Positions 1 to 64,000 of a DNA stretch of 64,000 bases are shown here, piece by piece; position 1 is the stretch's first letter; the number at the start of each line of letters is the position of its first letter. The notes under the pieces are model-generated. The model did no database searches and had not been told where the DNA came from. It saw only the letters and a program-made list of their open reading frames with translations. This stretch comes from a bacterium (GTDB taxonomy: Bacteria; SZUA-79; Acidulodesulfobacterales; Acidulodesulfobacteraceae), in contig JAJYJI010000001.1 in the NCBI GenBank assembly GCA_021789605.1, positions 113,880-177,879 of the forward strand. Direction: 5' to 3'. The position numbers were made by a program, and so were the translations under genes.

Positions 1-1
1 C

Positions 2-112
2 AGCGGTTCTAATTACTACTGGATATCTCATGACGGAACCATAGTCGGAACAGTTACGGATTCGGTTCCTAATCACGACGTCAATTTTAAAAAACTTTTG
101 TTGCGCCCTTAA
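2..112 (+). CDS. C-terminal fragment of an unidentified protein (…NYYWISHDGTIVGTVTDSVPNHDVNFKKLLLRP*), truncated by window edge
   Basis: Open frame from the window edge to TAA at 110-112; protein-like composition; no start codon in window. Confidence 0.5.
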   Translation, partial: SGSNYYWISHDGTIVGTVTDSVPNHDVNFKKLLLRP

Positions 113-301
113 ACGTTTTTGATTCGAGTCAACGTTCCGTCCGAATCTTTATGCCTGCCAGCAACAAACTTGCGAATACTGCCGGAAGCAAGAAGATGTG
201 AAGAGGGAGAGGGAGCGCCTATAAAAAAGCGAAAGCGGCGGCTTTTATCCGCGCCGCCTAAGCGGAACGAATCGAACTTTTTAAGGGATAACTTTCCCGG
301 C

Positions 302-886
302 TTAACGGGCGAACAAACCGCTTTCGACCAATTCGCATATAATATGCGCGATTAAAATGTGATTTTCCTGAATACGCGGGGTATCTTTAGAAGGAATCCT
401 TATGAGCAGGCCGCACATGCCCGGTTCAGCCATTTTGCCGCCGCTTTCGCCCGTAAAGCCGATTATTTTCATGCCGATATTTTTTGCCGTATATATCGCC
501 GATAAAATATTTTTGGAGTTGCCGGACGTCGATATTCCCCAGAAAATATCGTCTTTCTTTGCGTTTGCTTCAAGCTGGCGGGAAAAAACTGCCGAAAAAT
601 CGTAATCGTTTGCTATCGCCGTTAAATTAGAAGTGTTCACAGTAATGCTTTCCGCCGCAAGCGCTTTTCTTTCCATGTAAAACCGCGAGACGAGTTCGGC
701 GGCAATGTGCTGGGCGTCAGCCGCCGAACCGCCGTTTCCGGCTATAAAAACTTTTCCGCCTTTGCAGTAAGACGAAATAATAGTTTTGGATATTTCTTCT
801 ATTGTTCTTATAATTTCGACATTATTAGAAGTCAGGTCAAAGAGGGCTTTAGCCTCTTTAAATCTTTTTTCGATTATATTTTTCAT
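302..886 (-). CDS. gmhA: Phosphoheptose isomerase (SIS domain)
   Basis: NGGSAADAQHIAAELVSRFYMERKALAAESI and STSGNSKNI motifs; RBS AAGGAG upstream of ATG. Confidence 0.9.
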   Translation of the reverse strand: MKNIIEKRFKEAKALFDLTSNNVEIIRTIEEISKTIISSYCKGGKVFIAGNGGSAADAQHIAAELVSRFYMERKALAAESITVNTSNLTAIANDYDFSAVFSRQLEANAKKDDIFWGISTSGNSKNILSAIYTAKNIGMKIIGFTGESGGKMAEPGMCGLLIRIPSKDTPRIQENHILIAHIICELVESGLFAR

Positions 887-1223
887 TCAAAAGCTCCTTT
901 TCAATTTTATTTTTTAATATATAACCGCTTTTCGGCAATTTCGACGTATTTTTTTCTTTTTCTATTCCAATCCATCTCCTGCCGAATTTTTGTGCAATAA
1001 TTGCCGCAGTTCCGCTTCTTGAATTTTCTTTCAAAATTTCTAAACTGCCCTTATTTTCTAATGTTTGTATAATTTTATCGTCATTTATTCTTGCGTTAGA
1101 ACGTCCGTCTTTCGATTCTTTGGTATTATTGTATGATATCAGGATATGTTTGCAATCTGCGTTAATAATAAGTTCTTCAAAAGCAAGTCCTGCTGCTGTA
1201 ACATTGAGGAATTTACTGCTTTG
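858..1223 (-). pseudogene. Chimeric relic of DNA adenine methyltransferase(s) (D12-like segment joined to an N6_N4-MTase-like SGT…GRRWIGIE segment)
   Basis: 122-codon open frame without a start codon: FEELIINADCKHILISYNNTKESKDGRSNARINDDKIIQTLENKGSLEILKENSRSGTAAIIAQKFGRRWIGIEKEK. Confidence 0.7.
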
Positions 1224-1715
1224 TTAGTTTTTTTTATTGATTTCTTCGTCAGCTTTAATTACCGAGCCCGCCATATCTTTTCTATATCGTTTTAATTTTT
1301 CGGCCAGAGCCTTATCGGATAAGGCGAGAATAGACACGGCTAAAAGGGCTGCATTGACGCATCCGCTCTTCCCGATTGCCGTCGTAGCTACCGGAATCCC
1401 CGCCGGCATCTGGACTATGGACATAAGGCTGTCTAATCCGTTGAGGGATGAGGCGTTAAGGGGAACGCCTATTACGGGAAGAATAGTCATCGCCGCGACG
1501 ACGCCGGGTAGATGCGCGCTCATGCCCGCGGCGGCTATTACAGCCTTTGCGCCGCTTTTCTCAGCCGATTCGACGAGTTCGACGGTTCTTTTTAAAGTCC
1601 TGTGGGCGGACGAAATATGCAGTTCGTATGAAATCCCGAATTTTTTAAGCGTTTGAACCGCGCCGTCTATATCGCCTAAATCGTTTTTAGAGCCTGTTAA
1701 GATTAAAACGTCCAA
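1224..1715 (-). CDS. purE: 5-(carboxyamino)imidazole ribonucleotide mutase PurE
   Basis: LTGSKNDLGDIDGAVQTLKKFGISYELHISSAHRT and GMSAHLPGVVAAMT motifs; TTG start preceded by GGGAGGA is preferred over the ORF-track ATG at 1847. Confidence 0.9.
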   Translation of the reverse strand: MDVLILTGSKNDLGDIDGAVQTLKKFGISYELHISSAHRTLKRTVELVESAEKSGAKAVIAAAGMSAHLPGVVAAMTILPVIGVPLNASSLNGLDSLMSIVQMPAGIPVATTAIGKSGCVNAALLAVSILALSDKALAEKLKRYRKDMAGSVIKADEEINKKN

Positions 1716-1913
1716 TTTAATTCCTCCCGCTATTTCAATATAATCAGCAATTAAATAATTTAGCCGTTTCCGTCGGTATTCTTCCGCCGGTTCCGCCCGC
1801 CGCCCTATGCCGCATGTTTCCGCCCGCCGCGGCGGGAACGAAACCATAGATAATATCCGGCGCGTTTTTCGGCAAAGTAAAATTTGCTTAAATTTACCGC
1901 TTATAATACGTTT

Positions 1914-2798
1914 TTACCTGCCGTATAAATTAAATATAGAAAGTCTGTTTAACGTTTCTGCCGGAACGTCTTTTTTTGCGGTAACGACAGCCTTTTGCAA
2001 TGAAAAAGCGCATCCGCATTTATTTTCGCCGCAACCTTTTTCGGAAAAATCTATTTTCTCTATAGCTTTTTTGATGATGCTTTTTGCCTTTTCGGCGTTA
2101 CCCGCAAGAATTTTAAGAATCATATCGGCGTTTACGTCGGCTTCTTCTTCGTGCCAGCAGTCGTAATCCGTAGCCATGGCTATGGTCGCGTAGCATAGTT
2201 CGGCTTCCCTTGCAAATTTAGCTTCTGTGGCGTTGGTCATTCCGATTACGTCGAAGGCGTTGTTTTTATAGAAAAAAGATTCGGCTTTCGTGGAAAACTG
2301 GGGTCCCTCCATGCAAAAATATGAACCCGTTTTATGATGCGAAATGTCTAACTCCCTGCATGAATTTATTATAATCTCCCGCAAATGCGGACAGACCGGT
2401 TCTGCCATGGAAACGTGGGCAACCAATCCGTTTCCGAAAAAAGTGCTTTTTCTGTTTTTTGTGAAATCGAAAAACTGGTCCACGACCACCATATCCCCCG
2501 GCTTAATATTCTTTTTAAGGCTTCCTACCGCACTCAGCGAAATTATTTTTTCTGCCCCCGCGGCTTTTAAAGCATAAATATTTGCGGCATAATTTATTTC
2601 GGAAGGAAGTATTTTATGCCCTTTTCCGTGTCGGGGAAGAAAAACCAGTTTTTTTCCGTTTAATTTGCCGAAGATTAGATTGTCAGAAGGTTTTCCGAAA
2701 GGCGTGTCGGCCCGCTCCTCCCTTAAGCCTGTTAGTCCGTCCATTTCGTATAATCCGCTGCCCCCGATAATTCCCAGTATGCCCCCGTTCTTTTTCAT
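1914..2798 (-). CDS. mtnP: S-methyl-5'-thioadenosine phosphorylase
   Basis: GIIGGSGLYEMDGL, LPRHGKGHKILPSEINYAANI, MEGPQFSTKAES; RBS GGAGG 5' of the internal ATG. Confidence 0.9.
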   Translation of the reverse strand: MKKNGGILGIIGGSGLYEMDGLTGLREERADTPFGKPSDNLIFGKLNGKKLVFLPRHGKGHKILPSEINYAANIYALKAAGAEKIISLSAVGSLKKNIKPGDMVVVDQFFDFTKNRKSTFFGNGLVAHVSMAEPVCPHLREIIINSCRELDISHHKTGSYFCMEGPQFSTKAESFFYKNNAFDVIGMTNATEAKFAREAELCYATIAMATDYDCWHEEEADVNADMILKILAGNAEKAKSIIKKAIEKIDFSEKGCGENKCGCAFSLQKAVVTAKKDVPAETLNRLSIFNLYGR

Positions 2799-3031
2799 AT
2801 AATCCTCCATATCCGAAAGTTTTACAATTTATTTGTATTTTTATGCTTTAAACCGCCGCCGGTAATTTTTACTAAACGCGGTTTTAGGCGGAACGGCTTT
2901 GTAGCGTTTATCCGGCGGTCCTGCATCTATGGACTCATAATATATATATTATATATACGTATCGAAACGATTTTAACGCCCCTTAACGGCGATTAAATTT
3001 TATAATTATTATATTTTAATATCTTATATTT

Positions 3032-3703
3032 TTATGAATATTCCTTATTTTTAATAGAGCAGACGAGCCTTTTTTTAATATTGTTATCTCCTTCGCGGAT
3101 TATTTCCGCATTTTTTTTTACGATTTTTATTATCGTGGACGAGCCCCCGGCAAGTTCTTTGCAATCTACCGCCAGAATATTTATGCCGAGGTCTTTTTTA
3201 GCCAAAGACAAAGGCTTTAAAAATTTTTCGTTTAATTCGTTAAAATCGGAAATATTGTCTTTGCCCGATATGTTAGCGCTTGTCGAGGTTATGGGGAAAT
3301 CTATTTCGTTAAACAAATCGAGCGCGAAAGGATGCGGAGAAACCCTTGCGCCTATAAATTCCGAACCCGCGGCAAATAAATATTTTTCGGAAACTTTTTT
3401 CGATTTAAAAAGAATGGTGAGAGGCCCCGGCCAGAATTTAGAAATTATATCCTCTTCGCGCCTGTTAACGACGGCGATATTCAGCAGCATATTTAAATCC
3501 TTAACCAATAAGGAAAGGGGCTTTGCTGTATCCCTGCCTTTCAGGGCAAAGATTTTCTCTACCGCAGAGTTGTCGAAAGCATTGGCGCCTATGCCGTAAG
3601 ATGTTTCCGTCGGATATATTATTATGCCGGAAGATTTTAAATGTTTTTTTATATCGGCGTAATCGTTTTTGACTAAAGCATCGAAATCGTAAATTTTAAT
3701 CAT
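3032..3703 (-). CDS. tsaC: L-threonylcarbamoyladenylate synthase (Sua5/YrdC/TsaC family)
   Basis: YPTETSYGIGANAFDNSAVEKIFALKGRDTAKPLSLLV; ARVSPHPFALDLF; TSANISGK. Confidence 0.85.
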   Translation of the reverse strand: MIKIYDFDALVKNDYADIKKHLKSSGIIIYPTETSYGIGANAFDNSAVEKIFALKGRDTAKPLSLLVKDLNMLLNIAVVNRREEDIISKFWPGPLTILFKSKKVSEKYLFAAGSEFIGARVSPHPFALDLFNEIDFPITSTSANISGKDNISDFNELNEKFLKPLSLAKKDLGINILAVDCKELAGGSSTIIKIVKKNAEIIREGDNNIKKRLVCSIKNKEYS

Positions 3704-3710
3704 ATCCCGT

Positions 3711-4187
3711 TTATTTTGTCTTCTTGCCGTTTTTTTTCTGCCGTTTGAACGGTTCGTAGTGCGACGAAACGACGGCGTAAACTCCAGAAAGGGTGATAAG
3801 TATGCCGAGCCATCTTAATAAAGGAACGGATTCGCCGAGAGCAAGGGCGGCGAGTATTACCGTTAAAACTATTCCGATGCTTACGAACGGATATGCGACT
3901 GAAAGGTCTATTTTCGACAATACTTTTATCCAGAAAAACATCGATATTAAATATAAAAGAATTCCGGCTATAATAAACTTGTCAGAGAAAATCACGAGTA
4001 AAATCTCAGCCGTACCAATAAGCGAAGCGCCGCCGCCGGTTCCGGCGGGATGAGCGCCGGCCGCCGCCGCCGCGTGTAAATTTATATTGTTCATGCCGTA
4101 TTTCATCAAAAGCTGGGCGAATACTCCCAAAAAAATTGAGACGCTAAGATTGATAAAAGGCAGGGATTTTAAGTTGGGATTACGCAT
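3711..4187 (-). CDS. EamA/SMR-like small membrane transporter
   Basis: Four hydrophobic segments; IDLSVAYPFVSIGIVLTVILAALALGESVPLLRWLGILITLSGVYAV typical of DMT half-proteins. Confidence 0.7.
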   Translation of the reverse strand: MRNPNLKSLPFINLSVSIFLGVFAQLLMKYGMNNINLHAAAAAGAHPAGTGGGASLIGTAEILLVIFSDKFIIAGILLYLISMFFWIKVLSKIDLSVAYPFVSIGIVLTVILAALALGESVPLLRWLGILITLSGVYAVVSSHYEPFKRQKKNGKKTK

Positions 4188-5460
4188 AAATCTTTCCGAT
4201 GTCGCTTCTGTAATATTTGTTTCCGAAATTTATTTTTCCTGCAATATCGTATGCGATATTAATTATATCCGGAGTTTTTCCTTTTGCGCATATGTTTAAA
4301 ACCCGTCCTCCGGCGGTATAGTATTTTCCGTCAGTTTTTTTTGTTCCGGCATGAAAAACGTAATATCCGGCATTTTCAGAATTATTTAAATTTTGAAGTC
4401 CGTCGAAAGAAATTTCGCAGCCGGTTTTATATTCCTTAGGGTATCCGGCAGACGATAAAACAACGCATATAGACCTATTATCGTCAAAAACCAATTCGTA
4501 ATCTTTTAAATTTCCTTCTATTACGCTAAAAAATAAGTCGGTTATATCCGATTCCAGCCTTATGAGTATAGCCTGCGTTTCGGGGTCTCCGAACCTGACG
4601 TTAAACTCCAGCACGTAAATTTCGTCTTTCTGGACCATAACCCCCGCGTATAATACTCCTTTATAGTTTATGCCCTCGCTTTTAAGCCCGGCAAGAGTCG
4701 GCTCTATAACTGTTTTGTTGATTTTTTCGATAAGCGTTTCCGAAACAAACGGATTCGGCGTAATCGCCCCCATTCCGCCCGTGTTTTCCCCGGCGTCGCC
4801 TTCGTATATTTTTTTATAGTCCATGCTGGTGATTAGGGGCTTATAGGAAATCCCGTCGGTAACGACCATATATGACAGTTCGAAGCCTTCGAGATAATCC
4901 TCTATTACGACGGTTTCTCCGCTTTCTCCGAATATTTTTTCGTTAAAAATTGAGTTTAATATTTTTATGGATTCTTCCAATCCGCCGGAGATAAAAACGC
5001 CTTTTCCGGCGGCAAGGCCGCTCGCTTTTATAACGAGGGGATGAGCCTTTTGCCGGACGAAGCCTGACGCCTCTCCATAATCGTTAAAAGACATGTAGCC
5101 GGCAGTTTTGATGGAATTTCTATTAAGGAAATCTTTTGCATATTTTTTAGACGATTCCAGAAGAGACGCTTTTTTATCGGGTCCGAAAATCTTAAGGCCT
5201 AATTTCGCAAATTCGTCCGCTATTCCAAGAGATAAAGGTATTTCCGGTCCGACTACGGTTAAATTTATTTTATTTTCTAAAGCAAAGGATGCAAGCCCTT
5301 TTATGTCGTCCTGCTTTAGGGGGATGTTTTTGGCGGCGCCGGAAGTTCCGCCGTTACCCGGGGCGCAATAAATTTCGGTATCTTTTTTCGATTTTTTTAT
5401 TGCGTAAATTATCGCGCTTTCTCTTCCGCCGGAACCGATTACGAGTATTTTTAACGGCAT
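4180..5460 (-). CDS. purD: Phosphoribosylamine-glycine ligase
   Basis: ILVIGSGGRESAI, VVGPEIPLSLGIADEF, ENTGGMGAITPNPF, EFNVRFGDPETQAIL. Confidence 0.95.
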   Translation of the reverse strand: MPLKILVIGSGGRESAIIYAIKKSKKDTEIYCAPGNGGTSGAAKNIPLKQDDIKGLASFALENKINLTVVGPEIPLSLGIADEFAKLGLKIFGPDKKASLLESSKKYAKDFLNRNSIKTAGYMSFNDYGEASGFVRQKAHPLVIKASGLAAGKGVFISGGLEESIKILNSIFNEKIFGESGETVVIEDYLEGFELSYMVVTDGISYKPLITSMDYKKIYEGDAGENTGGMGAITPNPFVSETLIEKINKTVIEPTLAGLKSEGINYKGVLYAGVMVQKDEIYVLEFNVRFGDPETQAILIRLESDITDLFFSVIEGNLKDYELVFDDNRSICVVLSSAGYPKEYKTGCEISFDGLQNLNNSENAGYYVFHAGTKKTDGKYYTAGGRVLNICAKGKTPDIINIAYDIAGKINFGNKYYRSDIGKIYA

Positions 5461-5489
5461 AAAGTCTAAAGTCCTCAGTCCTTAAGAAG

Positions 5490-7091
5490 TTAGTGTTTAA
5501 AATGCCTTATATTAGTAAGTATCATAGGTATATTTAAATCGTTCGCGGCTTTTATAACCTCGTCGTCCCTTATGGAGCCGCCGGGCTGTATTATGCCGTT
5601 AACGCCTATTTTAGAGGCGTATTCCACCGAATCTTTAAAGGGGAAAAAACCGTCGGACGCCATAACGAATTCTTTTATATCTTTTCCGAGTGCGTTCTTC
5701 ATCTTTTCGTATCCGAAAACCGCGCTGTCTATCCGGGACATCTGTCCGGCGCCTATGCCGGCGGTTGCCCCGCCTTTTACGTAAACTATGGCGTTGGATT
5801 TGACGTGTTTGGCGATTTTCCACGCAAACATCAGGTCGCTTAAAACGGAATCCGGTATTTTTTTATTAGAGAAAATTTTAAATGTAGAAGCATCGTCTAT
5901 GGAATAGTCTTTTTCCTGAACGAGAATTCCGCCCGACGCGCTTCTCAGAGATAACCCTTTTTTTTCCGATACGTACTTTCCGGAATAGCGTATTATTATG
6001 GTATTTTTCTTCGCCCCCAATATTTTTAACGCTTCCCGGGTATATTCGGGAGCTATGATTATTTCGACGAAAAAAGGCTTGATTGCGGAGGCGGTTTCCT
6101 TGTCCAGCGTTTTATTGAAACCTACTATGCCGCCGTAAGAAGATATTTCGTCCGCTTTTCTTGCCCTCATGAATGCGTCTTCCAGCGATAAATCGCTCTG
6201 CGCGGCGCCGCAGGGATTTGTATGCTTTACTATCGCCGAAAAGAACCCCCCCCGTTCTTTTCCGTTATTTCCGGTCCAAAAGTCCTTAATAATATTAAGC
6301 GTAGAATCTATGTCCAATAAATTGTTGAACGATATATCCTTGCCGGAAAGTTTTTCGAACGGGGCGGATTCCGCGCAATATCCGGCGCCGGCCGAACAGT
6401 AAAAAGACGCCTTTTGATGAGGGTTTTCCCCGTATCTTAAATTAAAAATTTTCTTAAAATTGATATTCAGTTCTTTTTCCGCGGTTTCGAGGCTATCCGC
6501 CGGAGTGCCGCCGCCCAGAAATGCCGCGATATGCAGGTCGTATTCGGAGGTTAGCTTAAAAGTTTCGCATGCGTAGGTTTTTTTTGCTTCCAGCGGGATT
6601 TTCTTTTTATTTTTAAGAAAGGATATTATATCATTGTAATAAGACGGGTTTATTACTACCGTTACGTCTTTAAAATTTTTTGCGGCTGCTCTTAGCAGGG
6701 AAACCCCGCCTATATCGATGAATTCGAGTTTTTCTTCGAAGGTTATGTTCTTATCCTTCATTTCCTTAAAGGGATACAGGTTGACGATAACGAAGTCTAT
6801 AGGCTTTATAAGGTTTTTTGCTAAATCTTTCACGTGGCTTTCGTTGCCCCTTACGGATAAAATGCCTCCGAAAATAGCCGGATGTAAAGTTTTGACACGT
6901 CCGTCCAAAATTTCGGGGAAGCCCGTTACCTCGTCGATTTTTTTAAGTTTTGTTATTCCCGCCGATTTCAGGAACTTATGGGTATTTCCCGTCGCGATAA
7001 CTGTATAGCCGGCCATTTCTAAATGCGCCGCAAGTTCGGCTATTCCGGTCTTGTCGTAAACTGATATTAAAGCGTATTTTGTTTTTTGCAT
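5490..7091 (-). CDS. purH: Bifunctional AICAR transformylase/IMP cyclohydrolase
   Basis: ALISVYDKTGIAELA, GRVKTLHPAIFGGIL, RYGENPHQKASFY, KHTNPCGAA; ends near RHFKH. Confidence 0.95.
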   Translation of the reverse strand: MQKTKYALISVYDKTGIAELAAHLEMAGYTVIATGNTHKFLKSAGITKLKKIDEVTGFPEILDGRVKTLHPAIFGGILSVRGNESHVKDLAKNLIKPIDFVIVNLYPFKEMKDKNITFEEKLEFIDIGGVSLLRAAAKNFKDVTVVINPSYYNDIISFLKNKKKIPLEAKKTYACETFKLTSEYDLHIAAFLGGGTPADSLETAEKELNINFKKIFNLRYGENPHQKASFYCSAGAGYCAESAPFEKLSGKDISFNNLLDIDSTLNIIKDFWTGNNGKERGGFFSAIVKHTNPCGAAQSDLSLEDAFMRARKADEISSYGGIVGFNKTLDKETASAIKPFFVEIIIAPEYTREALKILGAKKNTIIIRYSGKYVSEKKGLSLRSASGGILVQEKDYSIDDASTFKIFSNKKIPDSVLSDLMFAWKIAKHVKSNAIVYVKGGATAGIGAGQMSRIDSAVFGYEKMKNALGKDIKEFVMASDGFFPFKDSVEYASKIGVNGIIQPGGSIRDDEVIKAANDLNIPMILTNIRHFKH

Positions 7092-7100
7092 ATGCCGTAA

Positions 7101-7154
7101 ATTTTCCTTTGATTTTCCTTTGATTTTAATTTGATTTTAATTTGATTTTAAAAT
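7101..7154. repeat. 11-bp tandem repeat (~4.9 copies, (ATTTTCCTTTG)2(ATTTTAATTTG)2ATTTTAAAAT) containing the purH Shine-Dalgarno
   Basis: Read directly: attttcctttg attttcctttg attttaatttg attttaatttg attttaaaat. Confidence 0.9.
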
Positions 7155-7162
7155 ATTATCTA

Positions 7163-7198
7163 TAGTAGAATGTATAATAAATTTAATATATTCTACTA
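7163..7198. promoter_or_regulatory. 9-bp perfect inverted repeat TAGTAGAAT…ATTCTACTA between divergent purH and pfkB-family gene
   Basis: Arms 7163-7171 and 7190-7198. Confidence 0.6.
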
Positions 7199-7301
7199 AT
7201 TTTAAATATTTATTTCAATTCATTTATTTAACGTTTATTATTTAACGCTTATTTATTTAGAAAGAAACGCCGATGCCCGGCGCGGACGGAAAGGAGGCAA
7301 G

Positions 7302-8207
7302 ATGGCCATAACGGTAATAGGCTCCATTGCAATAGACAATATAGAAACCCCCTTTAATAAGACGGGGGATATTCTAGGCGGGTCGGCTTCCTATTTCTCG
7401 CTGGCGTCTTCGTTTCTTACGGACGTGAAAATCATAGGAGTCGTAGGCGGCGATTTTAACAAAAAACATCTAAAAGTCTTCAAAGACAGGTCGATAGATA
7501 TAAGCGGCATTAAAACCGAGGAAGGAAAGACTTTTCACTGGGCCGGAAGATACGGCTACGATATGTCCGACCCTGAAACCCTTGCAACCGAACTCGGAGT
7601 GTTTTCTTCTTTTAAGCCCGCAGTTCCGCACGGCTCCAAAAACGATATGCTTTTTCTCGCAAACATCGACCCGGATATTCAGTTCAACGTGTTGCAACAG
7701 ATGGGTTCTCCCAAGCTGGTAGCCCTCGATACCATGAATTTCTGGATAGAAGGCAAAAAAGAGAAGCTTATGAAAGTTATGGAACTTGCCGATATATTTA
7801 TCATAAACGAATCGGAAGCGAGGCTTTTAACCGGCGAATCCTCTATATTTTCCTGCGCCAAAGCCGTTTTAAAATCCGGCGCCAAAATATTGATTTTAAA
7901 AAGAGGCGCTTACGGAGCGACGATGTTTTTCGAAAATAAGTTCTTCATGGTTCCGGCGTATCCTTTAGAAAACGTTATCGACCCTACCGGAGCCGGAGAT
8001 TCCTTTGCCGGCGGATTTCTTGGATATTTAGACAATACCGGGGATATGGCTTTCGAAAATCTTAAGAAAGCGCTTGTATTCGGAAATATTATGGCGTCTT
8101 TTGCCGTAGAGGATTTTTCGGTAAGCAGGTTTGCTTCTATAAAAGCTGACGAGATTAAAGACAGGTTTAGAAAATTCAGGGAAATGACTTATTTTGAAGA
8201 GCTGTAA
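7302..8207 (+). CDS. PfkB-family carbohydrate/nucleoside kinase
   Basis: GGSASYFSLASSFL N-terminal motif and DPTGAGDSFAGGFLGYL C-terminal signature. Confidence 0.9.
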   Translation: MAITVIGSIAIDNIETPFNKTGDILGGSASYFSLASSFLTDVKIIGVVGGDFNKKHLKVFKDRSIDISGIKTEEGKTFHWAGRYGYDMSDPETLATELGVFSSFKPAVPHGSKNDMLFLANIDPDIQFNVLQQMGSPKLVALDTMNFWIEGKKEKLMKVMELADIFIINESEARLLTGESSIFSCAKAVLKSGAKILILKRGAYGATMFFENKFFMVPAYPLENVIDPTGAGDSFAGGFLGYLDNTGDMAFENLKKALVFGNIMASFAVEDFSVSRFASIKADEIKDRFRKFREMTYFEEL

Positions 8208-8220
8208 AAAATAATATGAT

Positions 8221-9027
8221 ATGGGAAAAATCAAAAAAACAAAAATAGGCATTAAATTTTTTTTCGCTGTTTTTCTATTTGCAGGCATTTTCGCGGCGCT
8301 GTCCGGCTGCGGATTATCGCAGGTTCAAAAAAAAGATAAGCTAAAATCAAATCTTTATTACAGGCTCGGCGCGGGTTTTTACCAGAACGGAAATTATATA
8401 AAGGCGATGCAGGAATTCATCAAAGCTAAGGCGCTCAATCCATATTCGGCAAAAAATTATAACGCGATAGGAGCCGTTTATATGAAGACCGGAAGAGCGA
8501 ACAAGGCTTTAAAGAATTTCGGCAGGGCACTGCGGTTAGACCCGGAATTTTCCGACGCCTATTATAACGCAGCCGTTATTTATATACGAAGAAAAGATTA
8601 TAATACGGCAGAGGCTTACTTAAAAAAAGCGTTAAAAAACCGTTTATACGCCAGTCCTTTTAAAAGTTACGCCAGATTGGCGCAGATATATTTAGCCGAA
8701 AATAAATCAGCCAAGGCGAAAAAAATATTGACCGTTTCTAAATTATTGAATAAAACATATTTTCTTACTTACTATGAACTCGGCGAATACTTCCTCGCCG
8801 AAGGAAAATTAGACGAAAGCCTTTATTATTACAAAAAAACTTTAAGATTGAATTCTTTTTTTATTCCCGCAAAATATAAAGAAGGCGTGATTTTTTTTAT
8901 GCAAAAAAAGTATGGCAAGGCAAAAAAAATATTCATAACGGTTTATAACCAAAATAAGCGCGGCGAGTATGGAATAAAATCGTTTAAATATTTAAAAAGG
9001 ATATTATTAATGCGCAGCGGCATTTAA
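8221..9027 (+). CDS. TPR-repeat lipoprotein
   Basis: Signal peptide with lipobox AALSGCG; several TPR motifs (AKNYNAIGAVYMKTGRANKALKNFGRALRLDPEFSDAYYNAAVIYIRR). Confidence 0.8.
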   Translation: MGKIKKTKIGIKFFFAVFLFAGIFAALSGCGLSQVQKKDKLKSNLYYRLGAGFYQNGNYIKAMQEFIKAKALNPYSAKNYNAIGAVYMKTGRANKALKNFGRALRLDPEFSDAYYNAAVIYIRRKDYNTAEAYLKKALKNRLYASPFKSYARLAQIYLAENKSAKAKKILTVSKLLNKTYFLTYYELGEYFLAEGKLDESLYYYKKTLRLNSFFIPAKYKEGVIFFMQKKYGKAKKIFITVYNQNKRGEYGIKSFKYLKRILLMRSGI

Positions 9028-9043
9028 AGCGTAAAAAGTTCTT

Positions 9044-9859
9044 ATGGAAAATGAAACGGCAGGAAATGAAACGGCAGGAAAATACCTCCGGCGGAAAAGG
9101 GAAGCCTTAGGCCTCACCGTAGATGAGGTTTCCGGCGCTTCAAAAATCAGGCCCGGATATATAGAAGCCATAGAAAACGACGACTTTTCCCCGTTCTCTT
9201 CGCCCCACCTTTTAAAAGGATACGTTAAACTCATAGTAAAAACGCTCGGCGCCGACGATAAGGAAGTTCTAGATTTGCTGGAGCCGGATATGAAGGAAAG
9301 ATTTAAGGACAGGCGCATCGAAGACATAGTGGGGACGAGCTTTAAAGAAGAAAGACAAAAATACGAAAAATTAAGAAAAAGAGTTTTGTATATCGCCGTC
9401 ATATGGCTTATTGCCGTAATTTTAATTTATGCCTCCGTAAAGGCCTATGAATTTGTCAGGGCGGGAAATTTAACTTTCCCGTTTAATTTTAGTCCGGTTA
9501 AGGCCGGCGGGTCTTTGAGCAATGGTTTTGCGCGGCAAAAATCAGGGAACCTGAACGCAGGGTCAAAAACAGAGCCCTCTTCTTCGCCGCACCCTACTCC
9601 TTCGCCGTCTCGTTATGCCGTAATTTTAACGGGAAAAGTTATAGAAAGAACATGGGTTTCCGTTGAAACGGAAGAAGGCGGCCAAAAAACGCAAATGCTG
9701 TATCCCGGGGATACGGAGGTCTGGAAGGCGAAACGGAAATTAAAAATAAAGATAGGCAACGGCGGCGGCATTATTTTAAATTATAACGGAAAAAATATTG
9801 GAAAGCCCGGCGGAGAAAAACAGGTCGTAACGTTAAATTTTCCCCGGAACAGGCATTAA
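9044..9859 (+). CDS. RodZ-like protein: cytoplasmic HTH_25, TM helix, DUF4115-type C-terminus
   Basis: GKYLRRKREALGLTVDEVSGASKIRPGYIEAIENDDF; TM helix; C-terminal W/YPGDTEVWKAKRKLKIKIGNGGGIILNYNGKNIGKPG. Confidence 0.8.
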   Translation: MENETAGNETAGKYLRRKREALGLTVDEVSGASKIRPGYIEAIENDDFSPFSSPHLLKGYVKLIVKTLGADDKEVLDLLEPDMKERFKDRRIEDIVGTSFKEERQKYEKLRKRVLYIAVIWLIAVILIYASVKAYEFVRAGNLTFPFNFSPVKAGGSLSNGFARQKSGNLNAGSKTEPSSSPHPTPSPSRYAVILTGKVIERTWVSVETEEGGQKTQMLYPGDTEVWKAKRKLKIKIGNGGGIILNYNGKNIGKPGGEKQVVTLNFPRNRH

Positions 9860-10599
9860 CCCTTTTTTTTGTCCTTAATCCCGCGTCCTATTTTATCGGA
9901 AATTAAGGAGGCGCTTAACAATATAAAGCCCAATGCCGGAATAATTAAGATTAAATCGTCGTCTTCGATGCTAATTCCTATTCCCTGAACGCCCCAGTAT
10001 ATTCCGAAGCTTAAGAGCAAAACCGCGGCTACGCCTTTAATCCAGTGGGACGGTATCTTCCTGAAATATTTCCTCAGGTATATAGATAAGATAAGGACGG
10101 CGGCGGAACTTATTATAAGGGCGGAAATTACGGAAAACCATTGGTCTTCGGTAATTGCAAGCGGAACGGCTACTACTGCCACCTCAAATGCTTCTATTAT
10201 TACGGCATTCAGAGCTACTATAAAAGATTTAAACGAACATTTCCGGTGTTTTACCTCCGCGGTTTCCGCCTTTTTAAAAAGAGGTTTTTCTCCCAACTTT
10301 TTTGAAAACGGGGTAAGATAAAATATAAAACTGAGCAGTTTATAGGAAAAATAAAGGCCTACGGAAAGCAGTACCGCGCCTATTATTAATTTAACGGTAT
10401 ATATCGGAACGGTTTTAATAAGGGCTATTCCGCCGGTAAAAAGAATTATCAGCGTCCCTAAAAATCCTATTATTCCTCCGGCAAGGGCGCTCGACAGTCC
10501 GACGTCTTCCCCGACTACGAAAACTATGGCGGCTACTTCGCTGAGTTCGACTATCGATACCGAAAATACGGTTACGAATATGAGAATATTGAAATTCAT
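9856..10599 (-). CDS. Multi-pass membrane protein (TMEM165/GDT1-like or COG4280-like)
   Basis: Two-fold repeated hydrophobic segments with VELSEVAAIVFVVGE and IEAFEVAVVAVPLA acidic motifs. Confidence 0.55.
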   Translation of the reverse strand: MNFNILIFVTVFSVSIVELSEVAAIVFVVGEDVGLSSALAGGIIGFLGTLIILFTGGIALIKTVPIYTVKLIIGAVLLSVGLYFSYKLLSFIFYLTPFSKKLGEKPLFKKAETAEVKHRKCSFKSFIVALNAVIIEAFEVAVVAVPLAITEDQWFSVISALIISSAAVLILSIYLRKYFRKIPSHWIKGVAAVLLLSFGIYWGVQGIGISIEDDDLILIIPALGFILLSASLISDKIGRGIKDKKKG

Positions 10600-10758
10600 T
10601 TTTTTTATTATATCAGATTATTATTCGCGCAAACAAGAAAAAACCAACGGTTATTTTTCCCCGTGTAAGTTTTTCCTATTGACTTTTTAAATATTAAGTA
10701 ATAAGCTAAATTATTATTAATACCAAAATTCATAACATTATTTTAAGGAGGCGACATT

Positions 10759-10992
10759 ATGGCGGTAACACCCAACAAAACACTCGACGCAAGCGGCTTG
10801 TCCTGTCCGCTGCCCATCGTCAAAACAAAAAAAGAGATAGACACTATGGGTTCGGGGCAGGTTTTAGAGGTAATATCCACCGACCCGGGTTCTAAGAACG
10901 ATATGGTTGCATGGTGCAATAGGACTGGGAATAAGCTTTTGGAGTCCAAGGAAGAAGGCGGAAAATTTAAGTTTTATGTTCAAAAATCATAA
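10759..10992 (+). CDS. TusA-family sulfurtransferase (copy 1)
   Basis: LDASGLSCPLPIVKTKKEIDTMGSGQVLEVISTDPG; preceded by AAGGAGG. Confidence 0.9.
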   Translation: MAVTPNKTLDASGLSCPLPIVKTKKEIDTMGSGQVLEVISTDPGSKNDMVAWCNRTGNKLLESKEEGGKFKFYVQKS

Positions 10993-11117
10993 TTCTTCAA
11001 GGAAAATCCCGTCTGTTTAAAAATTTCGACCTTGAACGCCGGCGCTATATTTAACGATTTAGCGCATTGGTTTTTTCGGACGGCAGGTTTTATCCATTAT
11101 GTAATATATTATTATAT

Positions 11118-11145
11118 AACGGGGACGGATTAGTTTGTCCCCGTT
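11118..11145 (+). terminator. Candidate hairpin terminator AACGGGGAC…GTCCCCGTT
   Basis: 9-bp perfect stem with 10-nt loop; only a weak T-run follows. Confidence 0.45.
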
Positions 11146-11229
11146 TATCGTTCAAGCGGAATGCCGCTAAAATATCGCAGACTAAATTGCCGCCCGCGAT
11201 TTTTTCTCAAAAATATCCCATAATTTCAG

Positions 11230-12090
11230 ATGAATGCCGAAAATAAAGATGCCGACGCAAAAAAAGAAGTAAGGATGTCTTTTTTAGAGCATTTTTCCGA
11301 ACTGAGAAAAAGGATATTTTATACATTTGCGGCGCTTGTAATATGCATGGGTTTTTCATGGCATCTTTCCTATAAGGTTATAAATTTTATAGAACTGCCA
11401 TTAGAGAGACCTACTTATATTACGTATTTTTCGGGATACGCAAAAACTGTAATAAAAAAAGACGCCCCTTCCGTATATTATTCATTCGGCCTTAATAAAA
11501 CCCCCAAAAAATTCATAAAACATATTCTTCATTATTCAAGGCCGTTAGAGCCTTTTTTTATGCAGGTCAAGGTATCGCTTATCTTAGGGTTTATTTTTGC
11601 GCTCCCTTTTATTTTATTTCAGATATGGCAGTTTATAAAACCCGGACTGCTAAAAAGGGAAAGGATGTATTTGCTGCCTTTTTTGTTTTTCGGAACGCTG
11701 TTCTTTATTTCCGGAACGGTATTTATGATTTTATATATATGGCCTGCCGTTATTAATTTCTCGTTGAGCTATCAGAGCCCCGGCCTTTCCCCGCTGATAA
11801 ATTTAACCCATTATATAGATTTTGCTTTAAGGCTGGCCTTAATATTCGGCCTTATATTTGAACTGCCGCTTATTTCCGCCCTTTTTTCGCTTGCAGGCAT
11901 ATTGAAACCCGGACTGCTTAAAAAATACAGAAAGTACGCCTTGATATTAAGCCTTATTATCGCGGCTTTTCATGCAGATTTAGTCACCATGTTTTTCATA
12001 GCCGTTCCGCTGTATTCAATGTATGAGTTAAGCGTTTTAATATCTTCCTTAATATGGAAATTTAAAAAAGGCTCCGAAGGCTCTGCCTAA
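11230..12090 (+). CDS. tatC: Sec-independent protein translocase TatC
   Basis: SFLEHFSELRKRIFYTFAALVI; FALPFILFQIWQFIKPGLLKRER; FELPLISALFSLAGI. Confidence 0.93.
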   Translation: MNAENKDADAKKEVRMSFLEHFSELRKRIFYTFAALVICMGFSWHLSYKVINFIELPLERPTYITYFSGYAKTVIKKDAPSVYYSFGLNKTPKKFIKHILHYSRPLEPFFMQVKVSLILGFIFALPFILFQIWQFIKPGLLKRERMYLLPFLFFGTLFFISGTVFMILYIWPAVINFSLSYQSPGLSPLINLTHYIDFALRLALIFGLIFELPLISALFSLAGILKPGLLKKYRKYALILSLIIAAFHADLVTMFFIAVPLYSMYELSVLISSLIWKFKKGSEGSA

Positions 12091-12103
12091 GTCCGGCCGC
12101 CGG

Positions 12104-14026
12104 TCATATAAAATTAAGTATTTTTATATATCCGTTAAAAAACTCAAATATAATCCCGTTAACCTCTATTTTATTTTCGGCAATTTTATCCCGCCCGTTA
12201 AATCCTAAAATATCTTCGGCCATTTTATGCCTGTTAAACATCATCGCTTTGTGCTTTATATCGTTATTTTGCGAAGATTCTTTTACGTTAAAGGTAAAAT
12301 AGCAATTAGAGAAATTATTTTTTTTGGAATTCTTGTTTTTAAATTCCCTACGGTTAATGTCCGAAAGGGTGATATTCCTAATTAAAAACTTAGGCTGTTC
12401 GTTAAGGGGGCCGTATGGGGACATCAATTTTACGATTTCCGCCAACTCTTTATCCGCAAGGCAATCCAAATTTATTTCTTCATCATAGCCGATTTCCGGA
12501 TGCGCATGCAGGCCATCGCCAAAGACGCTTGAAGAAACGTCAGAGCCTTCAAGGAACCGGTCATTTTTAACGGCGGCTATAAAATCGTCGGTATCTTTGC
12601 CCTTATCTATCGTTAATCCGCAGGCCATTTTGTGGCCGCCAAATTTTGCAAAAAAGGACTCGTAATTTTTTAAAAGCGCGTAAATGTCGATGTCGCCGCA
12701 AGACCTTGCGGAGCCGATGAAAACGTCTTTCTTATATCCGGTAAGAAGCAAAACCGGCTTTTGCAGATAATCGGCTAATTTGGAAGAAACTATTCCTATT
12801 ACGCCGGGGTGCCACGATTCGCCCTTCAGGACTAAAACCCGCGCCTCTTCTTCCGATTTGCCGCCTTCTCTTATAACGTTCATTGCGTCGTTAAAACAGC
12901 CGTCTTCGAGCAGCTGTCTTTTTCTGTTGAAAGATTCCAGTTCTTGAGCCAGACCGTAAGCCGCGCTATAATCTTTTTGCGTTAAAAGCTCCACGGCGAC
13001 GGAAGGGTCTCCGACCCTTCCTGCCGCATTGATTTTAGGGGCAATTTTCCACGCGACGTCCGATTCGTTTACGTTATCGAAATGCAGTCCGCAAATGCGC
13101 CTTAATTCTTTTATACCCGGACGGGGATTGCTATTGAGAATTTTAAGCCCGTAATGCGTTAGCGTCCTGTTGTCTCCGTACATAGGAACTATGTCGGCTA
13201 TTATGCCTAGGCATACTATGTCCAGATAATCTTTAAGGTTTGGATACGAAGCCAGCAGCCCTTCTTTTACTAAATGTTTTCTGAGGGCGATGCCTAGATT
13301 GAACGCTATGCCGACCCCCGGCAAAAATTTAAAAGGAAATTTATCGCCTTTACGTTTGGGGTTGAGTATTGCAAAAGCATCCGGCAGAATCTCCGTTTCC
13401 GCGCTGACGGGAACTTCATGGTGGTCGCATATTATGACGTCTATATTTTTAGAAGCGGCGTATGAAACTTCTCTGGCGTTGGTAATGCCCAAATCTACCG
13501 TTACAAGAAGAGAAAGCGGTTTGCTTCCGTTTTTGTTTATAAAATCGCAAATTTCGTTAATCGGTTCTATTCCGAGCCCGTAGCCGTCTTTTATCCTGTC
13601 CGGCAATTTATAAAAAATGGAAGAATCTGCATTATCCGGTTTCATTAGCTTCTTAAGTTCCCTTAAAAAAGAAACAAGAAAAGAAGTGGATGTTATTCCG
13701 TCGACGTCGTAATCGCCGTAAACGCAGATAGATTCGTTTTCGAGCATTGCTTTCGTTATACGTCGGACGGACTTTTCCATATCGGACATAAGGAAGGGGT
13801 CGTTTAAAGATTTTAAAGACGGATTTAAATAGTTATCTACGAAACATTCCAGAAGACCGCCTGAATGTCTGCAGGCCTCTTCATCGCCGGAACAGGACGG
13901 TCCGGAGAGAAAAGGGTCGAAGTCTAACTGGGAGATTAATCTTTTAAGGACTAAAGATAAGGCGGTATCGTTGAAAGTTAAAGGAAGGCGCTCTTTTAAG
14001 TATTCATATACATATTTTTTTTCCAT
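12104..14026 (-). CDS. recJ: Single-stranded-DNA exonuclease RecJ
   Basis: CVYGDYDVDGITSTSFL, VTVDLGITN, VIICDHHEVP, DIVCLGIIADIVPM, GHKMACGLTI. Confidence 0.95.
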   Translation of the reverse strand: MEKKYVYEYLKERLPLTFNDTALSLVLKRLISQLDFDPFLSGPSCSGDEEACRHSGGLLECFVDNYLNPSLKSLNDPFLMSDMEKSVRRITKAMLENESICVYGDYDVDGITSTSFLVSFLRELKKLMKPDNADSSIFYKLPDRIKDGYGLGIEPINEICDFINKNGSKPLSLLVTVDLGITNAREVSYAASKNIDVIICDHHEVPVSAETEILPDAFAILNPKRKGDKFPFKFLPGVGIAFNLGIALRKHLVKEGLLASYPNLKDYLDIVCLGIIADIVPMYGDNRTLTHYGLKILNSNPRPGIKELRRICGLHFDNVNESDVAWKIAPKINAAGRVGDPSVAVELLTQKDYSAAYGLAQELESFNRKRQLLEDGCFNDAMNVIREGGKSEEEARVLVLKGESWHPGVIGIVSSKLADYLQKPVLLLTGYKKDVFIGSARSCGDIDIYALLKNYESFFAKFGGHKMACGLTIDKGKDTDDFIAAVKNDRFLEGSDVSSSVFGDGLHAHPEIGYDEEINLDCLADKELAEIVKLMSPYGPLNEQPKFLIRNITLSDINRREFKNKNSKKNNFSNCYFTFNVKESSQNNDIKHKAMMFNRHKMAEDILGFNGRDKIAENKIEVNGIIFEFFNGYIKILNFI

Positions 14027-14071
14027 ATCCTGCTTTTGGTTCCGGATTTGCTTCTCCGGAAATTTATTGCC

Positions 14072-14986
14072 TTAACGAGAATAATGTTTTTCATTTAAAA
14101 TTACCATTATGGGGCTTGCGATGAATATCGACGAATAGGTTCCTATAATGACCCCGTATAATAATGTAAAGGCAAAGTCGTGCAGCACTATGCCTCCGAG
14201 AAAAAATAGGGATAGCACGACTAGTATAACGGTCAGCGAAGTAACGACGGTTCTGGTTAAGACTTCGTTTATGCTTTTATTTACAATGTCTTTTAAATCG
14301 ATATGTTTTGCTTTTTCCGCATCAGTTTTAAGATTTTCCCTTATCCTGTCGAAAACTACGACTTTATCGGTAAGGGAATATCCGGCAACGGTTAAAATAG
14401 CGGTAATAACAAGCAGTGTTATCTCTTTTTGAAAAATAAAAATTACTCCGAGAAGCGCCATAACGTCGTGAGCCAATCCTATCGCGGCCGCGAGGCCGAA
14501 TCTGAATTCGAAGCGCCATGTAATATAGAGCATTATCGCTATAATAGAAATAATAATAGCGATAACCGCGTCTCTCGAAAGTTTCTTTCCTACGGAAGGA
14601 CCTATCATCTCGCTGTTAATGACTTTGGGGGGATTTTTTTTGTAAGATTCTTTAATGGTCCGTTTAATTTTGGCGGTATATTCGTTTAAATCTTTTGCCA
14701 CTGCTTTCGTCTGGATTATAACATTGTTTTTGCCTTTTATCTTGACGATTTTTAAGTCTTTAAATCCGGCGGGCAAAAGCGTTTTTCTTATGGAAGATAT
14801 AGAAATTTTATGTTTAAAAGCCAGCTCCATGGAAAGTCCGCCCGTGAAATCTATCCCTATCCTCGCCGTTCCGGATATCATAGAGATTAGTTCTATGAAT
14901 CCAAGCAAAACAAGGACGGAAGATAAAACGAAGGAATATTTTTTTTTGCCGATAAAATTAAAATGCGTATTTTTAATTAATTCCAA
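14072..14986 (-). CDS. secF: Protein translocase subunit SecF
   Basis: IGIDFTGGLSMEL; GYSLTDKVVVFDRIREN; FALLYGVIIGTYSSIFIASPI. Confidence 0.95.
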   Translation of the reverse strand: MELIKNTHFNFIGKKKYSFVLSSVLVLLGFIELISMISGTARIGIDFTGGLSMELAFKHKISISSIRKTLLPAGFKDLKIVKIKGKNNVIIQTKAVAKDLNEYTAKIKRTIKESYKKNPPKVINSEMIGPSVGKKLSRDAVIAIIISIIAIMLYITWRFEFRFGLAAAIGLAHDVMALLGVIFIFQKEITLLVITAILTVAGYSLTDKVVVFDRIRENLKTDAEKAKHIDLKDIVNKSINEVLTRTVVTSLTVILVVLSLFFLGGIVLHDFAFTLLYGVIIGTYSSIFIASPIMVILNEKHYSR

Positions 14987-15047
14987 TTTTTTTAAACTCC
15001 CTAAGTCTGAAATTTACGTTATTGTTATTTAGTATCGACCGGTATAA

Positions 15048-16628
15048 CTAAATGCTTAATTTATTAAGCTCTTTTTTGTTGGATATAATATCGAATATTA
15101 CTTTCGTACCGACTAAAGACGTGAAGAGATTTATAATGATGCCGAGCGAAAGGGTTACGGCAAAACCCTTAACCGGACCCGAACCGAAATAAAAGAGAAC
15201 GGCGGCCGTTATAAGAGCCGTAACATGCGAATCCAGAATCGTAAAAAAAGCCTTATTGTAACCGTTTTCGATAGCTATTACGACGGGTTTATTTTCCCTA
15301 AGCTCCTCCCTTATCCTTTCAAAAATAAGGACGTTTGAATCCACGGACATACCGATGGTCAATATAATTCCGGCGATGCCGGGAAGCGTAAGGGTCGCTC
15401 CGAACAGCGAAAGCGCGGCCATAAGGAACAATACGTTTTCTATAAGCGCAAAGTCCGCGATTAAACCCGAAAATTTATAATAAAATATCATAAACCCGAC
15501 CACCAGAATAGTGCCTACTACGGCCGCAAGCATGCCATCGCGTATAGAATCTGCGCCGAGCGTCGGGCCTACCGTATTATTCTGAATAATTTTTACGGGA
15601 GCCGGCAGGGCTCCGGAACGAAGAGCAATCGCAAGGTTGTTTGCCTGAGCCATAGTAAATCTTCCGGAAATAGAGGCGTTTCCGCCGAGTATGGGCTCTT
15701 CTATTACGGGAGCGGAAATTACGTTGTTATCGAGTATTATGGCGAGCCTTTTGCCCGTGTATTTTGTAGTTATGTCCGCAAATCGTTTTGCTCCCGCGGA
15801 ATTCAGAGAAACGCCGACGACCGGCTGATTGTAGCGGTTCATTTGAACATTTGCGCTTGAAATGTCCGCTCCGCCCATTAAAACGGGTTTTTTAATAAGG
15901 TACGGTCTTTTTGCCGTTTTATGGGTGTACTTGTTATATGAAACATGATAAAGAATTTCATCGCCTTCGGGAATTTTTCCGTTTGCCGCGTTAGGCATGA
16001 CGCTCTCGTCATCGACCAGCTTAAATGTAAGCCTTGCGGTTTTTCCTATAAGTTTAATCGCCTGTTTGACGTTTTTAACCCCGGGCATTTCGACGACGAT
16101 TAAGTCGCTCCCCTGACGCGCTATTTTAGGAGAGACGAGGCCGAACTGGTCTATCCTGTTCCTCATAACCTCTATGGCTCCGCTGACGGATTCTTTCTTG
16201 TATCCGGCGAGAGCGGAGGGTTTAAAAGCGATTTCGCCGCCGGAAAGTTCCAGCGACCCGTGGTGGTCTTTTAAATATTTTTCGAGCGCCGCGGCGGAGG
16301 ATTTATTTTTTAAGAAACCGGCGCTTAAGTTTATATGGTTATTTACAAAGCTAAAATCGTTTTCGTTTCCTATGCCTTTGCTTTTTACGAAAGATTTTAT
16401 ATCGGAGTAATCCCTGTAAAGTTTTTCCGTTATAGCTTTATTGATTTCTACTTTTTCGACGAGATATACGCCCCCCTGAAGGTCAAGCCCCAGATGCATT
16501 TCCGCGTTGCCGATAACGGCTTTCCACCAGCCCGGCGAATTTGGATAAATCGAAGGGACAATCGAAAAAAGGGATATAAATATAAAAACTGATATTAATA
16601 TTACGCGAGTTTTAACCGGTTTCATCAA
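15048..16628 (-). CDS. secD: Protein translocase subunit SecD
   Basis: LGLDLQGGVYLV; GGNASISGRFTMAQANNLAIALRSGALPAPV; GMSVDSNVLIFERIREEL. Confidence 0.95.
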   Translation of the reverse strand: MMKPVKTRVILISVFIFISLFSIVPSIYPNSPGWWKAVIGNAEMHLGLDLQGGVYLVEKVEINKAITEKLYRDYSDIKSFVKSKGIGNENDFSFVNNHINLSAGFLKNKSSAAALEKYLKDHHGSLELSGGEIAFKPSALAGYKKESVSGAIEVMRNRIDQFGLVSPKIARQGSDLIVVEMPGVKNVKQAIKLIGKTARLTFKLVDDESVMPNAANGKIPEGDEILYHVSYNKYTHKTAKRPYLIKKPVLMGGADISSANVQMNRYNQPVVGVSLNSAGAKRFADITTKYTGKRLAIILDNNVISAPVIEEPILGGNASISGRFTMAQANNLAIALRSGALPAPVKIIQNNTVGPTLGADSIRDGMLAAVVGTILVVGFMIFYYKFSGLIADFALIENVLFLMAALSLFGATLTLPGIAGIILTIGMSVDSNVLIFERIREELRENKPVVIAIENGYNKAFFTILDSHVTALITAAVLFYFGSGPVKGFAVTLSLGIIINLFTSLVGTKVIFDIISNKKELNKLSI

Positions 16629-16726
16629 GTTTCACCATTGAATTAAAATAATTTTTAAAAATATAACATAATACTGATAAAAATTCCACAGTTTTTATCC
16701 GCCCGTTATATGCGGCGCCGTTTTGC

Positions 16727-17083
16727 TTACTGCTGTTTTATCGTTTTCGTAGCGATGGCGCTTTTCGTAACCTTAATTTTAACGTCTTTTGCGATTTCGA
16801 TAGTAAAAACCTGCTCGGCTATTCCGGTTATAATTCCGAAAATACCGCCGTTGGTAAGGACTTCGTCTCCGACCTTAAGGGATTCGAGCATTTTTTTATG
16901 GTCTTTCGTCCTTTTTTGCTGGGGAAGTATTACCAAAAGATAAAATATCGCCACTATGGCTATAAGCGGAGCAAAATTTAACAAGGTCGATTTCCAGCCT
17001 CCGTTTGCCGGCGATGCGGCGGCATAGGCGTTTTTTACGGCAAAAAGATTGAACGTTTTTGATAAGTCCGATAAAATTTTCAT
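16727..17083 (-). CDS. yajC: Preprotein translocase subunit YajC
   Basis: YLLVILPQQKRTKDHKKMLESLKVGDEVLTNGGIFGIITGI. Confidence 0.93.
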   Translation of the reverse strand: MKILSDLSKTFNLFAVKNAYAAASPANGGWKSTLLNFAPLIAIVAIFYLLVILPQQKRTKDHKKMLESLKVGDEVLTNGGIFGIITGIAEQVFTIEIAKDVKIKVTKSAIATKTIKQQ

Positions 17084-17202
17084 AAATACCCCTTGTTTTT
17101 ATTAATTTGTTTTATATTAAAGCCAACAGTTTATCAATCTGTTATTATTTTACGAATTTTATTATATTATATTTATATTGCAAGAAAGTCAAAGCAAAGA
17201 TG

Positions 17203-17250
17203 AACCCTTAATCCCGCAATAGAAATTTTTAATCCTTTCTTGCCGCCTAT
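17203..17250. repeat. 48-bp direct repeat, copy A
   Basis: aacccttaatcccgcaatagaaatttttaatcctttcttgccgcctat; 47/48 identical to 20270-20317. Confidence 0.95.
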
Positions 17251-17310
17251 AATGAGGTAATTTTTGCTTTATTTTATCCCGTAATTATTTTTAAAATATT
17301 TTTATCAAGG

Positions 17311-17769
17311 TCATCTGCAGGCGTTGCCTATTCTGTAGCCGTTTATAGTAAAATTTGAAACACTGGAATTGCCTGCCGCTCCGGTAGATACGGTTTTAAT
17401 TTTGCTCATAAACCTGACCGGTGAAAATATTTTAGTTATACCCTTAGACTTTATCATACCCTTTGGACTTCTGCATATCATAGAATAAACGATAGTATTA
17501 TTCCCCGTGGAATGTTCGTTGAATTTGCAATCCGGCTTAACGGGCGGAACATAAGGACGCGTATTTTTATTATTCTGACAAACAAAAAAGGTCTTGTTGA
17601 AAGGAATGGTAATTTTTCCTCCCATAACGGAAACTGAGCCCTTTTCCGTATCCCTCCAGTATCCGCCCTTTTTTAACTTATAAGCGTAAGCGCTGCCGCC
17701 GGAAATAAAAGACGCTGCACAAACTGCGAATAGTAAGAATAGAAAGAACAATATAAATAATTTTTTCAT
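17311..17769 (-). CDS. Secreted small protein, possibly DUF3617-like
   Basis: Signal peptide MKKLFILFFLFLLFAVCAASFISGGSAYA; conserved Cys pattern (FFVCQNN, DCKFNE, MICRS, NACR); GGAGG RBS upstream of the internal ATG. Confidence 0.6.
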   Translation of the reverse strand: MKKLFILFFLFLLFAVCAASFISGGSAYAYKLKKGGYWRDTEKGSVSVMGGKITIPFNKTFFVCQNNKNTRPYVPPVKPDCKFNEHSTGNNTIVYSMICRSPKGMIKSKGITKIFSPVRFMSKIKTVSTGAAGNSSVSNFTINGYRIGNACR

Positions 17770-17852
17770 AATTGCCTCCGTATATTTTATTTTCACTGCT
17801 TATTTTTAAATGTTAATGAATTATAAAGCGTAAAAATATTGTTTCTATTAAT

Positions 17853-19484
17853 CTATTTTAATAAATTCTGAAAAAAATTAAAAATCGGCTTCGCGCTATT
17901 TTTTACCTTTTTCGTTTCTTCGGACGCGGGGTTATTTAAAGGCGATTGAACCGACGACGTTGGATTGACCGTCCATTTGGGATGTTGAAACACCTGCGGC
18001 GTAATCGCTATGGACGAGTAGTCCCCTGATAGCGTCGCATTGGCGTTCCCTATCTCGCTGACGGGTTCGGCAGAAAGCATTCCGTCTTTAATCGAATAGG
18101 CGGACAGGTTCCCCGTGCTATAATATGTTACGTAAAGGTATTTGCCGGAAGGATCTACGATAATATAATTAGGGTTTGCCAGCCGTCCGTATCCTATTGC
18201 GGTTTCGTTTAATTTAGTTAATACTCCGTTGTCGCCAATACTGTAAGATACTATATTGTTATTTTCCGACGCAAAAAGATATTTCCCGGATGGATCTACC
18301 GCAAGGAAAACCCTACCCGTTGATGACGACTCATAGGGAGTAGAATTTCCTGTATATTCAAGCATCCCGCCGTTAATACCGTATGAAGATATATAACCGT
18401 AATCGGTCTCGGCAACAAAAAGTAAATTGCCGGACTGAACAATGGACTCGGCGCTTTCCGTAGGAATGTTGTCTTGGGACGGGTAGTTATAGGCGCCGCC
18501 TAATAGGGAAAGTATTCCGTTGCTAATCGAATATGAAGAAGCGCCGTGAAATCCATTAACCGCATCGCCGGCTCCGCCGTCCACGTAAAGATATCTGCCG
18601 GAGGGATCTACTATAACGTCTATCGCGCCCTTAAAACCGGAAGACGTCGGGGCGGTAACGCTCACGGTATTAGGCGAAAGCACGCCTTTATCGACGGAAA
18701 AGGATGATACCGTACCTGTATTCCAATCTGTAACGTAAATAAACTTTCCTGAAGGATCGACGGCTAAATGATACGGCTCAAAGCCTGAATTGCGTTCCGT
18801 CGTGCTTAGCGGTCTGCGCGAAAGTACGCCGTTGTGAATAGAATATGATGAAACGGTTCCCATGTTCGCATTAGCGGCATAAAGATATTTACCGGAAGGA
18901 TCTATGGCAACGGAATCCGCGCCTTCTCCTGAACCAATGCTTAACGGGGAAAATGAAAGCTTTCCGCCGGAAACCGACCATGAAAAGACGTTCCCGTTTC
19001 CCTGTGCTGCATAAATAAAATCGCCTATGGTAGTAAAACTAAACGAATATTTTCTTAAAAGACGCATACCTTCCGCCGACTTAATCCTTCTCGTCAAAGT
19101 AACTGTATATCTGGTTCCTGTTGCGAGAGCGCTCGAGGGAACGAATGTGAAAACAGAATCTGCGCCGTTAAAACTAATCGTTCCCGATACCGCGGTTCCA
19201 TCCTGTCCTTTCATGTAAGCGGAAAAATGGGTAAAAGTACTGCGGTCCATCGCTTTGTTAAACTTTACGAAGACTTTAGCATTGAGAAGAATACCGCTGG
19301 AACGATTTTTTGGATTAGTATAAATTACCGAGGGACGCTTTAAACCTGAGAGTCCGGCGGCATTAGCGACTTTAGAAAGCGATGCCGCCGGCATCCCGCC
19401 TAATAAAGACAGTGCAAAAAACGCCGATACTAAAATTGACAGTCTTATCTTATCGAACCATGTTTTTCTGATAGAACTTATCAT
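17853..19484 (-). CDS. Secreted protein with N-terminal Big_5-type Ig-like domain and lactonase/YVTN-type beta-propeller
   Basis: PKNRSSGILLNAKVFVKFNKAMDRSTF (Big_5-like) followed by repeated VDPSGKYLYAANANMGTVSSYSI blades; N-terminal signal peptide. Confidence 0.85.
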   Translation of the reverse strand: MISSIRKTWFDKIRLSILVSAFFALSLLGGMPAASLSKVANAAGLSGLKRPSVIYTNPKNRSSGILLNAKVFVKFNKAMDRSTFTHFSAYMKGQDGTAVSGTISFNGADSVFTFVPSSALATGTRYTVTLTRRIKSAEGMRLLRKYSFSFTTIGDFIYAAQGNGNVFSWSVSGGKLSFSPLSIGSGEGADSVAIDPSGKYLYAANANMGTVSSYSIHNGVLSRRPLSTTERNSGFEPYHLAVDPSGKFIYVTDWNTGTVSSFSVDKGVLSPNTVSVTAPTSSGFKGAIDVIVDPSGRYLYVDGGAGDAVNGFHGASSYSISNGILSLLGGAYNYPSQDNIPTESAESIVQSGNLLFVAETDYGYISSYGINGGMLEYTGNSTPYESSSTGRVFLAVDPSGKYLFASENNNIVSYSIGDNGVLTKLNETAIGYGRLANPNYIIVDPSGKYLYVTYYSTGNLSAYSIKDGMLSAEPVSEIGNANATLSGDYSSIAITPQVFQHPKWTVNPTSSVQSPLNNPASEETKKVKNSAKPIFNFFQNLLK

Positions 19485-19573
19485 AATAATTCCTCCGTTT
19501 AACGGGCATTTTTATATCGTTTAAATTAAACAATCTAAATATTAACATTAGTGCTTACGGCCACTGGGAGCAT

Positions 19574-19765
19574 TTATACGGAAAATACCGCGGTCCTTTT
19601 TGCCGCGCCTATTAACTCCTTAACATCGTCCAATCCGCTGTCGGCTACCCAAACTTTGCCAAGTGCATTTATAGCTATCGCATCCGGAACATGCCCCGCG
19701 GGATACCTATGGATAAGCATGCAGGAAGGGTTTAATTCCACAACGTCATTGCCTGCGTCTCCACC
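19574..19765 (-). pseudogene. Relic of a second beta-propeller (Vgb/NHL-like blade)
   Basis: NDVVELNPSCMLIHRYPAGHVPDAIAINALGKVWVADSGLDDVKELIGAAK embedded at the 3' end of a spurious ORF. Confidence 0.7.
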
Positions 19766-19779
19766 AGCGGCGTTGCCTC

Positions 19780-20197
19780 TTAAATTTTTGTAAAACCTAA
19801 AATGCCCATAATAAATGCCCCTAATAAAAACGGTACAATCCGGCTCAAAGCCGTATTTATGCCGTTTTCCAGACTTGCGGAACCTTTTTCCGCGGCTTCG
19901 CTTGCCATGCCGATTGTTGCTCCGTATGCAATAAATTCGATTATAGAAAAGACTATAATCGTAACGATAAACCAGCCAAAAAAAACGAAAACGGAGAATA
20001 CTGCATCCCCGATGGATACATACCCATCCCTCCGCCGGTGAAACTGCCCATAAAACCGAACGGAAAAATCCCAAATTCAAAAAGAAGCATCGACAATATA
20101 AACACCAAAAGCATTACTGCAAATATGGGAACAAATATGACTATATTTTTGCTTGATATATATCTGCCCCTTCTTTAAAAATATCCACGATATTCAT
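19780..20197 (-). pseudogene. Membrane protein gene disrupted by two single-base homopolymer frameshifts (A5 and T8 tracts)
   Basis: Restoring one A and one T gives MNIVDIFKEGADIYQAKNIVIFVPIFAVMLLVFILSMLLFEFGIFPFGF…SFFFGWFIVTIIVFSIIEFIAYGATIGMASEAAEKGSASLENGINTALSRIVPFLLGAFIMGILGFTKI*. Confidence 0.75.
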
Positions 20198-20269
20198 AAT
20201 ATCCCTATTTATAAAATTATGTTTTGTATTGTTATGCTGCAATTTTAATAAAAAATCTATGATACTGTC

Positions 20270-20317
20270 AACCCTTAATCCTGCAATAGAAATTTTTAAT
20301 CCTTTCTTGCCGCCTAT
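20270..20317. repeat. 48-bp direct repeat, copy B
   Basis: aacccttaatcctgcaatagaaatttttaatcctttcttgccgcctat; one mismatch to 17203-17250. Confidence 0.95.
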
Positions 20318-20343
20318 TTTGTTGTTCTATCGCAGGATTAAAG
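20273..20343. repeat. 71-bp element with terminal inverted repeats CCTTAATCCTGCAATAG … CTATCGCAGGATTAAAG (15/17)
   Basis: Arms 20273-20289 and 20327-20343; overlaps copy B and the tgt stop codon. Confidence 0.75.
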
Positions 20344-21427
20344 ATGAATAATCTTGCAAAAAATCGTAAAAATAGCCGCCGTTTATGGACTGCCTTATTT
20401 GTAAAATCAGATTTTGATAAAAATGCAGATTATGGATAGTTAAAAGCCTTTGAGAAAATATTTCTTTAGACATAAAAGCATGCCTTACATAAGCCGCGCT
20501 GAAATTTTTACAGCAAAAACAAGAGCATTCGGGGTCTATGGGCGACATTTCGGATTTATATAAAGAGTTTTTTATGTTTACGGTTCCGCGCGAAGTAAAG
20601 GCAAAACCGTTCCTTGCGTTTCTAGTCGGCAGGACGCAGTCGAACATATCTACCCCTAAGGATACTGCGTTTACTATATCCGACGGCGTGCCAACTCCCA
20701 TAAGATACCGCGGTTTGTTTTCGGGGAGATTGCAGGCGGATATTTTTAGCATTCCGAACATAGTTTCTTTGGCTTCCCCGACTGCCAATCCGCCTATGGC
20801 ATAGCCGTCCGCATCCAGTTCGGACATTATCGCGGCGGATTTTTTTCTCAAATCTTCAAAAAAGTTGCCCTGCGAAATAAGAAAAAGAAGATTTCCGTTT
20901 TTTATTTTTGCCGATTTAGACCTTTCCGCCCAGCTTATGGTTGCGGCTAAATCCTTTTCCGCCTTTTTCCGCGAAGCATCTGGACCGGAAAAAACGTCTA
21001 ACTGCATCATGATATCGGAGCCTAAAATTTCCTGTAACTCGATTACATTTTCAGGCGTAAAAAAATGGGTTTCTCCGTCTATGTGAGACATAAACTCGAC
21101 GCCTTCGCCGCTGATTTTTGCGAATTTTGCGAGGCTGAAGATTTGGAATCCGCCTGAATCGGTTAAAATCGCCCCTTTATATCCGGTAAAGTTCCTCAGG
21201 GAACCGAATTTTCTTATTACTTCAATTCCCGGCCTTAAAAAAAGATGATAGGCGTTCGACAGCATGATTTTAAAACCTTCGCCGTATATTTCAGAAGGGG
21301 ACAGCGATTTTACGGTTCCTATCGTGCCTACCGGCATAAAAACCGGAGTTTCTATTATTCCGTTTTTTGTAAAAAGTTCGCCGGTTCTTGCGGCGGTCCG
21401 CCCGTCTTTTTTAATTATTTTAAACAT
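20327..21427 (-). CDS. tgt: tRNA-guanine transglycosylase
   Basis: ETPVFMPVGTIGTVKSLSPSEI; LTDSGGFQIFSL; RYLMGVGTPSDIVNAVSLGVDMFDCVLPTRNARNG; zinc site CSCFCC. Confidence 0.95.
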   Translation of the reverse strand: MFKIIKKDGRTAARTGELFTKNGIIETPVFMPVGTIGTVKSLSPSEIYGEGFKIMLSNAYHLFLRPGIEVIRKFGSLRNFTGYKGAILTDSGGFQIFSLAKFAKISGEGVEFMSHIDGETHFFTPENVIELQEILGSDIMMQLDVFSGPDASRKKAEKDLAATISWAERSKSAKIKNGNLLFLISQGNFFEDLRKKSAAIMSELDADGYAIGGLAVGEAKETMFGMLKISACNLPENKPRYLMGVGTPSDIVNAVSLGVDMFDCVLPTRNARNGFAFTSRGTVNIKNSLYKSEMSPIDPECSCFCCKNFSAAYVRHAFMSKEIFSQRLLTIHNLHFYQNLILQIRQSINGGYFYDFLQDYSSLILR

Positions 21428-21485
21428 ATTTATTTTAAGTCCGCATTGCCTATGCGTCAGAAACTAAATTTTAATTTTAATATAT

Positions 21486-22559
21486 TTATATGTTGTGCAA
21501 ATACATCGCGTCGCCGTAGCTAAAGAATGAATAGCCGCTTCTTGCCGCCTCTTCGTAAACCGCTTTCGCGGCGTCTATGCCTATCAGAGCGCAAATCATA
21601 ATATACAGGGACGATTTTGGCTGATGAAAGTTCGTGATAAGGTTTTTGACTATTTTAAACCTGTATCCCGGATAAATATACAGCGAAGTTTTTAAATCTT
21701 TTCCGCAAACAGCTTCGCCGCCGTCCGAGACGGAAGACTCCATGCATCTGGCGGTGGACGTTCCGGTAAATACGACTTTATTTTTTTCTGATTTTACGGC
21801 GTTATTTATAATTTTTGCCGCGTTCTCCGATATAGAATATGTTTCTTCGTGCATTTTGTGGCCCCTTATATCTGCGTCCCTAACGGGAAGAAAGGTTCCA
21901 AGCCCAATATTTAATGAAACGGCGGTAAAAATCCCCCCCCTTGCTTTTATTTCCCTTACGGTTTCTTCCGTAAAATGGAGTCCCGCGGTCGGCGCCGCAA
22001 CCGAAAAACCCTGCGAACCGTCTGCGTAAACCGTCTGATAATATTCTTCGTCCAATTTGTCCGGTTCCCGCTTAATATAAGGCGGAAGAGGTATCCTGGC
22101 GCATCTGTCGAATATATAATCGTAGTCTTCTTTGGTCTTTATCGAAATTTCGTAATTTCCGCCGCCGGAATTTTTTAATACGGCAATTTTTACCGAATTC
22201 CCGCTATTTCCGGTTTCCGCCGCGATAATTTCTTCGCCTTCTTTAATCGTTTTATGGGATTTTAAAAGCGCGTTTAATTTTAAAGGAAAAGCTACGGAGG
22301 GAGGAAATTCCGTCACGAATATTTCTACCTTTCCGCCGGAAAATCTTCTGCCGAATATCCGGGCTTTTTTTACGAAAGAATTATTTACGACTACTACGTC
22401 GTTTTTATTTATGTAGTCCGTTATTTCAAAAAATTTTTTATGTTCCATTTTAAAATTTTTTACGTCCAGAACAAGCAATTTAGCTTCTCCGCGATTAAGC
22501 GCGGGATATTTTGCGATAGATTTTTCGTCGAACCTGTAATCGAATAGATTTATATCCAT
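21486..22559 (-). CDS. queA: S-adenosylmethionine:tRNA ribosyltransferase-isomerase
   Basis: FDYRFDEKSIAKYPALNRGEAKLLVLD; AAPTAGLHFTEE; LITNFHQPKSSLYIMICALIG. Confidence 0.95.
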   Translation of the reverse strand: MDINLFDYRFDEKSIAKYPALNRGEAKLLVLDVKNFKMEHKKFFEITDYINKNDVVVVNNSFVKKARIFGRRFSGGKVEIFVTEFPPSVAFPLKLNALLKSHKTIKEGEEIIAAETGNSGNSVKIAVLKNSGGGNYEISIKTKEDYDYIFDRCARIPLPPYIKREPDKLDEEYYQTVYADGSQGFSVAAPTAGLHFTEETVREIKARGGIFTAVSLNIGLGTFLPVRDADIRGHKMHEETYSISENAAKIINNAVKSEKNKVVFTGTSTARCMESSVSDGGEAVCGKDLKTSLYIYPGYRFKIVKNLITNFHQPKSSLYIMICALIGIDAAKAVYEEAARSGYSFFSYGDAMYLHNI

Positions 22560-22681
22560 ATTTACGATTATAACAAATTATTATTTTTAAATGTATCTCA
22601 AACAAGTTTTGTTTTTACGTTTCCGGCAGGTTATGATAAAATAAGTAAAATAAGGCAATTTTTTGGAGCGCGGGGCGGAAA

Positions 22682-23398
22682 ATGAGTATATTTATAACGC
22701 TGGAAGGGATAGACGGGTCCGGTAAGACTACCGCGTCCAAAATGCTTCGCGACATTTTAAGCGGGGACGGATACAGGGTTTCTCTTATTAAAGAACCGAC
22801 CGGAACGTTGCTTGGAAAATTCATAATCGGCGAGGTTCTGGGGGCCTCCGCCGGCAGCGGGCGAAGAGGCGCGCCATTTATGAAATCTTTGGACAAAAAA
22901 ACCTTTGCGATGGCTGCGACATTCCTTTTTTCCGCAGACAGAACCGTTCATATAGACGAAATTTCGGCAATGTCCGGCGGTTTAGATATTATAATATGCG
23001 ATAGGTTTATAGATTCCACGTATGCTTATCAGGCCGCGGGGCTGGAAAATTCAAAAAAGAACGAAGAGTTAAAAGAATTTATTTTAGAAATAAACGAGTT
23101 TATCCTTAATCAAAAAGAGTTTTCCATAGACAGGACTTACCTTTTCGATTTAAAGCCCGAAACGGCGTTGGGAAGATTGAAGGGCAGGACAAATAAATAC
23201 GACGGTTTCGACAGCCTTCCGGCAGATTTTTTTAACTCCGTAAGGGATAATTACCTGTATCTTTCGCAAAGATATAAAAACAGGATAAAAACCGTATGCG
23301 CGTCCGGTACGCCGGAAAGCACAGCCGCAGAAATTGCGGGAGATATAGAAACATTGCTTAACTATAATGAAAGCGGTCAAAAGCCAAAAAGCTCCTAA
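22682..23398 (+). CDS. tmk: Thymidylate kinase
   Basis: FITLEGIDGSGKTTASKML; IICDRFIDSTYAYQ. Confidence 0.93.
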   Translation: MSIFITLEGIDGSGKTTASKMLRDILSGDGYRVSLIKEPTGTLLGKFIIGEVLGASAGSGRRGAPFMKSLDKKTFAMAATFLFSADRTVHIDEISAMSGGLDIIICDRFIDSTYAYQAAGLENSKKNEELKEFILEINEFILNQKEFSIDRTYLFDLKPETALGRLKGRTNKYDGFDSLPADFFNSVRDNYLYLSQRYKNRIKTVCASGTPESTAAEIAGDIETLLNYNESGQKPKSS

Positions 23399-23426
23399 AA
23401 TTCAGGCTGTAAGGGTTTATGGATTT

Positions 23427-24908
23427 TCAGCCTACGTCGTTAAATTTTCTCAATTTAAAGCCGACCTTAAGGCTTTTTGCAATATTTTCGATGCCGGCTA
23501 TATCTATGCCCGGCAAATCTATAGCGGTAACCGTTACCTCTTTAATGCGTTTTCGCGATTCTTTTACGAAATCCAAAACGGACGAATAAGCATCTACGCC
23601 TTTCTTTAACATTTGCGGATTGCAGAACTTTTCGTAAACTTTGCCGTTTTGTGCGTTAAGGCTTATGCTGACGCTGTCGATGAGCCCTTCCAGTTCGGCG
23701 GCTATATTTCTGCCGTAAACGGCGTTTGCAAGCCCGTCGGTATCGAGCCTGAGCTTTATGCCCGCATCGCCGGAACCGCCTCCCGTCCCGCTTATCGCGG
23801 CTTTTTTTGCTTCTTTTAAGGCTTTAGCCGATTCTTTAAGCGTCTCAATCCTTAACGTAGGCTCTCCCAAACCGCAGAACACCGCTTCTTTAAAATTATA
23901 ATAGCGGAAGACCGAGGAAACGACTTCCTGCGCGGTAGGCTCTTTTTTTAATTCAAGATTATATCCGCGGACGTTAAAATTGCTTCCGCCGTTTTGGTAT
24001 TTAGGACAAAAAGCGCAGCGGTTAGTGCATTTATTGGTAAGATTTATATAAACCGAATTTCTGATTTTATATGCTACGGAGGGATAAAAGCCGGGAACTT
24101 CTTCGAGCGAAAAAAGATTTACTGTATTCTGAACCGTTAAATCTTCAAATTTTGCGCGCTCGACTCCTTTTAATTCCGCGAGGGCGTCCAGAACGAAACG
24201 CACATATGAAGGTTCGTTTCTTTTTCCCCTGAAATTTTGAGGGGCGAGATACGGGCTGTCCGTTTCTATTAAAATCTTTTCATCGGGGATTTCCTTTGCC
24301 GATGCTCTCAATCCGCCGTTTTTTTTATAAGTGATATTTCCGGAAAATGATATAAAAAATCCCATTTTTATAAATTCCGAAGCTATGGACGGGTCGTCCG
24401 AAGAAAAACAGTGAATAACGCCGCCGAAAAAAGCATCCGGCATTTTAGCGTATGCTTTCAGGATATTTATCGCGTCTTCATAGGCGTCCCTGATATGAAC
24501 TATGACCGGAAGCCTATGGGAAACTGCAATTTTTAGCTGAAATTCGAACAATTCTTTCTGTTTTATTTTTATTTTTTCTAATTCTTCTTTAGAAGCATCA
24601 GGGATAAAATAATCGAGTCCGATTTCTCCCACGGCCGCTATTTTTTTTTTATTTTTAGAGTAGTAATTTTCGAACGAAAGCGCTATATCATGCAAATCCT
24701 TATAAGGGCTTTTTGGATGGACGCCTAGCGTGGCGTATATAAAATCATGAGAGTTTGCTATTTCTAAAGTTTTTTCAATCCTTTCGTTTTGAGCCAAAGA
24801 GCCGATAGAAATAACATGGGTTACGCCGTTTTCGGACATTCTCGACAAAACGTCGGGAAAATCCGGCTCAAACTCCCGCATTTCGAGATGGCAGTGCGAA
24901 TCGAACAT
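23427..24908 (-). CDS. Fusion of TatD-family hydrolase (N) and TatD-associated radical SAM domain (C)
   Basis: N: MFDSHCHLE, VGEIGLDYF, IETDSPYLAP; C: INLTNKCTNRCAFCPKYQNG…VFCGLGEPTLR (CxxxCxxC radical SAM). Confidence 0.9.
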   Translation of the reverse strand: MFDSHCHLEMREFEPDFPDVLSRMSENGVTHVISIGSLAQNERIEKTLEIANSHDFIYATLGVHPKSPYKDLHDIALSFENYYSKNKKKIAAVGEIGLDYFIPDASKEELEKIKIKQKELFEFQLKIAVSHRLPVIVHIRDAYEDAINILKAYAKMPDAFFGGVIHCFSSDDPSIASEFIKMGFFISFSGNITYKKNGGLRASAKEIPDEKILIETDSPYLAPQNFRGKRNEPSYVRFVLDALAELKGVERAKFEDLTVQNTVNLFSLEEVPGFYPSVAYKIRNSVYINLTNKCTNRCAFCPKYQNGGSNFNVRGYNLELKKEPTAQEVVSSVFRYYNFKEAVFCGLGEPTLRIETLKESAKALKEAKKAAISGTGGGSGDAGIKLRLDTDGLANAVYGRNIAAELEGLIDSVSISLNAQNGKVYEKFCNPQMLKKGVDAYSSVLDFVKESRKRIKEVTVTAIDLPGIDIAGIENIAKSLKVGFKLRKFNDVG

Positions 24909-24910
24909 TT

Positions 24911-26782
24911 TTATCCTTCGTTTTTTATTCTGGGAAACAGAATATCGGCATTTTCCTTAATTTTGTGTCCTGACTTAAAAATTCCGTCCGGTTCGGGGGT
25001 AAAATAATACTCCATCGTTATATCGTCCCCCATTTCATGATTTCCGCCTTCATGCAGATTCTTAATCTGCGGCGTCCGCTTCGAGGCGATTTGTTGAGGC
25101 TTGAGCGGGGGAGCAAACGGCGGATTGAAAGATTCGAAAGATTTCGTGTTTAATATTTCGTTAATTTTTGCCGACGTATCGGGCATAAACGGATATATAA
25201 GATAGGATATGCAATAAATCGATATAACGGCGGTTCTTAAGATTTTATTTAATTCGGATTTGCCGGCGGATTCCGAAATATTTAATTTCCACGGAGCGGA
25301 GTCGTTTATATACTTATTTACCGCGTTTATAAATTTAAACGTATCTTCCAGTATTTTGGCGAAATCGTAATTATCGTATCTTTCGTTTAAGGATAGCATT
25401 ATTTCATAAACCATCCTTATTAAATCTTTATCCATGACAGCCGCTCTATGCCCTGCCGCCGCCCCGACGCCGTTAAACGCTTCAAACGCATCCGGAACCA
25501 CGCCCCCGGTATATTTTTTTAACATAGCCGCCGTCCTCGAAATTAAATTGCCAAGGTCGTTGGCAAGCCCGGAATTATACCGGGTGACGAAATTATTCAT
25601 ATTAAAATCTCCGTCCAAGCCGAGCGTTATTTCGCTTAAAAGGTAAAACCTTAGCGCATCGGGTCCGTATTTGCCGATTAAATCGAGAGGGTCAATGACG
25701 TTGCCTAAAGATTTAGACATTTTTTTGCCGTCCATAAGCCACCAGCCGTGCGCCAATATGGTTTTTGGCGGTTCGAGTCCCAAGGCAAAAAGCATGATGG
25801 GCCAGTAAACCGCATGAAATTTAAGGATATCTTTTCCTACTATGTGGTTTGTCGTTTTAAAAAACGGTTCAAAATCGAGGTTTTTGCCGTTAAGAAAATC
25901 TTCGTATCCCAAACCCGTCAGATAATTTAGAAGAGCGTCAAACCAAACATATACTACATGCTTATCGTTGCCGGGCACGGAAATACCCCATTTGAAAGAC
26001 GTGCGGGAAATGCTCAAATCTTTCAAGCCTTCTTTTATAAAAGACAGAACCTCGTTTTTCCTGAAGTCCGGCTTTATGAATCCGGGGTTGTTTTCTATAT
26101 GAGCGAGAAGTTTTTTTTCATATTTTTCTAATTTTAAAAAATAGCTTTCTTCTTTAATTTTAAAGGCAGGCCTTCCGCACTGGGGACAGTTTCCGCCTAT
26201 AAGGGCAAAAGAGGGTGCAGGAGAAGGCGGGGATGAATTTTCTTTTATCGATGCGTCTTGCGCGGTTTGAGCCTGCGCCGGAAGGTAAGCCGCATCCGCC
26301 AGCGATTTTTCGGTAAGGAATGTTTCGCAGGGGGTGCAGTACCATCCCTCGTATTCCGATAAATATATATCGCCGTTTTTTAATAATTTTTCAAAAATGA
26401 GTTCCACGGTCGTAACGTGGTCGGCATCGGTAGTCCTTATAAATCTGTCGTAAGATATATTGAGGCCGCGGAAAAGTTCCTTGAATTTAATATGCACCGA
26501 ATCCGCCAGTTCTTTCGGGGTAATTCCCCTTGAATCCGCCTCTTTTTCTATCTTAAGTCCATGTTCGTCGGTTCCGGTGAGAAAAAAAACCTTATAACCG
26601 CACAGCCTTTTAAATCTGGCGGCGGTATCGGCTATGACGGTCGAGTAGGCGTGGCCTATATGCGGCTTGTCGTTTACGTAATAAATAGGCGTCGTCGTAT
26701 AAAAATAATCTTTAAAACCGGCTTTTATACAGCCGTTAGTTTTTTTATTTTCTTCATAGGAACCGTTTATATTATTTTCCAT
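24911..26782 (-). CDS. metG: Methionyl-tRNA synthetase
   Basis: TTTPIYYVNDKPHIGHAYS (HIGH), DGKKMSKSLGN (KMSKS); ORF track starts at 27013 but the N-terminal 77 aa overlap the ricT coding region, so a start near MENNINGS is preferred. Confidence 0.9.
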   Translation of the reverse strand: MENNINGSYEENKKTNGCIKAGFKDYFYTTTPIYYVNDKPHIGHAYSTVIADTAARFKRLCGYKVFFLTGTDEHGLKIEKEADSRGITPKELADSVHIKFKELFRGLNISYDRFIRTTDADHVTTVELIFEKLLKNGDIYLSEYEGWYCTPCETFLTEKSLADAAYLPAQAQTAQDASIKENSSPPSPAPSFALIGGNCPQCGRPAFKIKEESYFLKLEKYEKKLLAHIENNPGFIKPDFRKNEVLSFIKEGLKDLSISRTSFKWGISVPGNDKHVVYVWFDALLNYLTGLGYEDFLNGKNLDFEPFFKTTNHIVGKDILKFHAVYWPIMLFALGLEPPKTILAHGWWLMDGKKMSKSLGNVIDPLDLIGKYGPDALRFYLLSEITLGLDGDFNMNNFVTRYNSGLANDLGNLISRTAAMLKKYTGGVVPDAFEAFNGVGAAAGHRAAVMDKDLIRMVYEIMLSLNERYDNYDFAKILEDTFKFINAVNKYINDSAPWKLNISESAGKSELNKILRTAVISIYCISYLIYPFMPDTSAKINEILNTKSFESFNPPFAPPLKPQQIASKRTPQIKNLHEGGNHEMGDDITMEYYFTPEPDGIFKSGHKIKENADILFPRIKNEG

Positions 26783-26810
26783 AACCGTTTTCGGTAAAAC
26801 CGCCTCCGTA

Positions 26811-27620
26811 TCAGCTTTCTTTTCCTCTTTCGCCGCTTTCTTTCCCGGCGCCGTTTCCGGCGGCGCCATCTTCGTTTTCGGACGGGGCTTTAAATATTTC
26901 CGCGTTTTTAAAACCGTCTTCGCCGCTGTTTCCGTTCTCTTTATAAAATTCCATTGCCCCGGCTTTTTCCTCGCCGCATATATTTTCGCCTTGAACCGGC
27001 GGGTCGAATGCAAGGCAGCAAAGCAGCCTGCCGCAATATCCGACGAATTTGCTTGTATTGCGGCATTGAATCTTTGTAATTTTTGAGGTTACGGTATTCA
27101 TCTCTGAAACGATGCGGTTGCAGCAGCAGATTCTTCCGCACACGCCTATTCCGCCCAAAAGCCTGCATTCGTCCCGGATATTGATCTGACGCATTTCTAT
27201 TCTCATATGAAATTTCGAAGCGAGAATTTTTACGAGCTCCCTGAAATCCACTCTTTCTTCCGCGCTGTAATAAAATATAAGTTTATTTTCCGCGGGAATA
27301 TATTTTGCAAGCAATAGCTTCATTAAAAGGCCGAGGTCTTCCGCATTTTTTTTGCAGAAATCGAAACTTTCGTTTTCTACCGGATAATGCACGAATTTTT
27401 CCCCGGTTTCGAAAGGAAAAAGCTTTCGTATTATCACGGGCAGGGGCGGCTTATATTCGGCGCCTTCCGCAGATATTTTTATTTCCCCGCAAACAGTGCC
27501 AAGATAAATAACGTTATCCTTTTCGACGAGTACCTTGTCGTTTTGCGAAAGCTCCGCCAGTTTTACCACGCATTCCAAAGCGTAGCCCATCTCCAGTATT
27601 TTAATTTCGGCAGTTCTCAT
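26811..27620 (-). CDS. PSP1/RicT (YaaT) family protein
   Basis: CRLLGGIGVCGRICCCNRI…KFVGYCGRLLCCLAFD Cys-rich PSP1 signature. Confidence 0.9.
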   Translation of the reverse strand: MRTAEIKILEMGYALECVVKLAELSQNDKVLVEKDNVIYLGTVCGEIKISAEGAEYKPPLPVIIRKLFPFETGEKFVHYPVENESFDFCKKNAEDLGLLMKLLLAKYIPAENKLIFYYSAEERVDFRELVKILASKFHMRIEMRQINIRDECRLLGGIGVCGRICCCNRIVSEMNTVTSKITKIQCRNTSKFVGYCGRLLCCLAFDPPVQGENICGEEKAGAMEFYKENGNSGEDGFKNAEIFKAPSENEDGAAGNGAGKESGERGKES

Positions 27621-27836
27621 TATGTTATATTTATATTTATATTTTATTATATTAAATTATTCCGGCAAAGCCGCTCACGCATATTTTTGTCCTCGGCAAA
27701 GCCGCACCGATAATCGCCGGCGAAAGCGGCAGGCTTATTTTAAGGCCGTCCGGATAAGGAATGCCAACCTCAAAATACCCGGAAATTATTTTCTAAGGGC
27801 GGCGTTTAAAGCATTATTTATTTGCCGTAGCGTTGA

Positions 27837-29033
27837 TTATGAATTGTTTCGCGCTAAAAACAAAAGGTCGGAAAAATAAGAATCTGATGTTATCGCCTTG
27901 TTTAAATTGTAGCCGCTTATTTTTTCCATATGGCTTACGGTCGTTTCTATCATTTGAGCCAGACTTTTCGGACCGATATCGGAATTTACCGCAAACCTCT
28001 TTATTTCTTCCGCCATATCTTCATTATATAATAATTTCTCGTTTTTTGTCATGCGGTAAATATAAATATCGCGCAAAATTATTAAAATCGTTTCAAAAAT
28101 AGCCGATTTATCTTCAGCCGCGTCTTTCGCGCCTTTTTCGTTTTTTCCTTTTTTCGGCTCCCGGTCACTGCCGGCGTTAAAATTGTCGGACATATCGTAA
28201 GGGTTATCATAGGCATGCTCTCCGTCTAAACCTTTGAATAGCTTATTAAACACCTCGTTAATTAAAAAATTTCTCTTTTCTAAATATTTGCCTTCCATCA
28301 GCCCGTAAAAACCGGAGTAACTTCCTCCGGCAAGTTTTAAGTACAGTTTTAACTCGCCTTCTTCCAAGGCGGGAAATTTTGCCCTGAAAACATCCGATAA
28401 AACGCGGTCGGGAACCGGACCGAACCCAAGAAGCAAACATCTGGATATTACGGTCGGCAAAAGCATGCCCGCATTAGAAACGATGAGAATGAACACGGTT
28501 TTTTCCGCCGGCTCCTCGAGCATCTTTAAAAGAGCGTTTGACGATGCGGCGTTCATGGCTTCCGCGCCGTCGATAATGACAAACCTGTGTCCGCCGAATG
28601 CGGGCGCAAGGCCAAGAAAAGAACCCGCCGCGTGTATATTTTCGACTTTGATAGAATTGCCCGAAGGTTCCACGAGCATTAAATTCTGGCTCGTTCCCGT
28701 CAAAACGCCTGCACATGAAGGACATTTTCCGCAAAAGCTCAGGCGAATGCCGCCGTCCGAAGAAACAGAGGAAGGCGCCGGAAGAGGTTGCGCCTCCGCG
28801 CCGGTTTTTCCGGCGTAAAGCGCATATTCCCTGCATAAAACAGAAGCGGCAAACGCCGTAGCCGCCAATCTTTTTCCGATATTTTTTTGTCCGTAGAACA
28901 AAAGTCCGGAAGGCATTCTGCCGTGGAAGAAAAGCCCGTTTAAAAAACCAAGCTGCTTTTCATGGCCAGCGATATCGGAAATATTATAATTAGTTTGTTT
29001 TATGCCGTTAAGTTCCATAATCTTATGTTCCAT
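27837..29033 (-). CDS. holB: DNA polymerase III delta' subunit
   Basis: LLFYGQKNIGKRLAA; CGKCPSC; HRFVIIDGAEAMNAASSNALLKMLEEPAEKTVFILIVSNAGMLLPTVISRC. Confidence 0.9.
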   Translation of the reverse strand: MEHKIMELNGIKQTNYNISDIAGHEKQLGFLNGLFFHGRMPSGLLFYGQKNIGKRLAATAFAASVLCREYALYAGKTGAEAQPLPAPSSVSSDGGIRLSFCGKCPSCAGVLTGTSQNLMLVEPSGNSIKVENIHAAGSFLGLAPAFGGHRFVIIDGAEAMNAASSNALLKMLEEPAEKTVFILIVSNAGMLLPTVISRCLLLGFGPVPDRVLSDVFRAKFPALEEGELKLYLKLAGGSYSGFYGLMEGKYLEKRNFLINEVFNKLFKGLDGEHAYDNPYDMSDNFNAGSDREPKKGKNEKGAKDAAEDKSAIFETILIILRDIYIYRMTKNEKLLYNEDMAEEIKRFAVNSDIGPKSLAQMIETTVSHMEKISGYNLNKAITSDSYFSDLLFLARNNS

Positions 29034-29077
29034 GCGATAACGCGCGTAATTTTTATTTCAATGCGGAGCGTGGAAGC

Positions 29078-29109
29078 TATGCGCCGAAACGCCGGCGTTT
29101 CGGCGCATA
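29078..29109. repeat. 32-bp perfect loopless palindrome TATGCGCCGAAACGCC|GGCGTTTCGGCGCATA
   Basis: Base-by-base pairing around the centre 29093/29094. Confidence 0.95.
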
Positions 29110-29125
29110 AGACGCATCGGCGGCA

Positions 29126-30193
29126 TCAGTCGAAAAGCTCCCCTTTAAAGAGTCCGGCCGGCAGGCTTAAGCCGCCGTCCCGCGTATATTCCGGGGGGAG
29201 CAAATCCTTCCGGGGCGTTTCGCCTGCGGCTGAAAATATTTTGGAATTAAGCAGATATCTATCCAGCGGCTTTGAATACTGGCTCCATTGCGTGTTGACG
29301 CTGTCTATAAAATCCGCAAACTGATTTTCTTTTGAATCCATGTTGTCGATATAGTGAAGCAGAAGCGCTTCGGCGGTCTTGGGCCTTTTGGGCGAGCCGT
29401 ATTCCATTTCTCCGTGATGGGACGCTATGCAATGGAGTATCAACAGCCTTAGTTTTTCAGGAAAATCCGGTATTTCAGATATTTTTGTGTCGACCGCGCG
29501 TATGCCTATGACTATATGTCCAAGAAGCCTTCCTTCGTCGGAATATTCGGTTAAGTTATTTTTTACGGAAAGTTCTTCTATTTTTCCGACGTCGTGAAGG
29601 AATATGGATGCGATAAGAACGTCCTTTATAACATATTTTTCGTAATGCCCGGAAAGGAAAACGCCGATTTTCAACATGCTCAGGGTATGCTCCAGCAGTC
29701 CCCCAACGTAGGCGTGGTGGATAGATTTTGCGGCAGGCATGGTTTTCAGCCGTATTATATAATTTTCGTCGTTTAAAAATTTATCGGCGAGTTTTACGAT
29801 ATATGCATCAGTTAAATTTTCTTTTAAAATGGAAATAAGCTCGGCAAACATGGTATTTATATCGTATTTTGAAGATTTGAAGAATAGCGTCAAAAAACTT
29901 TCGTCCATTCCGTCCGATTTAATTTTTTCGATATCCGTAATGCCGAGCTGAAGTTCGTTTTGAAACAAGGCTGATTTAGATTTTATCCTTATTAAATCTC
30001 CGGCTTCGAATAAAGGGTTAAATTTCTCGGCGTTATCCCATACGTAACCTTTGATTTCTCCGGTTTTGTCGGATAGTTTTAAATAAATGTAAGTTTTTCC
30101 GGTTTTTCCGGTAGCCAGCGATTTGCTTTTGATAAGAAAAACCGAATCGACTTTCTGATTTTCTTTTATATCCGAAACAAAAATTTTTTCCAT
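29126..30193 (-). CDS. OB-fold plus HD-domain protein (YhaM-like 3'-5' exoribonuclease family)
   Basis: N-terminal OB-fold tRNA_anti-like KTYIYLKLSDKTGEIKGYVWD; HD motif ASIFLHDVGKIEEL; HHAYVGGLLEHTLSM. Confidence 0.85.
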   Translation of the reverse strand: MEKIFVSDIKENQKVDSVFLIKSKSLATGKTGKTYIYLKLSDKTGEIKGYVWDNAEKFNPLFEAGDLIRIKSKSALFQNELQLGITDIEKIKSDGMDESFLTLFFKSSKYDINTMFAELISILKENLTDAYIVKLADKFLNDENYIIRLKTMPAAKSIHHAYVGGLLEHTLSMLKIGVFLSGHYEKYVIKDVLIASIFLHDVGKIEELSVKNNLTEYSDEGRLLGHIVIGIRAVDTKISEIPDFPEKLRLLILHCIASHHGEMEYGSPKRPKTAEALLLHYIDNMDSKENQFADFIDSVNTQWSQYSKPLDRYLLNSKIFSAAGETPRKDLLPPEYTRDGGLSLPAGLFKGELFD

Positions 30194-30524
30194 AGGCGTA
30201 TCATATTAGCAAATCCGTTCCGAAAAATCAATCCCGCTATTTTTCCCGAATTGTAGTTTTTCCATGCGGTTTTTCCGTTATTTTTCATCCGGCCGCATTT
30301 GCCGGAGCGTCCGAAAATTTTAATCCGGCATAATCGCGGCAGGGAAATTTTTGTTGCTAAAATAAATAATATATTATAACATTAATAATCGTGAGGCGAT
30401 AAAAATATAAAAAGCCTTAAATTCTCAAAAGTTCAAAAAGCAAGAAAATAAAATTAGGATAAATTATACCCTTAATTTTATTTATTATTGCTATAATTAT
30501 TATATTCAAAGAGGATATCTTATT

Positions 30525-31562
30525 ATGTTCGTGGATAGCTTGATAGGCTTGTTCAGCAACGACCTCGCGGTTGACCTTGGAACCGCAAACACGTTGATTT
30601 TCGTTAAAGATAAAGGCATCGTTTCCAACGAACCCTCGGTAGTGGCGGTTCATATAGATGCGCGAGGGGAAAAAAAAATTCTCGCCGTAGGAAAGGATGC
30701 CAAAAAAATGCTTGGAAGAACCCCGGGAAACATATCCGCCATAAGGCCAATGAAGGACGGGGTTATAGCGGATTTTGAAGTCGTAGAAGCAATGCTTAAA
30801 TATTTTATCAGAAAAATCCATAATAGAAAAACGATGATAAGGCCAAGGATTATCGTCGCCATTCCGTCTGGAATTACCGCCGTGGAAAGAAGGGCGGTAA
30901 GGGAATCGGCCGAGGCCGCCGGAGCGAGAGTCGTTTATCTTATAGAAGAACCGGTTGCGGCCGCGATAGGCGCGGGACTTCCTATTACAGAAGCAGCCGG
31001 CAACATGATAGTCGATATAGGCGGAGGCACGACGGAAGTCGCCGTAATTTCTATGTCCGGCATAGTTTTTGCTAAATCGCTTAGGGTCGGCGGCGACAAG
31101 ATAGACGATTCCATAATACAGTATATAAAGAAAAAATATAATCTCCTGATAGGAGACAGGACGGCCGAGCTCGTTAAAATGACGATAGGCACAGTTTATC
31201 CAGTCCAGGAGGAATCTAAAATGAATATTAAAGGAAGAGACCTCGTCAGCGGGATACCTAAAATTATCGAAATAACTTCTTCGGAAGTTTTGGAAGCAAT
31301 CTCCGAACCTGCCGCTCAAATAGTCGATGCGATAAAGACCACGCTGGAAAAAATTCCGCCGGAGCTTTCGTCGGACATAGTTGACAGGGGAATCGTACTT
31401 GCCGGCGGCGGAGCGCTTTTGAAAAACATGGACGTGCTGATAAGGGAACATACCGAACTTCCGGTTATTATATCCGACGACCCCCTTACCTGCGTCGTTC
31501 GAGGCGCAGGCAAAGCGTTAAGCGAAATTAACTCGTTAAAAGATATAATGCTCGAGAATTAA
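30525..31562 (+). CDS. mreB: Rod-shape-determining protein MreB
   Basis: [46 protein letters not shown]. Confidence 0.97.
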
Positions 31563-31567
31563 CGGTT

Positions 31568-32392
31568 GTGAGTAAATTCATAAAAAGATTAAAACTTAAA
31601 AAACACAAGGACGCCTTAGTCCTTTTCTTAATAATAATAATATCGGCGTCTGTTTATATATTTTCTTTGAACGGAATTAAGTTCGGCGGTTTATTTTCAA
31701 ATTTTATCGGCGATTCCGTATTTGCGATATACAGGGTAGCCGATTATCCTTTAAGCCTTTCTAAAAAGTTTTACGGGAATTACATCGACTTATTGTCTGT
31801 TAAGGCCGATAATAAAGCTCTTAAATCCAAATTAAAGAAAATCGGTTTCAAACTTGACAAATATAAAGAATACAAAATAGAAAACGTCGAATTGAAAGCC
31901 CTTTTATTTTTAAAGGGCTCGATAAGCAAAAAGTCCGTTCCTGCCGTCGTTATGCTGCACGGCATCGAAAACTGGTTTTACAGCCTCTATATAAATAAAG
32001 GAAAAAAAGACGGGATTAGAAACGGAGACGGCGTCATTTCTTACGAGGGGGTTGTCGGCAGGGTACTGTACGCAGGACGAAGCCGGTCAAAAGTTATCCC
32101 CGTCACCAATCCTAAATGCGTTTTTTCGGTTATAGACTCGGCAACCGGCACGATGGGCATAGCCCAGGGAGTAGGGAACGGTTATCTGAAGATGAGGTTC
32201 GTATTCAATTCCCAGAAAGTCAATATCGGCGATAAAATCTTGACGTCGGGACTCGGCGGAGTTTTTACTTCCGGAATAAACGTCGGCAGCGTAATTTACA
32301 TAAAGAAAAAAGGCTATAATATATTTCAGCGGATAACCATAATGCCGTATAAAAATCTATTTAACGGAAAATATGTCCTCGTCGAGAAATAA
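31568..32392 (+). CDS. mreC: Rod-shape-determining protein MreC (GTG start)
   Basis: Position after mreB; N-terminal TM; KKDGIRNGDGVISYEGVVGRV…GDKILTSGLGGVFTSGINVG. Confidence 0.9.
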   Translation: MSKFIKRLKLKKHKDALVLFLIIIISASVYIFSLNGIKFGGLFSNFIGDSVFAIYRVADYPLSLSKKFYGNYIDLLSVKADNKALKSKLKKIGFKLDKYKEYKIENVELKALLFLKGSISKKSVPAVVMLHGIENWFYSLYINKGKKDGIRNGDGVISYEGVVGRVLYAGRSRSKVIPVTNPKCVFSVIDSATGTMGIAQGVGNGYLKMRFVFNSQKVNIGDKILTSGLGGVFTSGINVGSVIYIKKKGYNIFQRITIMPYKNLFNGKYVLVEK

Positions 32393-32927
32393 AATCTATA
32401 AATATATATATATAACATGTTTATTGTTGGCGTTAATCATATTGCCCCTGATTTTTAACGATAATTTCCATTCCGGCGGCGGCGCGGAAGGCTTTTATAT
32501 TTTTCCGAATCTCATGCTTATAGCCGCGGTTTATATCTCGGCTTATTTGGATATATATCAGGGGTGGATGCTTGCTTACGCCTTATTTTACGTTTACGGG
32601 TCGATGACGTCTTTGAACCCAGCAATTTTCGGTTTAACCGGAACCGTTTCTTACGCCCTTTCTTATATAATCTGGCGAAAAATTCCTTCTGATAATATTA
32701 TCAGCGAGATTTTAATAACGTTTTTTGTATCGTGGATTTATTATCTTTTTCTTTTTTTTATTGTTTTTTACCGTCTCGGCGTTCATTTTGCCTTCAGGAA
32801 TTTTCTTTTTCATTACGGTTTTCCGGCATCGGCGGCTACCGCGCTCATTTCACCCGCGGCTTTTTTCTTTTTTAAAAAAACCGGCTATAAAAATTTTTTA
32901 AAGAAAAACAAAATAATATATTTCTGA
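32373..32927 (+). CDS. mreD: Rod-shape-determining protein MreD
   Basis: Multi-TM protein in mreC-mrdA interval; weak sequence signature. Confidence 0.75.
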   Translation: MSSSRNKIYKYIYITCLLLALIILPLIFNDNFHSGGGAEGFYIFPNLMLIAAVYISAYLDIYQGWMLAYALFYVYGSMTSLNPAIFGLTGTVSYALSYIIWRKIPSDNIISEILITFFVSWIYYLFLFFIVFYRLGVHFAFRNFLFHYGFPASAATALISPAAFFFFKKTGYKNFLKKNKIIYF

Positions 32928-33032
32928 ACGGCAGAAAAATATTTGCATAAATTTAAATTGACATATAAAATAAAACTTGCGTATAACGATTTTAATAAAA
33001 TTTTAATAATTCCTTAAGGAGCTTTAACGATT

Positions 33033-34091
33033 ATGCTGGATTTTTTAAGAAAATTTTATGCCCATACCGCGGGCAAAATTATCACTATCCTCGTAGGACT
33101 CTTGTTTATTGTCGGTTTCAGTTTTCTTCCTTACATCATGGGCGTAAGGGGCGGGCTTTCGCCGAACGACGTCGCCGCCGTAGCCGGAAAAAAAATATCC
33201 ATGGACGATTTAAACAGGTATTACGGAAAGCTTGAAAATGAATATGAACGCATGTACGGAAATAAATTGACCCGCAAGGAGCTTAAAGAATTTAACATAA
33301 CCGGCGCAGCGCTGTCCTCCCTGATAGCCGACAAAGTTTTAGAATCTAAAAAAGGCGTATTCGGACTCCATATTTCGGACAGATTTATAGCAAAAAACAT
33401 AGCGTCTTTTCCGGAATTCCAGAAAAACGGAAAGTTCAGCGATAAACTTTTTAAAGCCGTTTTGCTTGACAACCATATGACCCCCGCCGTTTTTGAAAAA
33501 AGAATCAAAAACGAAATTGCAAGGTCTTATATCAAAAGAATAATAACGGAATCTTTCAGCGCCGCAAATATGCAGTTTATAAACGACTATATGATAAAAA
33601 ATAAATCGGTTTCCTTTAAAATAGCGGTTTTTAATTCTAAAAAAACAGCCGCAGCTTTTCTTAAAAAATCGATTTTATATAACGTCGGCTTCACCGCGAG
33701 GGCAAAAAAATACGGCGGAACCGTAGGAAAAATTCCTCTTTTTTCCGAAGCGGATTTAATAAAATCTAATTATTTTACCGGATACGCGATGACCGGAAGC
33801 ATTTTGAAAGCCGTATTCTCGACTCCGGCGGGAAGCGTCGCAAGCGGCATTTTTCCCGTTAGTTCTAAATCTAAAAAGAATGAATATGCGGCGGTCAAGA
33901 TTATTAAGATTTATTTTCCAAAATATATCGCAGCAAAAGATAAAGACGGCAAAAATGCCATGGCAAAACAAAAAGAGCTTTACGCTTTCCGGAAAGAGCG
34001 CGAGTTTCTTGATTATTACGTAGATTATTTAGAATCTAAGGCCGGCGTTAAAATAAACAGGGCGGTTCTTTCCTCGTTCCGCCCTTACTAA
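33033..34091 (+). CDS. PpiD/SurA N-terminal-domain periplasmic chaperone-like protein
   Basis: MLDFLRKFYAHTAGKIITILVGLLFIVGF N-terminal TM; SurA_N_3-like VAAVAGKKISMDDLNRYYGKLENEYERMYG. Confidence 0.8.
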   Translation: MLDFLRKFYAHTAGKIITILVGLLFIVGFSFLPYIMGVRGGLSPNDVAAVAGKKISMDDLNRYYGKLENEYERMYGNKLTRKELKEFNITGAALSSLIADKVLESKKGVFGLHISDRFIAKNIASFPEFQKNGKFSDKLFKAVLLDNHMTPAVFEKRIKNEIARSYIKRIITESFSAANMQFINDYMIKNKSVSFKIAVFNSKKTAAAFLKKSILYNVGFTARAKKYGGTVGKIPLFSEADLIKSNYFTGYAMTGSILKAVFSTPAGSVASGIFPVSSKSKKNEYAAVKIIKIYFPKYIAAKDKDGKNAMAKQKELYAFRKEREFLDYYVDYLESKAGVKINRAVLSSFRPY

Positions 34092-34133
34092 CAATATATA
34101 AATTATAAAAATTATAGAACGGTCGGTAAAGAT

Positions 34134-34931
34134 ATGGAATACGCAGACCTGCAAAATTATCTGGACTTTGCGGTTAGGCTGGCTAAAGACTGCGGGAAAA
34201 TCCTGTCGAAGTCGTTCAGGAAATCTCATACCGTCAGATACAAAGGTCCCGTCGATATAGTCACGGAAGCGGATTCGGCATCCCAGGAATATGCGGTAGC
34301 CGGCATTAAAAAGGCGTTTCCTTCCCATTCCATTCTTGCGGAAGAAGACAACCTCGATATAACCGGCGCCTCAGAATTTAAATGGATTATAGACCCCTTG
34401 GACGGGACGACGAATTACGCGCACGGACTGCCTATTTTTTGTTTTTCCGCGGCGCTCGAGGTTGATTCGGAAATAATTTTAGGCTGCGCATATAATCCCG
34501 TCGCAAAAGAGATGTTCTATGCCGTTAAGAACGGAGGCGCATTTTTAAACGGCAAAAAAATTTATGTTTCTAAAACGTCTATATTTGAAAGAAGCCTTTT
34601 GTCTACCGGTTTTCCATACGATAAAAAAAGCAACCCGGACAATAACTTCGACCATTTCAGGGACGTTTCGGTAAACGTGAGGGGCATCAGGCGGCTGGGT
34701 TCCGCCGTCTTAGACATCTGCTACGTTGCCGCCGGATTTCTTGACGGATATTGGGAATTAAATCTTAATCCGTGGGATATGGCTTCGGGAAGCTTAATAA
34801 TACAAGAGGCCGGAGGCGCCGTTACCGATTTCTGTAAAATGCCGCTGGATATTTATAAAAGAAGAATATTGGCCTCTAACGGTTTAATCCACGACGAATT
34901 ATCGAAAATTTTATGCAGGCAAAGAGGCTAA
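34134..34931 (+). CDS. suhB: Inositol-1-monophosphatase family protein
   Basis: DIVTEADSASQEY, WIIDPLDGTTNYAHGLP, WELNLNPWDMASGSLIIQEAGG. Confidence 0.9.
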   Translation: MEYADLQNYLDFAVRLAKDCGKILSKSFRKSHTVRYKGPVDIVTEADSASQEYAVAGIKKAFPSHSILAEEDNLDITGASEFKWIIDPLDGTTNYAHGLPIFCFSAALEVDSEIILGCAYNPVAKEMFYAVKNGGAFLNGKKIYVSKTSIFERSLLSTGFPYDKKSNPDNNFDHFRDVSVNVRGIRRLGSAVLDICYVAAGFLDGYWELNLNPWDMASGSLIIQEAGGAVTDFCKMPLDIYKRRILASNGLIHDELSKILCRQRG

Positions 34932-34997
34932 AATATAAAAAGAAATAAAAGGCGCTGGAAGGCGCAGGATTAAATTTCTGGTAAAAAAAAATGAAAT

Positions 34998-36902
34998 ATG
35001 TCGTCGTCTTATAATGAAAACGGAATATTAAAAGAACAGAAAAGCAGGATAAATTTGCTGGCGGTTATAGTTGCGGCATTGCTTTTCATATTAATCCTAA
35101 GGCTTTTTTACCTGCAGGTCATAAGAGGCGGCTACTATTACAGATTAGCGAAAGACAATGCGACCAGGGTCATATATCTTACCGCCCCCAGAGGAAACAT
35201 ACTTTCGTCCGGCGGGAAAATTTTCGTCGACGACGAATCGTCTTTTAACGTCGCCGTTACCTTATCGCGCGTAAAAGATTTAAAAACCGAGCTTGCGTTT
35301 CTTTCCGGGCTGATGCATAAAAATTACGGGAAACTTTTAAGAAAAGTCAAAAAAGAAGAATTTTTGCCTTCTTACGAGCCTATTATCTTAATCCGCAATA
35401 TTTCCCTTAAAGGACTGTCGAAGTTTGAAGTAAATAAAATGTTTTTAAGAGGTTTTTTTGTAGCTAAAATTCCTATAAGGCATTATCCTTACATAAAAAT
35501 GGGAGCCCAAATATTCGGTTACGTCGGTCCGGTTTCTTCGGCGCAGTTAAAAGATAAAAAATACGGCTATCTTAATTCTTCGGATATTTTAGGAGAAACC
35601 GGACTTGAATACTACTATCAGAAATACCTGCACGGAAAAGACGGGGAAAAACGCATCGTGGTTAATTCCGGCGGAGAACCCATAGGCCGCATAGTCATTA
35701 AAAAGCCGGTTATGGGCGCAAATATATACACTACCCTTGATTTCTCCCTGCAGAAGCTTGCTTATAAACTTATGAAAAAAAGGGAAGGCGCCGTTATCGC
35801 CGTAAATCCTGCCGACGGGAAAATCCTTGCCATGGTATCTACTCCGTCTTTCAATCCGTTTTACTTTTCCGAAGGCATCAGCCAAAAGCACTGGGACGGC
35901 ATTATTCATAACGACGAACATCCTTTGGAAAACAAGGCGATTCAAAACGCTCTGGCTCCCGGTTCCACGTTTAAAGTGGTCGGCGCCTTAACCGCATTAT
36001 CTTTGCATTTAATTACTCCGCAGGAAAAAATCTATTCAGGCCCTGTGTTTAAATTGGGCGACGCCGTTTTTTACAACTGGAATCCTTATCAGAACTCTAA
36101 GGTAAATTTATACAGGGCAATAGCGGAATCCGTCGATACTTATTTTTATTCGCTCGGCGTCAGGATAGGAATAAACCAGCTCTCCCATTACGCCCGAAAG
36201 CTCGGCCTCGGAAAAAAAACAGGCATAGACCTGCCTGACGAAAACCCCGGCTTCATACCTACGAAAAAACTCGTTTACGAGAGGTATCGCAGCCGGTGGT
36301 ATAAGGGTTCAACTCTTTCGGCGATAATAGGGCAGAGTTACGACCTTGTTTCTCCCATACAGCTATTAATGGCGTACAGCGCAATCGCTAACGGCGGCAA
36401 ACTTTACAGGCCGTTTCTGTTAAAGAAGGTCGTTTCTCAGGACGGCAGGATATTGAAAGAAATGAAACCGAAATTTATAAAAAACATAGGCATTAAAGAA
36501 AGCTATCTAAGCGCGGTAAAAAAAGGCCTTTGCGACGTCGTAAGCAAAGACTACGGAACCGCGGTAAACGCAAGGATAAAAGGCGTAAAATTTTGCGGGA
36601 AGACAGGAACCGCTCAGATTATATCCAAAACGTATTCGATTTACAATATAAAATATATACCGAGAAAATACAGAGATAACGCATGGTTTGTAGGTTTTGC
36701 CCCTTTTAAGGACCCAAAAATAGCCGTCGTGGTGCTCGATATGCACGCCAGATTCCTTGGCGCTAACGCCGCCGTTATCGCCAAGAAAATAGTAGAAAAA
36801 TATTTAGAGCAAAAAGGCTTATGGAAACCGCCCGCCCATAAAAAAACGAATAATAAAAAGGGCAAAAACAAATTGCCGAGTTTTATATATACAAGTTTTT
36901 AA
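34998..36902 (+). CDS. mrdA: Penicillin-binding protein 2
   Basis: ALAPGSTFKV (SxxK), SVDTYFY, FCGKTGTAQ (KTG); N-terminal TM. Confidence 0.95.
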   Translation: MSSSYNENGILKEQKSRINLLAVIVAALLFILILRLFYLQVIRGGYYYRLAKDNATRVIYLTAPRGNILSSGGKIFVDDESSFNVAVTLSRVKDLKTELAFLSGLMHKNYGKLLRKVKKEEFLPSYEPIILIRNISLKGLSKFEVNKMFLRGFFVAKIPIRHYPYIKMGAQIFGYVGPVSSAQLKDKKYGYLNSSDILGETGLEYYYQKYLHGKDGEKRIVVNSGGEPIGRIVIKKPVMGANIYTTLDFSLQKLAYKLMKKREGAVIAVNPADGKILAMVSTPSFNPFYFSEGISQKHWDGIIHNDEHPLENKAIQNALAPGSTFKVVGALTALSLHLITPQEKIYSGPVFKLGDAVFYNWNPYQNSKVNLYRAIAESVDTYFYSLGVRIGINQLSHYARKLGLGKKTGIDLPDENPGFIPTKKLVYERYRSRWYKGSTLSAIIGQSYDLVSPIQLLMAYSAIANGGKLYRPFLLKKVVSQDGRILKEMKPKFIKNIGIKESYLSAVKKGLCDVVSKDYGTAVNARIKGVKFCGKTGTAQIISKTYSIYNIKYIPRKYRDNAWFVGFAPFKDPKIAVVVLDMHARFLGANAAVIAKKIVEKYLEQKGLWKPPAHKKTNNKKGKNKLPSFIYTSF

Positions 36903-36932
36903 CGTTTAAATTAAGCCTGATTTTGGGAAAGC

Positions 36933-38045
36933 ATGAAAACACTCGATAATAAATACGCAAAAAATTTTGATTATATAATGTTTTTTACCGTGATTTTGAT
37001 TTCGGCGTTCGGAATTATGAATCTTTACGGCTCATTAAGCGTAAATCATAAAGATTTTTTTGACCCGTACGTTATAAAACAGATTATTTGGTTTTTTATA
37101 TCGTTTTTCATTATGGCGGTAATTATAACTATAGATTATAACACCCTTATAGAAGCCGCCTATTATATATACGGCGTCGTTTTTATATTAATTATAGCCG
37201 TACTGCTTAAAGGAAAGATTATGCACGGGGCGTCAAGATGGATTTCTCTGGGTATATTTTCGTTTCAACCTTCGGAACTTATGAAAATATCTTTAGTTTT
37301 TGCCCTTGCCAAATATTTTACCTCCTACGAGAACAAAAAGGGCTATTCTATCGCTGGGCTCATAATGCCCTTTGCTATAATTCTTTTACCAGTTTTGCTG
37401 ATTGCAAAGGAGCCCGACCTCGGGACGGCGCTGATTGTTCTTTTTATCGGCTCTATTATGATTTTCCTTGCGGGCATTAAAAGAAGCGCGGTTATAATTT
37501 TAACGGGACTGGGAGCGGTAGCCGGTCCGTTTTTATGGTTAAGGTTGAAGCCTTATCAAAAAAGCAGGATACTTATTTTTTTGCATCCCGCCAAAGACTA
37601 TCTCGGGGCGGGCTACAACATAATACAATCCGAGATTGCCGTGGGGTCGGGAAGGATTTTCGGCGAGGGATTCGGAAAAGGTTCGCAGAGCGTATTAAAT
37701 TTTTTGCCGGCAAAGCATACGGATTTTATTTTTTCTACGTTTATGCAGCAGTTCGGTTTTGCGGGGGGGCTAATCCTCATAGGACTTTATTTTATCCTTA
37801 TAATCAGAGGATTCAAAATAGTTTACAGAACAAAAAAAATACAAGGATTCTTGCTCGGCGGAGGCGCCCTCGGAATAATTACGTTTCATACGATAATCAA
37901 TATGTTTATGACGGTAGGGATGCTGCCCGTCGTCGGGGTTCCGCTTCCATTCTTCAGTTACGGGGGGACTTCTCTGGTGGTTGACATGTCCGCAGTCGCC
38001 ATACTCTTAAATATTTCCATGAGAAGATATAAATTTCAATCATAA
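36933..38045 (+). CDS. rodA: Rod-shape-determining SEDS protein RodA
   Basis: GASRWISLGIFSFQPSELMKISLVFALAKYF; KEPDLGTALIVL; LPAKHTDFIFSTFMQQFGFAGG; LPFFSYGGTSLVVDM. Confidence 0.95.
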   Translation: MKTLDNKYAKNFDYIMFFTVILISAFGIMNLYGSLSVNHKDFFDPYVIKQIIWFFISFFIMAVIITIDYNTLIEAAYYIYGVVFILIIAVLLKGKIMHGASRWISLGIFSFQPSELMKISLVFALAKYFTSYENKKGYSIAGLIMPFAIILLPVLLIAKEPDLGTALIVLFIGSIMIFLAGIKRSAVIILTGLGAVAGPFLWLRLKPYQKSRILIFLHPAKDYLGAGYNIIQSEIAVGSGRIFGEGFGKGSQSVLNFLPAKHTDFIFSTFMQQFGFAGGLILIGLYFILIIRGFKIVYRTKKIQGFLLGGGALGIITFHTIINMFMTVGMLPVVGVPLPFFSYGGTSLVVDMSAVAILLNISMRRYKFQS

Positions 38046-38099
38046 TAAATAACGATAAATAAGTATATATAAGCCGCGTGTTTTTTTTCAGAGGATAAC

Positions 38100-38594
38100 A
38101 TGAAAAATCGTAAAAATTTTAATATTTATATATTCATAGCTTCTTTTTTCTATATCGGGTTTTTTCCCTACGCGCCCGGAACGGCAGGCTCGGCGGCGGC
38201 TTTTTTATTATATATAACTTTTTTAAGATTTTTAAATCCTTATTATTATATTGCGTCGTGCCTCATAATATTTGTATCGGGAATTTATTTTTCTGCGGAA
38301 GCCGAAAAAATATCCGGCATAAAGGACCCGCCGTTTGTCGTAATAGACGAAGCGTTCGGATATCTGGCAACGATGTCGGTTGTTTTATGGATGCGTTTTT
38401 CGCCGCTTCAATCCGTTCTTTACGGCCTTTGCGGCCTTGCGCTGTTCAGATTTTTCGATATATCGAAGCCTTTCCCCATAGGATATATAGACAAAAACGT
38501 TTCGGGCGGCTTAGGCATTATGCTGGACGATGCCGCCGCGGCCGTTTTCTCTCTAATAATTTTGCGGTTTATAACGATATTAAATTTTAAATAA
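38100..38594 (+). CDS. pgpA: Phosphatidylglycerophosphatase A
   Basis: PYAPGTAGSAAAFLLY; DPPFVVIDEAFGYL; FRFFDISKPFPIGYIDKNVSGGLGIMLDDAAA. Confidence 0.93.
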   Translation: MKNRKNFNIYIFIASFFYIGFFPYAPGTAGSAAAFLLYITFLRFLNPYYYIASCLIIFVSGIYFSAEAEKISGIKDPPFVVIDEAFGYLATMSVVLWMRFSPLQSVLYGLCGLALFRFFDISKPFPIGYIDKNVSGGLGIMLDDAAAAVFSLIILRFITILNFK

Positions 38595-38634
38595 GTTGAA
38601 CGGCAATTGAATAAAATGTTAAAATAATATCCAA

Positions 38635-39885
38635 ATGGATATTAAAATTCTCGTTATTGCGGACAATCACAATTTTGCGCGGGCGGGAGAGGCCGTCAAA
38701 GAACTTTCCGACGTGCTTTCCAATTATAATCTTGGATTTAAAGAAGCCGTGATTATGCCTGAAAGCCAGAAAGAAGGCATATATAAGATTATGTCGTACA
38801 TGGCTTCCGGCGATTCCTTCGTTATCGTATGCGGGGGCATAAATGACGACAGCCGCATAACTCAGGAGACGGCCGCCGCCGTTTTTAAAAAAGAACTCAT
38901 CAGAAGCAAAGACGCGGCAGATTTAATGATGCTTGTTTACGAGTCGAATAAAAAGCAGTTTAATCCGTCAAACGAAAAAACATGTTATTTTCCGGAAAAT
39001 TCTTTTATCATACCTAACCAGAATTCTGGAATTTCCGGTTTTTATATGACCGAGCCCGTATTTTTCGCGGCTATGCCGCTCGAACCCAAAAACGCGGTAA
39101 ATATGTTTAAAAACCATATACTAGGAAAAATGCTGGGCAAACTCGGCATCAATTATTTTATAAGATTAAGAAAATATAAATTATTCGGACTGAAAGAAAA
39201 AGAATTCGACAATCTTTTCGAAAAACTAAAAAAAATAGAGGAATATGACCTGAGTTATGAATTTTCATACGGAGAATTTATAATATCTGCGGCGGTAAAC
39301 GGGATTTCGACCCAAAAGCTTAATGAAAATATTAAAACGACGGATAACAAGGTCCACGGTATTTTTAAAGACTATCTTTACGGCTACGACGACGACGAAC
39401 TTCATATAGTATGCTCGTATCTTCTTAAGGAAAACGGCGCTAAAATTGCCGTCGCGGAATCCCTGACCGGGGGTTATATTTCGGACAAGCTGACGGATAT
39501 GCCGGGAGCTTCGGCTTATTTCGTTTACGGCGGCGTTGTATATTCAAATAAAGCAAAAACGGACATTCTGGGCGTCGATAACGACGTTATAGAAAAAGAC
39601 GGCGCGGTATCGGAAAAATGCGCGATGGAGATGGCTTCCAAAGTCAGGGAAAAGGCGTCCGCGGATATAGGCATTGCGGTGACCGGCTTTGCCGGTCCAA
39701 AGACCGAATATGACAATTTTCCGGTAGGAACGGTCTTTATAGCGCTTTCGAGCCCTAAAGTAAAAGAGGTAAGAAAATATTTATTTTCCGGAACGCGCGC
39801 GGATATTAAGGCTTATACGGCAAAAATGGCGCTGTTTTGGATATACAGGCTTATAGTCGGAACGCAGAACCGTAACGAAATTTAA
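38635..39885 (+). CDS. cinA: CinA-family protein (competence/damage-inducible; NMN deamidase domain)
   Basis: C-terminal KIAVAESLTGGYISDKLTDMPGASAYFVYGGVVYSNKAKTDILGV, GIAVTGFAGP; N-terminal MoCF-like domain divergent. Confidence 0.88.
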   Translation: MDIKILVIADNHNFARAGEAVKELSDVLSNYNLGFKEAVIMPESQKEGIYKIMSYMASGDSFVIVCGGINDDSRITQETAAAVFKKELIRSKDAADLMMLVYESNKKQFNPSNEKTCYFPENSFIIPNQNSGISGFYMTEPVFFAAMPLEPKNAVNMFKNHILGKMLGKLGINYFIRLRKYKLFGLKEKEFDNLFEKLKKIEEYDLSYEFSYGEFIISAAVNGISTQKLNENIKTTDNKVHGIFKDYLYGYDDDELHIVCSYLLKENGAKIAVAESLTGGYISDKLTDMPGASAYFVYGGVVYSNKAKTDILGVDNDVIEKDGAVSEKCAMEMASKVREKASADIGIAVTGFAGPKTEYDNFPVGTVFIALSSPKVKEVRKYLFSGTRADIKAYTAKMALFWIYRLIVGTQNRNEI

Positions 39886-39945
39886 CTTGATAATATTTCA
39901 TTTTTAGGATATAACTTTTAAATAAATTTCTTAAAGCGCTCCTTA

Positions 39946-40004
39946 ATAAAAAAAATAAAATAAAATAAAATAAAATGAAATGAAATAAAATGAAATAAAA
40001 TAAA
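39946..40004. repeat. 5-bp tandem repeat (TAAAA/TGAAA)n just upstream of recA
   Basis: aataaaaaaaataaaataaaataaaataaaatgaaatgaaataaaatgaaataaaataaa read directly. Confidence 0.9.
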
Positions 40005-40022
40005 TTAAAACGAGGAATAAAA

Positions 40023-41087
40023 ATGTCTTTAAAATCTAACGACGTTAAAGATAACAAAGAAAGCAAAGAAAGCAGGGCAAAAGAGCAGCCTTTGCACGAC
40101 CAGAAAATTAAAGCTCTGGACCTTGCAATCGCACAGATTGAAAAGCAGTTCGGGGTCGGGGCGGTAATGAAATTGGGCGGCAAGCCCCCCGCGGAAAATA
40201 TACAGTCTATTCCCACCGGTTCGTTATCCTTAGATATAGCCTTGGGAATCGGCGGGATACCGAAGGGCAGGGTTATCGAAATATTCGGTCCGGAATCTTC
40301 CGGCAAGACGACCCTTACCCTTCAGATAGTCGCCCAGGCTCAGAAAAAAGGAGGAATCGCCGCTTTTATAGACGCCGAACACGCTTTAGACTTGAATTAC
40401 GCGAAAAAAATAGGCGTAAACGTGGATGAACTTTTGGTTTCCCAGCCGGGTACGGGCGAAGAAGCACTAGAGATTGCCGATTCCCTCGTGAGGTCCGGCT
40501 CCATAGACGTTTTAGTAATAGACTCAGTCGCCGCGCTTGTCCCTAAAGCAGAAATAGAAGGAGAAATGGGAGACGCGCATATGGGGCTTCAAGCCAGGCT
40601 TATGTCTCAGGCGTTAAGAAAACTTACGTCCGCGATAGCAAAATCTAATACCTCGGTTATATTTATCAACCAGATAAGAATGAAGATAGGCGTGATGTTC
40701 GGTTCGCCTGAGACCACGACCGGAGGGAACGCCCTTAAATTTTATTCTTCCGTCCGGATAGACATAAGGCGGATAGGCTCCATTAAAAAAGGAGACGAAG
40801 TCGTCGGTTCGCGCACTAAAGCAAGAATAGTTAAAAATAAAGTTGCCCCGCCGTTTAAAGAGGCGGAATTCGATATAATATACGACAGCGGAATATCTTT
40901 GGAAGGCGACATAGTAGATATCGGCTCGGACTGCGGCATAATAGAAAAATCCGGAACATGGTTCAGTTACGGCAAGGAAAGATTGGGTCAGGGACGGGAA
41001 GCCGCCAAAGAAACGCTTAAAAATAATCCCGTTTTGCGGGACGAGATATATTCGAAAATTTCGGAAAAATTCAATCTTAAAGCATAA
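40023..41087 (+). CDS. recA: Recombinase RecA
   Basis: [74 protein letters not shown]. Confidence 0.98.
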
Positions 41088-41138
41088 ATCTTAAAGCATA
41101 AATATAACAGCGGCAGGGAGGATTGACGGATTACGCCA

Positions 41139-42374
41139 ATGAACGAACAATCTAATGAGCAGACGACTTTTATAGAAGCTCTTTTAAGAGCCGCCACTGA
41201 GGCGCGCTCGTCGGATATACACCTTAAGGTGAATTCCTATCCTATCTTCAGAATAGACGGCGATATATACAGGCAGGAAAAGTTCGGCGTAATGTCTAAA
41301 GATATGATAGAAAAAATCGCCGGCAGCATGATGGACAAGCATCAGCTTGGAGTATTTCAGGAAAATAGGGACGTTGACCTTGCGTACAGCCTTTCAGGCG
41401 TCGGGAGATTCAGGGTGAACATATATTCCCAAAGAAATTCATTAAGCATCGCAATGAGATATATACCGTTCGATATTCCGGCTTTCGATTCGCTTAATCT
41501 CCCAAAGATTATTAAATCCGTCGCGATGAAAGAAAGAGGGCTTATTCTTGTAACCGGAATAACCGGAAGCGGAAAATCCACGACCCTTGCATCCATGATA
41601 GATTATATCAACAACAATAAACCCGTCAATATAATAACCATAGAGGACCCCATAGAATACCTTCATCAGGATATAAAGGCCGCGATTAATCAGCGGGAAC
41701 TCGGCATGGACATTTATTCTTTTTCCAGAGGCTTGAGGGAAGCTTTAAGGCAGGACCCGGACGTCATCCTCGTGGGTGAGATGAGGGACCTCGAAACCAT
41801 AGAAACCGCTATAACGGCGGCGGAAACGGGGCATCTCGTTATGAGCACGCTTCATACCTTGGACGCGCAGGAAACCATAAACAGAATTATCGGCGTGTTC
41901 CCGCCTTATCAGCAAAAACAGATTAGGATGCAGCTTGCGTCGGTAATTTCGGCGGTAATATCCCAAAGGCTTATAGTTAGAGCCGATAAACACGGGCGGC
42001 TTCCCTCCATAGAAATAATGATCGGAACGGAGACAATAAAAGAATGTATTGCCGATGAAGACAAAACCTCAACCATAAGGGACTTTATAAAAAGCGGAAC
42101 CGTTCAATACGGAATGCAGACGTTCGACCAGTCCCTTTACAGTTTCTATAAAGAGGGCTTGATAACCTACGAAGACGCCCTGGCGGAATCTTCGTCTCCC
42201 AACGACCTCGCGTTGTTGATATCAGGCGTCAATTCTTCGACGGACGGCATCGGTTTCGGAGACGAGGATGGCAGGGAAAAGGACGGTGCGGCAAAAACAG
42301 GCGCTTCCGGCGCCGCCGGTTCCCCGTCTTCCGGCCAGAGCGCCGGCTCTCAAAGCGTATATCGGAGCAATTGA
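41139..42374 (+). CDS. pilT: Type IV pilus retraction ATPase PilT-like
   Basis: LVTGITGSGKSTTLASMIDYIN; IITIEDPIEYLH; LREALRQDPDVILVGEMRDLETIETAITAAETGHLVMSTLHT. Confidence 0.95.
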   Translation: MNEQSNEQTTFIEALLRAATEARSSDIHLKVNSYPIFRIDGDIYRQEKFGVMSKDMIEKIAGSMMDKHQLGVFQENRDVDLAYSLSGVGRFRVNIYSQRNSLSIAMRYIPFDIPAFDSLNLPKIIKSVAMKERGLILVTGITGSGKSTTLASMIDYINNNKPVNIITIEDPIEYLHQDIKAAINQRELGMDIYSFSRGLREALRQDPDVILVGEMRDLETIETAITAAETGHLVMSTLHTLDAQETINRIIGVFPPYQQKQIRMQLASVISAVISQRLIVRADKHGRLPSIEIMIGTETIKECIADEDKTSTIRDFIKSGTVQYGMQTFDQSLYSFYKEGLITYEDALAESSSPNDLALLISGVNSSTDGIGFGDEDGREKDGAAKTGASGAAGSPSSGQSAGSQSVYRSN

Positions 42375-42375
42375 T

Positions 42376-42879
42376 TTGAAAATATCGCCGGAAAGTATTT
42401 CAAAAAGAAAATCTAAAGCGCTCGTGTCGGCCATGGACTATTCGCTCGGGCTTATATCCGCCAAATCCTATTCGGAAAAACAGATTGCCGAAAAACTTAT
42501 AAAAAAAGGATTTTCGACCGGAGACGCCGGCAAATCGATTAAAAAATTAAAAGAATACGGTTATATAAACGACGAAAAATTTGGGGAACGCCTTATAGAA
42601 AACGGTAAAAGAAAACTTACCGGAAGAATAAAATTAAGCTATGAATTATATACAAAAGGAATTAATAAAAACTTAAGAGACGAACTCATCGAAAAGTTCT
42701 ATACCGAAGATGAAGAAAAGGAAATCGCCGTTAAAGCTATGGATAAAAAGCAGGTATCGTTAATAAAATACAGGGAAAACGAACTGATATTCAAAAAGAA
42801 ACTGTACGATTTTTTGCAGGGCAGGGGATTTTCATCGGGAATAATAGAAGATATTTTAAATTCCAATAAATCTAATTAA
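42376..42879 (+). CDS. recX: Regulatory protein RecX
   Basis: AMDYSLGLISAKSYSEKQIAEKLIKKGFSTGDAGKSIKKLKEYGYINDEKFGERLI; TTG start at 42376 proposed because the ORF-track start at 42268 overlaps pilT. Confidence 0.8.
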   Translation: MKISPESISKRKSKALVSAMDYSLGLISAKSYSEKQIAEKLIKKGFSTGDAGKSIKKLKEYGYINDEKFGERLIENGKRKLTGRIKLSYELYTKGINKNLRDELIEKFYTEDEEKEIAVKAMDKKQVSLIKYRENELIFKKKLYDFLQGRGFSSGIIEDILNSNKSN

Positions 42880-42894
42880 AAATTTTAAAAATCC

Positions 42895-45588
42895 ATGAAA
42901 AGTTTGTTGTCGGGAGAAGCAAGAGAAATATTCATAAAATATTTTAAAGAGAAAGGGCATTCCGTTATAAACGGGTCTTCCCTGATTCCCGCCGGCGACG
43001 ATTCCATTATGTTTACCAACGCCGGAATGGTCCAATTTAAAGACTACTTTACCGGCGTGTCCGCGCCTCAGGTTCTTAGGGCGGTTACCGTCCAAAAATG
43101 CATGAGGGCGGGGGGCAAGCATAACGACCTTGAAAATGTCGGCAAAACATCGCGCCACCACACATTCTTTGAAATGCTCGGCAATTTTTCGTTCGGGGAC
43201 TATTTTAAAAAAGAAGCTATTTTATTTGCCTACGAATTTTTAACGGATATACTCGAGATAGATTTGGAAAGGCTGTATGTTACCGTCAACGCCAAGGACG
43301 GAGAGGGTTATTCCATATGGAAAGACGTCGTGAAATTCAACGAAAAAAAGATTTTTAAGCTCGGCGACGAAACCAATTTTTGGCAGATGGGAGAAACCGG
43401 TCCCTGCGGCTATTCCAGCGAGATATTTTTCGATACCGGCTACTCGGAAACCGGACATAGCGACTGCGATATAAACTGCGATTGCGGCAGATATTTAGAG
43501 ATATGGAATCTTGTATTTATGGAATTTAACAAGAGTTCCGGCGGCGCAATCTCGAAGCTTCCCAAGCCGTCTATCGATACCGGCATGGGACTTGAACGGA
43601 TTTTAAGGGTTTTGCAAAACGTAAAATCGAATTACGATACCGACGTTTTTATTCCTTATATAAACGAAATAGATGCCGTAACCGGCAAAAAATATGACAG
43701 CGGCGACGAAATCTACGATACCGCCGTCAGAGTAATAAGCGACCATATCAGAACCTCCGTATTTCTTTCAGCCGAATCCGTCTTTCCGTCAAACGAGGGC
43801 AGGGGATACGTTTTCAGAAGAATATTAAGAAGGCTGATAAGGTATTCCTTAAAACTCGGCGCCGGCCTTGAAGATTTAATCAATCTCGGCAATACGGCGG
43901 TATTGGTAATGGGCGGATTTTACCCCGAAGCAAGGGACGGGCTTACTGTTTTCGAGAAAATAATTTCAGAGGAGTACGATAAATTTACCGATACGGTCGG
44001 TCAGGGGCTTAAGCTTATCGACGAAAAGGTTGCGGAATTAAAAAGCAAAAAAGAAAAGACGATTAACGGGGATTTTATATTTAAATTATACGACACCAAA
44101 GGTTTTCCGGTTGACCTTGCCATAGACATTGCGTCCGAAAATGATTTGTCCGTCGATTTAAAAAGGTTCGACGAGCTTATGAATATCCAGAAAAAGGGGT
44201 CTAAGCAGAAAAAAGAAAAACACGGAATTTCGGATATAAACCCGGATTTTCCAAAGACAAATTTCGTCGGATATTCATCGGTAGAAAACGATGCGGATAT
44301 AACCCGCATATTGAATGAAGCCGGAGAACCGGTTGACTTAGTGGAAGACGGAGGTTCTTATTATATAGCGGCCGATTCCACCCCGTTTTATCCGGAAGGG
44401 GGCGGCCAGGTCGGAGACAAAGGATTGATAGAATGGAACGACGGCTATGCCTCGGCGGATGTTTCGGCCTCATTTAAAACCAAAAACGGGGTCATACTGC
44501 ATTATGGAAGAATTTTTATAAAAAATAACGGCTCTTTCGACGCAAACTCTGAAACCTCCGGCATTCCGGCCAAATCTTTTCCGGCGAAGGCAAAGTTTTA
44601 CGTAGATAAGGAAACAAGAAAAAAAACGGCTTCAAACCATAGCGCGGTTCATTTATTGCAGGCTGCGCTCAGAAAAATTTTGGGAAGCCATGTTTCCCAG
44701 CAGGGTTCTTACGTCGATTCCGAAAGATTGAGATTTGATTTTTCGTACGGGAAACCGCTTTCTGATGACGAAATCCGCGGTATAGAGACTTTAGTGAACG
44801 AATATATTTTCTCCGATACGGAGGTTGCGGTTAAAGAGCTTGACGTTAAATCGGCTTTAAATTCCGGGGCGCTTCATTTTTTTGACGAAAAATACGAAGA
44901 AAAAGTTAGAGTCGTGTCGATAGGCGGGATATCCAAAGAGTTCTGCGGCGGAACGCATGTATCCAGAACGGGGGAGATAGGTTTTTTTAAAATTTCCGGA
45001 GAATCGTCCGTTGCATCCGGAATCAGAAGGATAGAAGCCGTAACCGGCTATAATTATTTAAATTATCTGCACATAGAAGAAGACAACATGAACAATATTG
45101 CGATATTGCTAAACTCTTCGAAGCCGGACATATTCAATAAGATAATAAAACTTCATTACGATTGTGAATTTTTAGAAAAAACAAACGAAGAGCTTAAGCT
45201 AAAATTAAATAATTTTGAAGCCGAACGGCTTGTTAAACTGTTTAAAACTGCCGGAAAGGATAAAATTAAATATTTAATATCAAAATTTCGGAATGTTTCG
45301 GGAGACGAACTCAAAGGACTTATAAATGCGGTTAGAACAAGCCGTTATTTTCCCGCCGGGGACAGCGCCGTTATTTTCGTTTCGGATTTAAACGGCGAAA
45401 AATTGATTTACGTTGTTTCCGCGGAAGGAGCCGCCGACGCATCTAAAATTATAAAATTAATTAATGCCGAAACAGGCGGAAAGGGCGGCGGCAAAAAAGA
45501 TTTTTCGCAGGGCGGCTCTCCTTCCGTTTCAAAATTTTCGGATATTGAAAATATAATCGAGGGCATTCTTGCGAAACAGCCGGTTTAA
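42895..45588 (+). CDS. alaS: Alanyl-tRNA synthetase
   Basis: IFIKYFKEKGHSVINGSSLIPAGDDSIMFTNAGMVQFKDYF; GGKHNDLENVGKTSRHHTFFEMLGNFSFGDYFK; HSAVHLLQAALR; EFCGGTHVSRTGEIG. Confidence 0.97.
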   Translation: MKSLLSGEAREIFIKYFKEKGHSVINGSSLIPAGDDSIMFTNAGMVQFKDYFTGVSAPQVLRAVTVQKCMRAGGKHNDLENVGKTSRHHTFFEMLGNFSFGDYFKKEAILFAYEFLTDILEIDLERLYVTVNAKDGEGYSIWKDVVKFNEKKIFKLGDETNFWQMGETGPCGYSSEIFFDTGYSETGHSDCDINCDCGRYLEIWNLVFMEFNKSSGGAISKLPKPSIDTGMGLERILRVLQNVKSNYDTDVFIPYINEIDAVTGKKYDSGDEIYDTAVRVISDHIRTSVFLSAESVFPSNEGRGYVFRRILRRLIRYSLKLGAGLEDLINLGNTAVLVMGGFYPEARDGLTVFEKIISEEYDKFTDTVGQGLKLIDEKVAELKSKKEKTINGDFIFKLYDTKGFPVDLAIDIASENDLSVDLKRFDELMNIQKKGSKQKKEKHGISDINPDFPKTNFVGYSSVENDADITRILNEAGEPVDLVEDGGSYYIAADSTPFYPEGGGQVGDKGLIEWNDGYASADVSASFKTKNGVILHYGRIFIKNNGSFDANSETSGIPAKSFPAKAKFYVDKETRKKTASNHSAVHLLQAALRKILGSHVSQQGSYVDSERLRFDFSYGKPLSDDEIRGIETLVNEYIFSDTEVAVKELDVKSALNSGALHFFDEKYEEKVRVVSIGGISKEFCGGTHVSRTGEIGFFKISGESSVASGIRRIEAVTGYNYLNYLHIEEDNMNNIAILLNSSKPDIFNKIIKLHYDCEFLEKTNEELKLKLNNFEAERLVKLFKTAGKDKIKYLISKFRNVSGDELKGLINAVRTSRYFPAGDSAVIFVSDLNGEKLIYVVSAEGAADASKIIKLINAETGGKGGGKKDFSQGGSPSVSKFSDIENIIEGILAKQPV

Positions 45589-46393
45589 ATTTTATTTTAT
45601 TGCCGGATTGAAAATCAGAATAGGAATTTTATCTGCCTTTATCCTTCTATCTTTAAGTTTAGGCGGCTGCGCATATTACGTTAAAAAGACCGGCGAGCGG
45701 CGGAAAGCGCCGAATGCCGCATATATAAGCAGAAAGACCGTTTTAAAAAGGCTTTACGAAAATTACGGACGGTTCGAGGGCATGTCGGGAAGACTGACCA
45801 TTTCCGCAAAAGGCGGCAGTTTCTCCTTTGAGCAGGCGGGCATTTATAAGTATATAACGGGAAAATATCTGCAATTCGCCGTTCCCGATATGTACGGAAA
45901 TATTCTTTTTTACATAAAGATATATGGAACGGGCAATAAAGCCGTTTTTTTGAATCCAAAAGACGGAAAAACGGAAATGCTGGACCTCGGTAAAAAATAT
46001 ACCGGCAAAATGTTAATGTACGAAAGACTATTTAAAGTTTTTAAAATCTTTTTAAATTTAAATAATCTCGATAAAATTAAAAAGGCCGGTATATTTTATA
46101 ATACGGACGCCGGTTTTTTCTTTAAATACCGCAATAAAATTAAAAAAGCGGGCGGCTATTACATTTACGTAAATAAAAACTATCTTATAGACAAGATAAC
46201 GGCGGTAAAACACGGTAAAATAACCGAAATTATATACTTTAAAAATTATATCCTAAAGGAAGGAAGCCGGGTTCCCTTAAAAATATATGTTGACGATTAC
46301 CTGTATAATGTTAAAATAAAAGTTGCGCTTTCTAAAGGCAGCGGTTTAATCGGGCGGACGCGGCAAACTGCGTCGGGGCAAACGGCAAATTAA
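45569..46393 (+). CDS. LolA/LolB-like or DUF4292-like outer-membrane lipoprotein
   Basis: Lipobox SLGGCAYY; beta-rich sequence; neighbour of bamD; overlaps alaS 3' end by 20 nt. Confidence 0.6.
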   Translation: MRNSRFKFYFIAGLKIRIGILSAFILLSLSLGGCAYYVKKTGERRKAPNAAYISRKTVLKRLYENYGRFEGMSGRLTISAKGGSFSFEQAGIYKYITGKYLQFAVPDMYGNILFYIKIYGTGNKAVFLNPKDGKTEMLDLGKKYTGKMLMYERLFKVFKIFLNLNNLDKIKKAGIFYNTDAGFFFKYRNKIKKAGGYYIYVNKNYLIDKITAVKHGKITEIIYFKNYILKEGSRVPLKIYVDDYLYNVKIKVALSKGSGLIGRTRQTASGQTAN

Positions 46394-46422
46394 TTTATGC
46401 ACAAAAAATACGGGAAAAATAT

Positions 46423-47157
46423 ATGAAATACGGGAAACTATTTTTATCGGCTCTTTTATTAGCCTCGGCGGCTCCGTTTCTTTTAACCGGCTGCGGCAAA
46501 AACGTAAAAAAAAACATACTTCCTCCGGACGTCTATTACAATAAGGCTCTGCATGATTCACGGAACCGGGATTATAACGGCGCGGCCAAAAACCTTAAGG
46601 CATTGATAGAAAACTACCCCGCATATCGCAACACTAAAAAGGCCGAGCTTAAACTAGGAGACGCCTACTATCTGGAAGGCAAATACATCGAAGCGTCCGG
46701 CGCTTATTTAGATTTCATACACCTTCACCCCCGTTCCAAATACGTGCCTTTTGCCATGTATTACGAAGCAATGTCTTTTTATAAAAGAAAAGAAGCCGCC
46801 GGAAGGACGCAGTCGCCCTTAAAAAAAGCAAAAGCCGTATTCGAAAAGCTTATATCTAAATTTCCTTCTTCTAAATATTCCGATAGCGCTTTTAAATATA
46901 TTAAAATAATAGACGCCGGTTTGTCGGAAAATACTTTTTATACCGGCATGTATTATTATAAAGCAAGCCTGTGGAAACCGGCCGCATATATGTTTAAAAC
47001 GGTCATTAAGCAATACGGCGGCAAAGGTTTGCCCGTTATGCCCAAAACTTTATATTATCTTGCTTTATGCTATAAGAACATGAATAATAAAAAAATGGAG
47101 GCCCGCTATTTAAATCGCTTGAAAGAGAAATATCCGCGTAGCAAGTATGCAAAATAA
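46423..47157 (+). CDS. bamD: Outer-membrane assembly lipoprotein BamD/YfiO-like (TPR)
   Basis: Lipobox LLTGCGKN; AAKNLKALIENYPAYRNTKKAELKLGDAYYLEGKYIEASGAYLDFIHLHPRSKYVPFAMYYEAMSFYKR. Confidence 0.9.
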   Translation: MKYGKLFLSALLLASAAPFLLTGCGKNVKKNILPPDVYYNKALHDSRNRDYNGAAKNLKALIENYPAYRNTKKAELKLGDAYYLEGKYIEASGAYLDFIHLHPRSKYVPFAMYYEAMSFYKRKEAAGRTQSPLKKAKAVFEKLISKFPSSKYSDSAFKYIKIIDAGLSENTFYTGMYYYKASLWKPAAYMFKTVIKQYGGKGLPVMPKTLYYLALCYKNMNNKKMEARYLNRLKEKYPRSKYAK

Positions 47158-47181
47158 AATGGATTTGCATGCTTTTTCGGG

Positions 47182-47210
47182 TTGACAGCGGCCGTAAATT
47201 ATGCAATAAT
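47182..47210 (+). promoter_or_regulatory. Sigma70-type promoter TTGACA-N17-AATAAT upstream of infC
   Basis: -35 at 47182-47187 and -10 at 47205-47210. Confidence 0.65.
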
Positions 47211-47310
47211 TTTAAAACCAAACTATAATAAATAATAATAATAAATAATCAAGCGCGCAAACAGATAAGCCGCGCAAATAAATTAAATTTATATAAAAGG
47301 AGAAATTAAT

Positions 47311-47922
47311 ATACAAAAAAATAACAAAACTTATTTAAACGAAGGTATCAGGGCAAAGGATGTCAGGGTTATCGACGAGGAAGGGAAGCAGGCGGGCATA
47401 ATGCCGCTATACGATGCCGTTAAGCTTGCAAAGGACAAATTTTTGGATCTTGTAGAAGTTTCGCAGGATGCAAATCCTCCGGTTTGCAGAATTATGGATT
47501 TCGGCAAATTTAAATACGAACAAAATAAAAAGGCGCAGGAGGCAAAGAAAAAACAGGTACAGATACATTTAAAAGAGGTTAAATTCAGGCCGAATACAGA
47601 CGACCATGATTATAATTTTAAATTAAAGAACGCCATTTCTTTTCTTAAAGAGGGCAATAAGGTAAAATTAACGGTTACTTTCAAAGGAAGGGAGCTTGCG
47701 CATACGGAACTCGGAATTAAAGTCATATTAAGGGTGATAGAAGACGTAAAAGAGTTCGGCGTTCCCGAATTTCCCATTAAACCGGACGTCAAGAGGACAT
47801 TCAGCACAGTAATAGTTCCGTTGAAAGCGAAAAAATACATCGATGCTTCCGCGGCAAAAGAAACAAACGCTAAAGAAAAAAATAAAGAAAAAATAGAAAA
47901 AAGCCCGGAAGCGGGACGCTAA
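47311..47922 (+). CDS. infC: Translation initiation factor IF-3, probable AUA start
   Basis: QKNNKTYLNEGIRAKDVRVIDEEGKQAGIMPLYDAVKLAKDKFLDLVEVSQDANPPVCRIMDFGKFKYE; AGGAG 8 nt before ATA; ORF track (47401) misses the N-terminus. Confidence 0.93.
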   Translation: MQKNNKTYLNEGIRAKDVRVIDEEGKQAGIMPLYDAVKLAKDKFLDLVEVSQDANPPVCRIMDFGKFKYEQNKKAQEAKKKQVQIHLKEVKFRPNTDDHDYNFKLKNAISFLKEGNKVKLTVTFKGRELAHTELGIKVILRVIEDVKEFGVPEFPIKPDVKRTFSTVIVPLKAKKYIDASAAKETNAKEKNKEKIEKSPEAGR

Positions 47923-47962
47923 AAAATTTAAATAAAAATAATAAAAAGGAAGGGTAAATAAT

Positions 47963-48166
47963 ATGGCGAAGATAAAAGTCAAAACAAGCAGGGGCGCAAA
48001 GAAAAGATTTAAAATTACCGCAAACGGACTAGTAATCCACCGCAAAGCGAATAAAAGCCATATACTTACTTCAAAGGGAAGGAACAGAAAGAACAGGCTG
48101 AAAAAATCCGCGGCGGCTAATTCTACCGATTCGGCCAATATAAAAAGGCTTTTGCCGTATTTATAA
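47963..48166 (+). CDS. rpmI: 50S ribosomal protein L35
   Basis: KIKVKTSRGAKKRFKITANGLVIHRKANKSHILTSKGRNRKNRL. Confidence 0.95.
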   Translation: MAKIKVKTSRGAKKRFKITANGLVIHRKANKSHILTSKGRNRKNRLKKSAAANSTDSANIKRLLPYL

Positions 48167-48338
48167 ACAAGAAAATAAAAAGGAACGGACAAAAGCCGTC
48201 AGACTTACATTATTTTACGAGACGCGGCTAAGGAAAAAACGGAAATTATTCGGCGGAAAATGAATCCGGCGGTTTTTGTTTGGAAAGGATAGCGGAATAA
48301 GATATATCAAAATATAAAAGGTAAAAGGAGCGGAAAAA

Positions 48339-48701
48339 ATGCCAAGAGTAAAAAGAGGTATTTTAACAAAAAAAAGACACAAAAGGGTGCTAAAGGCGGC
48401 AAAAGGATATTACGGAGCGAGAAGCCGGCTTTTTAAATCGGCTCATGAAGCCGTAAATAAAGCCCTTAACTATGCCTACAGGGACAGAAAAGTTAAAAAG
48501 AGGCAATTCAGGGGCATGTGGATTGTAAGAATCAACGCGGCATGTAGAGAAAACGGCATTTCTTACTCCAGATTTATCGACCTTTTAAATAAAAAAGAAA
48601 TAGGATTAAACAGAAAAGTTTTATCGGAAATTGCAATTTCCGACCCCGCCGCATTTTCCGGCATCGTCAGGGATATCCTTAAAGCGTCGGCATCGGTTTA
48701 G
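48339..48701 (+). CDS. rplT: 50S ribosomal protein L20 (TAG stop)
   Basis: [51 protein letters not shown]. Confidence 0.97.
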
Positions 48702-48844
48702 CAATCCAAATTTATCCGGATAAAATAAATATTACGGATAGCGCCGAAATCCGGGCAGTTAATCCGCCATATTTAAAGGCGGAGCGGCGCCAGCGCCGGA
48801 AGGTAAAAAAACACATAACGTAAAAATATCGGAGCCCGAAAATA

Positions 48845-49159
48845 ATGACGTTGACAAAAGCCGGTTTAATCAATAAAGTTCGTTCTAAAGTCGGGTTATC
48901 GACTTCGGAATCGACAGCTTACGTATCTTCTTTTTTTGATTTAATAAAATCTGAAACAGAAGAATCCGGAACTTTAAAACTTAACGGTTTCGGAAATTTT
49001 ATGGTAAAAGAAAAGAAGGCAAGGAAAGGAAGAAACCCGCAGTCCGGAGAAGCCATCTTGATAAGCGAAAGGAAGGTTCTTAAATTTAAGCCTTCCGTAG
49101 TTTTTAAAACCGAAGTAAACAAAAAATATAAAAATGGAACCGCCGATACCGATAAATGA
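48845..49159 (+). CDS. ihfA: Integration host factor alpha / HU-family DNA-binding protein
   Basis: LTKAGLINKVRSKVGLSTSESTAYVSSFFDLIKSETEESGTLKLNGFGNFMVKEKKARKGRNPQSGE; position after rplT and before merR. Confidence 0.88.
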   Translation: MTLTKAGLINKVRSKVGLSTSESTAYVSSFFDLIKSETEESGTLKLNGFGNFMVKEKKARKGRNPQSGEAILISERKVLKFKPSVVFKTEVNKKYKNGTADTDK

Positions 49160-49556
49160 TATAAATAATACGGATGAAAAATATTATTATAAAATCGGGG
49201 AAGTCGCACGAAAAATTAATATAGAACCTTATGTAATAAGGTTCTGGGAATCGGAATTCCCTTTTTTAAAGCCCTATAAATCCAAAGGTTCGCAGAGGCT
49301 TTATTCCAAGTCGGACATCGAGAAGATTTTACTTATAAAAGATTACTTATACATTAAAAAATTTACGATAGAGGGCGCAAAAAAAGCTCTCAGGGCAAAA
49401 AAATATTCCGGCATAAGCGAAATCGCTAACGAAGGCGTAAACGGCGGCGCAGGAGAAGCTGGCCTTACCTGCGCTTCGCTTTTAAAAGACATTAGGGAAG
49501 AGCTCAATTCGGTTAAATCCCTTTTGTCGTCAAGAAAAACAGGTAAATCAAAGTGA
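49134..49556 (+). CDS. MerR-family transcriptional regulator
   Basis: YYYKIGEVARKINIEPYVIRFWESEFPFLKPYKSKGSQRLYSKSDIEKILLIKDYLY. Confidence 0.92.
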   Translation: MEPPIPINDINNTDEKYYYKIGEVARKINIEPYVIRFWESEFPFLKPYKSKGSQRLYSKSDIEKILLIKDYLYIKKFTIEGAKKALRAKKYSGISEIANEGVNGGAGEAGLTCASLLKDIREELNSVKSLLSSRKTGKSK

Positions 49557-50350
49557 ATATCCTTCTTTCAAACGATGACGGGGTTTATGCGACGGGTATA
49601 AATATTTTATTCGAAGAGCTTAACGGCGTCGCAGACGTCGTCATAGTTGCGCCTGACAGGGAAAGAAGCGCAAGTTCCCATTCCCTAACCATCGACAGGC
49701 CGTTGAGGGTCAACGAGATAAAACCCAACATATTTTCGGTTGACGGCACCCCGACGGACGCGGTCAATATCGCAGTTCATTCCATTCTGAAAACCAGGCC
49801 TGATATTGTAATATCAGGAATAAACTACGGCGGCAATATTTGCGACGACGTCATTTATTCCGGAACGGTTTCCGCCGCGATGGAAGGGGCGGTTATGGGG
49901 ATAAAATCCATAGCCGTTTCTTTAGTAGTAAATAAAGGAGGAGGATATCTGCCGAAAGAGCCTTCTTCGGAAGAGGACCTGGAAGCGTCTTTCAGAAAAG
50001 CCGCCCGATTTGTTTCTAATCTTGCCAAGGTCTTTAACGGGAAAGGTTTTCCTAAACACACCCTTCTAAACGTAAATATTCCGCAAACGATAATCAAAAA
50101 GAAAAATGCCTTTGAATACAGGATTACGAAACAGGGAAAGCGCTATTTCGAAGATTTCGTGGTAGAGAAAATAGACCCGAGAGGAAGAAAATATTACTGG
50201 ATTTGGGGCAAAAACATAAGATTCGACGATATTTCGGGAAGCGATTACGAAGCCGTACACGACGGGCTTATTTCGGTCACTCCGATACATCTCGATATGA
50301 CGAACTATAAAGCTATGGAAAATTTAAAAAATATCGATTTATCTTTATGA
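49553..50350 (+). CDS. surE: 5'/3'-nucleotidase SurE
   Basis: NILLSNDDGVYATGINILFEEL; VAPDRERSASSHSLTIDRPLRV; VVISGINYGGN equivalent; GTVSAAMEG. Confidence 0.96.
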   Translation: MNILLSNDDGVYATGINILFEELNGVADVVIVAPDRERSASSHSLTIDRPLRVNEIKPNIFSVDGTPTDAVNIAVHSILKTRPDIVISGINYGGNICDDVIYSGTVSAAMEGAVMGIKSIAVSLVVNKGGGYLPKEPSSEEDLEASFRKAARFVSNLAKVFNGKGFPKHTLLNVNIPQTIIKKKNAFEYRITKQGKRYFEDFVVEKIDPRGRKYYWIWGKNIRFDDISGSDYEAVHDGLISVTPIHLDMTNYKAMENLKNIDLSL

Positions 50351-50371
50351 ATATTTTTAAACTCATATCAT

Positions 50372-51028
50372 ATGAAAAAAGGAATAGATAAGCTTATAGA
50401 AAAGCTTATGTCCAAAGGCATAAACGACAGGAAAGTGCTGGAAATCTTAAGAAAAGTTCCCCGCGAGATATTCGTGGAACAGCCGTTAAGGTCGGCTGAG
50501 CTTTGTTACGGAGAGACGCCGCTTCCGATAGGGCACAGTCAAACTATTTCAAGCGTTTATACCGTAGCTTTAATGACGCAGGCCCTTGATTTGAGTAAAA
50601 ATCATAAAGTTTTAGAAATAGGAACCGGTTCAGGCTATCAGGCGGCGATACTGTCTTTTTTAGCGGCGTCGGTTTTTACCATAGAGCGTATCAGGGATTT
50701 GTCTTTAAAGGCAAGGAGCGCCGTAGAGTCCCTAAATATACATAATATAACTTTCATTATTGGGGACGGAACGATAGGCTTTAACGAATACTCCCCTTAC
50801 GACAGGATACTTATAACCGCGTGTTCTCCGGATATACCCGCGCCGCTGTTTAAACAGCTGAACGAGGGCGGAACGATGGTTATACCAGTCGAGCGTAACG
50901 GTTCCCAGAGCATCTGCTTAATAGAAAAGAAAAACGGCGTTATGCATTCTAAGGATATCGCCCCCGCAAACTTTGTCAAACTTATAGGAAAAAACGGATA
51001 TGAAACGGAAAGGCCGCAACAGTTCTAA
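50372..51028 (+). CDS. pcm: Protein-L-isoaspartate O-methyltransferase
   Basis: VPREIFVEQPLRSAELCYGETPLPIGHSQTISSVYTVALMTQAL; VLEIGTGSGYQAAILS. Confidence 0.95.
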   Translation: MKKGIDKLIEKLMSKGINDRKVLEILRKVPREIFVEQPLRSAELCYGETPLPIGHSQTISSVYTVALMTQALDLSKNHKVLEIGTGSGYQAAILSFLAASVFTIERIRDLSLKARSAVESLNIHNITFIIGDGTIGFNEYSPYDRILITACSPDIPAPLFKQLNEGGTMVIPVERNGSQSICLIEKKNGVMHSKDIAPANFVKLIGKNGYETERPQQF

Positions 51029-51953
51029 AGAGAATGCCGAATCCTTTTCGGATGTCTTTGCGCCGGATTCCGGCAAAGCTCAGAACGTAAAAGAAAATTT
51101 AAAATACGTTAAATCCGAAGAAAATGTTATATCTAGCCAGTACCTTAAATATCTCAAAAAATATCCTCTATTAACGAAGGAGCAGGAATACGGCTTAGCG
51201 CTAAAAGTTATGGAGGGAGACGGCGATGCGCGGGATTTAATGGTCAAATCAAATCTGGGCCTTGTAATAAGCGTAGCAAAAAGGTTTCTCGGAAGGGGGC
51301 TTTCCTTCGACGACCTTATAATGGAGGGCAACATAGGGCTTATAAAAGCGGTGGACAGATTTAAGCCTAAAAAGGGCTTCAGATTTTCGACTTACGCCAT
51401 ATGGTGGATAAGGCAGGCGATAGAGCGAGGCATACTGAACTCGGGAAGACTTATAAGGCTTCCTATACACATATCCGAAAATCTTTACAAATATGCCAGA
51501 GCGGCAAAGGACGTTACGGGCGAACTTAAAAGAGAGCCTAATATCGGCGAAGTTGCCGGATACATGGGGATTAAAGAAAAAAAGTTAGAAAAGATTTTAA
51601 GTTTTATAGGCAATATTTACTCGTTAGACATGTCTTATTCCCAGAATCATGATGAAGAGGACCAGAATATGACCTTTTCGAACATAATCGGGGAGGACGA
51701 GAAAAACACTTCCGCTTTCGATATATTGGACAGGATTGAAACGCTTAAGCTTCTTAATAAATGGCTTTTTAACCTTACCGATATAGAAAGCAAAGTTATC
51801 GTATTAAGATACGGCTTAAATTACGAAAAACCGTGGACTCTTAACGAAATAGGAATTATTTTCGGGCTTACGAAAGAACGCATAAGGCAGATTGAAGTCA
51901 AGTCTTTAAAAAAACTAAGAAAAATGGCAGAGGACGCCGGATTCGGCAGGTGA
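51000..51953 (+). CDS. rpoS: Sigma-70 family factor, RpoS-like
   Basis: DLMVKSNLGLVISVAKRFLGRGLSFDDLIMEGNIGLIKAVDRFKPKKGFRFSTYAIWWIRQAIERGI; region 4 TLNEIGIIFGLTKERIRQIEVKSLKKLR; surE-pcm context. Confidence 0.85.
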   Translation: MKRKGRNSSKENAESFSDVFAPDSGKAQNVKENLKYVKSEENVISSQYLKYLKKYPLLTKEQEYGLALKVMEGDGDARDLMVKSNLGLVISVAKRFLGRGLSFDDLIMEGNIGLIKAVDRFKPKKGFRFSTYAIWWIRQAIERGILNSGRLIRLPIHISENLYKYARAAKDVTGELKREPNIGEVAGYMGIKEKKLEKILSFIGNIYSLDMSYSQNHDEEDQNMTFSNIIGEDEKNTSAFDILDRIETLKLLNKWLFNLTDIESKVIVLRYGLNYEKPWTLNEIGIIFGLTKERIRQIEVKSLKKLRKMAEDAGFGR

Positions 51954-53677
51954 TGCAAATGCGCAAGACGAGCCCGCCCCGGGAGCCTTTGAAAGGAACT
52001 TTTAACGGATACGGCGGATACGCGCCGGACGGCACGGTCGAAACAATAGAAACGCATATCTCCCGCGTTTTTCTAACCCAGAAATTTGCTTATAAGCAGA
52101 AGAAACCGGTCGATTACGGTTTTGTAGATTACACGTCTCTTCAAAAAAGAATTTTTTTTGCAAAAAAAGAACTGTCCCTGAACAGAAGGGCGTGTTCCGG
52201 CGTATATTTAGATTTGACGGAAATCAGGCAAAAAAACGGTAAGGTTTTTGCGGGTTATAAAGGCGGTTCCATTATAGACGTTTTCGTAAGAATGAAGCGG
52301 ATAGAACCCGTTCTTTTCTTAAGCGGCATATTAAAAAACGGAAGCGTAATTTCCGGCAAAATAACGGTAAACGATATTTTGAAAAGGGTCGCCAAAAGAA
52401 TTTATCTTTTTCATAAAAAAGCAAGAACTTCCAAGAGAATTTCAGGATTCGGCAAACTTAAAGCTTACAAAGAAAACTGGGACGATAATTTTTTAGCTAT
52501 AAGCGGGCTTTTTAAGAATAATATCGATGTCGAGCCGGACGGCGCGGGCAAATTCTACGAAAAATTTAAAGAAGCCGTGGATATTTACAATATATTCTTG
52601 CAGAGCGCAGAGTTTGCCGAATTTATAAAATTAAGGATGGATAACGGTTTTATCAGGGATGTCCACGGGGATTTAAGAATGGAACATATCGCCGTCATCT
52701 CTTTAGAAAAGAACAGCGGCATATGCCTCATGGATTGCGTAGAATTCGACGAAAAATTCAGATGCCAGGATTTATATTCTGACGTTGCTTTTTTGCTAAT
52801 GGATTTGGAGTATAACGGTTTTTTTTATGAATCGGGGACTTTTTTTGATTATTATAAAGCATTTTTTAATTATAAAAAGTTTATAGCCCCTTACGAAAGA
52901 TACGAACGGGAGGTAATGCCTTTTTTTAAAGCATACAGGGCGGCTGTCAGAGCCAAGATAGCCCTGCTTTCGCATAAAGAAAAAGACGCGTTAAGATATT
53001 TTAATCTTGCGGTATTTTATTTTAAACTTTTAAAAAAACCTGCGGTTATACTTAACTGCGGCCTTCCCGGCAGCGGCAAATCCGTAATTTCAAACCTGCT
53101 TGCGCGGTATTTTCGGGCAAAAATCTTTTCTTCCGACAAAATAAGGCGGGATTTATACGGTTCCGCCGATAAAATATTTAAATACGGGGCATACGCAAGC
53201 GGCAATGTTTATAAATTTATGCTGGAAGAAGGTTTAAAGGCGTTCGAAGAAAAAAGGCAAAGCGTGATATTCGATGCGGTGTTTTTAAAAAGAGCGCACC
53301 GGGAAAAGATAATGCAAAGTTTTAAAAAAAAGGACTGTATTTTTATATTTTTATATTCTAAAATATTTAATGAAAAGGAAGATATTATATTAAAAAGGCT
53401 GAAAGGCAGGGCGGGTTTTCATGAAGGAGATTATTCCGGCGAGGCGGAATACGGCAAATTTTATGAAAACGGCGGAGCCGATTATTCGGAAGCGGATTCG
53501 GCGGTTTATCTCAATATGAAAGAATCCTTCGAAGAGCCTTCGGAAAATGAATCCGGAGATATTTCCGGTGCGCGGGATTTTACGTTTATAACGATAGACG
53601 CTTCATTTGAGGCAAAAGACAGATTTCAAGCGGCAATGAACGGAATAATTTCATGCTCGGCGGAAAAGTATAATTGA
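51950..53677 (+). CDS. Aminoglycoside-phosphotransferase-like domain plus AAA/P-loop kinase (COG2187/COG0645-like)
   Basis: HGDLRMEHIAVISLEKNSGICLMDCVEFDEKFRCQDLYSDVAFLLMDL and NCGLPGSGKSVISNLLARYF. Confidence 0.85.
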   Translation: MMQMRKTSPPREPLKGTFNGYGGYAPDGTVETIETHISRVFLTQKFAYKQKKPVDYGFVDYTSLQKRIFFAKKELSLNRRACSGVYLDLTEIRQKNGKVFAGYKGGSIIDVFVRMKRIEPVLFLSGILKNGSVISGKITVNDILKRVAKRIYLFHKKARTSKRISGFGKLKAYKENWDDNFLAISGLFKNNIDVEPDGAGKFYEKFKEAVDIYNIFLQSAEFAEFIKLRMDNGFIRDVHGDLRMEHIAVISLEKNSGICLMDCVEFDEKFRCQDLYSDVAFLLMDLEYNGFFYESGTFFDYYKAFFNYKKFIAPYERYEREVMPFFKAYRAAVRAKIALLSHKEKDALRYFNLAVFYFKLLKKPAVILNCGLPGSGKSVISNLLARYFRAKIFSSDKIRRDLYGSADKIFKYGAYASGNVYKFMLEEGLKAFEEKRQSVIFDAVFLKRAHREKIMQSFKKKDCIFIFLYSKIFNEKEDIILKRLKGRAGFHEGDYSGEAEYGKFYENGGADYSEADSAVYLNMKESFEEPSENESGDISGARDFTFITIDASFEAKDRFQAAMNGIISCSAEKYN

Positions 53678-55500
53678 AGGAAACAAACGATATTTTTTAT
53701 AAAATTAAAGGCTTGTCCGGCAAATACGGGTATGAAATCTGCCTTTCCGTAATTTCGGTTATTTTTCTCATACTGCGCATCCGGCTTGCCTCGACTTTAA
53801 ATCTGGGAAACGATGAAGCCCACTATTACGTATGGTCGCTGAAGCCGTCTTTAGGCTATCTGGACGATGCTCCTTTCGTAAGCTACGTTATCGGTTTTTT
53901 TACCGGACTTATGGGAAAAAGCGAATTGTCCGTCAGATTTGGCGCGGTTATTTTTTCTTTTTTCGACGGGTTTTTAATATATTATCTGACGTATTTATTA
54001 TTTAGAAACAAAAGGGCGTCTTTTTTTGCTTTCCTGTTTTTTTTATCGGCGGCGATATTCGGCGCGGTTTTGTCGGTAATGATGCTTCCGGATGCGCCTC
54101 TTCTGTTTTTTTATCTTTGTTTTCTGATAGCATTTTATAGCGCAACCGAAGCTGGCGTCCCGGCCGGGACGCCAGCGGGAAGCGATTTAAAAATTTACGA
54201 TGGAAGAAAAAGGGAAAATCCGAAAAATCAAAAATCGGCAAACAGCTTTCCGGCGTGGATGCTTGCCGGATTTTTTCTAGGCCTTGCGTTTCTCAGCAAA
54301 TATACCGCGGCCCTTATTCCCCCCGCCGTGTTTTTATATTTGCTTGTTTCTAAAAAAAACAGGCGATTATTAAAAACAATTTATCCTTATGCCTCTATGG
54401 GCATTGCCCTGCTTGTATTTTCCCCCGTGATATACTGGAATTTTACCCATAATTTTATATCTTTCAGATTCCAGCTCTCTCACGGTTTTTCGCATCCCAA
54501 ACCCGGGTTGCCGCTTTTCCTTGCCGGATGGTTCGGTCAGTTTTTAGTGGTAACGCCCTTCGTTTATATATTTTTAATAGGAACGTTCGCGTATTCGCTG
54601 AAATCCATTTTACGGCAAAACGGCGGGGTTAACGGAGCAACGGGTGGAACCGCGGAAAAGAAAAACCGCTCCCGGGTTTACGAAGGCTTTTTGTATTCGG
54701 TTTGTTTATCGATGCCGGTTTTATTATTTTTTATAATTAACGGATATTCCCATAGGATACTTGTCCACTGGCCAGATATAGGCTATCTCCCCGCATTTCC
54801 GGCCATGGGATATGCCGCGGATTTAACCGCGGCAAGACGCGCCGCGCATATCGTCAAGAAATCTGTTTGGCGGACGTTTGCGAAATATTACGTATATTTT
54901 TCGCTCTTCTTCGCCTTTTTCCTGTCTTTCGTTTTATTCGGACAGATATATTATAATTTGATACCCGTAGGCAAAATAATAAAATACATAGATAAAGAAA
55001 AGCGGCTTAAAAAAGGCGGAATATTTCCTTTGATACCGCACATTCCCGGAAAAGCCGCGACCGCCGACATAACTAACGACCTTTTCGGCTGGAGGCGCGG
55101 AGCAAGATATATAAAAGCCGTTTACGAAAGTTTAGAGACGTCTTACGGACCAATTTTTATTATGACCCACCACTATGCCGTGGCCGACGAACTCGTATAT
55201 TACGGGGGCTTTAAACCCGCGGTAAATATTTATAACATATCTGGTTTTCTAAATCAGTACGATTTAGAGCAAAACTTAAATAAAATAAACGGAGAAAACG
55301 CCCTTTTTATTATGGATAATAAATATATGCTCGAGCCTGAGAAAAAATATAATAGATATTTTAAATCGATAAAAAAAATAGGCAGTCTCGACATATACGT
55401 AAAGTCAAGGTTAGTCAGGGTGTATTATCTGTATTTAATGAAAAGTTTTATGGCAAAAAAAGCCGCAAAACGATTAGCTTTAAGCCGTAGAATGTATTAA
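53674..55500 (+). CDS. GT39/PMT-family (ArnT-like) membrane glycosyltransferase
   Basis: NLGNDEAHYYVWSLKPSLGYLDDAPFVSYVIGFFTGLMGKSELSVRFGAV; many TM helices. Confidence 0.88.
   Translation: MKETNDIFYKIKGLSGKYGYEICLSVISVIFLILRIRLASTLNLGNDEAHYYVWSLKPSLGYLDDAPFVSYVIGFFTGLMGKSELSVRFGAVIFSFFDGFLIYYLTYLLFRNKRASFFAFLFFLSAAIFGAVLSVMMLPDAPLLFFYLCFLIAFYSATEAGVPAGTPAGSDLKIYDGRKRENPKNQKSANSFPAWMLAGFFLGLAFLSKYTAALIPPAVFLYLLVSKKNRRLLKTIYPYASMGIALLVFSPVIYWNFTHNFISFRFQLSHGFSHPKPGLPLFLAGWFGQFLVVTPFVYIFLIGTFAYSLKSILRQNGGVNGATGGTAEKKNRSRVYEGFLYSVCLSMPVLLFFIINGYSHRILVHWPDIGYLPAFPAMGYAADLTAARRAAHIVKKSVWRTFAKYYVYFSLFFAFFLSFVLFGQIYYNLIPVGKIIKYIDKEKRLKKGGIFPLIPHIPGKAATADITNDLFGWRRGARYIKAVYESLETSYGPIFIMTHHYAVADELVYYGGFKPAVNIYNISGFLNQYDLEQNLNKINGENALFIMDNKYMLEPEKKYNRYFKSIKKIGSLDIYVKSRLVRVYYLYLMKSFMAKKAAKRLALSRRMY
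54151..54176. repeat. 26-bp perfect palindrome GCTGGCGTCCCGG|CCGGGACGCCAGC inside a CDS
   Basis: Read directly; encodes AGVPAGTPA. Confidence 0.95.
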
Positions 55501-55526
55501 AGCGGATAAAAATTTTAGGGCAGATT

Positions 55527-56324
55527 ATGAAAATACTCGTCGCCGTTCCGACTTACAACGAAAAAGACAATATTAAAAAAATGATGGAAGCCGTTTTAAG
55601 TTTAAACGGAAACGAAACAGTGAAAAGGCTCAAAGCCGCCGTCAGCCTCGTAATAATCGACGACAATTCGCCGGACGGCACCCGCGAAATAGTAAAGGAT
55701 TTTCAAGGCAGGAACGGCGGAAGGGAAACGCCGGCTTTTTACAATGCCGGTTCAGGAGAAGCTGCGGTTTCGGAACGGCTGTTTCTTATAGAAAGGCAAA
55801 AAAAATCGGGGCTTGGAACCGCATACGCCGAGGCATTCAGATTCGCCTTAAATAAAGGCTTCGATTACGTCATCACCATGGATTGCGATTTTTCGCATAA
55901 TCCGGACGATATCCCCGGCTTTATTAGCCTGATGAACGATAAAAAATGCGGAATGATTGTAGGCTCCCGTTATTCCGGCGGAATAAGGATAATAAACTGG
56001 AGCATAAAAAGACTTTTAATTTCTTATTTTGCGAATATATACGCGAAATTGGTTACGGGAGTCAAAATAAGCGATTTGACGGGCGGGTTCAATATGTACG
56101 ACGCAAACTGCCTTAAAAAAATAAATTTAGACGGAATAAGCTCCAGAGGATATGCTTTTCAAATAGAAATGAAATACAGGGTGGTAAAAGAAGCCGGATG
56201 CAATTTTGAAGAATATCCCATAATATTTTACGAAAGGACGCTCGGCGATTCAAAGATGTCCAACGGAATTATTTTCGAGGCGTTTTTCGGGGTCGTCAAA
56301 CTGAGGCTTGGACTTTATAAGTGA
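55527..56324 (+). CDS. Dolichyl-phosphate/polyprenol-phosphate mannose synthase-like GT2
   Basis: KILVAVPTYNEKDNI; VIIDDNSPDGTREIV; YVITMDCDFSHNPDDIP; GSRYSGGIRIINWS. Confidence 0.92.
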   Translation: MKILVAVPTYNEKDNIKKMMEAVLSLNGNETVKRLKAAVSLVIIDDNSPDGTREIVKDFQGRNGGRETPAFYNAGSGEAAVSERLFLIERQKKSGLGTAYAEAFRFALNKGFDYVITMDCDFSHNPDDIPGFISLMNDKKCGMIVGSRYSGGIRIINWSIKRLLISYFANIYAKLVTGVKISDLTGGFNMYDANCLKKINLDGISSRGYAFQIEMKYRVVKEAGCNFEEYPIIFYERTLGDSKMSNGIIFEAFFGVVKLRLGLYK

Positions 56325-56376
56325 ACAATTTTATGGTATTATAAAATAATTTCATTTTAAAAGGAGGCAGTCGGTT

Positions 56377-56925
56377 ATGGAAAATTTGAAAGCTATAAAT
56401 TCTATCGGCAAATTAAAAGATTTTGTCAGGGAAATCAAAGACTTTCCCAAAAAAGGGATTAATTTTAAGGATATAACCCCGCTTCTTGCCGACCCGAAAG
56501 CTTTTGCATTTGCGATAGACGGACTCGTCAACCGTTATCTTTCCCAAAAAATAGGTTACGTCGTCTGCATAGAGGCGCGCGGTTTCGTAATCGGCGCTCC
56601 GCTCGCTTACAGGCTCGGCGCCGGAGTCATTATGGTAAGGAAACCCGGCAAGCTTCCTTATGAGTGCAGTTCTTTAAGCTATGACCTTGAATACGGAAGC
56701 GCCACCTTAGAAATTCATAAAGACGCTTTAAAAAAAGACGACAGGGTGATTATCGCCGACGACGTTCTGGCAACCGGCGGAACCGCTCTGGCGGCAATCA
56801 ATCTCATAGAGGGTTTCGGCGCAAAGGTTATAGACGCGGCATTTTTGGCAGAGCTTTCGTTCTTAAACGGCGCAGACAAATTAAAACCGCATAAAGTAAA
56901 TTCTTTATTAAAATTTGATTACTGA
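56377..56925 (+). CDS. apt: Adenine phosphoribosyltransferase
   Basis: DFPKKGINFKDITPLLADPKAF; EARGFVIGAPLAYRLGAGVIMVRKPGKLP; VIIADDVLATGGTALAA. Confidence 0.96.
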   Translation: MENLKAINSIGKLKDFVREIKDFPKKGINFKDITPLLADPKAFAFAIDGLVNRYLSQKIGYVVCIEARGFVIGAPLAYRLGAGVIMVRKPGKLPYECSSLSYDLEYGSATLEIHKDALKKDDRVIIADDVLATGGTALAAINLIEGFGAKVIDAAFLAELSFLNGADKLKPHKVNSLLKFDY

Positions 56926-56961
56926 TTTTAAAATATAAAATATCCGCGGTTACCCGCTTTT

Positions 56962-57011
56962 TTTCCGCCCGCGCGGAGGTCAGGGCGGCAAGGTCGGGCG
57001 GAAAGTTTTTT
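56962..57011 (+). terminator. Candidate terminator/hairpin TTTCCGCCCG…CGGGCGGAAA-GTTTTTT after apt
   Basis: 10-bp perfect arms 56962-56971 and 56995-57004 followed by T-run; large loop. Confidence 0.5.
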
Positions 57012-57029
57012 AAAAAAGGAGGAAAGCGT

Positions 57030-57419
57030 ATGAAAAAGGGTTTAACGGTTGTTTTTATCGCGGTTGTTATAGTTGCGGGTTATTTTGCTATTCGCGCAAT
57101 CACGTCTCCTGTCAGATTATCCGACGCACAGCTCGGTAAAAAACTCATAGAGTCCCACAAAAAGGGCATCGACTGTCTTGCTTGCCATACGATAAACGGC
57201 AAGGGGGGCGCCGTCGGCCCAAACCTTTCCAAAGAAGGCACGCTTAAACATACCGTTCATTGGCTTGAAGTCCAGATTGCCGAACCGTCGAAACATTATA
57301 AGCCTGCTTCCACGGTGAAAATCGGCGGAAAATCTTATATGGCTATTATGCCTGACCATAAGATGCTTTCAAAAAAGGAACTTTTAGAACTTGCATCGTA
57401 TCTAAATTCGTTAAAGTAA
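57030..57419 (+). CDS. Membrane-anchored monoheme class I c-type cytochrome
   Basis: N-terminal TM; DCLACHTINGKGGAVGPNLSKEG (CxxCH); distal YMAIMPDHKMLSKKELLELASYL Met ligand region. Confidence 0.9.
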   Translation: MKKGLTVVFIAVVIVAGYFAIRAITSPVRLSDAQLGKKLIESHKKGIDCLACHTINGKGGAVGPNLSKEGTLKHTVHWLEVQIAEPSKHYKPASTVKIGGKSYMAIMPDHKMLSKKELLELASYLNSLK

Positions 57420-57452
57420 ATATTTTCTAAACCGGGATTTGGGGCATCCTGG

Positions 57453-57484
57453 TACTTGACTAATTTAGTAAAGTATGGTTTACT
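57453..57484 (+). promoter_or_regulatory. Putative IscR/Rrf2-type operator overlapping a TTGACT-N17-TTTACT promoter, upstream of nifS-like gene (copy 1)
   Basis: tacttgactaatttagtaaagtatggtttact; imperfect palindrome ACTTGACTAA/TTAGTAAAGT; second copy at 58788. Confidence 0.75.
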
Positions 57485-57568
57485 TAATGTAAAAGATTTG
57501 AGCGGCTTAAAAAGCCGGTTTAAATAATTTTTTTTTATATGTTTAACTTTTAAAATTCGGAGGCAAAA

Positions 57569-58744
57569 TTGAAAATCATAAATTTTGACCATTTTGCGGC
57601 GACGAGAATGCGGCAGGAAGTAAAGGACGCTATGGAGCCGTTCTTCATTGCGGAATACGGCAATCCTCAAAGTATTCATACGCTCGGCGACGAACCGAGG
57701 GAAGCTCTCGGCAAAGCGAGGCTTCAGGCGGCGGAGCTTTTGAACGCTTCGAGCGGCGAAGTAATATTTACCGGCAGCGGTTCCGAATCCAACAATCTTG
57801 CCATAAAAGGAACGGCTTTTGCCAGAATGGATAAAGGAAAGCATATCGTAGTTTCCAAAATAGAGCATTTCAGCGTATTAAACGCCGTTAAGTCTTTGGC
57901 GAAACTCGGCTTCGAATTCAGCGAAGTTCCCGTAGACAAATACGGCTCGGTTGACCCCTCCGACGTTAAAAGCGCGCTAAAAAAAGATACCGTGCTTGTA
58001 AGCATTACGCAGGCCTCTAACGAAATAGGAACCATTCAAGACATTAAGGAGATTTCCAGAGTCGTTCACGAAAACTCCGCCGCTTATATGCATACCGACG
58101 CAAACACCTCCTGCGGTTTCATAGAAGCGGACGTTAAAGAACTCGGCGTCGATATGCTTTCCGCTTCTCCGCAAAGATTTTACGGCCCTAAGGGGGTAGG
58201 GCTGTTTTACCTTAAAAAGGGAACGCGCATAATGCCGTTAATCGACGGAGGCGTGCAGGAGTTCGGGAGAAGGGCGGGAACGGAAAACGTGCCGGCTATC
58301 GCTGGGGCGGGAACGGCATGCGAGCTTGCAAAAAAGGAGCTGAAGGACAGGACCGCCCATCTTTTGCGTATTCAAAAAACCATTATGGACGGGGTTCTTG
58401 GCGGCCTCGACGAGGTATATCTGAACGGACATCCCGAAAAACGGCTTCCAAACAACCTTAACTTTGTCGTAAAATACATCGAAGGCGAATCCATGCTTAT
58501 GTGGCTTAACAATAACGGCATTATGGTTGCAAGCGGTTCCGCTTGTACGTCTAAGATTTTAAAATCGTCCCACGTGCTAAGCGCAATAGGCGTCGACCCT
58601 GCGCTTGCGCAGGGCTCTTTGCTTATATCGTTAGGGGAAGACAACACTCTTGAAGACGCCCGGTATTTCGTCGGGGAACTGCCTCCCATAGTAAATAAGT
58701 TAAGGGCGATGTCGCCGCTGTACGAGGAAGCGGCAAAGAAATAA
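57569..58744 (+). CDS. NifS/IscS-family (class V aminotransferase fold) protein lacking the canonical PLP-binding lysine motif
   Basis: TGSGSESNNLAIKG; IEHFSVL; NEIGTIQDI; HTDANTSCG; active Cys loop VASGSACTSKILKSSHVL; SASPQRFYGPKGVG in place of SGHKIYGPKGVG; TTG start with CGGAGG RBS. Confidence 0.9.
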   Translation: MKIINFDHFAATRMRQEVKDAMEPFFIAEYGNPQSIHTLGDEPREALGKARLQAAELLNASSGEVIFTGSGSESNNLAIKGTAFARMDKGKHIVVSKIEHFSVLNAVKSLAKLGFEFSEVPVDKYGSVDPSDVKSALKKDTVLVSITQASNEIGTIQDIKEISRVVHENSAAYMHTDANTSCGFIEADVKELGVDMLSASPQRFYGPKGVGLFYLKKGTRIMPLIDGGVQEFGRRAGTENVPAIAGAGTACELAKKELKDRTAHLLRIQKTIMDGVLGGLDEVYLNGHPEKRLPNNLNFVVKYIEGESMLMWLNNNGIMVASGSACTSKILKSSHVLSAIGVDPALAQGSLLISLGEDNTLEDARYFVGELPPIVNKLRAMSPLYEEAAKK

Positions 58745-58787
58745 GAATTTGCCGTGATGCGGGGACGCAAAGCAAATCGGCGCAAAA

Positions 58788-58819
58788 TACTTGACTAATT
58801 TAGTAATGTATGGTTTAAT
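58788..58819 (+). promoter_or_regulatory. Putative IscR/Rrf2-type operator overlapping a TTGACT-N17-TTTAAT promoter, upstream of iscU (copy 2)
   Basis: tacttgactaatttagtaatgtatggtttaat; near-identical to 57453-57484. Confidence 0.75.
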
Positions 58820-58943
58820 TAAAATATGACGATGGATGAAGTTAATGTATGCGTAAAGGGGCATCATATGAGGCCGTCCGCCGCCGTCATTATCGTTATA
58901 TGATATGATAAATTTAAATAAAAAAATCTGGAGGAAAAAAATT

Positions 58944-59390
58944 ATGCCTGTATATTCCGAAAAAGTTATGGACCATTTTCAGCATCCGAGGAACGTAGGA
59001 GAGATAGAAAATGCCGACGGGGTAGGGGAACTCGGCAATCCTACCTGCGGCGACATAATGAAAATGTACATAAAGGTCAAAGACGATAAAATAGACGATA
59101 TAAAATTTAAAACTTTCGGGTGCGGCGCGGCTATAGCTACAAGTTCTATGGTGACTGAACTCGTCAAAGGAAAGACGCTTGAAGAGGCGGAAAAGATTTC
59201 CAACGCAACCGTAGCCGAGGCTTTAGACGGACTGCCTCCCGTCAAGATGCACTGTTCCAATCTTGCCGCGGACGCGCTTCATCTTGCAATACACGATTAC
59301 AAATCTCGCAAGGAAGGCAAAGGCCCGATAGGCAAGGTCGAAACTCCGGAGCACGACGAAGACGAGTCCGCGCTGCTGGAGCATACATAA
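58944..59390 (+). CDS. iscU: Fe-S cluster scaffold IscU/NifU N-terminal-type
   Basis: MPVYSEKVMDHFQHPRNVGEIENADGVGELGNPTCGDIMKMYIKV; FKTFGCGAAIATSSMVTELVKGKT; PPVKMHCSNLAADAL; GGAGG RBS before this ATG rather than the ORF-track start at 58905. Confidence 0.95.
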   Translation: MPVYSEKVMDHFQHPRNVGEIENADGVGELGNPTCGDIMKMYIKVKDDKIDDIKFKTFGCGAAIATSSMVTELVKGKTLEEAEKISNATVAEALDGLPPVKMHCSNLAADALHLAIHDYKSRKEGKGPIGKVETPEHDEDESALLEHT

Positions 59391-59482
59391 AACGCGCATT
59401 TTTAATGCGGCTTAAACCGCGTAAAAATAAAGCGGATAGGTTTTGCGCGAAATAATTTAATAAAGGAACGAAAGGGTCGAAC

Positions 59483-59707
59483 ATGAAATACGATTGCGAA
59501 CTTGACACTTTTGGACTGTCATGCCCCGTCCCAATAATGAAGGTCGCGGAGGAGTTTAAGGAAATGCCGGACGGTTCCGTCTTAAAAGTTACCGCCTCGG
59601 ACGAAGGCATAATAGAAGACTTGAAAAGCTACTGCAAAAAAACGGGACACGAGTTTCTGTCCTATGAAATAAGCCTGCCCGAATATATAGTTTACGTAAG
59701 AAAATAA
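59483..59707 (+). CDS. TusA-family sulfurtransferase (copy 2)
   Basis: LDTFGLSCPVPIMKVAEEFKEMPDGSVLKVTASDEG. Confidence 0.92.
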   Translation: MKYDCELDTFGLSCPVPIMKVAEEFKEMPDGSVLKVTASDEGIIEDLKSYCKKTGHEFLSYEISLPEYIVYVRK

Positions 59708-59719
59708 AAAAATAAATCC

Positions 59720-59747
59720 TTGACATAATTAAAATAGGGATTATAAT
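59720..59747 (+). promoter_or_regulatory. Consensus sigma70-type promoter TTGACA-N16-TATAAT (P1 of cytochrome-porin gene)
   Basis: -35 59720-59725, -10 59742-59747. Confidence 0.7.
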
Positions 59748-59821
59748 TAAAACATAAAAACATTGCGTCCGGCAGCTAAAATTATTTTAGTCCGGCACTG
59801 TAAAAAATTTTAATTTAAGTA

Positions 59822-59850
59822 TTGACAAAAAACAATTTTAGATATATAAA
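59822..59850 (+). promoter_or_regulatory. Consensus sigma70-type promoter TTGACA-N17-TATAAA (P2 of cytochrome-porin gene)
   Basis: -35 59822-59827, -10 59845-59850. Confidence 0.7.
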
Positions 59851-60063
59851 ATATAAGATGATATGAAATGTTCTTTTTTGCTGAAAAATTAATAAACCCG
59901 CGTATTGCCGTCAAAGGAAGCGGAAATAAAATTTTTTAAAAAAAATAATATAAAAATCTATAAGGAGGTGGAAGAAAAGAAGATTTAAAATTTGCAGTTA
60001 TATGTTCGTTAATCCTAATTTTTATTAATTTTTTTAACTTTAACTTTAAGAGAGAGGAAAGTT

Positions 60064-61452
60064 ATGAAAAAGAAATTATCAGTAACTATTGTTGCGTTGT
60101 TTTTTCTGGCGCTTTCATTTGCCATGATGCCCAGAAAATCAAGCGCGATTCCGGCATTTAGCCAAAAGTATCATTTTTCATGCGCAGTTTGCCACACCGT
60201 ATTCCCTAATCTAAATCCTTTCGGCAGAGCATTCTGGAGAAACGGATTCAGGCTTCCAGGCACGAACGGAACTCCCGCCGATGCGACGCAAATCGCCCAA
60301 GGCTTAAGCCTTCCGAACCCGTGGCCGATTCCCATAATGCTGGAGCCCATCATCAGCTATCAGCATACGACCAATGAAAATGTCAGCAACCAAACAGACC
60401 CGTTCGGCGCAGGAGTCGATGCGGTAAGCGCGGGCTCATTCAATTTATATACGCCCCTTGCCGAAACGATGTCTTTTTATGTTCACTTAGGAGTAGCGGC
60501 AGGCGGCGCCATGGGAGATAAGCAGATATTTGCCTCGATTAACGGCTTAGGCGGCGGATTAGGCCTTCCTTCGCATCTGTTCAATCTTAAACTCGGCCAG
60601 GTTACTACCGCAAGCCCATATTTTTATAGGCAGATGCCGTTTTATCTTCCCGACGGCCCGAACGGCAACGGTCAGGGTTTAAATATCGGATACGATACAG
60701 AAGGAGGATTATTAATACATTCCAGAAATGCGGGATTTGCCCTTTACGGAACGCCCGGCTATCATTTATGGTATAAAGTATCCGTTACGAACGACAGCAC
60801 GGAAGGCGCGGGCGTACACTCTGGCGGAGAAGGAACCGCATTATCCGCCACCGGCGATAACGCCATGGAATATTCCTACCAGTTAAAAGAATATGCCCCG
60901 TTGCCGATGGGCCAGCTTGAACTCGGTTATTACGGCGCAGCCGTAGCAGAACCCGTTACCGCCGCAGGAAATACATGGACCAACCGCGTATTGGTAAACG
61001 GCGCCGATATAGACCTTGCAAACGCGGTTTACGAACTTGGCCTGACCTATATGGTCCAGAGCGATTCAAATCCCTATGCCATGAGCGGCGCCAAGCTGCC
61101 CGCGGGAGTTACCGATACGTCTAACGCTTACAGCACGTTCGAGGTTTACGGCCGCTATACATTGCCGGTCATGAGCAACGGAATAATGCTTTCTGCGGAT
61201 TATGCGCAATATTCATGGGCGCATAAGGATTCTCAGCTGGCGTTCATAAACGGCGCCAATTCGACAGTCGATAACGTCGGTTTATACGGAGGCGCTCTGC
61301 TTCCCGGCACTTCCTACAACGGCGTAAAAGACTCTCTTGCGCTTGAGGCCGAAATAAATTTGGCTTATAATGCGCATCTTTATCTTGGATATACAATCAC
61401 CAACCAGAACGAAGACAATCTTTTAGGCACCGGTTTAGACTTTGCGTTTTAA
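60064..61452 (+). CDS. Cyc2-like outer-membrane fused monoheme cytochrome-porin
   Basis: Signal peptide then IPAFSQKYHFSCAVCHTVFPNLNPFGRAFWRNGFRLPG; ~400-aa amphipathic beta-rich remainder ending LLGTGLDFAF (terminal Phe). Confidence 0.75.
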   Translation: MKKKLSVTIVALFFLALSFAMMPRKSSAIPAFSQKYHFSCAVCHTVFPNLNPFGRAFWRNGFRLPGTNGTPADATQIAQGLSLPNPWPIPIMLEPIISYQHTTNENVSNQTDPFGAGVDAVSAGSFNLYTPLAETMSFYVHLGVAAGGAMGDKQIFASINGLGGGLGLPSHLFNLKLGQVTTASPYFYRQMPFYLPDGPNGNGQGLNIGYDTEGGLLIHSRNAGFALYGTPGYHLWYKVSVTNDSTEGAGVHSGGEGTALSATGDNAMEYSYQLKEYAPLPMGQLELGYYGAAVAEPVTAAGNTWTNRVLVNGADIDLANAVYELGLTYMVQSDSNPYAMSGAKLPAGVTDTSNAYSTFEVYGRYTLPVMSNGIMLSADYAQYSWAHKDSQLAFINGANSTVDNVGLYGGALLPGTSYNGVKDSLALEAEINLAYNAHLYLGYTITNQNEDNLLGTGLDFAF

Positions 61453-61482
61453 CGGGTTTGCATAAGGTTGCCGTAAAAAATT

Positions 61483-61512
61483 AAAGCGAGGGCGACGCCC
61501 TCGCTTTTTTTT
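61483..61512 (+). terminator. Rho-independent terminator AAAGCGAGGGC-GAC-GCCCTCGCTTTTTTTT
   Basis: 11-bp stem, 3-nt loop, T-run of 8, 31 nt after the cytochrome-porin stop. Confidence 0.95.
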
Positions 61513-61624
61513 ATGCGCGCCGTTTTCCGATTAATACGGGTAAAACGCAAAAAGACGTTTAAGGATTTAGTAAAAATGCCGCAATATCCTAAAAATTATT
61601 TTTTATTTATTTTTTTATTATCGA

Positions 61625-63076
61625 ATGAATACTTTTAATCCGAGGCATATTTTAAGAAAAATTTTATCGGTGCCGATTCATATAAAAATAATCGGAATCT
61701 TATTTGCCGCGGTTATAGTTTTAGAATTGGCGACGATTGTTTCTTTGTATATAATTTTCAGCGGGCGGGAATATTCGCGCATAGTAAAAACCGGAAATGC
61801 GGCGGGTAAAATTATTGCATACAGGATAAAGGGCTATCTTAAAGAAGGCGATACGCTAAAACTTAAAAAGATGCTTCGTTATAACATTTCAATAAGTCCT
61901 ATATTGATGTATATCGTAGTCAGAACAAACGGCGGCAGGATAATCGCTTCCGCTTCTAAAAAAGGGGTATCCGAAGCGGCTCCGAAATACGGCTTTTTAC
62001 GGCTGCGCGGCGGCGGCAAGCCTTCCGGCGCATTTATTAAATCTCCATACGGGCATATAATAAATTTAAGCTTTCCGGTCATAGAAGGTAAAGGCGGCGG
62101 GCTTAATGCGGCTGGAACGAAAATAGGCACCGTCGCCATAGGACTTCTTTTCGATTCTTTTCATTATTTTTTTAAAATTACCGTTACTTTCATAATATTC
62201 GTATTGTTTCCGCTTATAATATTTACTGTAATATTTTTCAGGTGGATTTCGCTGTCGGTTCTTAAACCGCTGTCCGACCTTTCGACAGCCGCGTATTCGG
62301 CAAAAAACGGAGATTACGGCATAGTCGTGCCGACGCCGGATTTAGCCGACAAAAAACTTGCCGGACTGATAACCGGATTTAACGATATGCTGGCCGCTTT
62401 CAATAAAGCCGAATATAAGTGGGAAACCAAGGATTTGCGGAGGAAAGAATTTTTAGCGGAAATTATAGCCGCGCAGGAATCGGAAAGGAAAAAACTTTCG
62501 AGAGAACTGCACGACGAATTAGAACAATTTTTAATTTACATAAATATGAAGTTCGGAATATTGCAAAAGTTAGACAGCGCGGCGCTTAGAAACGAATGCA
62601 TCAAAGAAATGAGGCAGGGCATACTGGAGCAGTTGGATATTATAAAAAATATAACAAAAGAATTAAGGCCGGGCTTAGTTTACGAACTTGGGCTGTATAA
62701 GGCCTTAATGCAATATGCGGAAGAAATAAAATCCAACCATAATATACAGGTAGAAATATACGCGGCGGGAATGAAAGAATTCAAAGCAGGCGAGGATATA
62801 GAGATAGGCATATACAGAATTCTTTAGGAAGCCTTTTCAAATATAATAAGGCATAGCAAAGCATCTTCGGTAAAAATCGAAATAAATTTTGAAAATTGCG
62901 TATTTAAAGCTATAATCGTAGATAACGGAACAGGTTTTAAATATAATAAAAAATTCGGCGAGAATTACGGCATCAACGGCATGAAAGAAAGAGCCGAGAT
63001 ACTTGGGGGCACCTTGCATATAAAAACGAAGCATGGGTCCGGCGTTACGGTAATATTAAACATACCCGTAAAATAA
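61625..63076 (+). pseudogene. NarX-type sensor histidine kinase (HAMP, HisKA_3, HATPase_c) interrupted by an in-frame TAG at 62825-62827
   Basis: 61625-62827 encodes TM, HAMP and RKKLSRELHDELEQF; same frame continues after TAG as EAFSNIIRHSKASSVKIEINFENCVFKAIIVDNGTGFKYNKKFGENYGINGMKERAEILGGTLHIKTKHGSGVTVILNIPVK*. Confidence 0.92.
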
Positions 63077-63106
63077 AATTATAATTAAAAAGTAAAGGTT
63101 GCCGAT

Positions 63107-63766
63107 ATGAAAAAAATAACAGTCGTAATTGCGGACGACCATCCTATCGTAATTTCAGGCGTTAAATCCTTGCTGTCCATGCAAAGCGATATAGATATCG
63201 CAGGAGAAGCCGCCGGCTTGGACGCTATGCTTGAACTAGCAGGAGAACTCAAGCCGGACGTCCTGCTTCTCGATATATCTTTTAACGATAAAAGCAGTCT
63301 GGATTACATAGAAGAAATAAAAAACAAATCTCCGAAAACCAAAATATTAATGCTTACTATGCACGAAGAGTTACCCTTTTTGCGGGAGGCGTTAAGCAGG
63401 GGGGCGGCCGGATTTCTTACAAAGCGCTCCCTTTACGAAGACCTTGTATATGCAGTGAAATCGATTGTTAAAGGCGGAACTTATATCCATCCCCACATGG
63501 CGGATAAGCTTGCGTGCAATATTTGCGGCAGCGGCAATGCTCCGGACAAAAGCGCGGAAGAAATTTTATGGATGTCGTTAAGCAAACGCGAGCAGGAAGT
63601 ATTGGTAGGCGTAGCCAAAGGGCTTTCCAATAAGGAAATAGGCTTAAATCACGACCTCAGCGAAAAAACCGTCGCTACATACAGGCTGCGCGGCTTAGCC
63701 AAGATTAAAATCTCCAATAAAGCAAATCTTTTGGAACTTTGCCTTAAATTGGGACATATAAAATAG
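63107..63766 (+). CDS. NarL/FixJ-family response regulator (TAG stop)
   Basis: VVIADDHPIVISGVKSLL; DVLLLDISFND; LSKREQEVLVGVAKGLSNKEIGLNHDLSEKTVATYRLRGLAKI. Confidence 0.95.
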   Translation: MKKITVVIADDHPIVISGVKSLLSMQSDIDIAGEAAGLDAMLELAGELKPDVLLLDISFNDKSSLDYIEEIKNKSPKTKILMLTMHEELPFLREALSRGAAGFLTKRSLYEDLVYAVKSIVKGGTYIHPHMADKLACNICGSGNAPDKSAEEILWMSLSKREQEVLVGVAKGLSNKEIGLNHDLSEKTVATYRLRGLAKIKISNKANLLELCLKLGHIK

Positions 63767-64000
63767 ACTGCATAATTCAATAAAACTAATATTTTGTATT
63801 ATATAAACCTACATTTTGAATATATTTTCTTACAATAGAATACCATATTAATACTTTCAATATATAGCAATATCCCTAAATTGCCGATAGAAACCATTCG
63901 CCTCTATCCTGACCCATTTTTAAGGGATTTTTTTAAGTAAAATTAATTTTCTGTAAAAAATAATTTCACATTTTTATAGAAATCATCTTTTTTTAAAAAA

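Follow-up and report, generated by a model that had tools for sequence, protein, structure and literature searches.

A divergent Cyc2/Cyt572-like cytochrome-porin of the Candidatus Acidulodesulfobacterales and its possible direction of electron flow

The cyc2 gene serves as a genetic marker of iron oxidation, and Cyt572 is known for its unusual heme group, its outer-membrane location and its Fe(II) oxidase activity. The window analyzed here, a stretch of 64,000 nucleotides from the genome of an acid-mine bacterium of the acidophilic lineage Candidatus Acidulodesulfobacterales (SZUA-79), contains a gene of 462 codons (60064-61452) that a sequence-only reading had described as a Cyc2-like fusion of an outer-membrane cytochrome and a porin, possibly with a different substrate or direction of electron flow. 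The locus raises the question whether the encoded protein belongs with Cyc2 and whether electrons would enter or leave the cell through it. The Cyc2-defining motif AXPXFAR[Q/K][T/Y] lies upstream of CXXCH, and a PXL motif comes shortly after the latter (Keffer et al. 2021, PMC8406198). Tan et al. 2019 (PMC6776010) described cyt572-like genes in four out of four Ca. Acidulodesulfobacterales genomes, counted one of these genes with the 20 top transcripts and inferred iron oxidation; these genes very likely belong to the porin family described below.

The open reading frame starts with an ATG that is preceded by a ribosome-binding stretch (AGAGAGGA), and both the frame and the N-terminus quoted in the sequence-only reading were present (all features of the window described here lie on the forward strand). 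The protein begins with a hydrophobic leader and an SSA-IP cleavage-like site, read from the sequence, which agrees with the signal peptide proposed earlier and expected of Cyc2. The following segment is numbered A28-I-P-A-F-S-Q-K-Y36-H37-F-S-C40-A-V-C43-H44-T-V-F-P48-N-L50 and contains an altered Cyc2 signature, AIPAFSQKY (residues 28-36, 60145-60171), in which residue counts against the published motif place Gln34 where Cyc2 has Arg. The only CxxCH of the protein, near the N-terminus as in Cyc2, is CAVCH (residues 40-44, 60181-60195), a heme c attachment motif at which a heme would be covalently bound, and it is followed by the PxL motif typical of Cyc2 (PNL, residues 48-50, 60205-60213). 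The C-terminal Phe noted earlier is found in the final residues LDFAF. Neither the Pfam nor the NCBIfam models matched the 462-amino-acid protein, and a sequence search of the solved structures in the PDB gave no convincing match.

An AlphaFold model built with a 26-sequence alignment (A2) contained exactly 16 strands (residues 89-461, 60328-61446), preceded by short helices that surround the heme site, with a mean pLDDT of 69 (mostly 70-89 in the barrel and about 32-52 around the heme site). In a Foldseek search, the best matches were general porins, among them OmpC, OmpF, OmpU and PorB, with E-values of about 1e-11 and TM-scores of at most 0.65 when normalized by target length, which backs the predicted 16-stranded barrel that was expected for a Cyc2-like protein. 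The predicted helical heme segment together with the 16 strands corresponds to the Cyc2 architecture of Keffer et al. 2021 (PMC8406198), in which a porin of about 16 strands is fused to the cytochrome and the protein has at least 365 amino acids.

The gene was identified in 28 out of 30 genomes of the source family (the source genome included), mostly with 52-80% identity and in several genomes in multiple copies, indicating that the reading frame is not a product of chance; the two genomes that lack it are 86% and 59% complete. Among the relatives are Candidatus Acididesulfobacter diazotrophicus AP1 (L068) and the metagenome-assembled genome SZUA-79 (L075 and L085), which places the window in the Ca. 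Acidulodesulfobacterales lineage. Outside the family, a family profile that contained one outside sequence (G048) detected the N-terminal cytochrome domain in 52 out of 356 genomes, mostly within reading frames of 380-840 amino acids and with E-values that range from 1e-22 to 1e-7 once G048 and its relative G332 are set aside. Profile-profile comparisons with three separate groups of homologues, all of which carry the canonical motif, gave probabilities of 98.8-99.8% over 298-377 columns, showing that the alignment reaches into the barrel and that much of the barrel aligns besides the heme domain. A search of plasmids returned only distant, mostly N-terminal matches, chiefly from Burkholderiales. 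A rapidly built tree of 93 sequences, composed of the family and of unnamed homologues from the search, places all 35 family sequences on one side of a branch with an SH-aLRT support of 100 and a stem of 1.36 changes per column. Together, the homologues, the profile-profile comparisons and the predicted barrel support the earlier description as a monoheme cytochrome-porin fusion.

The long-branched family also shares a fixed residue change, consistent with the divergent clade suggested by the sequence-only reading. The Arg position of AXPXFAR[Q/K][T/Y] is occupied by Gln (30) or Glu (4) in all 34 members of the order that were counted, whereas 57 out of 58 homologues elsewhere carry a basic residue (Arg 52, Lys 3, His 2, Gln 1), a comparison whose homologues were retrieved mainly with family sequences as seeds and are, if anything, biased toward family-like motif residues. 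Furthermore, all 34 order members contain a His at position -3 from the first Cys, and the CxxCH itself shows no variation within the family or among the 58/58 counted homologues, where it is part of a longer motif common to many bacterial families. Arg→Gln/Glu is a single change within one clade and not a series of independent changes. The replacement of FARQTG by FSQKYH that had been noted earlier is real for Arg→Gln and Ala→Ser, the latter a minority variant, whereas K and Y fall within the allowed [Q/K][T/Y] variants. In the same way, the claimed Cyc2 signature holds for CxxCH, PxL and barrel length but not for the defining AXPXFAR[Q/K][T/Y], for which reason the protein is called Cyc2-like and not Cyc2. 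Keffer et al. (PMC8406198) dropped sequences without PXFAR[Q/K][T/Y], so the proteins of this order, which a screen with the published motif would miss, would be absent from their tree. Judged by sequence, the protein is best classified as a divergent Cyc2/Cyt572-like cytochrome-porin of the Ca. Acidulodesulfobacterales.

The porin gene is preceded by a sigma-70-type promoter sequence with a 12/12 consensus match (TTGACA-N16-TATAAT, 59720-59747) that begins 344 bp upstream of the gene and is retained with 11/12 or 12/12 matches in most relatives of the main type. An intrinsic terminator (61483-61507, an 11-bp stem with a T tract) is located 3′ of the gene. Promoter and terminator suggest a strongly expressed single-gene unit, which fits the high transcript level reported. 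The long leader (59712-60066) contains two promoter-like boxes and a GGAGGTG well upstream of the start codon and is conserved in relatives. An Rfam search around the gene and its leader gave nothing above the gathering thresholds, and the best sub-threshold matches correspond to the terminator hairpin.

A gene for a monoheme class I cytochrome c with an N-terminal hydrophobic segment (57030-57419, PF00034, E 6e-9) ends 2.64 kb upstream of the porin gene. The sequence-only reading had mentioned this neighbor, and the link is stronger than it suggested: in each of the 20 main-type loci whose upstream sequence is long enough, an orthologue (mostly 71-76% identical) precedes the porin gene on the same strand. 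The cytochrome gene directly adjoins the porin gene in 12 of these loci, with gaps of 163-344 bp, and is separated from it by iscS-NifU-tusA in the other eight. The conserved pairing makes the cytochrome the likely electron partner of the porin. In the window, the intervening genes encode a cysteine desulfurase, a NifU-like scaffold and TusA (57569-59707, assigned by Pfam); a functional link of these genes to the porin was not accepted because they are missing at that place in 12/20 relatives. Reading frames and a domain search identified a histidine kinase with an in-frame stop and a LuxR-type response regulator downstream (61625-63766), and a related pair adjoins a porin paralogue on contig C36 of the source genome. 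The kinase frame (61625-63077) is interrupted by a TAG at 62825-62827 and homology to the C36 kinase extends beyond it; the TAG, which would cut off the ATPase domain, may reflect a decayed gene or a sequence error.

The respiratory genes of the order provide the context for the direction of electron flow. The source genome (G000) contains dsrAB, cydAB and Rieske/cytochrome b genes; most members of the order carry dsrAB (in-frame TAGs were reported for some dsrA matches, and two dsrA loci that were inspected contain long open frames), and the order has a bc1 complex and a bd quinol oxidase. No cytochrome c oxidase and no CCP/MauG were found in the source genome, where the sole large COX1-type match is a NorB-type NO reductase (PF22085). 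Weak COX1 matches of about 140 amino acids occur in most family genomes; the one in the source genome is a small membrane protein of 139 amino acids, which its length rules out as an oxidase. A cbb3-type oxidase is present in 3/30 family genomes, the source genome not among them, and rusticyanin was found in none of the 30; these absences rest on draft genomes, in which they can mislead. A further membrane protein of 489 amino acids (L168 2569-4038, contig C34) with multiple helices and a C-terminal CxxCH is encoded in the Rieske/cytochrome b operon; it has no confident Pfam match and is possibly an unusual cytochrome subunit.

Based on these observations, the protein is best read as a conduit between iron and the periplasm that is built like Cyc2 and Cyt572 and most likely runs outward in the source genome, a reading that we hold at about even odds (a probability of roughly 0.5). 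A single heme c on the short N-terminal domain would plug the periplasmic end of the 16-stranded barrel, and dissolved iron in the acidic water would reach it via the pore. The heme would exchange electrons with the co-conserved periplasmic monoheme cytochrome (57030), which in turn would trade electrons with the bc1 complex. In the source genome, electrons would flow from quinol through bc1, cytochrome c and the porin heme to dissolved Fe(III). The Fe(III)/Fe(II) couple lies near 770 mV at pH 2 (PMC8406198), so this path would be downhill and electrons from Fe(II) would not pass downhill to a quinol oxidase. Gene content, the iron couple and the published proposals of Cyc2 as an Fe(III) reductase make the outward direction (Fe(III) reduction) somewhat likelier than Fe(II) oxidation in the source genome, and the altered direction raised by the sequence-only reading is a reasonable one given the gene content. 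The outward conduit draws on the barrel and heme segment, the homologues, the cytochrome in 20/20 loci, the promoter, the presence of bc1 and bd, the NorB-type NO reductase as the sole large COX1-type match, the rarity of cbb3 and the absence of MtrB/PioB and rusticyanin. On the other side, the 489-amino-acid protein with its heme motif could be an unknown electron sink, the heme region is modelled with low confidence, and Tan et al. read genes of this kind as evidence of Fe(II) oxidation. The extension to the whole order, in which Cyc2-derived porins with Arg→Gln/Glu would act as Fe(III) reductases and receive electrons from bc1 through a monoheme cytochrome dedicated to them, is rather unlikely.

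The most credible alternative, itself tentative and in line with the proposal of Tan et al. for the cyt572-like genes of the order, is that the porin is a usual inward Fe(II) oxidase that feeds cytochrome c and from there oxygen, NO or reverse electron transport. Cyc2, Cyc2-PV1 and Cyt572 are all Fe(II) oxidases (PMC8406198), three family genomes do contain a cbb3 oxidase, the order's abundance follows ferrous iron levels and a cyt572-like gene is a top-20 transcript in one genome (PMC6776010). This has to be set against a porin that is near-universal in the order and yet occurs in a source genome without a detected cytochrome c oxidase, CCP/MauG or rusticyanin, and against an iron couple that at acid pH is too positive for quinones to be reduced and the bd oxidase to be reached without energy input. 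A role apart from iron, in which Arg→Gln/Glu would mark a functional shift to the transfer of other electrons or solutes (e.g., from sulfur compounds) or to sensing or stress, would fit the fixed signature change on a long stem and the expanded paralogues with altered heme sites, one type of which adjoins cydAB. It is nevertheless improbable, as the remaining heme motif is conserved, the habitat is iron-rich (PMC6776010) and no sequence feature points to any specific other substrate. Finally, an ordinary porin with an accidental CxxCH and no heme would be compatible with the missing Pfam and NCBIfam matches and with a barrel that resembles plain porins, but it was rejected as very improbable because the CxxCH is invariant across the family and the 58 homologues and sits inside the longer motif of many bacterial families.

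The outward iron conduit would have relatives among known systems. Cyc2 of clusters 1-3 (PMC8406198) shares the signal peptide, the single CxxCH, the PxL and the fused predicted 16-stranded porin of more than 365 amino acids but differs in the motif Arg, for which the order has Gln/Glu along with the fixed His three residues before the first Cys and the long-branched clade; in addition, the porin locus has no rus-type operon. Cyt572 of Leptospirillum, compared by description only, is likewise an outer-membrane monoheme cytochrome of an acidophile. For Acidithiobacillus ferrooxidans, Cyc2 was proposed as a terminal Fe(III) reductase at the end of the same type of path, from quinol through bc1 and a periplasmic carrier to Cyc2 and Fe(III) (PMC8790237, PMC7735108), but this species has rusticyanin and an aa3 oxidase and both directions occur, whereas no rusticyanin was found in the order and few of its genomes have a cytochrome c oxidase. 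FeGenie lists Cyc2 cluster 3 as probable oxidation and possible reduction (PMC7005843). MtrCAB, PioAB and MtoAB also use a barrel to carry electrons across the outer membrane, but in these complexes the barrel is a protein of its own that works with a multiheme cytochrome, in contrast to the one heme motif and fused barrel found here, and MtrB/PioB (PF11854) was detected in 0/30 family genomes. Already known were the cyt572-like gene of the order (Tan et al.) and the proposed reverse use of Cyc2 in Acidithiobacillus; new are the motif departure and the clade, the promoter and the cytochrome in 20/20 loci, and the respiratory gene profile of the order. The text consulted from Tan et al. 2019 (PMC6776010) mentions no change in the motif and no paired cytochrome. 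A near-universal multi-copy family with a strong conserved promoter in an order with few cytochrome c oxidases offers a system to probe the direction of conduction. If the order-wide outward reading is true, single-heme porins would be conduits that run outward in some lineages, and cyc2-like genes alone would be no marker of iron oxidation.

Three further porin copies are located on contigs C36, C39 and C86 of the source genome. The C36 paralogue and a relative in L078 have lost the PxL (CHINGYGGGASLNPFG) and are flanked by a histidine kinase-response regulator pair upstream and a monoheme cytochrome downstream, and the C86 paralogue has also lost the PxL and contains a TAG within the motif region. 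In these paralogues (L034 1112-2509, L078 8001-9398 and L035 1955-3226), the loss of the PxL is combined with an altered spacing of the heme site (e.g., CAVCHINGYGGGASLNPFG). The C39 paralogue (L036 4624-6021), a single sequence, carries an additional CxxCH (CSGCH) directly ahead of predicted strand 6; alignment and predicted strands place this motif near the pore-entering loop of general porins, and the protein is possibly a two-heme cytochrome-porin. A long cyc2-like paralogue (a reading frame of about 560 amino acids, L043 5178-8695) adjoins a divergently oriented cydAB, and L044/L081 and L045/L080 contain long paralogues of a similar kind. Finally, cyc2-like copies are found within clusters of multiheme cytochromes with 3-7 CxxCH each (L079 2765-17216 and L076 2428-17166) that also encode predicted lipoprotein-like proteins, followed in L079 by Rieske and cytochrome b genes, and these clusters look like an extracellular electron transfer island.

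Follow-up and report, generated by a model that had tools for sequence, protein, structure and literature searches.

Many bacterial genes that otherwise remain under purifying selection have been reported to contain in-frame stop codons, most of them short-lived (PMC7918605). Among signalling proteins, the closest described relatives of the gene considered here are the HisKA_3 kinases of the NarX/NarQ/UhpB/MctS group, and in NarX a DxxxQ motif is required for phosphatase activity (PMC3510030). In a 64,000-nucleotide stretch of bacterial DNA (hereafter the window), a NarX/UhpB-type histidine kinase (HK) gene is divided by a single amber codon. The account that we favour, with a probability of roughly 0.83, is that of a recently inactivated kinase gene within a duplicated kinase-regulator-porin cluster that is itself in decay.

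An amber codon within a kinase frame

The kinase frame opens with ATG at position 61625 and runs on the forward strand to a premature TAG at 62825-62827, specifying 400 amino acids; from 62828 the same frame continues through 82 open codons to the original TAA at 63074-63076. The 5' part of the gene (61625-62827) encodes a membrane sensor and the HisKA_3 (DHp) region, with the phospho-acceptor His set in the sequence RELHDELEQ, which includes DxxxQ. The in-frame remnant (62828-63076, forward strand), expected to be untranslated, holds the rest of the N-box and the G1 and G2 boxes of HATPase_c, on to the TAA. The first half alone scores 33.8 bits against the Pfam HisKA_3 model (PF07730, cut-off 24), and the post-TAG half alone scores 32.3 bits against HATPase_c (E = 1.5e-7), above the cut-off of that model. 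A stop-free frame of 82 codons was obtained in 0.12% of shuffles of the post-TAG stretch, whose remaining two forward frames contain 11 and 7 stops. The sequence-only reading of this DNA, which had described an amber-split kinase with an 82-codon ATPase C-terminus in frame, is thus borne out both in its coordinates and in the separate scores of the two domains. HATPase_c sits only beyond the TAG, and no copy of it was found in an uninterrupted frame with HisKA_3; for this reason, we do not class the gene among intact kinases.

The amber codon replaces a residue five positions ahead of the N-box Asn (Q-E-A-F-S-N). Gln occupies this position in 25 of the 25 other motif-matched sequences, which include a few overlapping loci, encoded by CAG in 15 and by CAA in 10, and the earlier proposal that a conserved Gln had been replaced is upheld by this comparison. 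As CAG is the commoner Gln codon of the bin (2762 CAG against 1268 CAA), the TAG is most simply regarded as a one-base change from CAG. Relative to its intact homologues, the gene carries a single stop at a conserved sense position, as a nonsense pseudogene does.

Two copies come nearest to this kinase, one on another contig of the bin, C36 (59% identical), the other in G003, a sister species (58%). The sensor shares 50.7% of its amino acids with the C36 copy, as against 68.3% for the stretch running from the DHp region up to the stop and 69.5% for the part beyond the stop. For the same pair, whose synonymous sites approach saturation, dN amounts to 0.223 beyond the TAG, compared with 0.226 for the DHp part ahead of it. 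Relaxed constraint past the stop, which is expected in old pseudogenes and optional in recent ones, was not observed, and this fits a recent event: post-TAG substitutions being as constrained as those that precede the stop, the loss of the kinase appears to be recent and its decay barely begun. Judged from these alignments, the lesion is probably young relative to the separation of the compared copies, which at 58-59% identity set no finer age. Neither genome_contigs nor viral_contigs yielded close relatives. The stop fits the pattern of common, mostly short-lived in-frame stops in bacteria (PMC7918605).

Use of TAG in this genome

As had been pointed out from the sequence, TAG is a normal terminator here, ending both rplT (48699-48701) and the response regulator gene (63764-63766). 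Within the 837 kb surveyed (42% of the genome), it terminates 61 of the 484 ORFs that have 250 codons or more and is the rarest terminator of this genome. A whole-segment survey of the same 837 kb recovered the kinase stop as the sole TAG splitting two substantial coding-like stretches, while a local-score survey yielded only antisense-like noise and missed the kinase. Such codon-score surveys are blind to stops near the start of a gene, and one further in-frame TAG, in the porin gene on contig C86 described below, surfaced by homology. No stop-broken domain other than the HATPase_c of this kinase was present among 17 HATPase_c, 18 ABC and 23 receiver matches.

RF1 is present and above its cut-off, the match to the PylS model falls below its cut-off, and no tRNA with a CUA anticodon occurs among the 35 tRNAs found, a set that is incomplete (Asn, Ile and others being absent). 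The RNA structure around the kinase stop is unremarkable in comparison with shuffled sequences (z = -1.3), and the many in-frame TAGs that mark recoding or suppression were not encountered in the 837 kb. Suppressed readthrough, one of the explanations that had been offered for the split frame, is disfavoured by the RF1, tRNA and PylS results and by the lack of any other substantial TAG split in the 837 kb.

Genome-wide recoding of TAG was considered and rejected, on account of RF1, the sub-threshold PylS match, the ordinary use of the codon as a stop, the 35 tRNAs without a CUA anticodon and the one substantial split in the 837 kb. With regard to the tRNA set itself, the 35 members include two tRNA-Glu(CTC) and no tRNA-Glu(TTC), Asn or Ile species, which probably reflects assembly gaps.

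The cluster beyond the contig end

The kinase gene is followed by an intact LuxR/NarL-type response regulator (RR) gene of the same cluster (63107-63766, forward strand), which is 68-70% identical to the regulators of the sister clusters. Next comes regulator-porin intergenic DNA (63767-63873), which can be aligned to its counterparts in C36 and G003, and then the first 127 bases of an IS1380-family element (63874-64000), inside which the window's contig (C3) ends. A search with the terminal 234 bases of the window uncovered an overlap with contig C86, of which positions 1-127 are identical to the truncated element. In full, the element measures 1,623 bp, from window position 63874 to C86:1623, and encodes a transposase on the minus strand (C86:218-1552; NCBIfam IS1380, 216.8 bits). 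Its inverted ends are ..TTGCCGATAGAAA and TTTCTATCGGCAA.., and the pentamer AATAT lies directly outside both, the left copy of this 5-bp target duplication at 63869-63873 and the right copy at C86:1624-1628. An automatic scan for terminal inverted repeats missed the ends of the element, which were instead read from the flanks and then checked.

Once the element and one pentamer are removed, the two flanks give an unbroken alignment to the DNA between regulator and porin in both C36 and G003, the joined site reading GCAATAT followed by CTCCGGCTTTATCTTTAA, against GCAATATATCCGACTTTATCTTTAA in C36. Transposase, terminal inverted repeats, target duplication and an uninterrupted sister site were all found. 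Because the uninterrupted site exists in both sister clusters, C3 and C86 are to be regarded as neighbours, a join supported by the overlap of two assembled contigs within a repeated element, by the target duplication and by the sister sites, and not by reads. The element recurs in the bin as other partial copies, which account for the assembly break at this point.

The cluster's porin gene (C86:1856-3229), which encodes a CxxCH motif, is located on the far side of the element and was found by a search with the neighbouring porin of the window. It contains one in-frame TAG (C86:1952-1954) just after the signal peptide, with 32 residues before the stop, and is otherwise a full-length frame; apart from their stops, the kinase and porin frames are undamaged and free of frameshifts. 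Intact sister clusters, on C36 and in G003, carry HK, RR, porin and cytochrome c genes in that order. All three porins are preceded, roughly 110-145 bp upstream of their starts, by a 37-base dyad (GTCTTTAAG..GAACTTATGG..CTTAAAGAC) that displays compensatory changes and a conserved loop (L093 on C86, 1711-1749; L069 on C36, 2637-2677, minus strand; L071 on contig C46 of G003, 8542-8578). A search of 41 genomes located the dyad only before porins linked to HK-RR pairs, and Rfam provided no match; judging from its sequence and placement, it is a probable regulator site or leader hairpin. Confined as it is to the C86, C36 and G003 porins, the dyad connects the first of these porins with the HK-RR cluster.

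The porin-like gene upstream of the kinase (60064-61452, forward strand) is intact, bears the same CxxCH motif and is homologous to the cluster's porin. This family, multi-copy in the genus and characterized by an N-terminal CxxCH, has no Pfam or NCBIfam match. Its relatives occur genus-wide in this region without a linked HK-RR pair, and the window gene is probably a separate, older resident that lies outside the HK-RR-porin cluster. Gene order near the porin, NifU and IscS (window positions 50000-61452, compared with loci L113-L119) is rearranged relative to other members of the genus, and in those members the porin/NifU/IscS region contains no HK-RR pair.

The bin itself (G000) is a fragmented, metagenome-like assembly of 87 contigs with 5.2% contamination and, given that level of contamination, the short contig C36 may derive from another strain.

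Competing explanations and known systems

Three independent lesions have accumulated in this one kinase-regulator-porin cluster, and an intact sister cluster resides in the same bin, on C36. In the history that we infer, the ancestral order would have been HK, RR and porin, as on C36 and in G003; in the copy now spread over C3 and C86, the kinase would have gained a nonsense change at the Gln ahead of the N-box, the porin would have gained its own in-frame TAG just past the signal peptide, and the IS1380 element would have inserted between regulator and porin. Going by its sequence, the 400-residue kinase product, devoid of an ATP-binding domain, should not autophosphorylate, and the intact regulator may either respond to other donors or stand idle. 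With the ATP-binding domain of the kinase missing and the porin truncated, loss of function is the likely outcome, presumably buffered by the intact sister cluster. The linked porin has a nonsense lesion of its own, which, together with the insertion, argues that the cluster is really decaying. Of the options put forward by the sequence-only reading, these two lesions favour a recent mutation, fixed or polymorphic, and make a sequencing error less likely.

A consensus error, or a mixture of strains in which a minority allele became the consensus, would nevertheless be invited by so fragmented and contaminated an assembly, the more so with the kinase stop 1.2 kb from a contig end. We consider this explanation unlikely: the cluster also contains another nonsense codon and an entire IS insertion, the bin yielded no further, intact allele of the kinase, and a single substantial TAG split in 837 kb indicates that such errors are rare. 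Leaky or programmed readthrough, whereby near-cognate decoding of UAG would supply a low level of full-length kinase, could draw on the equal constraint on either side of the TAG and on the many bacterial in-frame stops reported under purifying selection (PMC7918605), but is rated as less probable still. In addition to the release factor, PylS, incomplete tRNA and RNA structure results given above, homologues have no stop at that position, and the cluster has two further lesions.

It is also conceivable that the 400-residue product functions without its ATPase domain, either as a phosphatase of the regulator or as the trans-phosphorylated partner of the C36 kinase in a heterodimer. The retained DxxxQ of RELHDELEQ and the intact sister kinase in the bin, 68% identical in the DHp region, are compatible with such a role, which we hold to be more doubtful again, as the remnant keeps kinase-type constraint (so that any truncated role would be new), the truncation is conserved in no relative and the partner porin is broken as well. 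Against decay, the two stops of this cluster are of one kind, TAG, the rarest terminator here, which might be a sign of suppression, and the frames are otherwise undamaged; the extension of this idea of suppression, in which readthrough of UAG expresses the kinase and its partner porin jointly at a low level, so that one decoding event gates the signalling-porin cluster, strikes us as the most far-fetched of these proposals.

Most likely, the split kinase belongs to a redundant signalling cluster of an ordinary kind, silenced only recently, and does not represent a new way of reading a stop codon.

A striking oddity of a single gene thus turns ordinary once the locus is traced past the contig break, where three lesions prove to share one duplicated cluster. 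The locus offers a clear picture of a two-component system inactivated only recently, with its intact sister alongside, and a caution that an isolated in-frame stop should not be taken as recoding.

With the HisKA_3 kinases of the NarX/NarQ/UhpB/MctS group and their NarL/UhpA-type regulators, the locus shares both kinase domains, the His box, N-box, G1 and G2, and an adjacent LuxR-type regulator; it differs in scoring far short of the equivalog cut-offs and in that the present frame is interrupted ahead of the ATP-binding domain. The insertion resembles other IS1380-family elements in its DDE transposase, above the NCBIfam cut-off, its inverted ends and its 5-bp duplication, and nothing about it is unusual. 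Akin to the in-frame stops already described in bacteria (PMC7918605), the kinase lesion is a single TAG where homologues carry CAG or CAA, with constraint on both sides; unlike them, it is accompanied by breaks in the partner porin gene and in the DNA between regulator and porin, a pattern that points to decay of the whole cluster.
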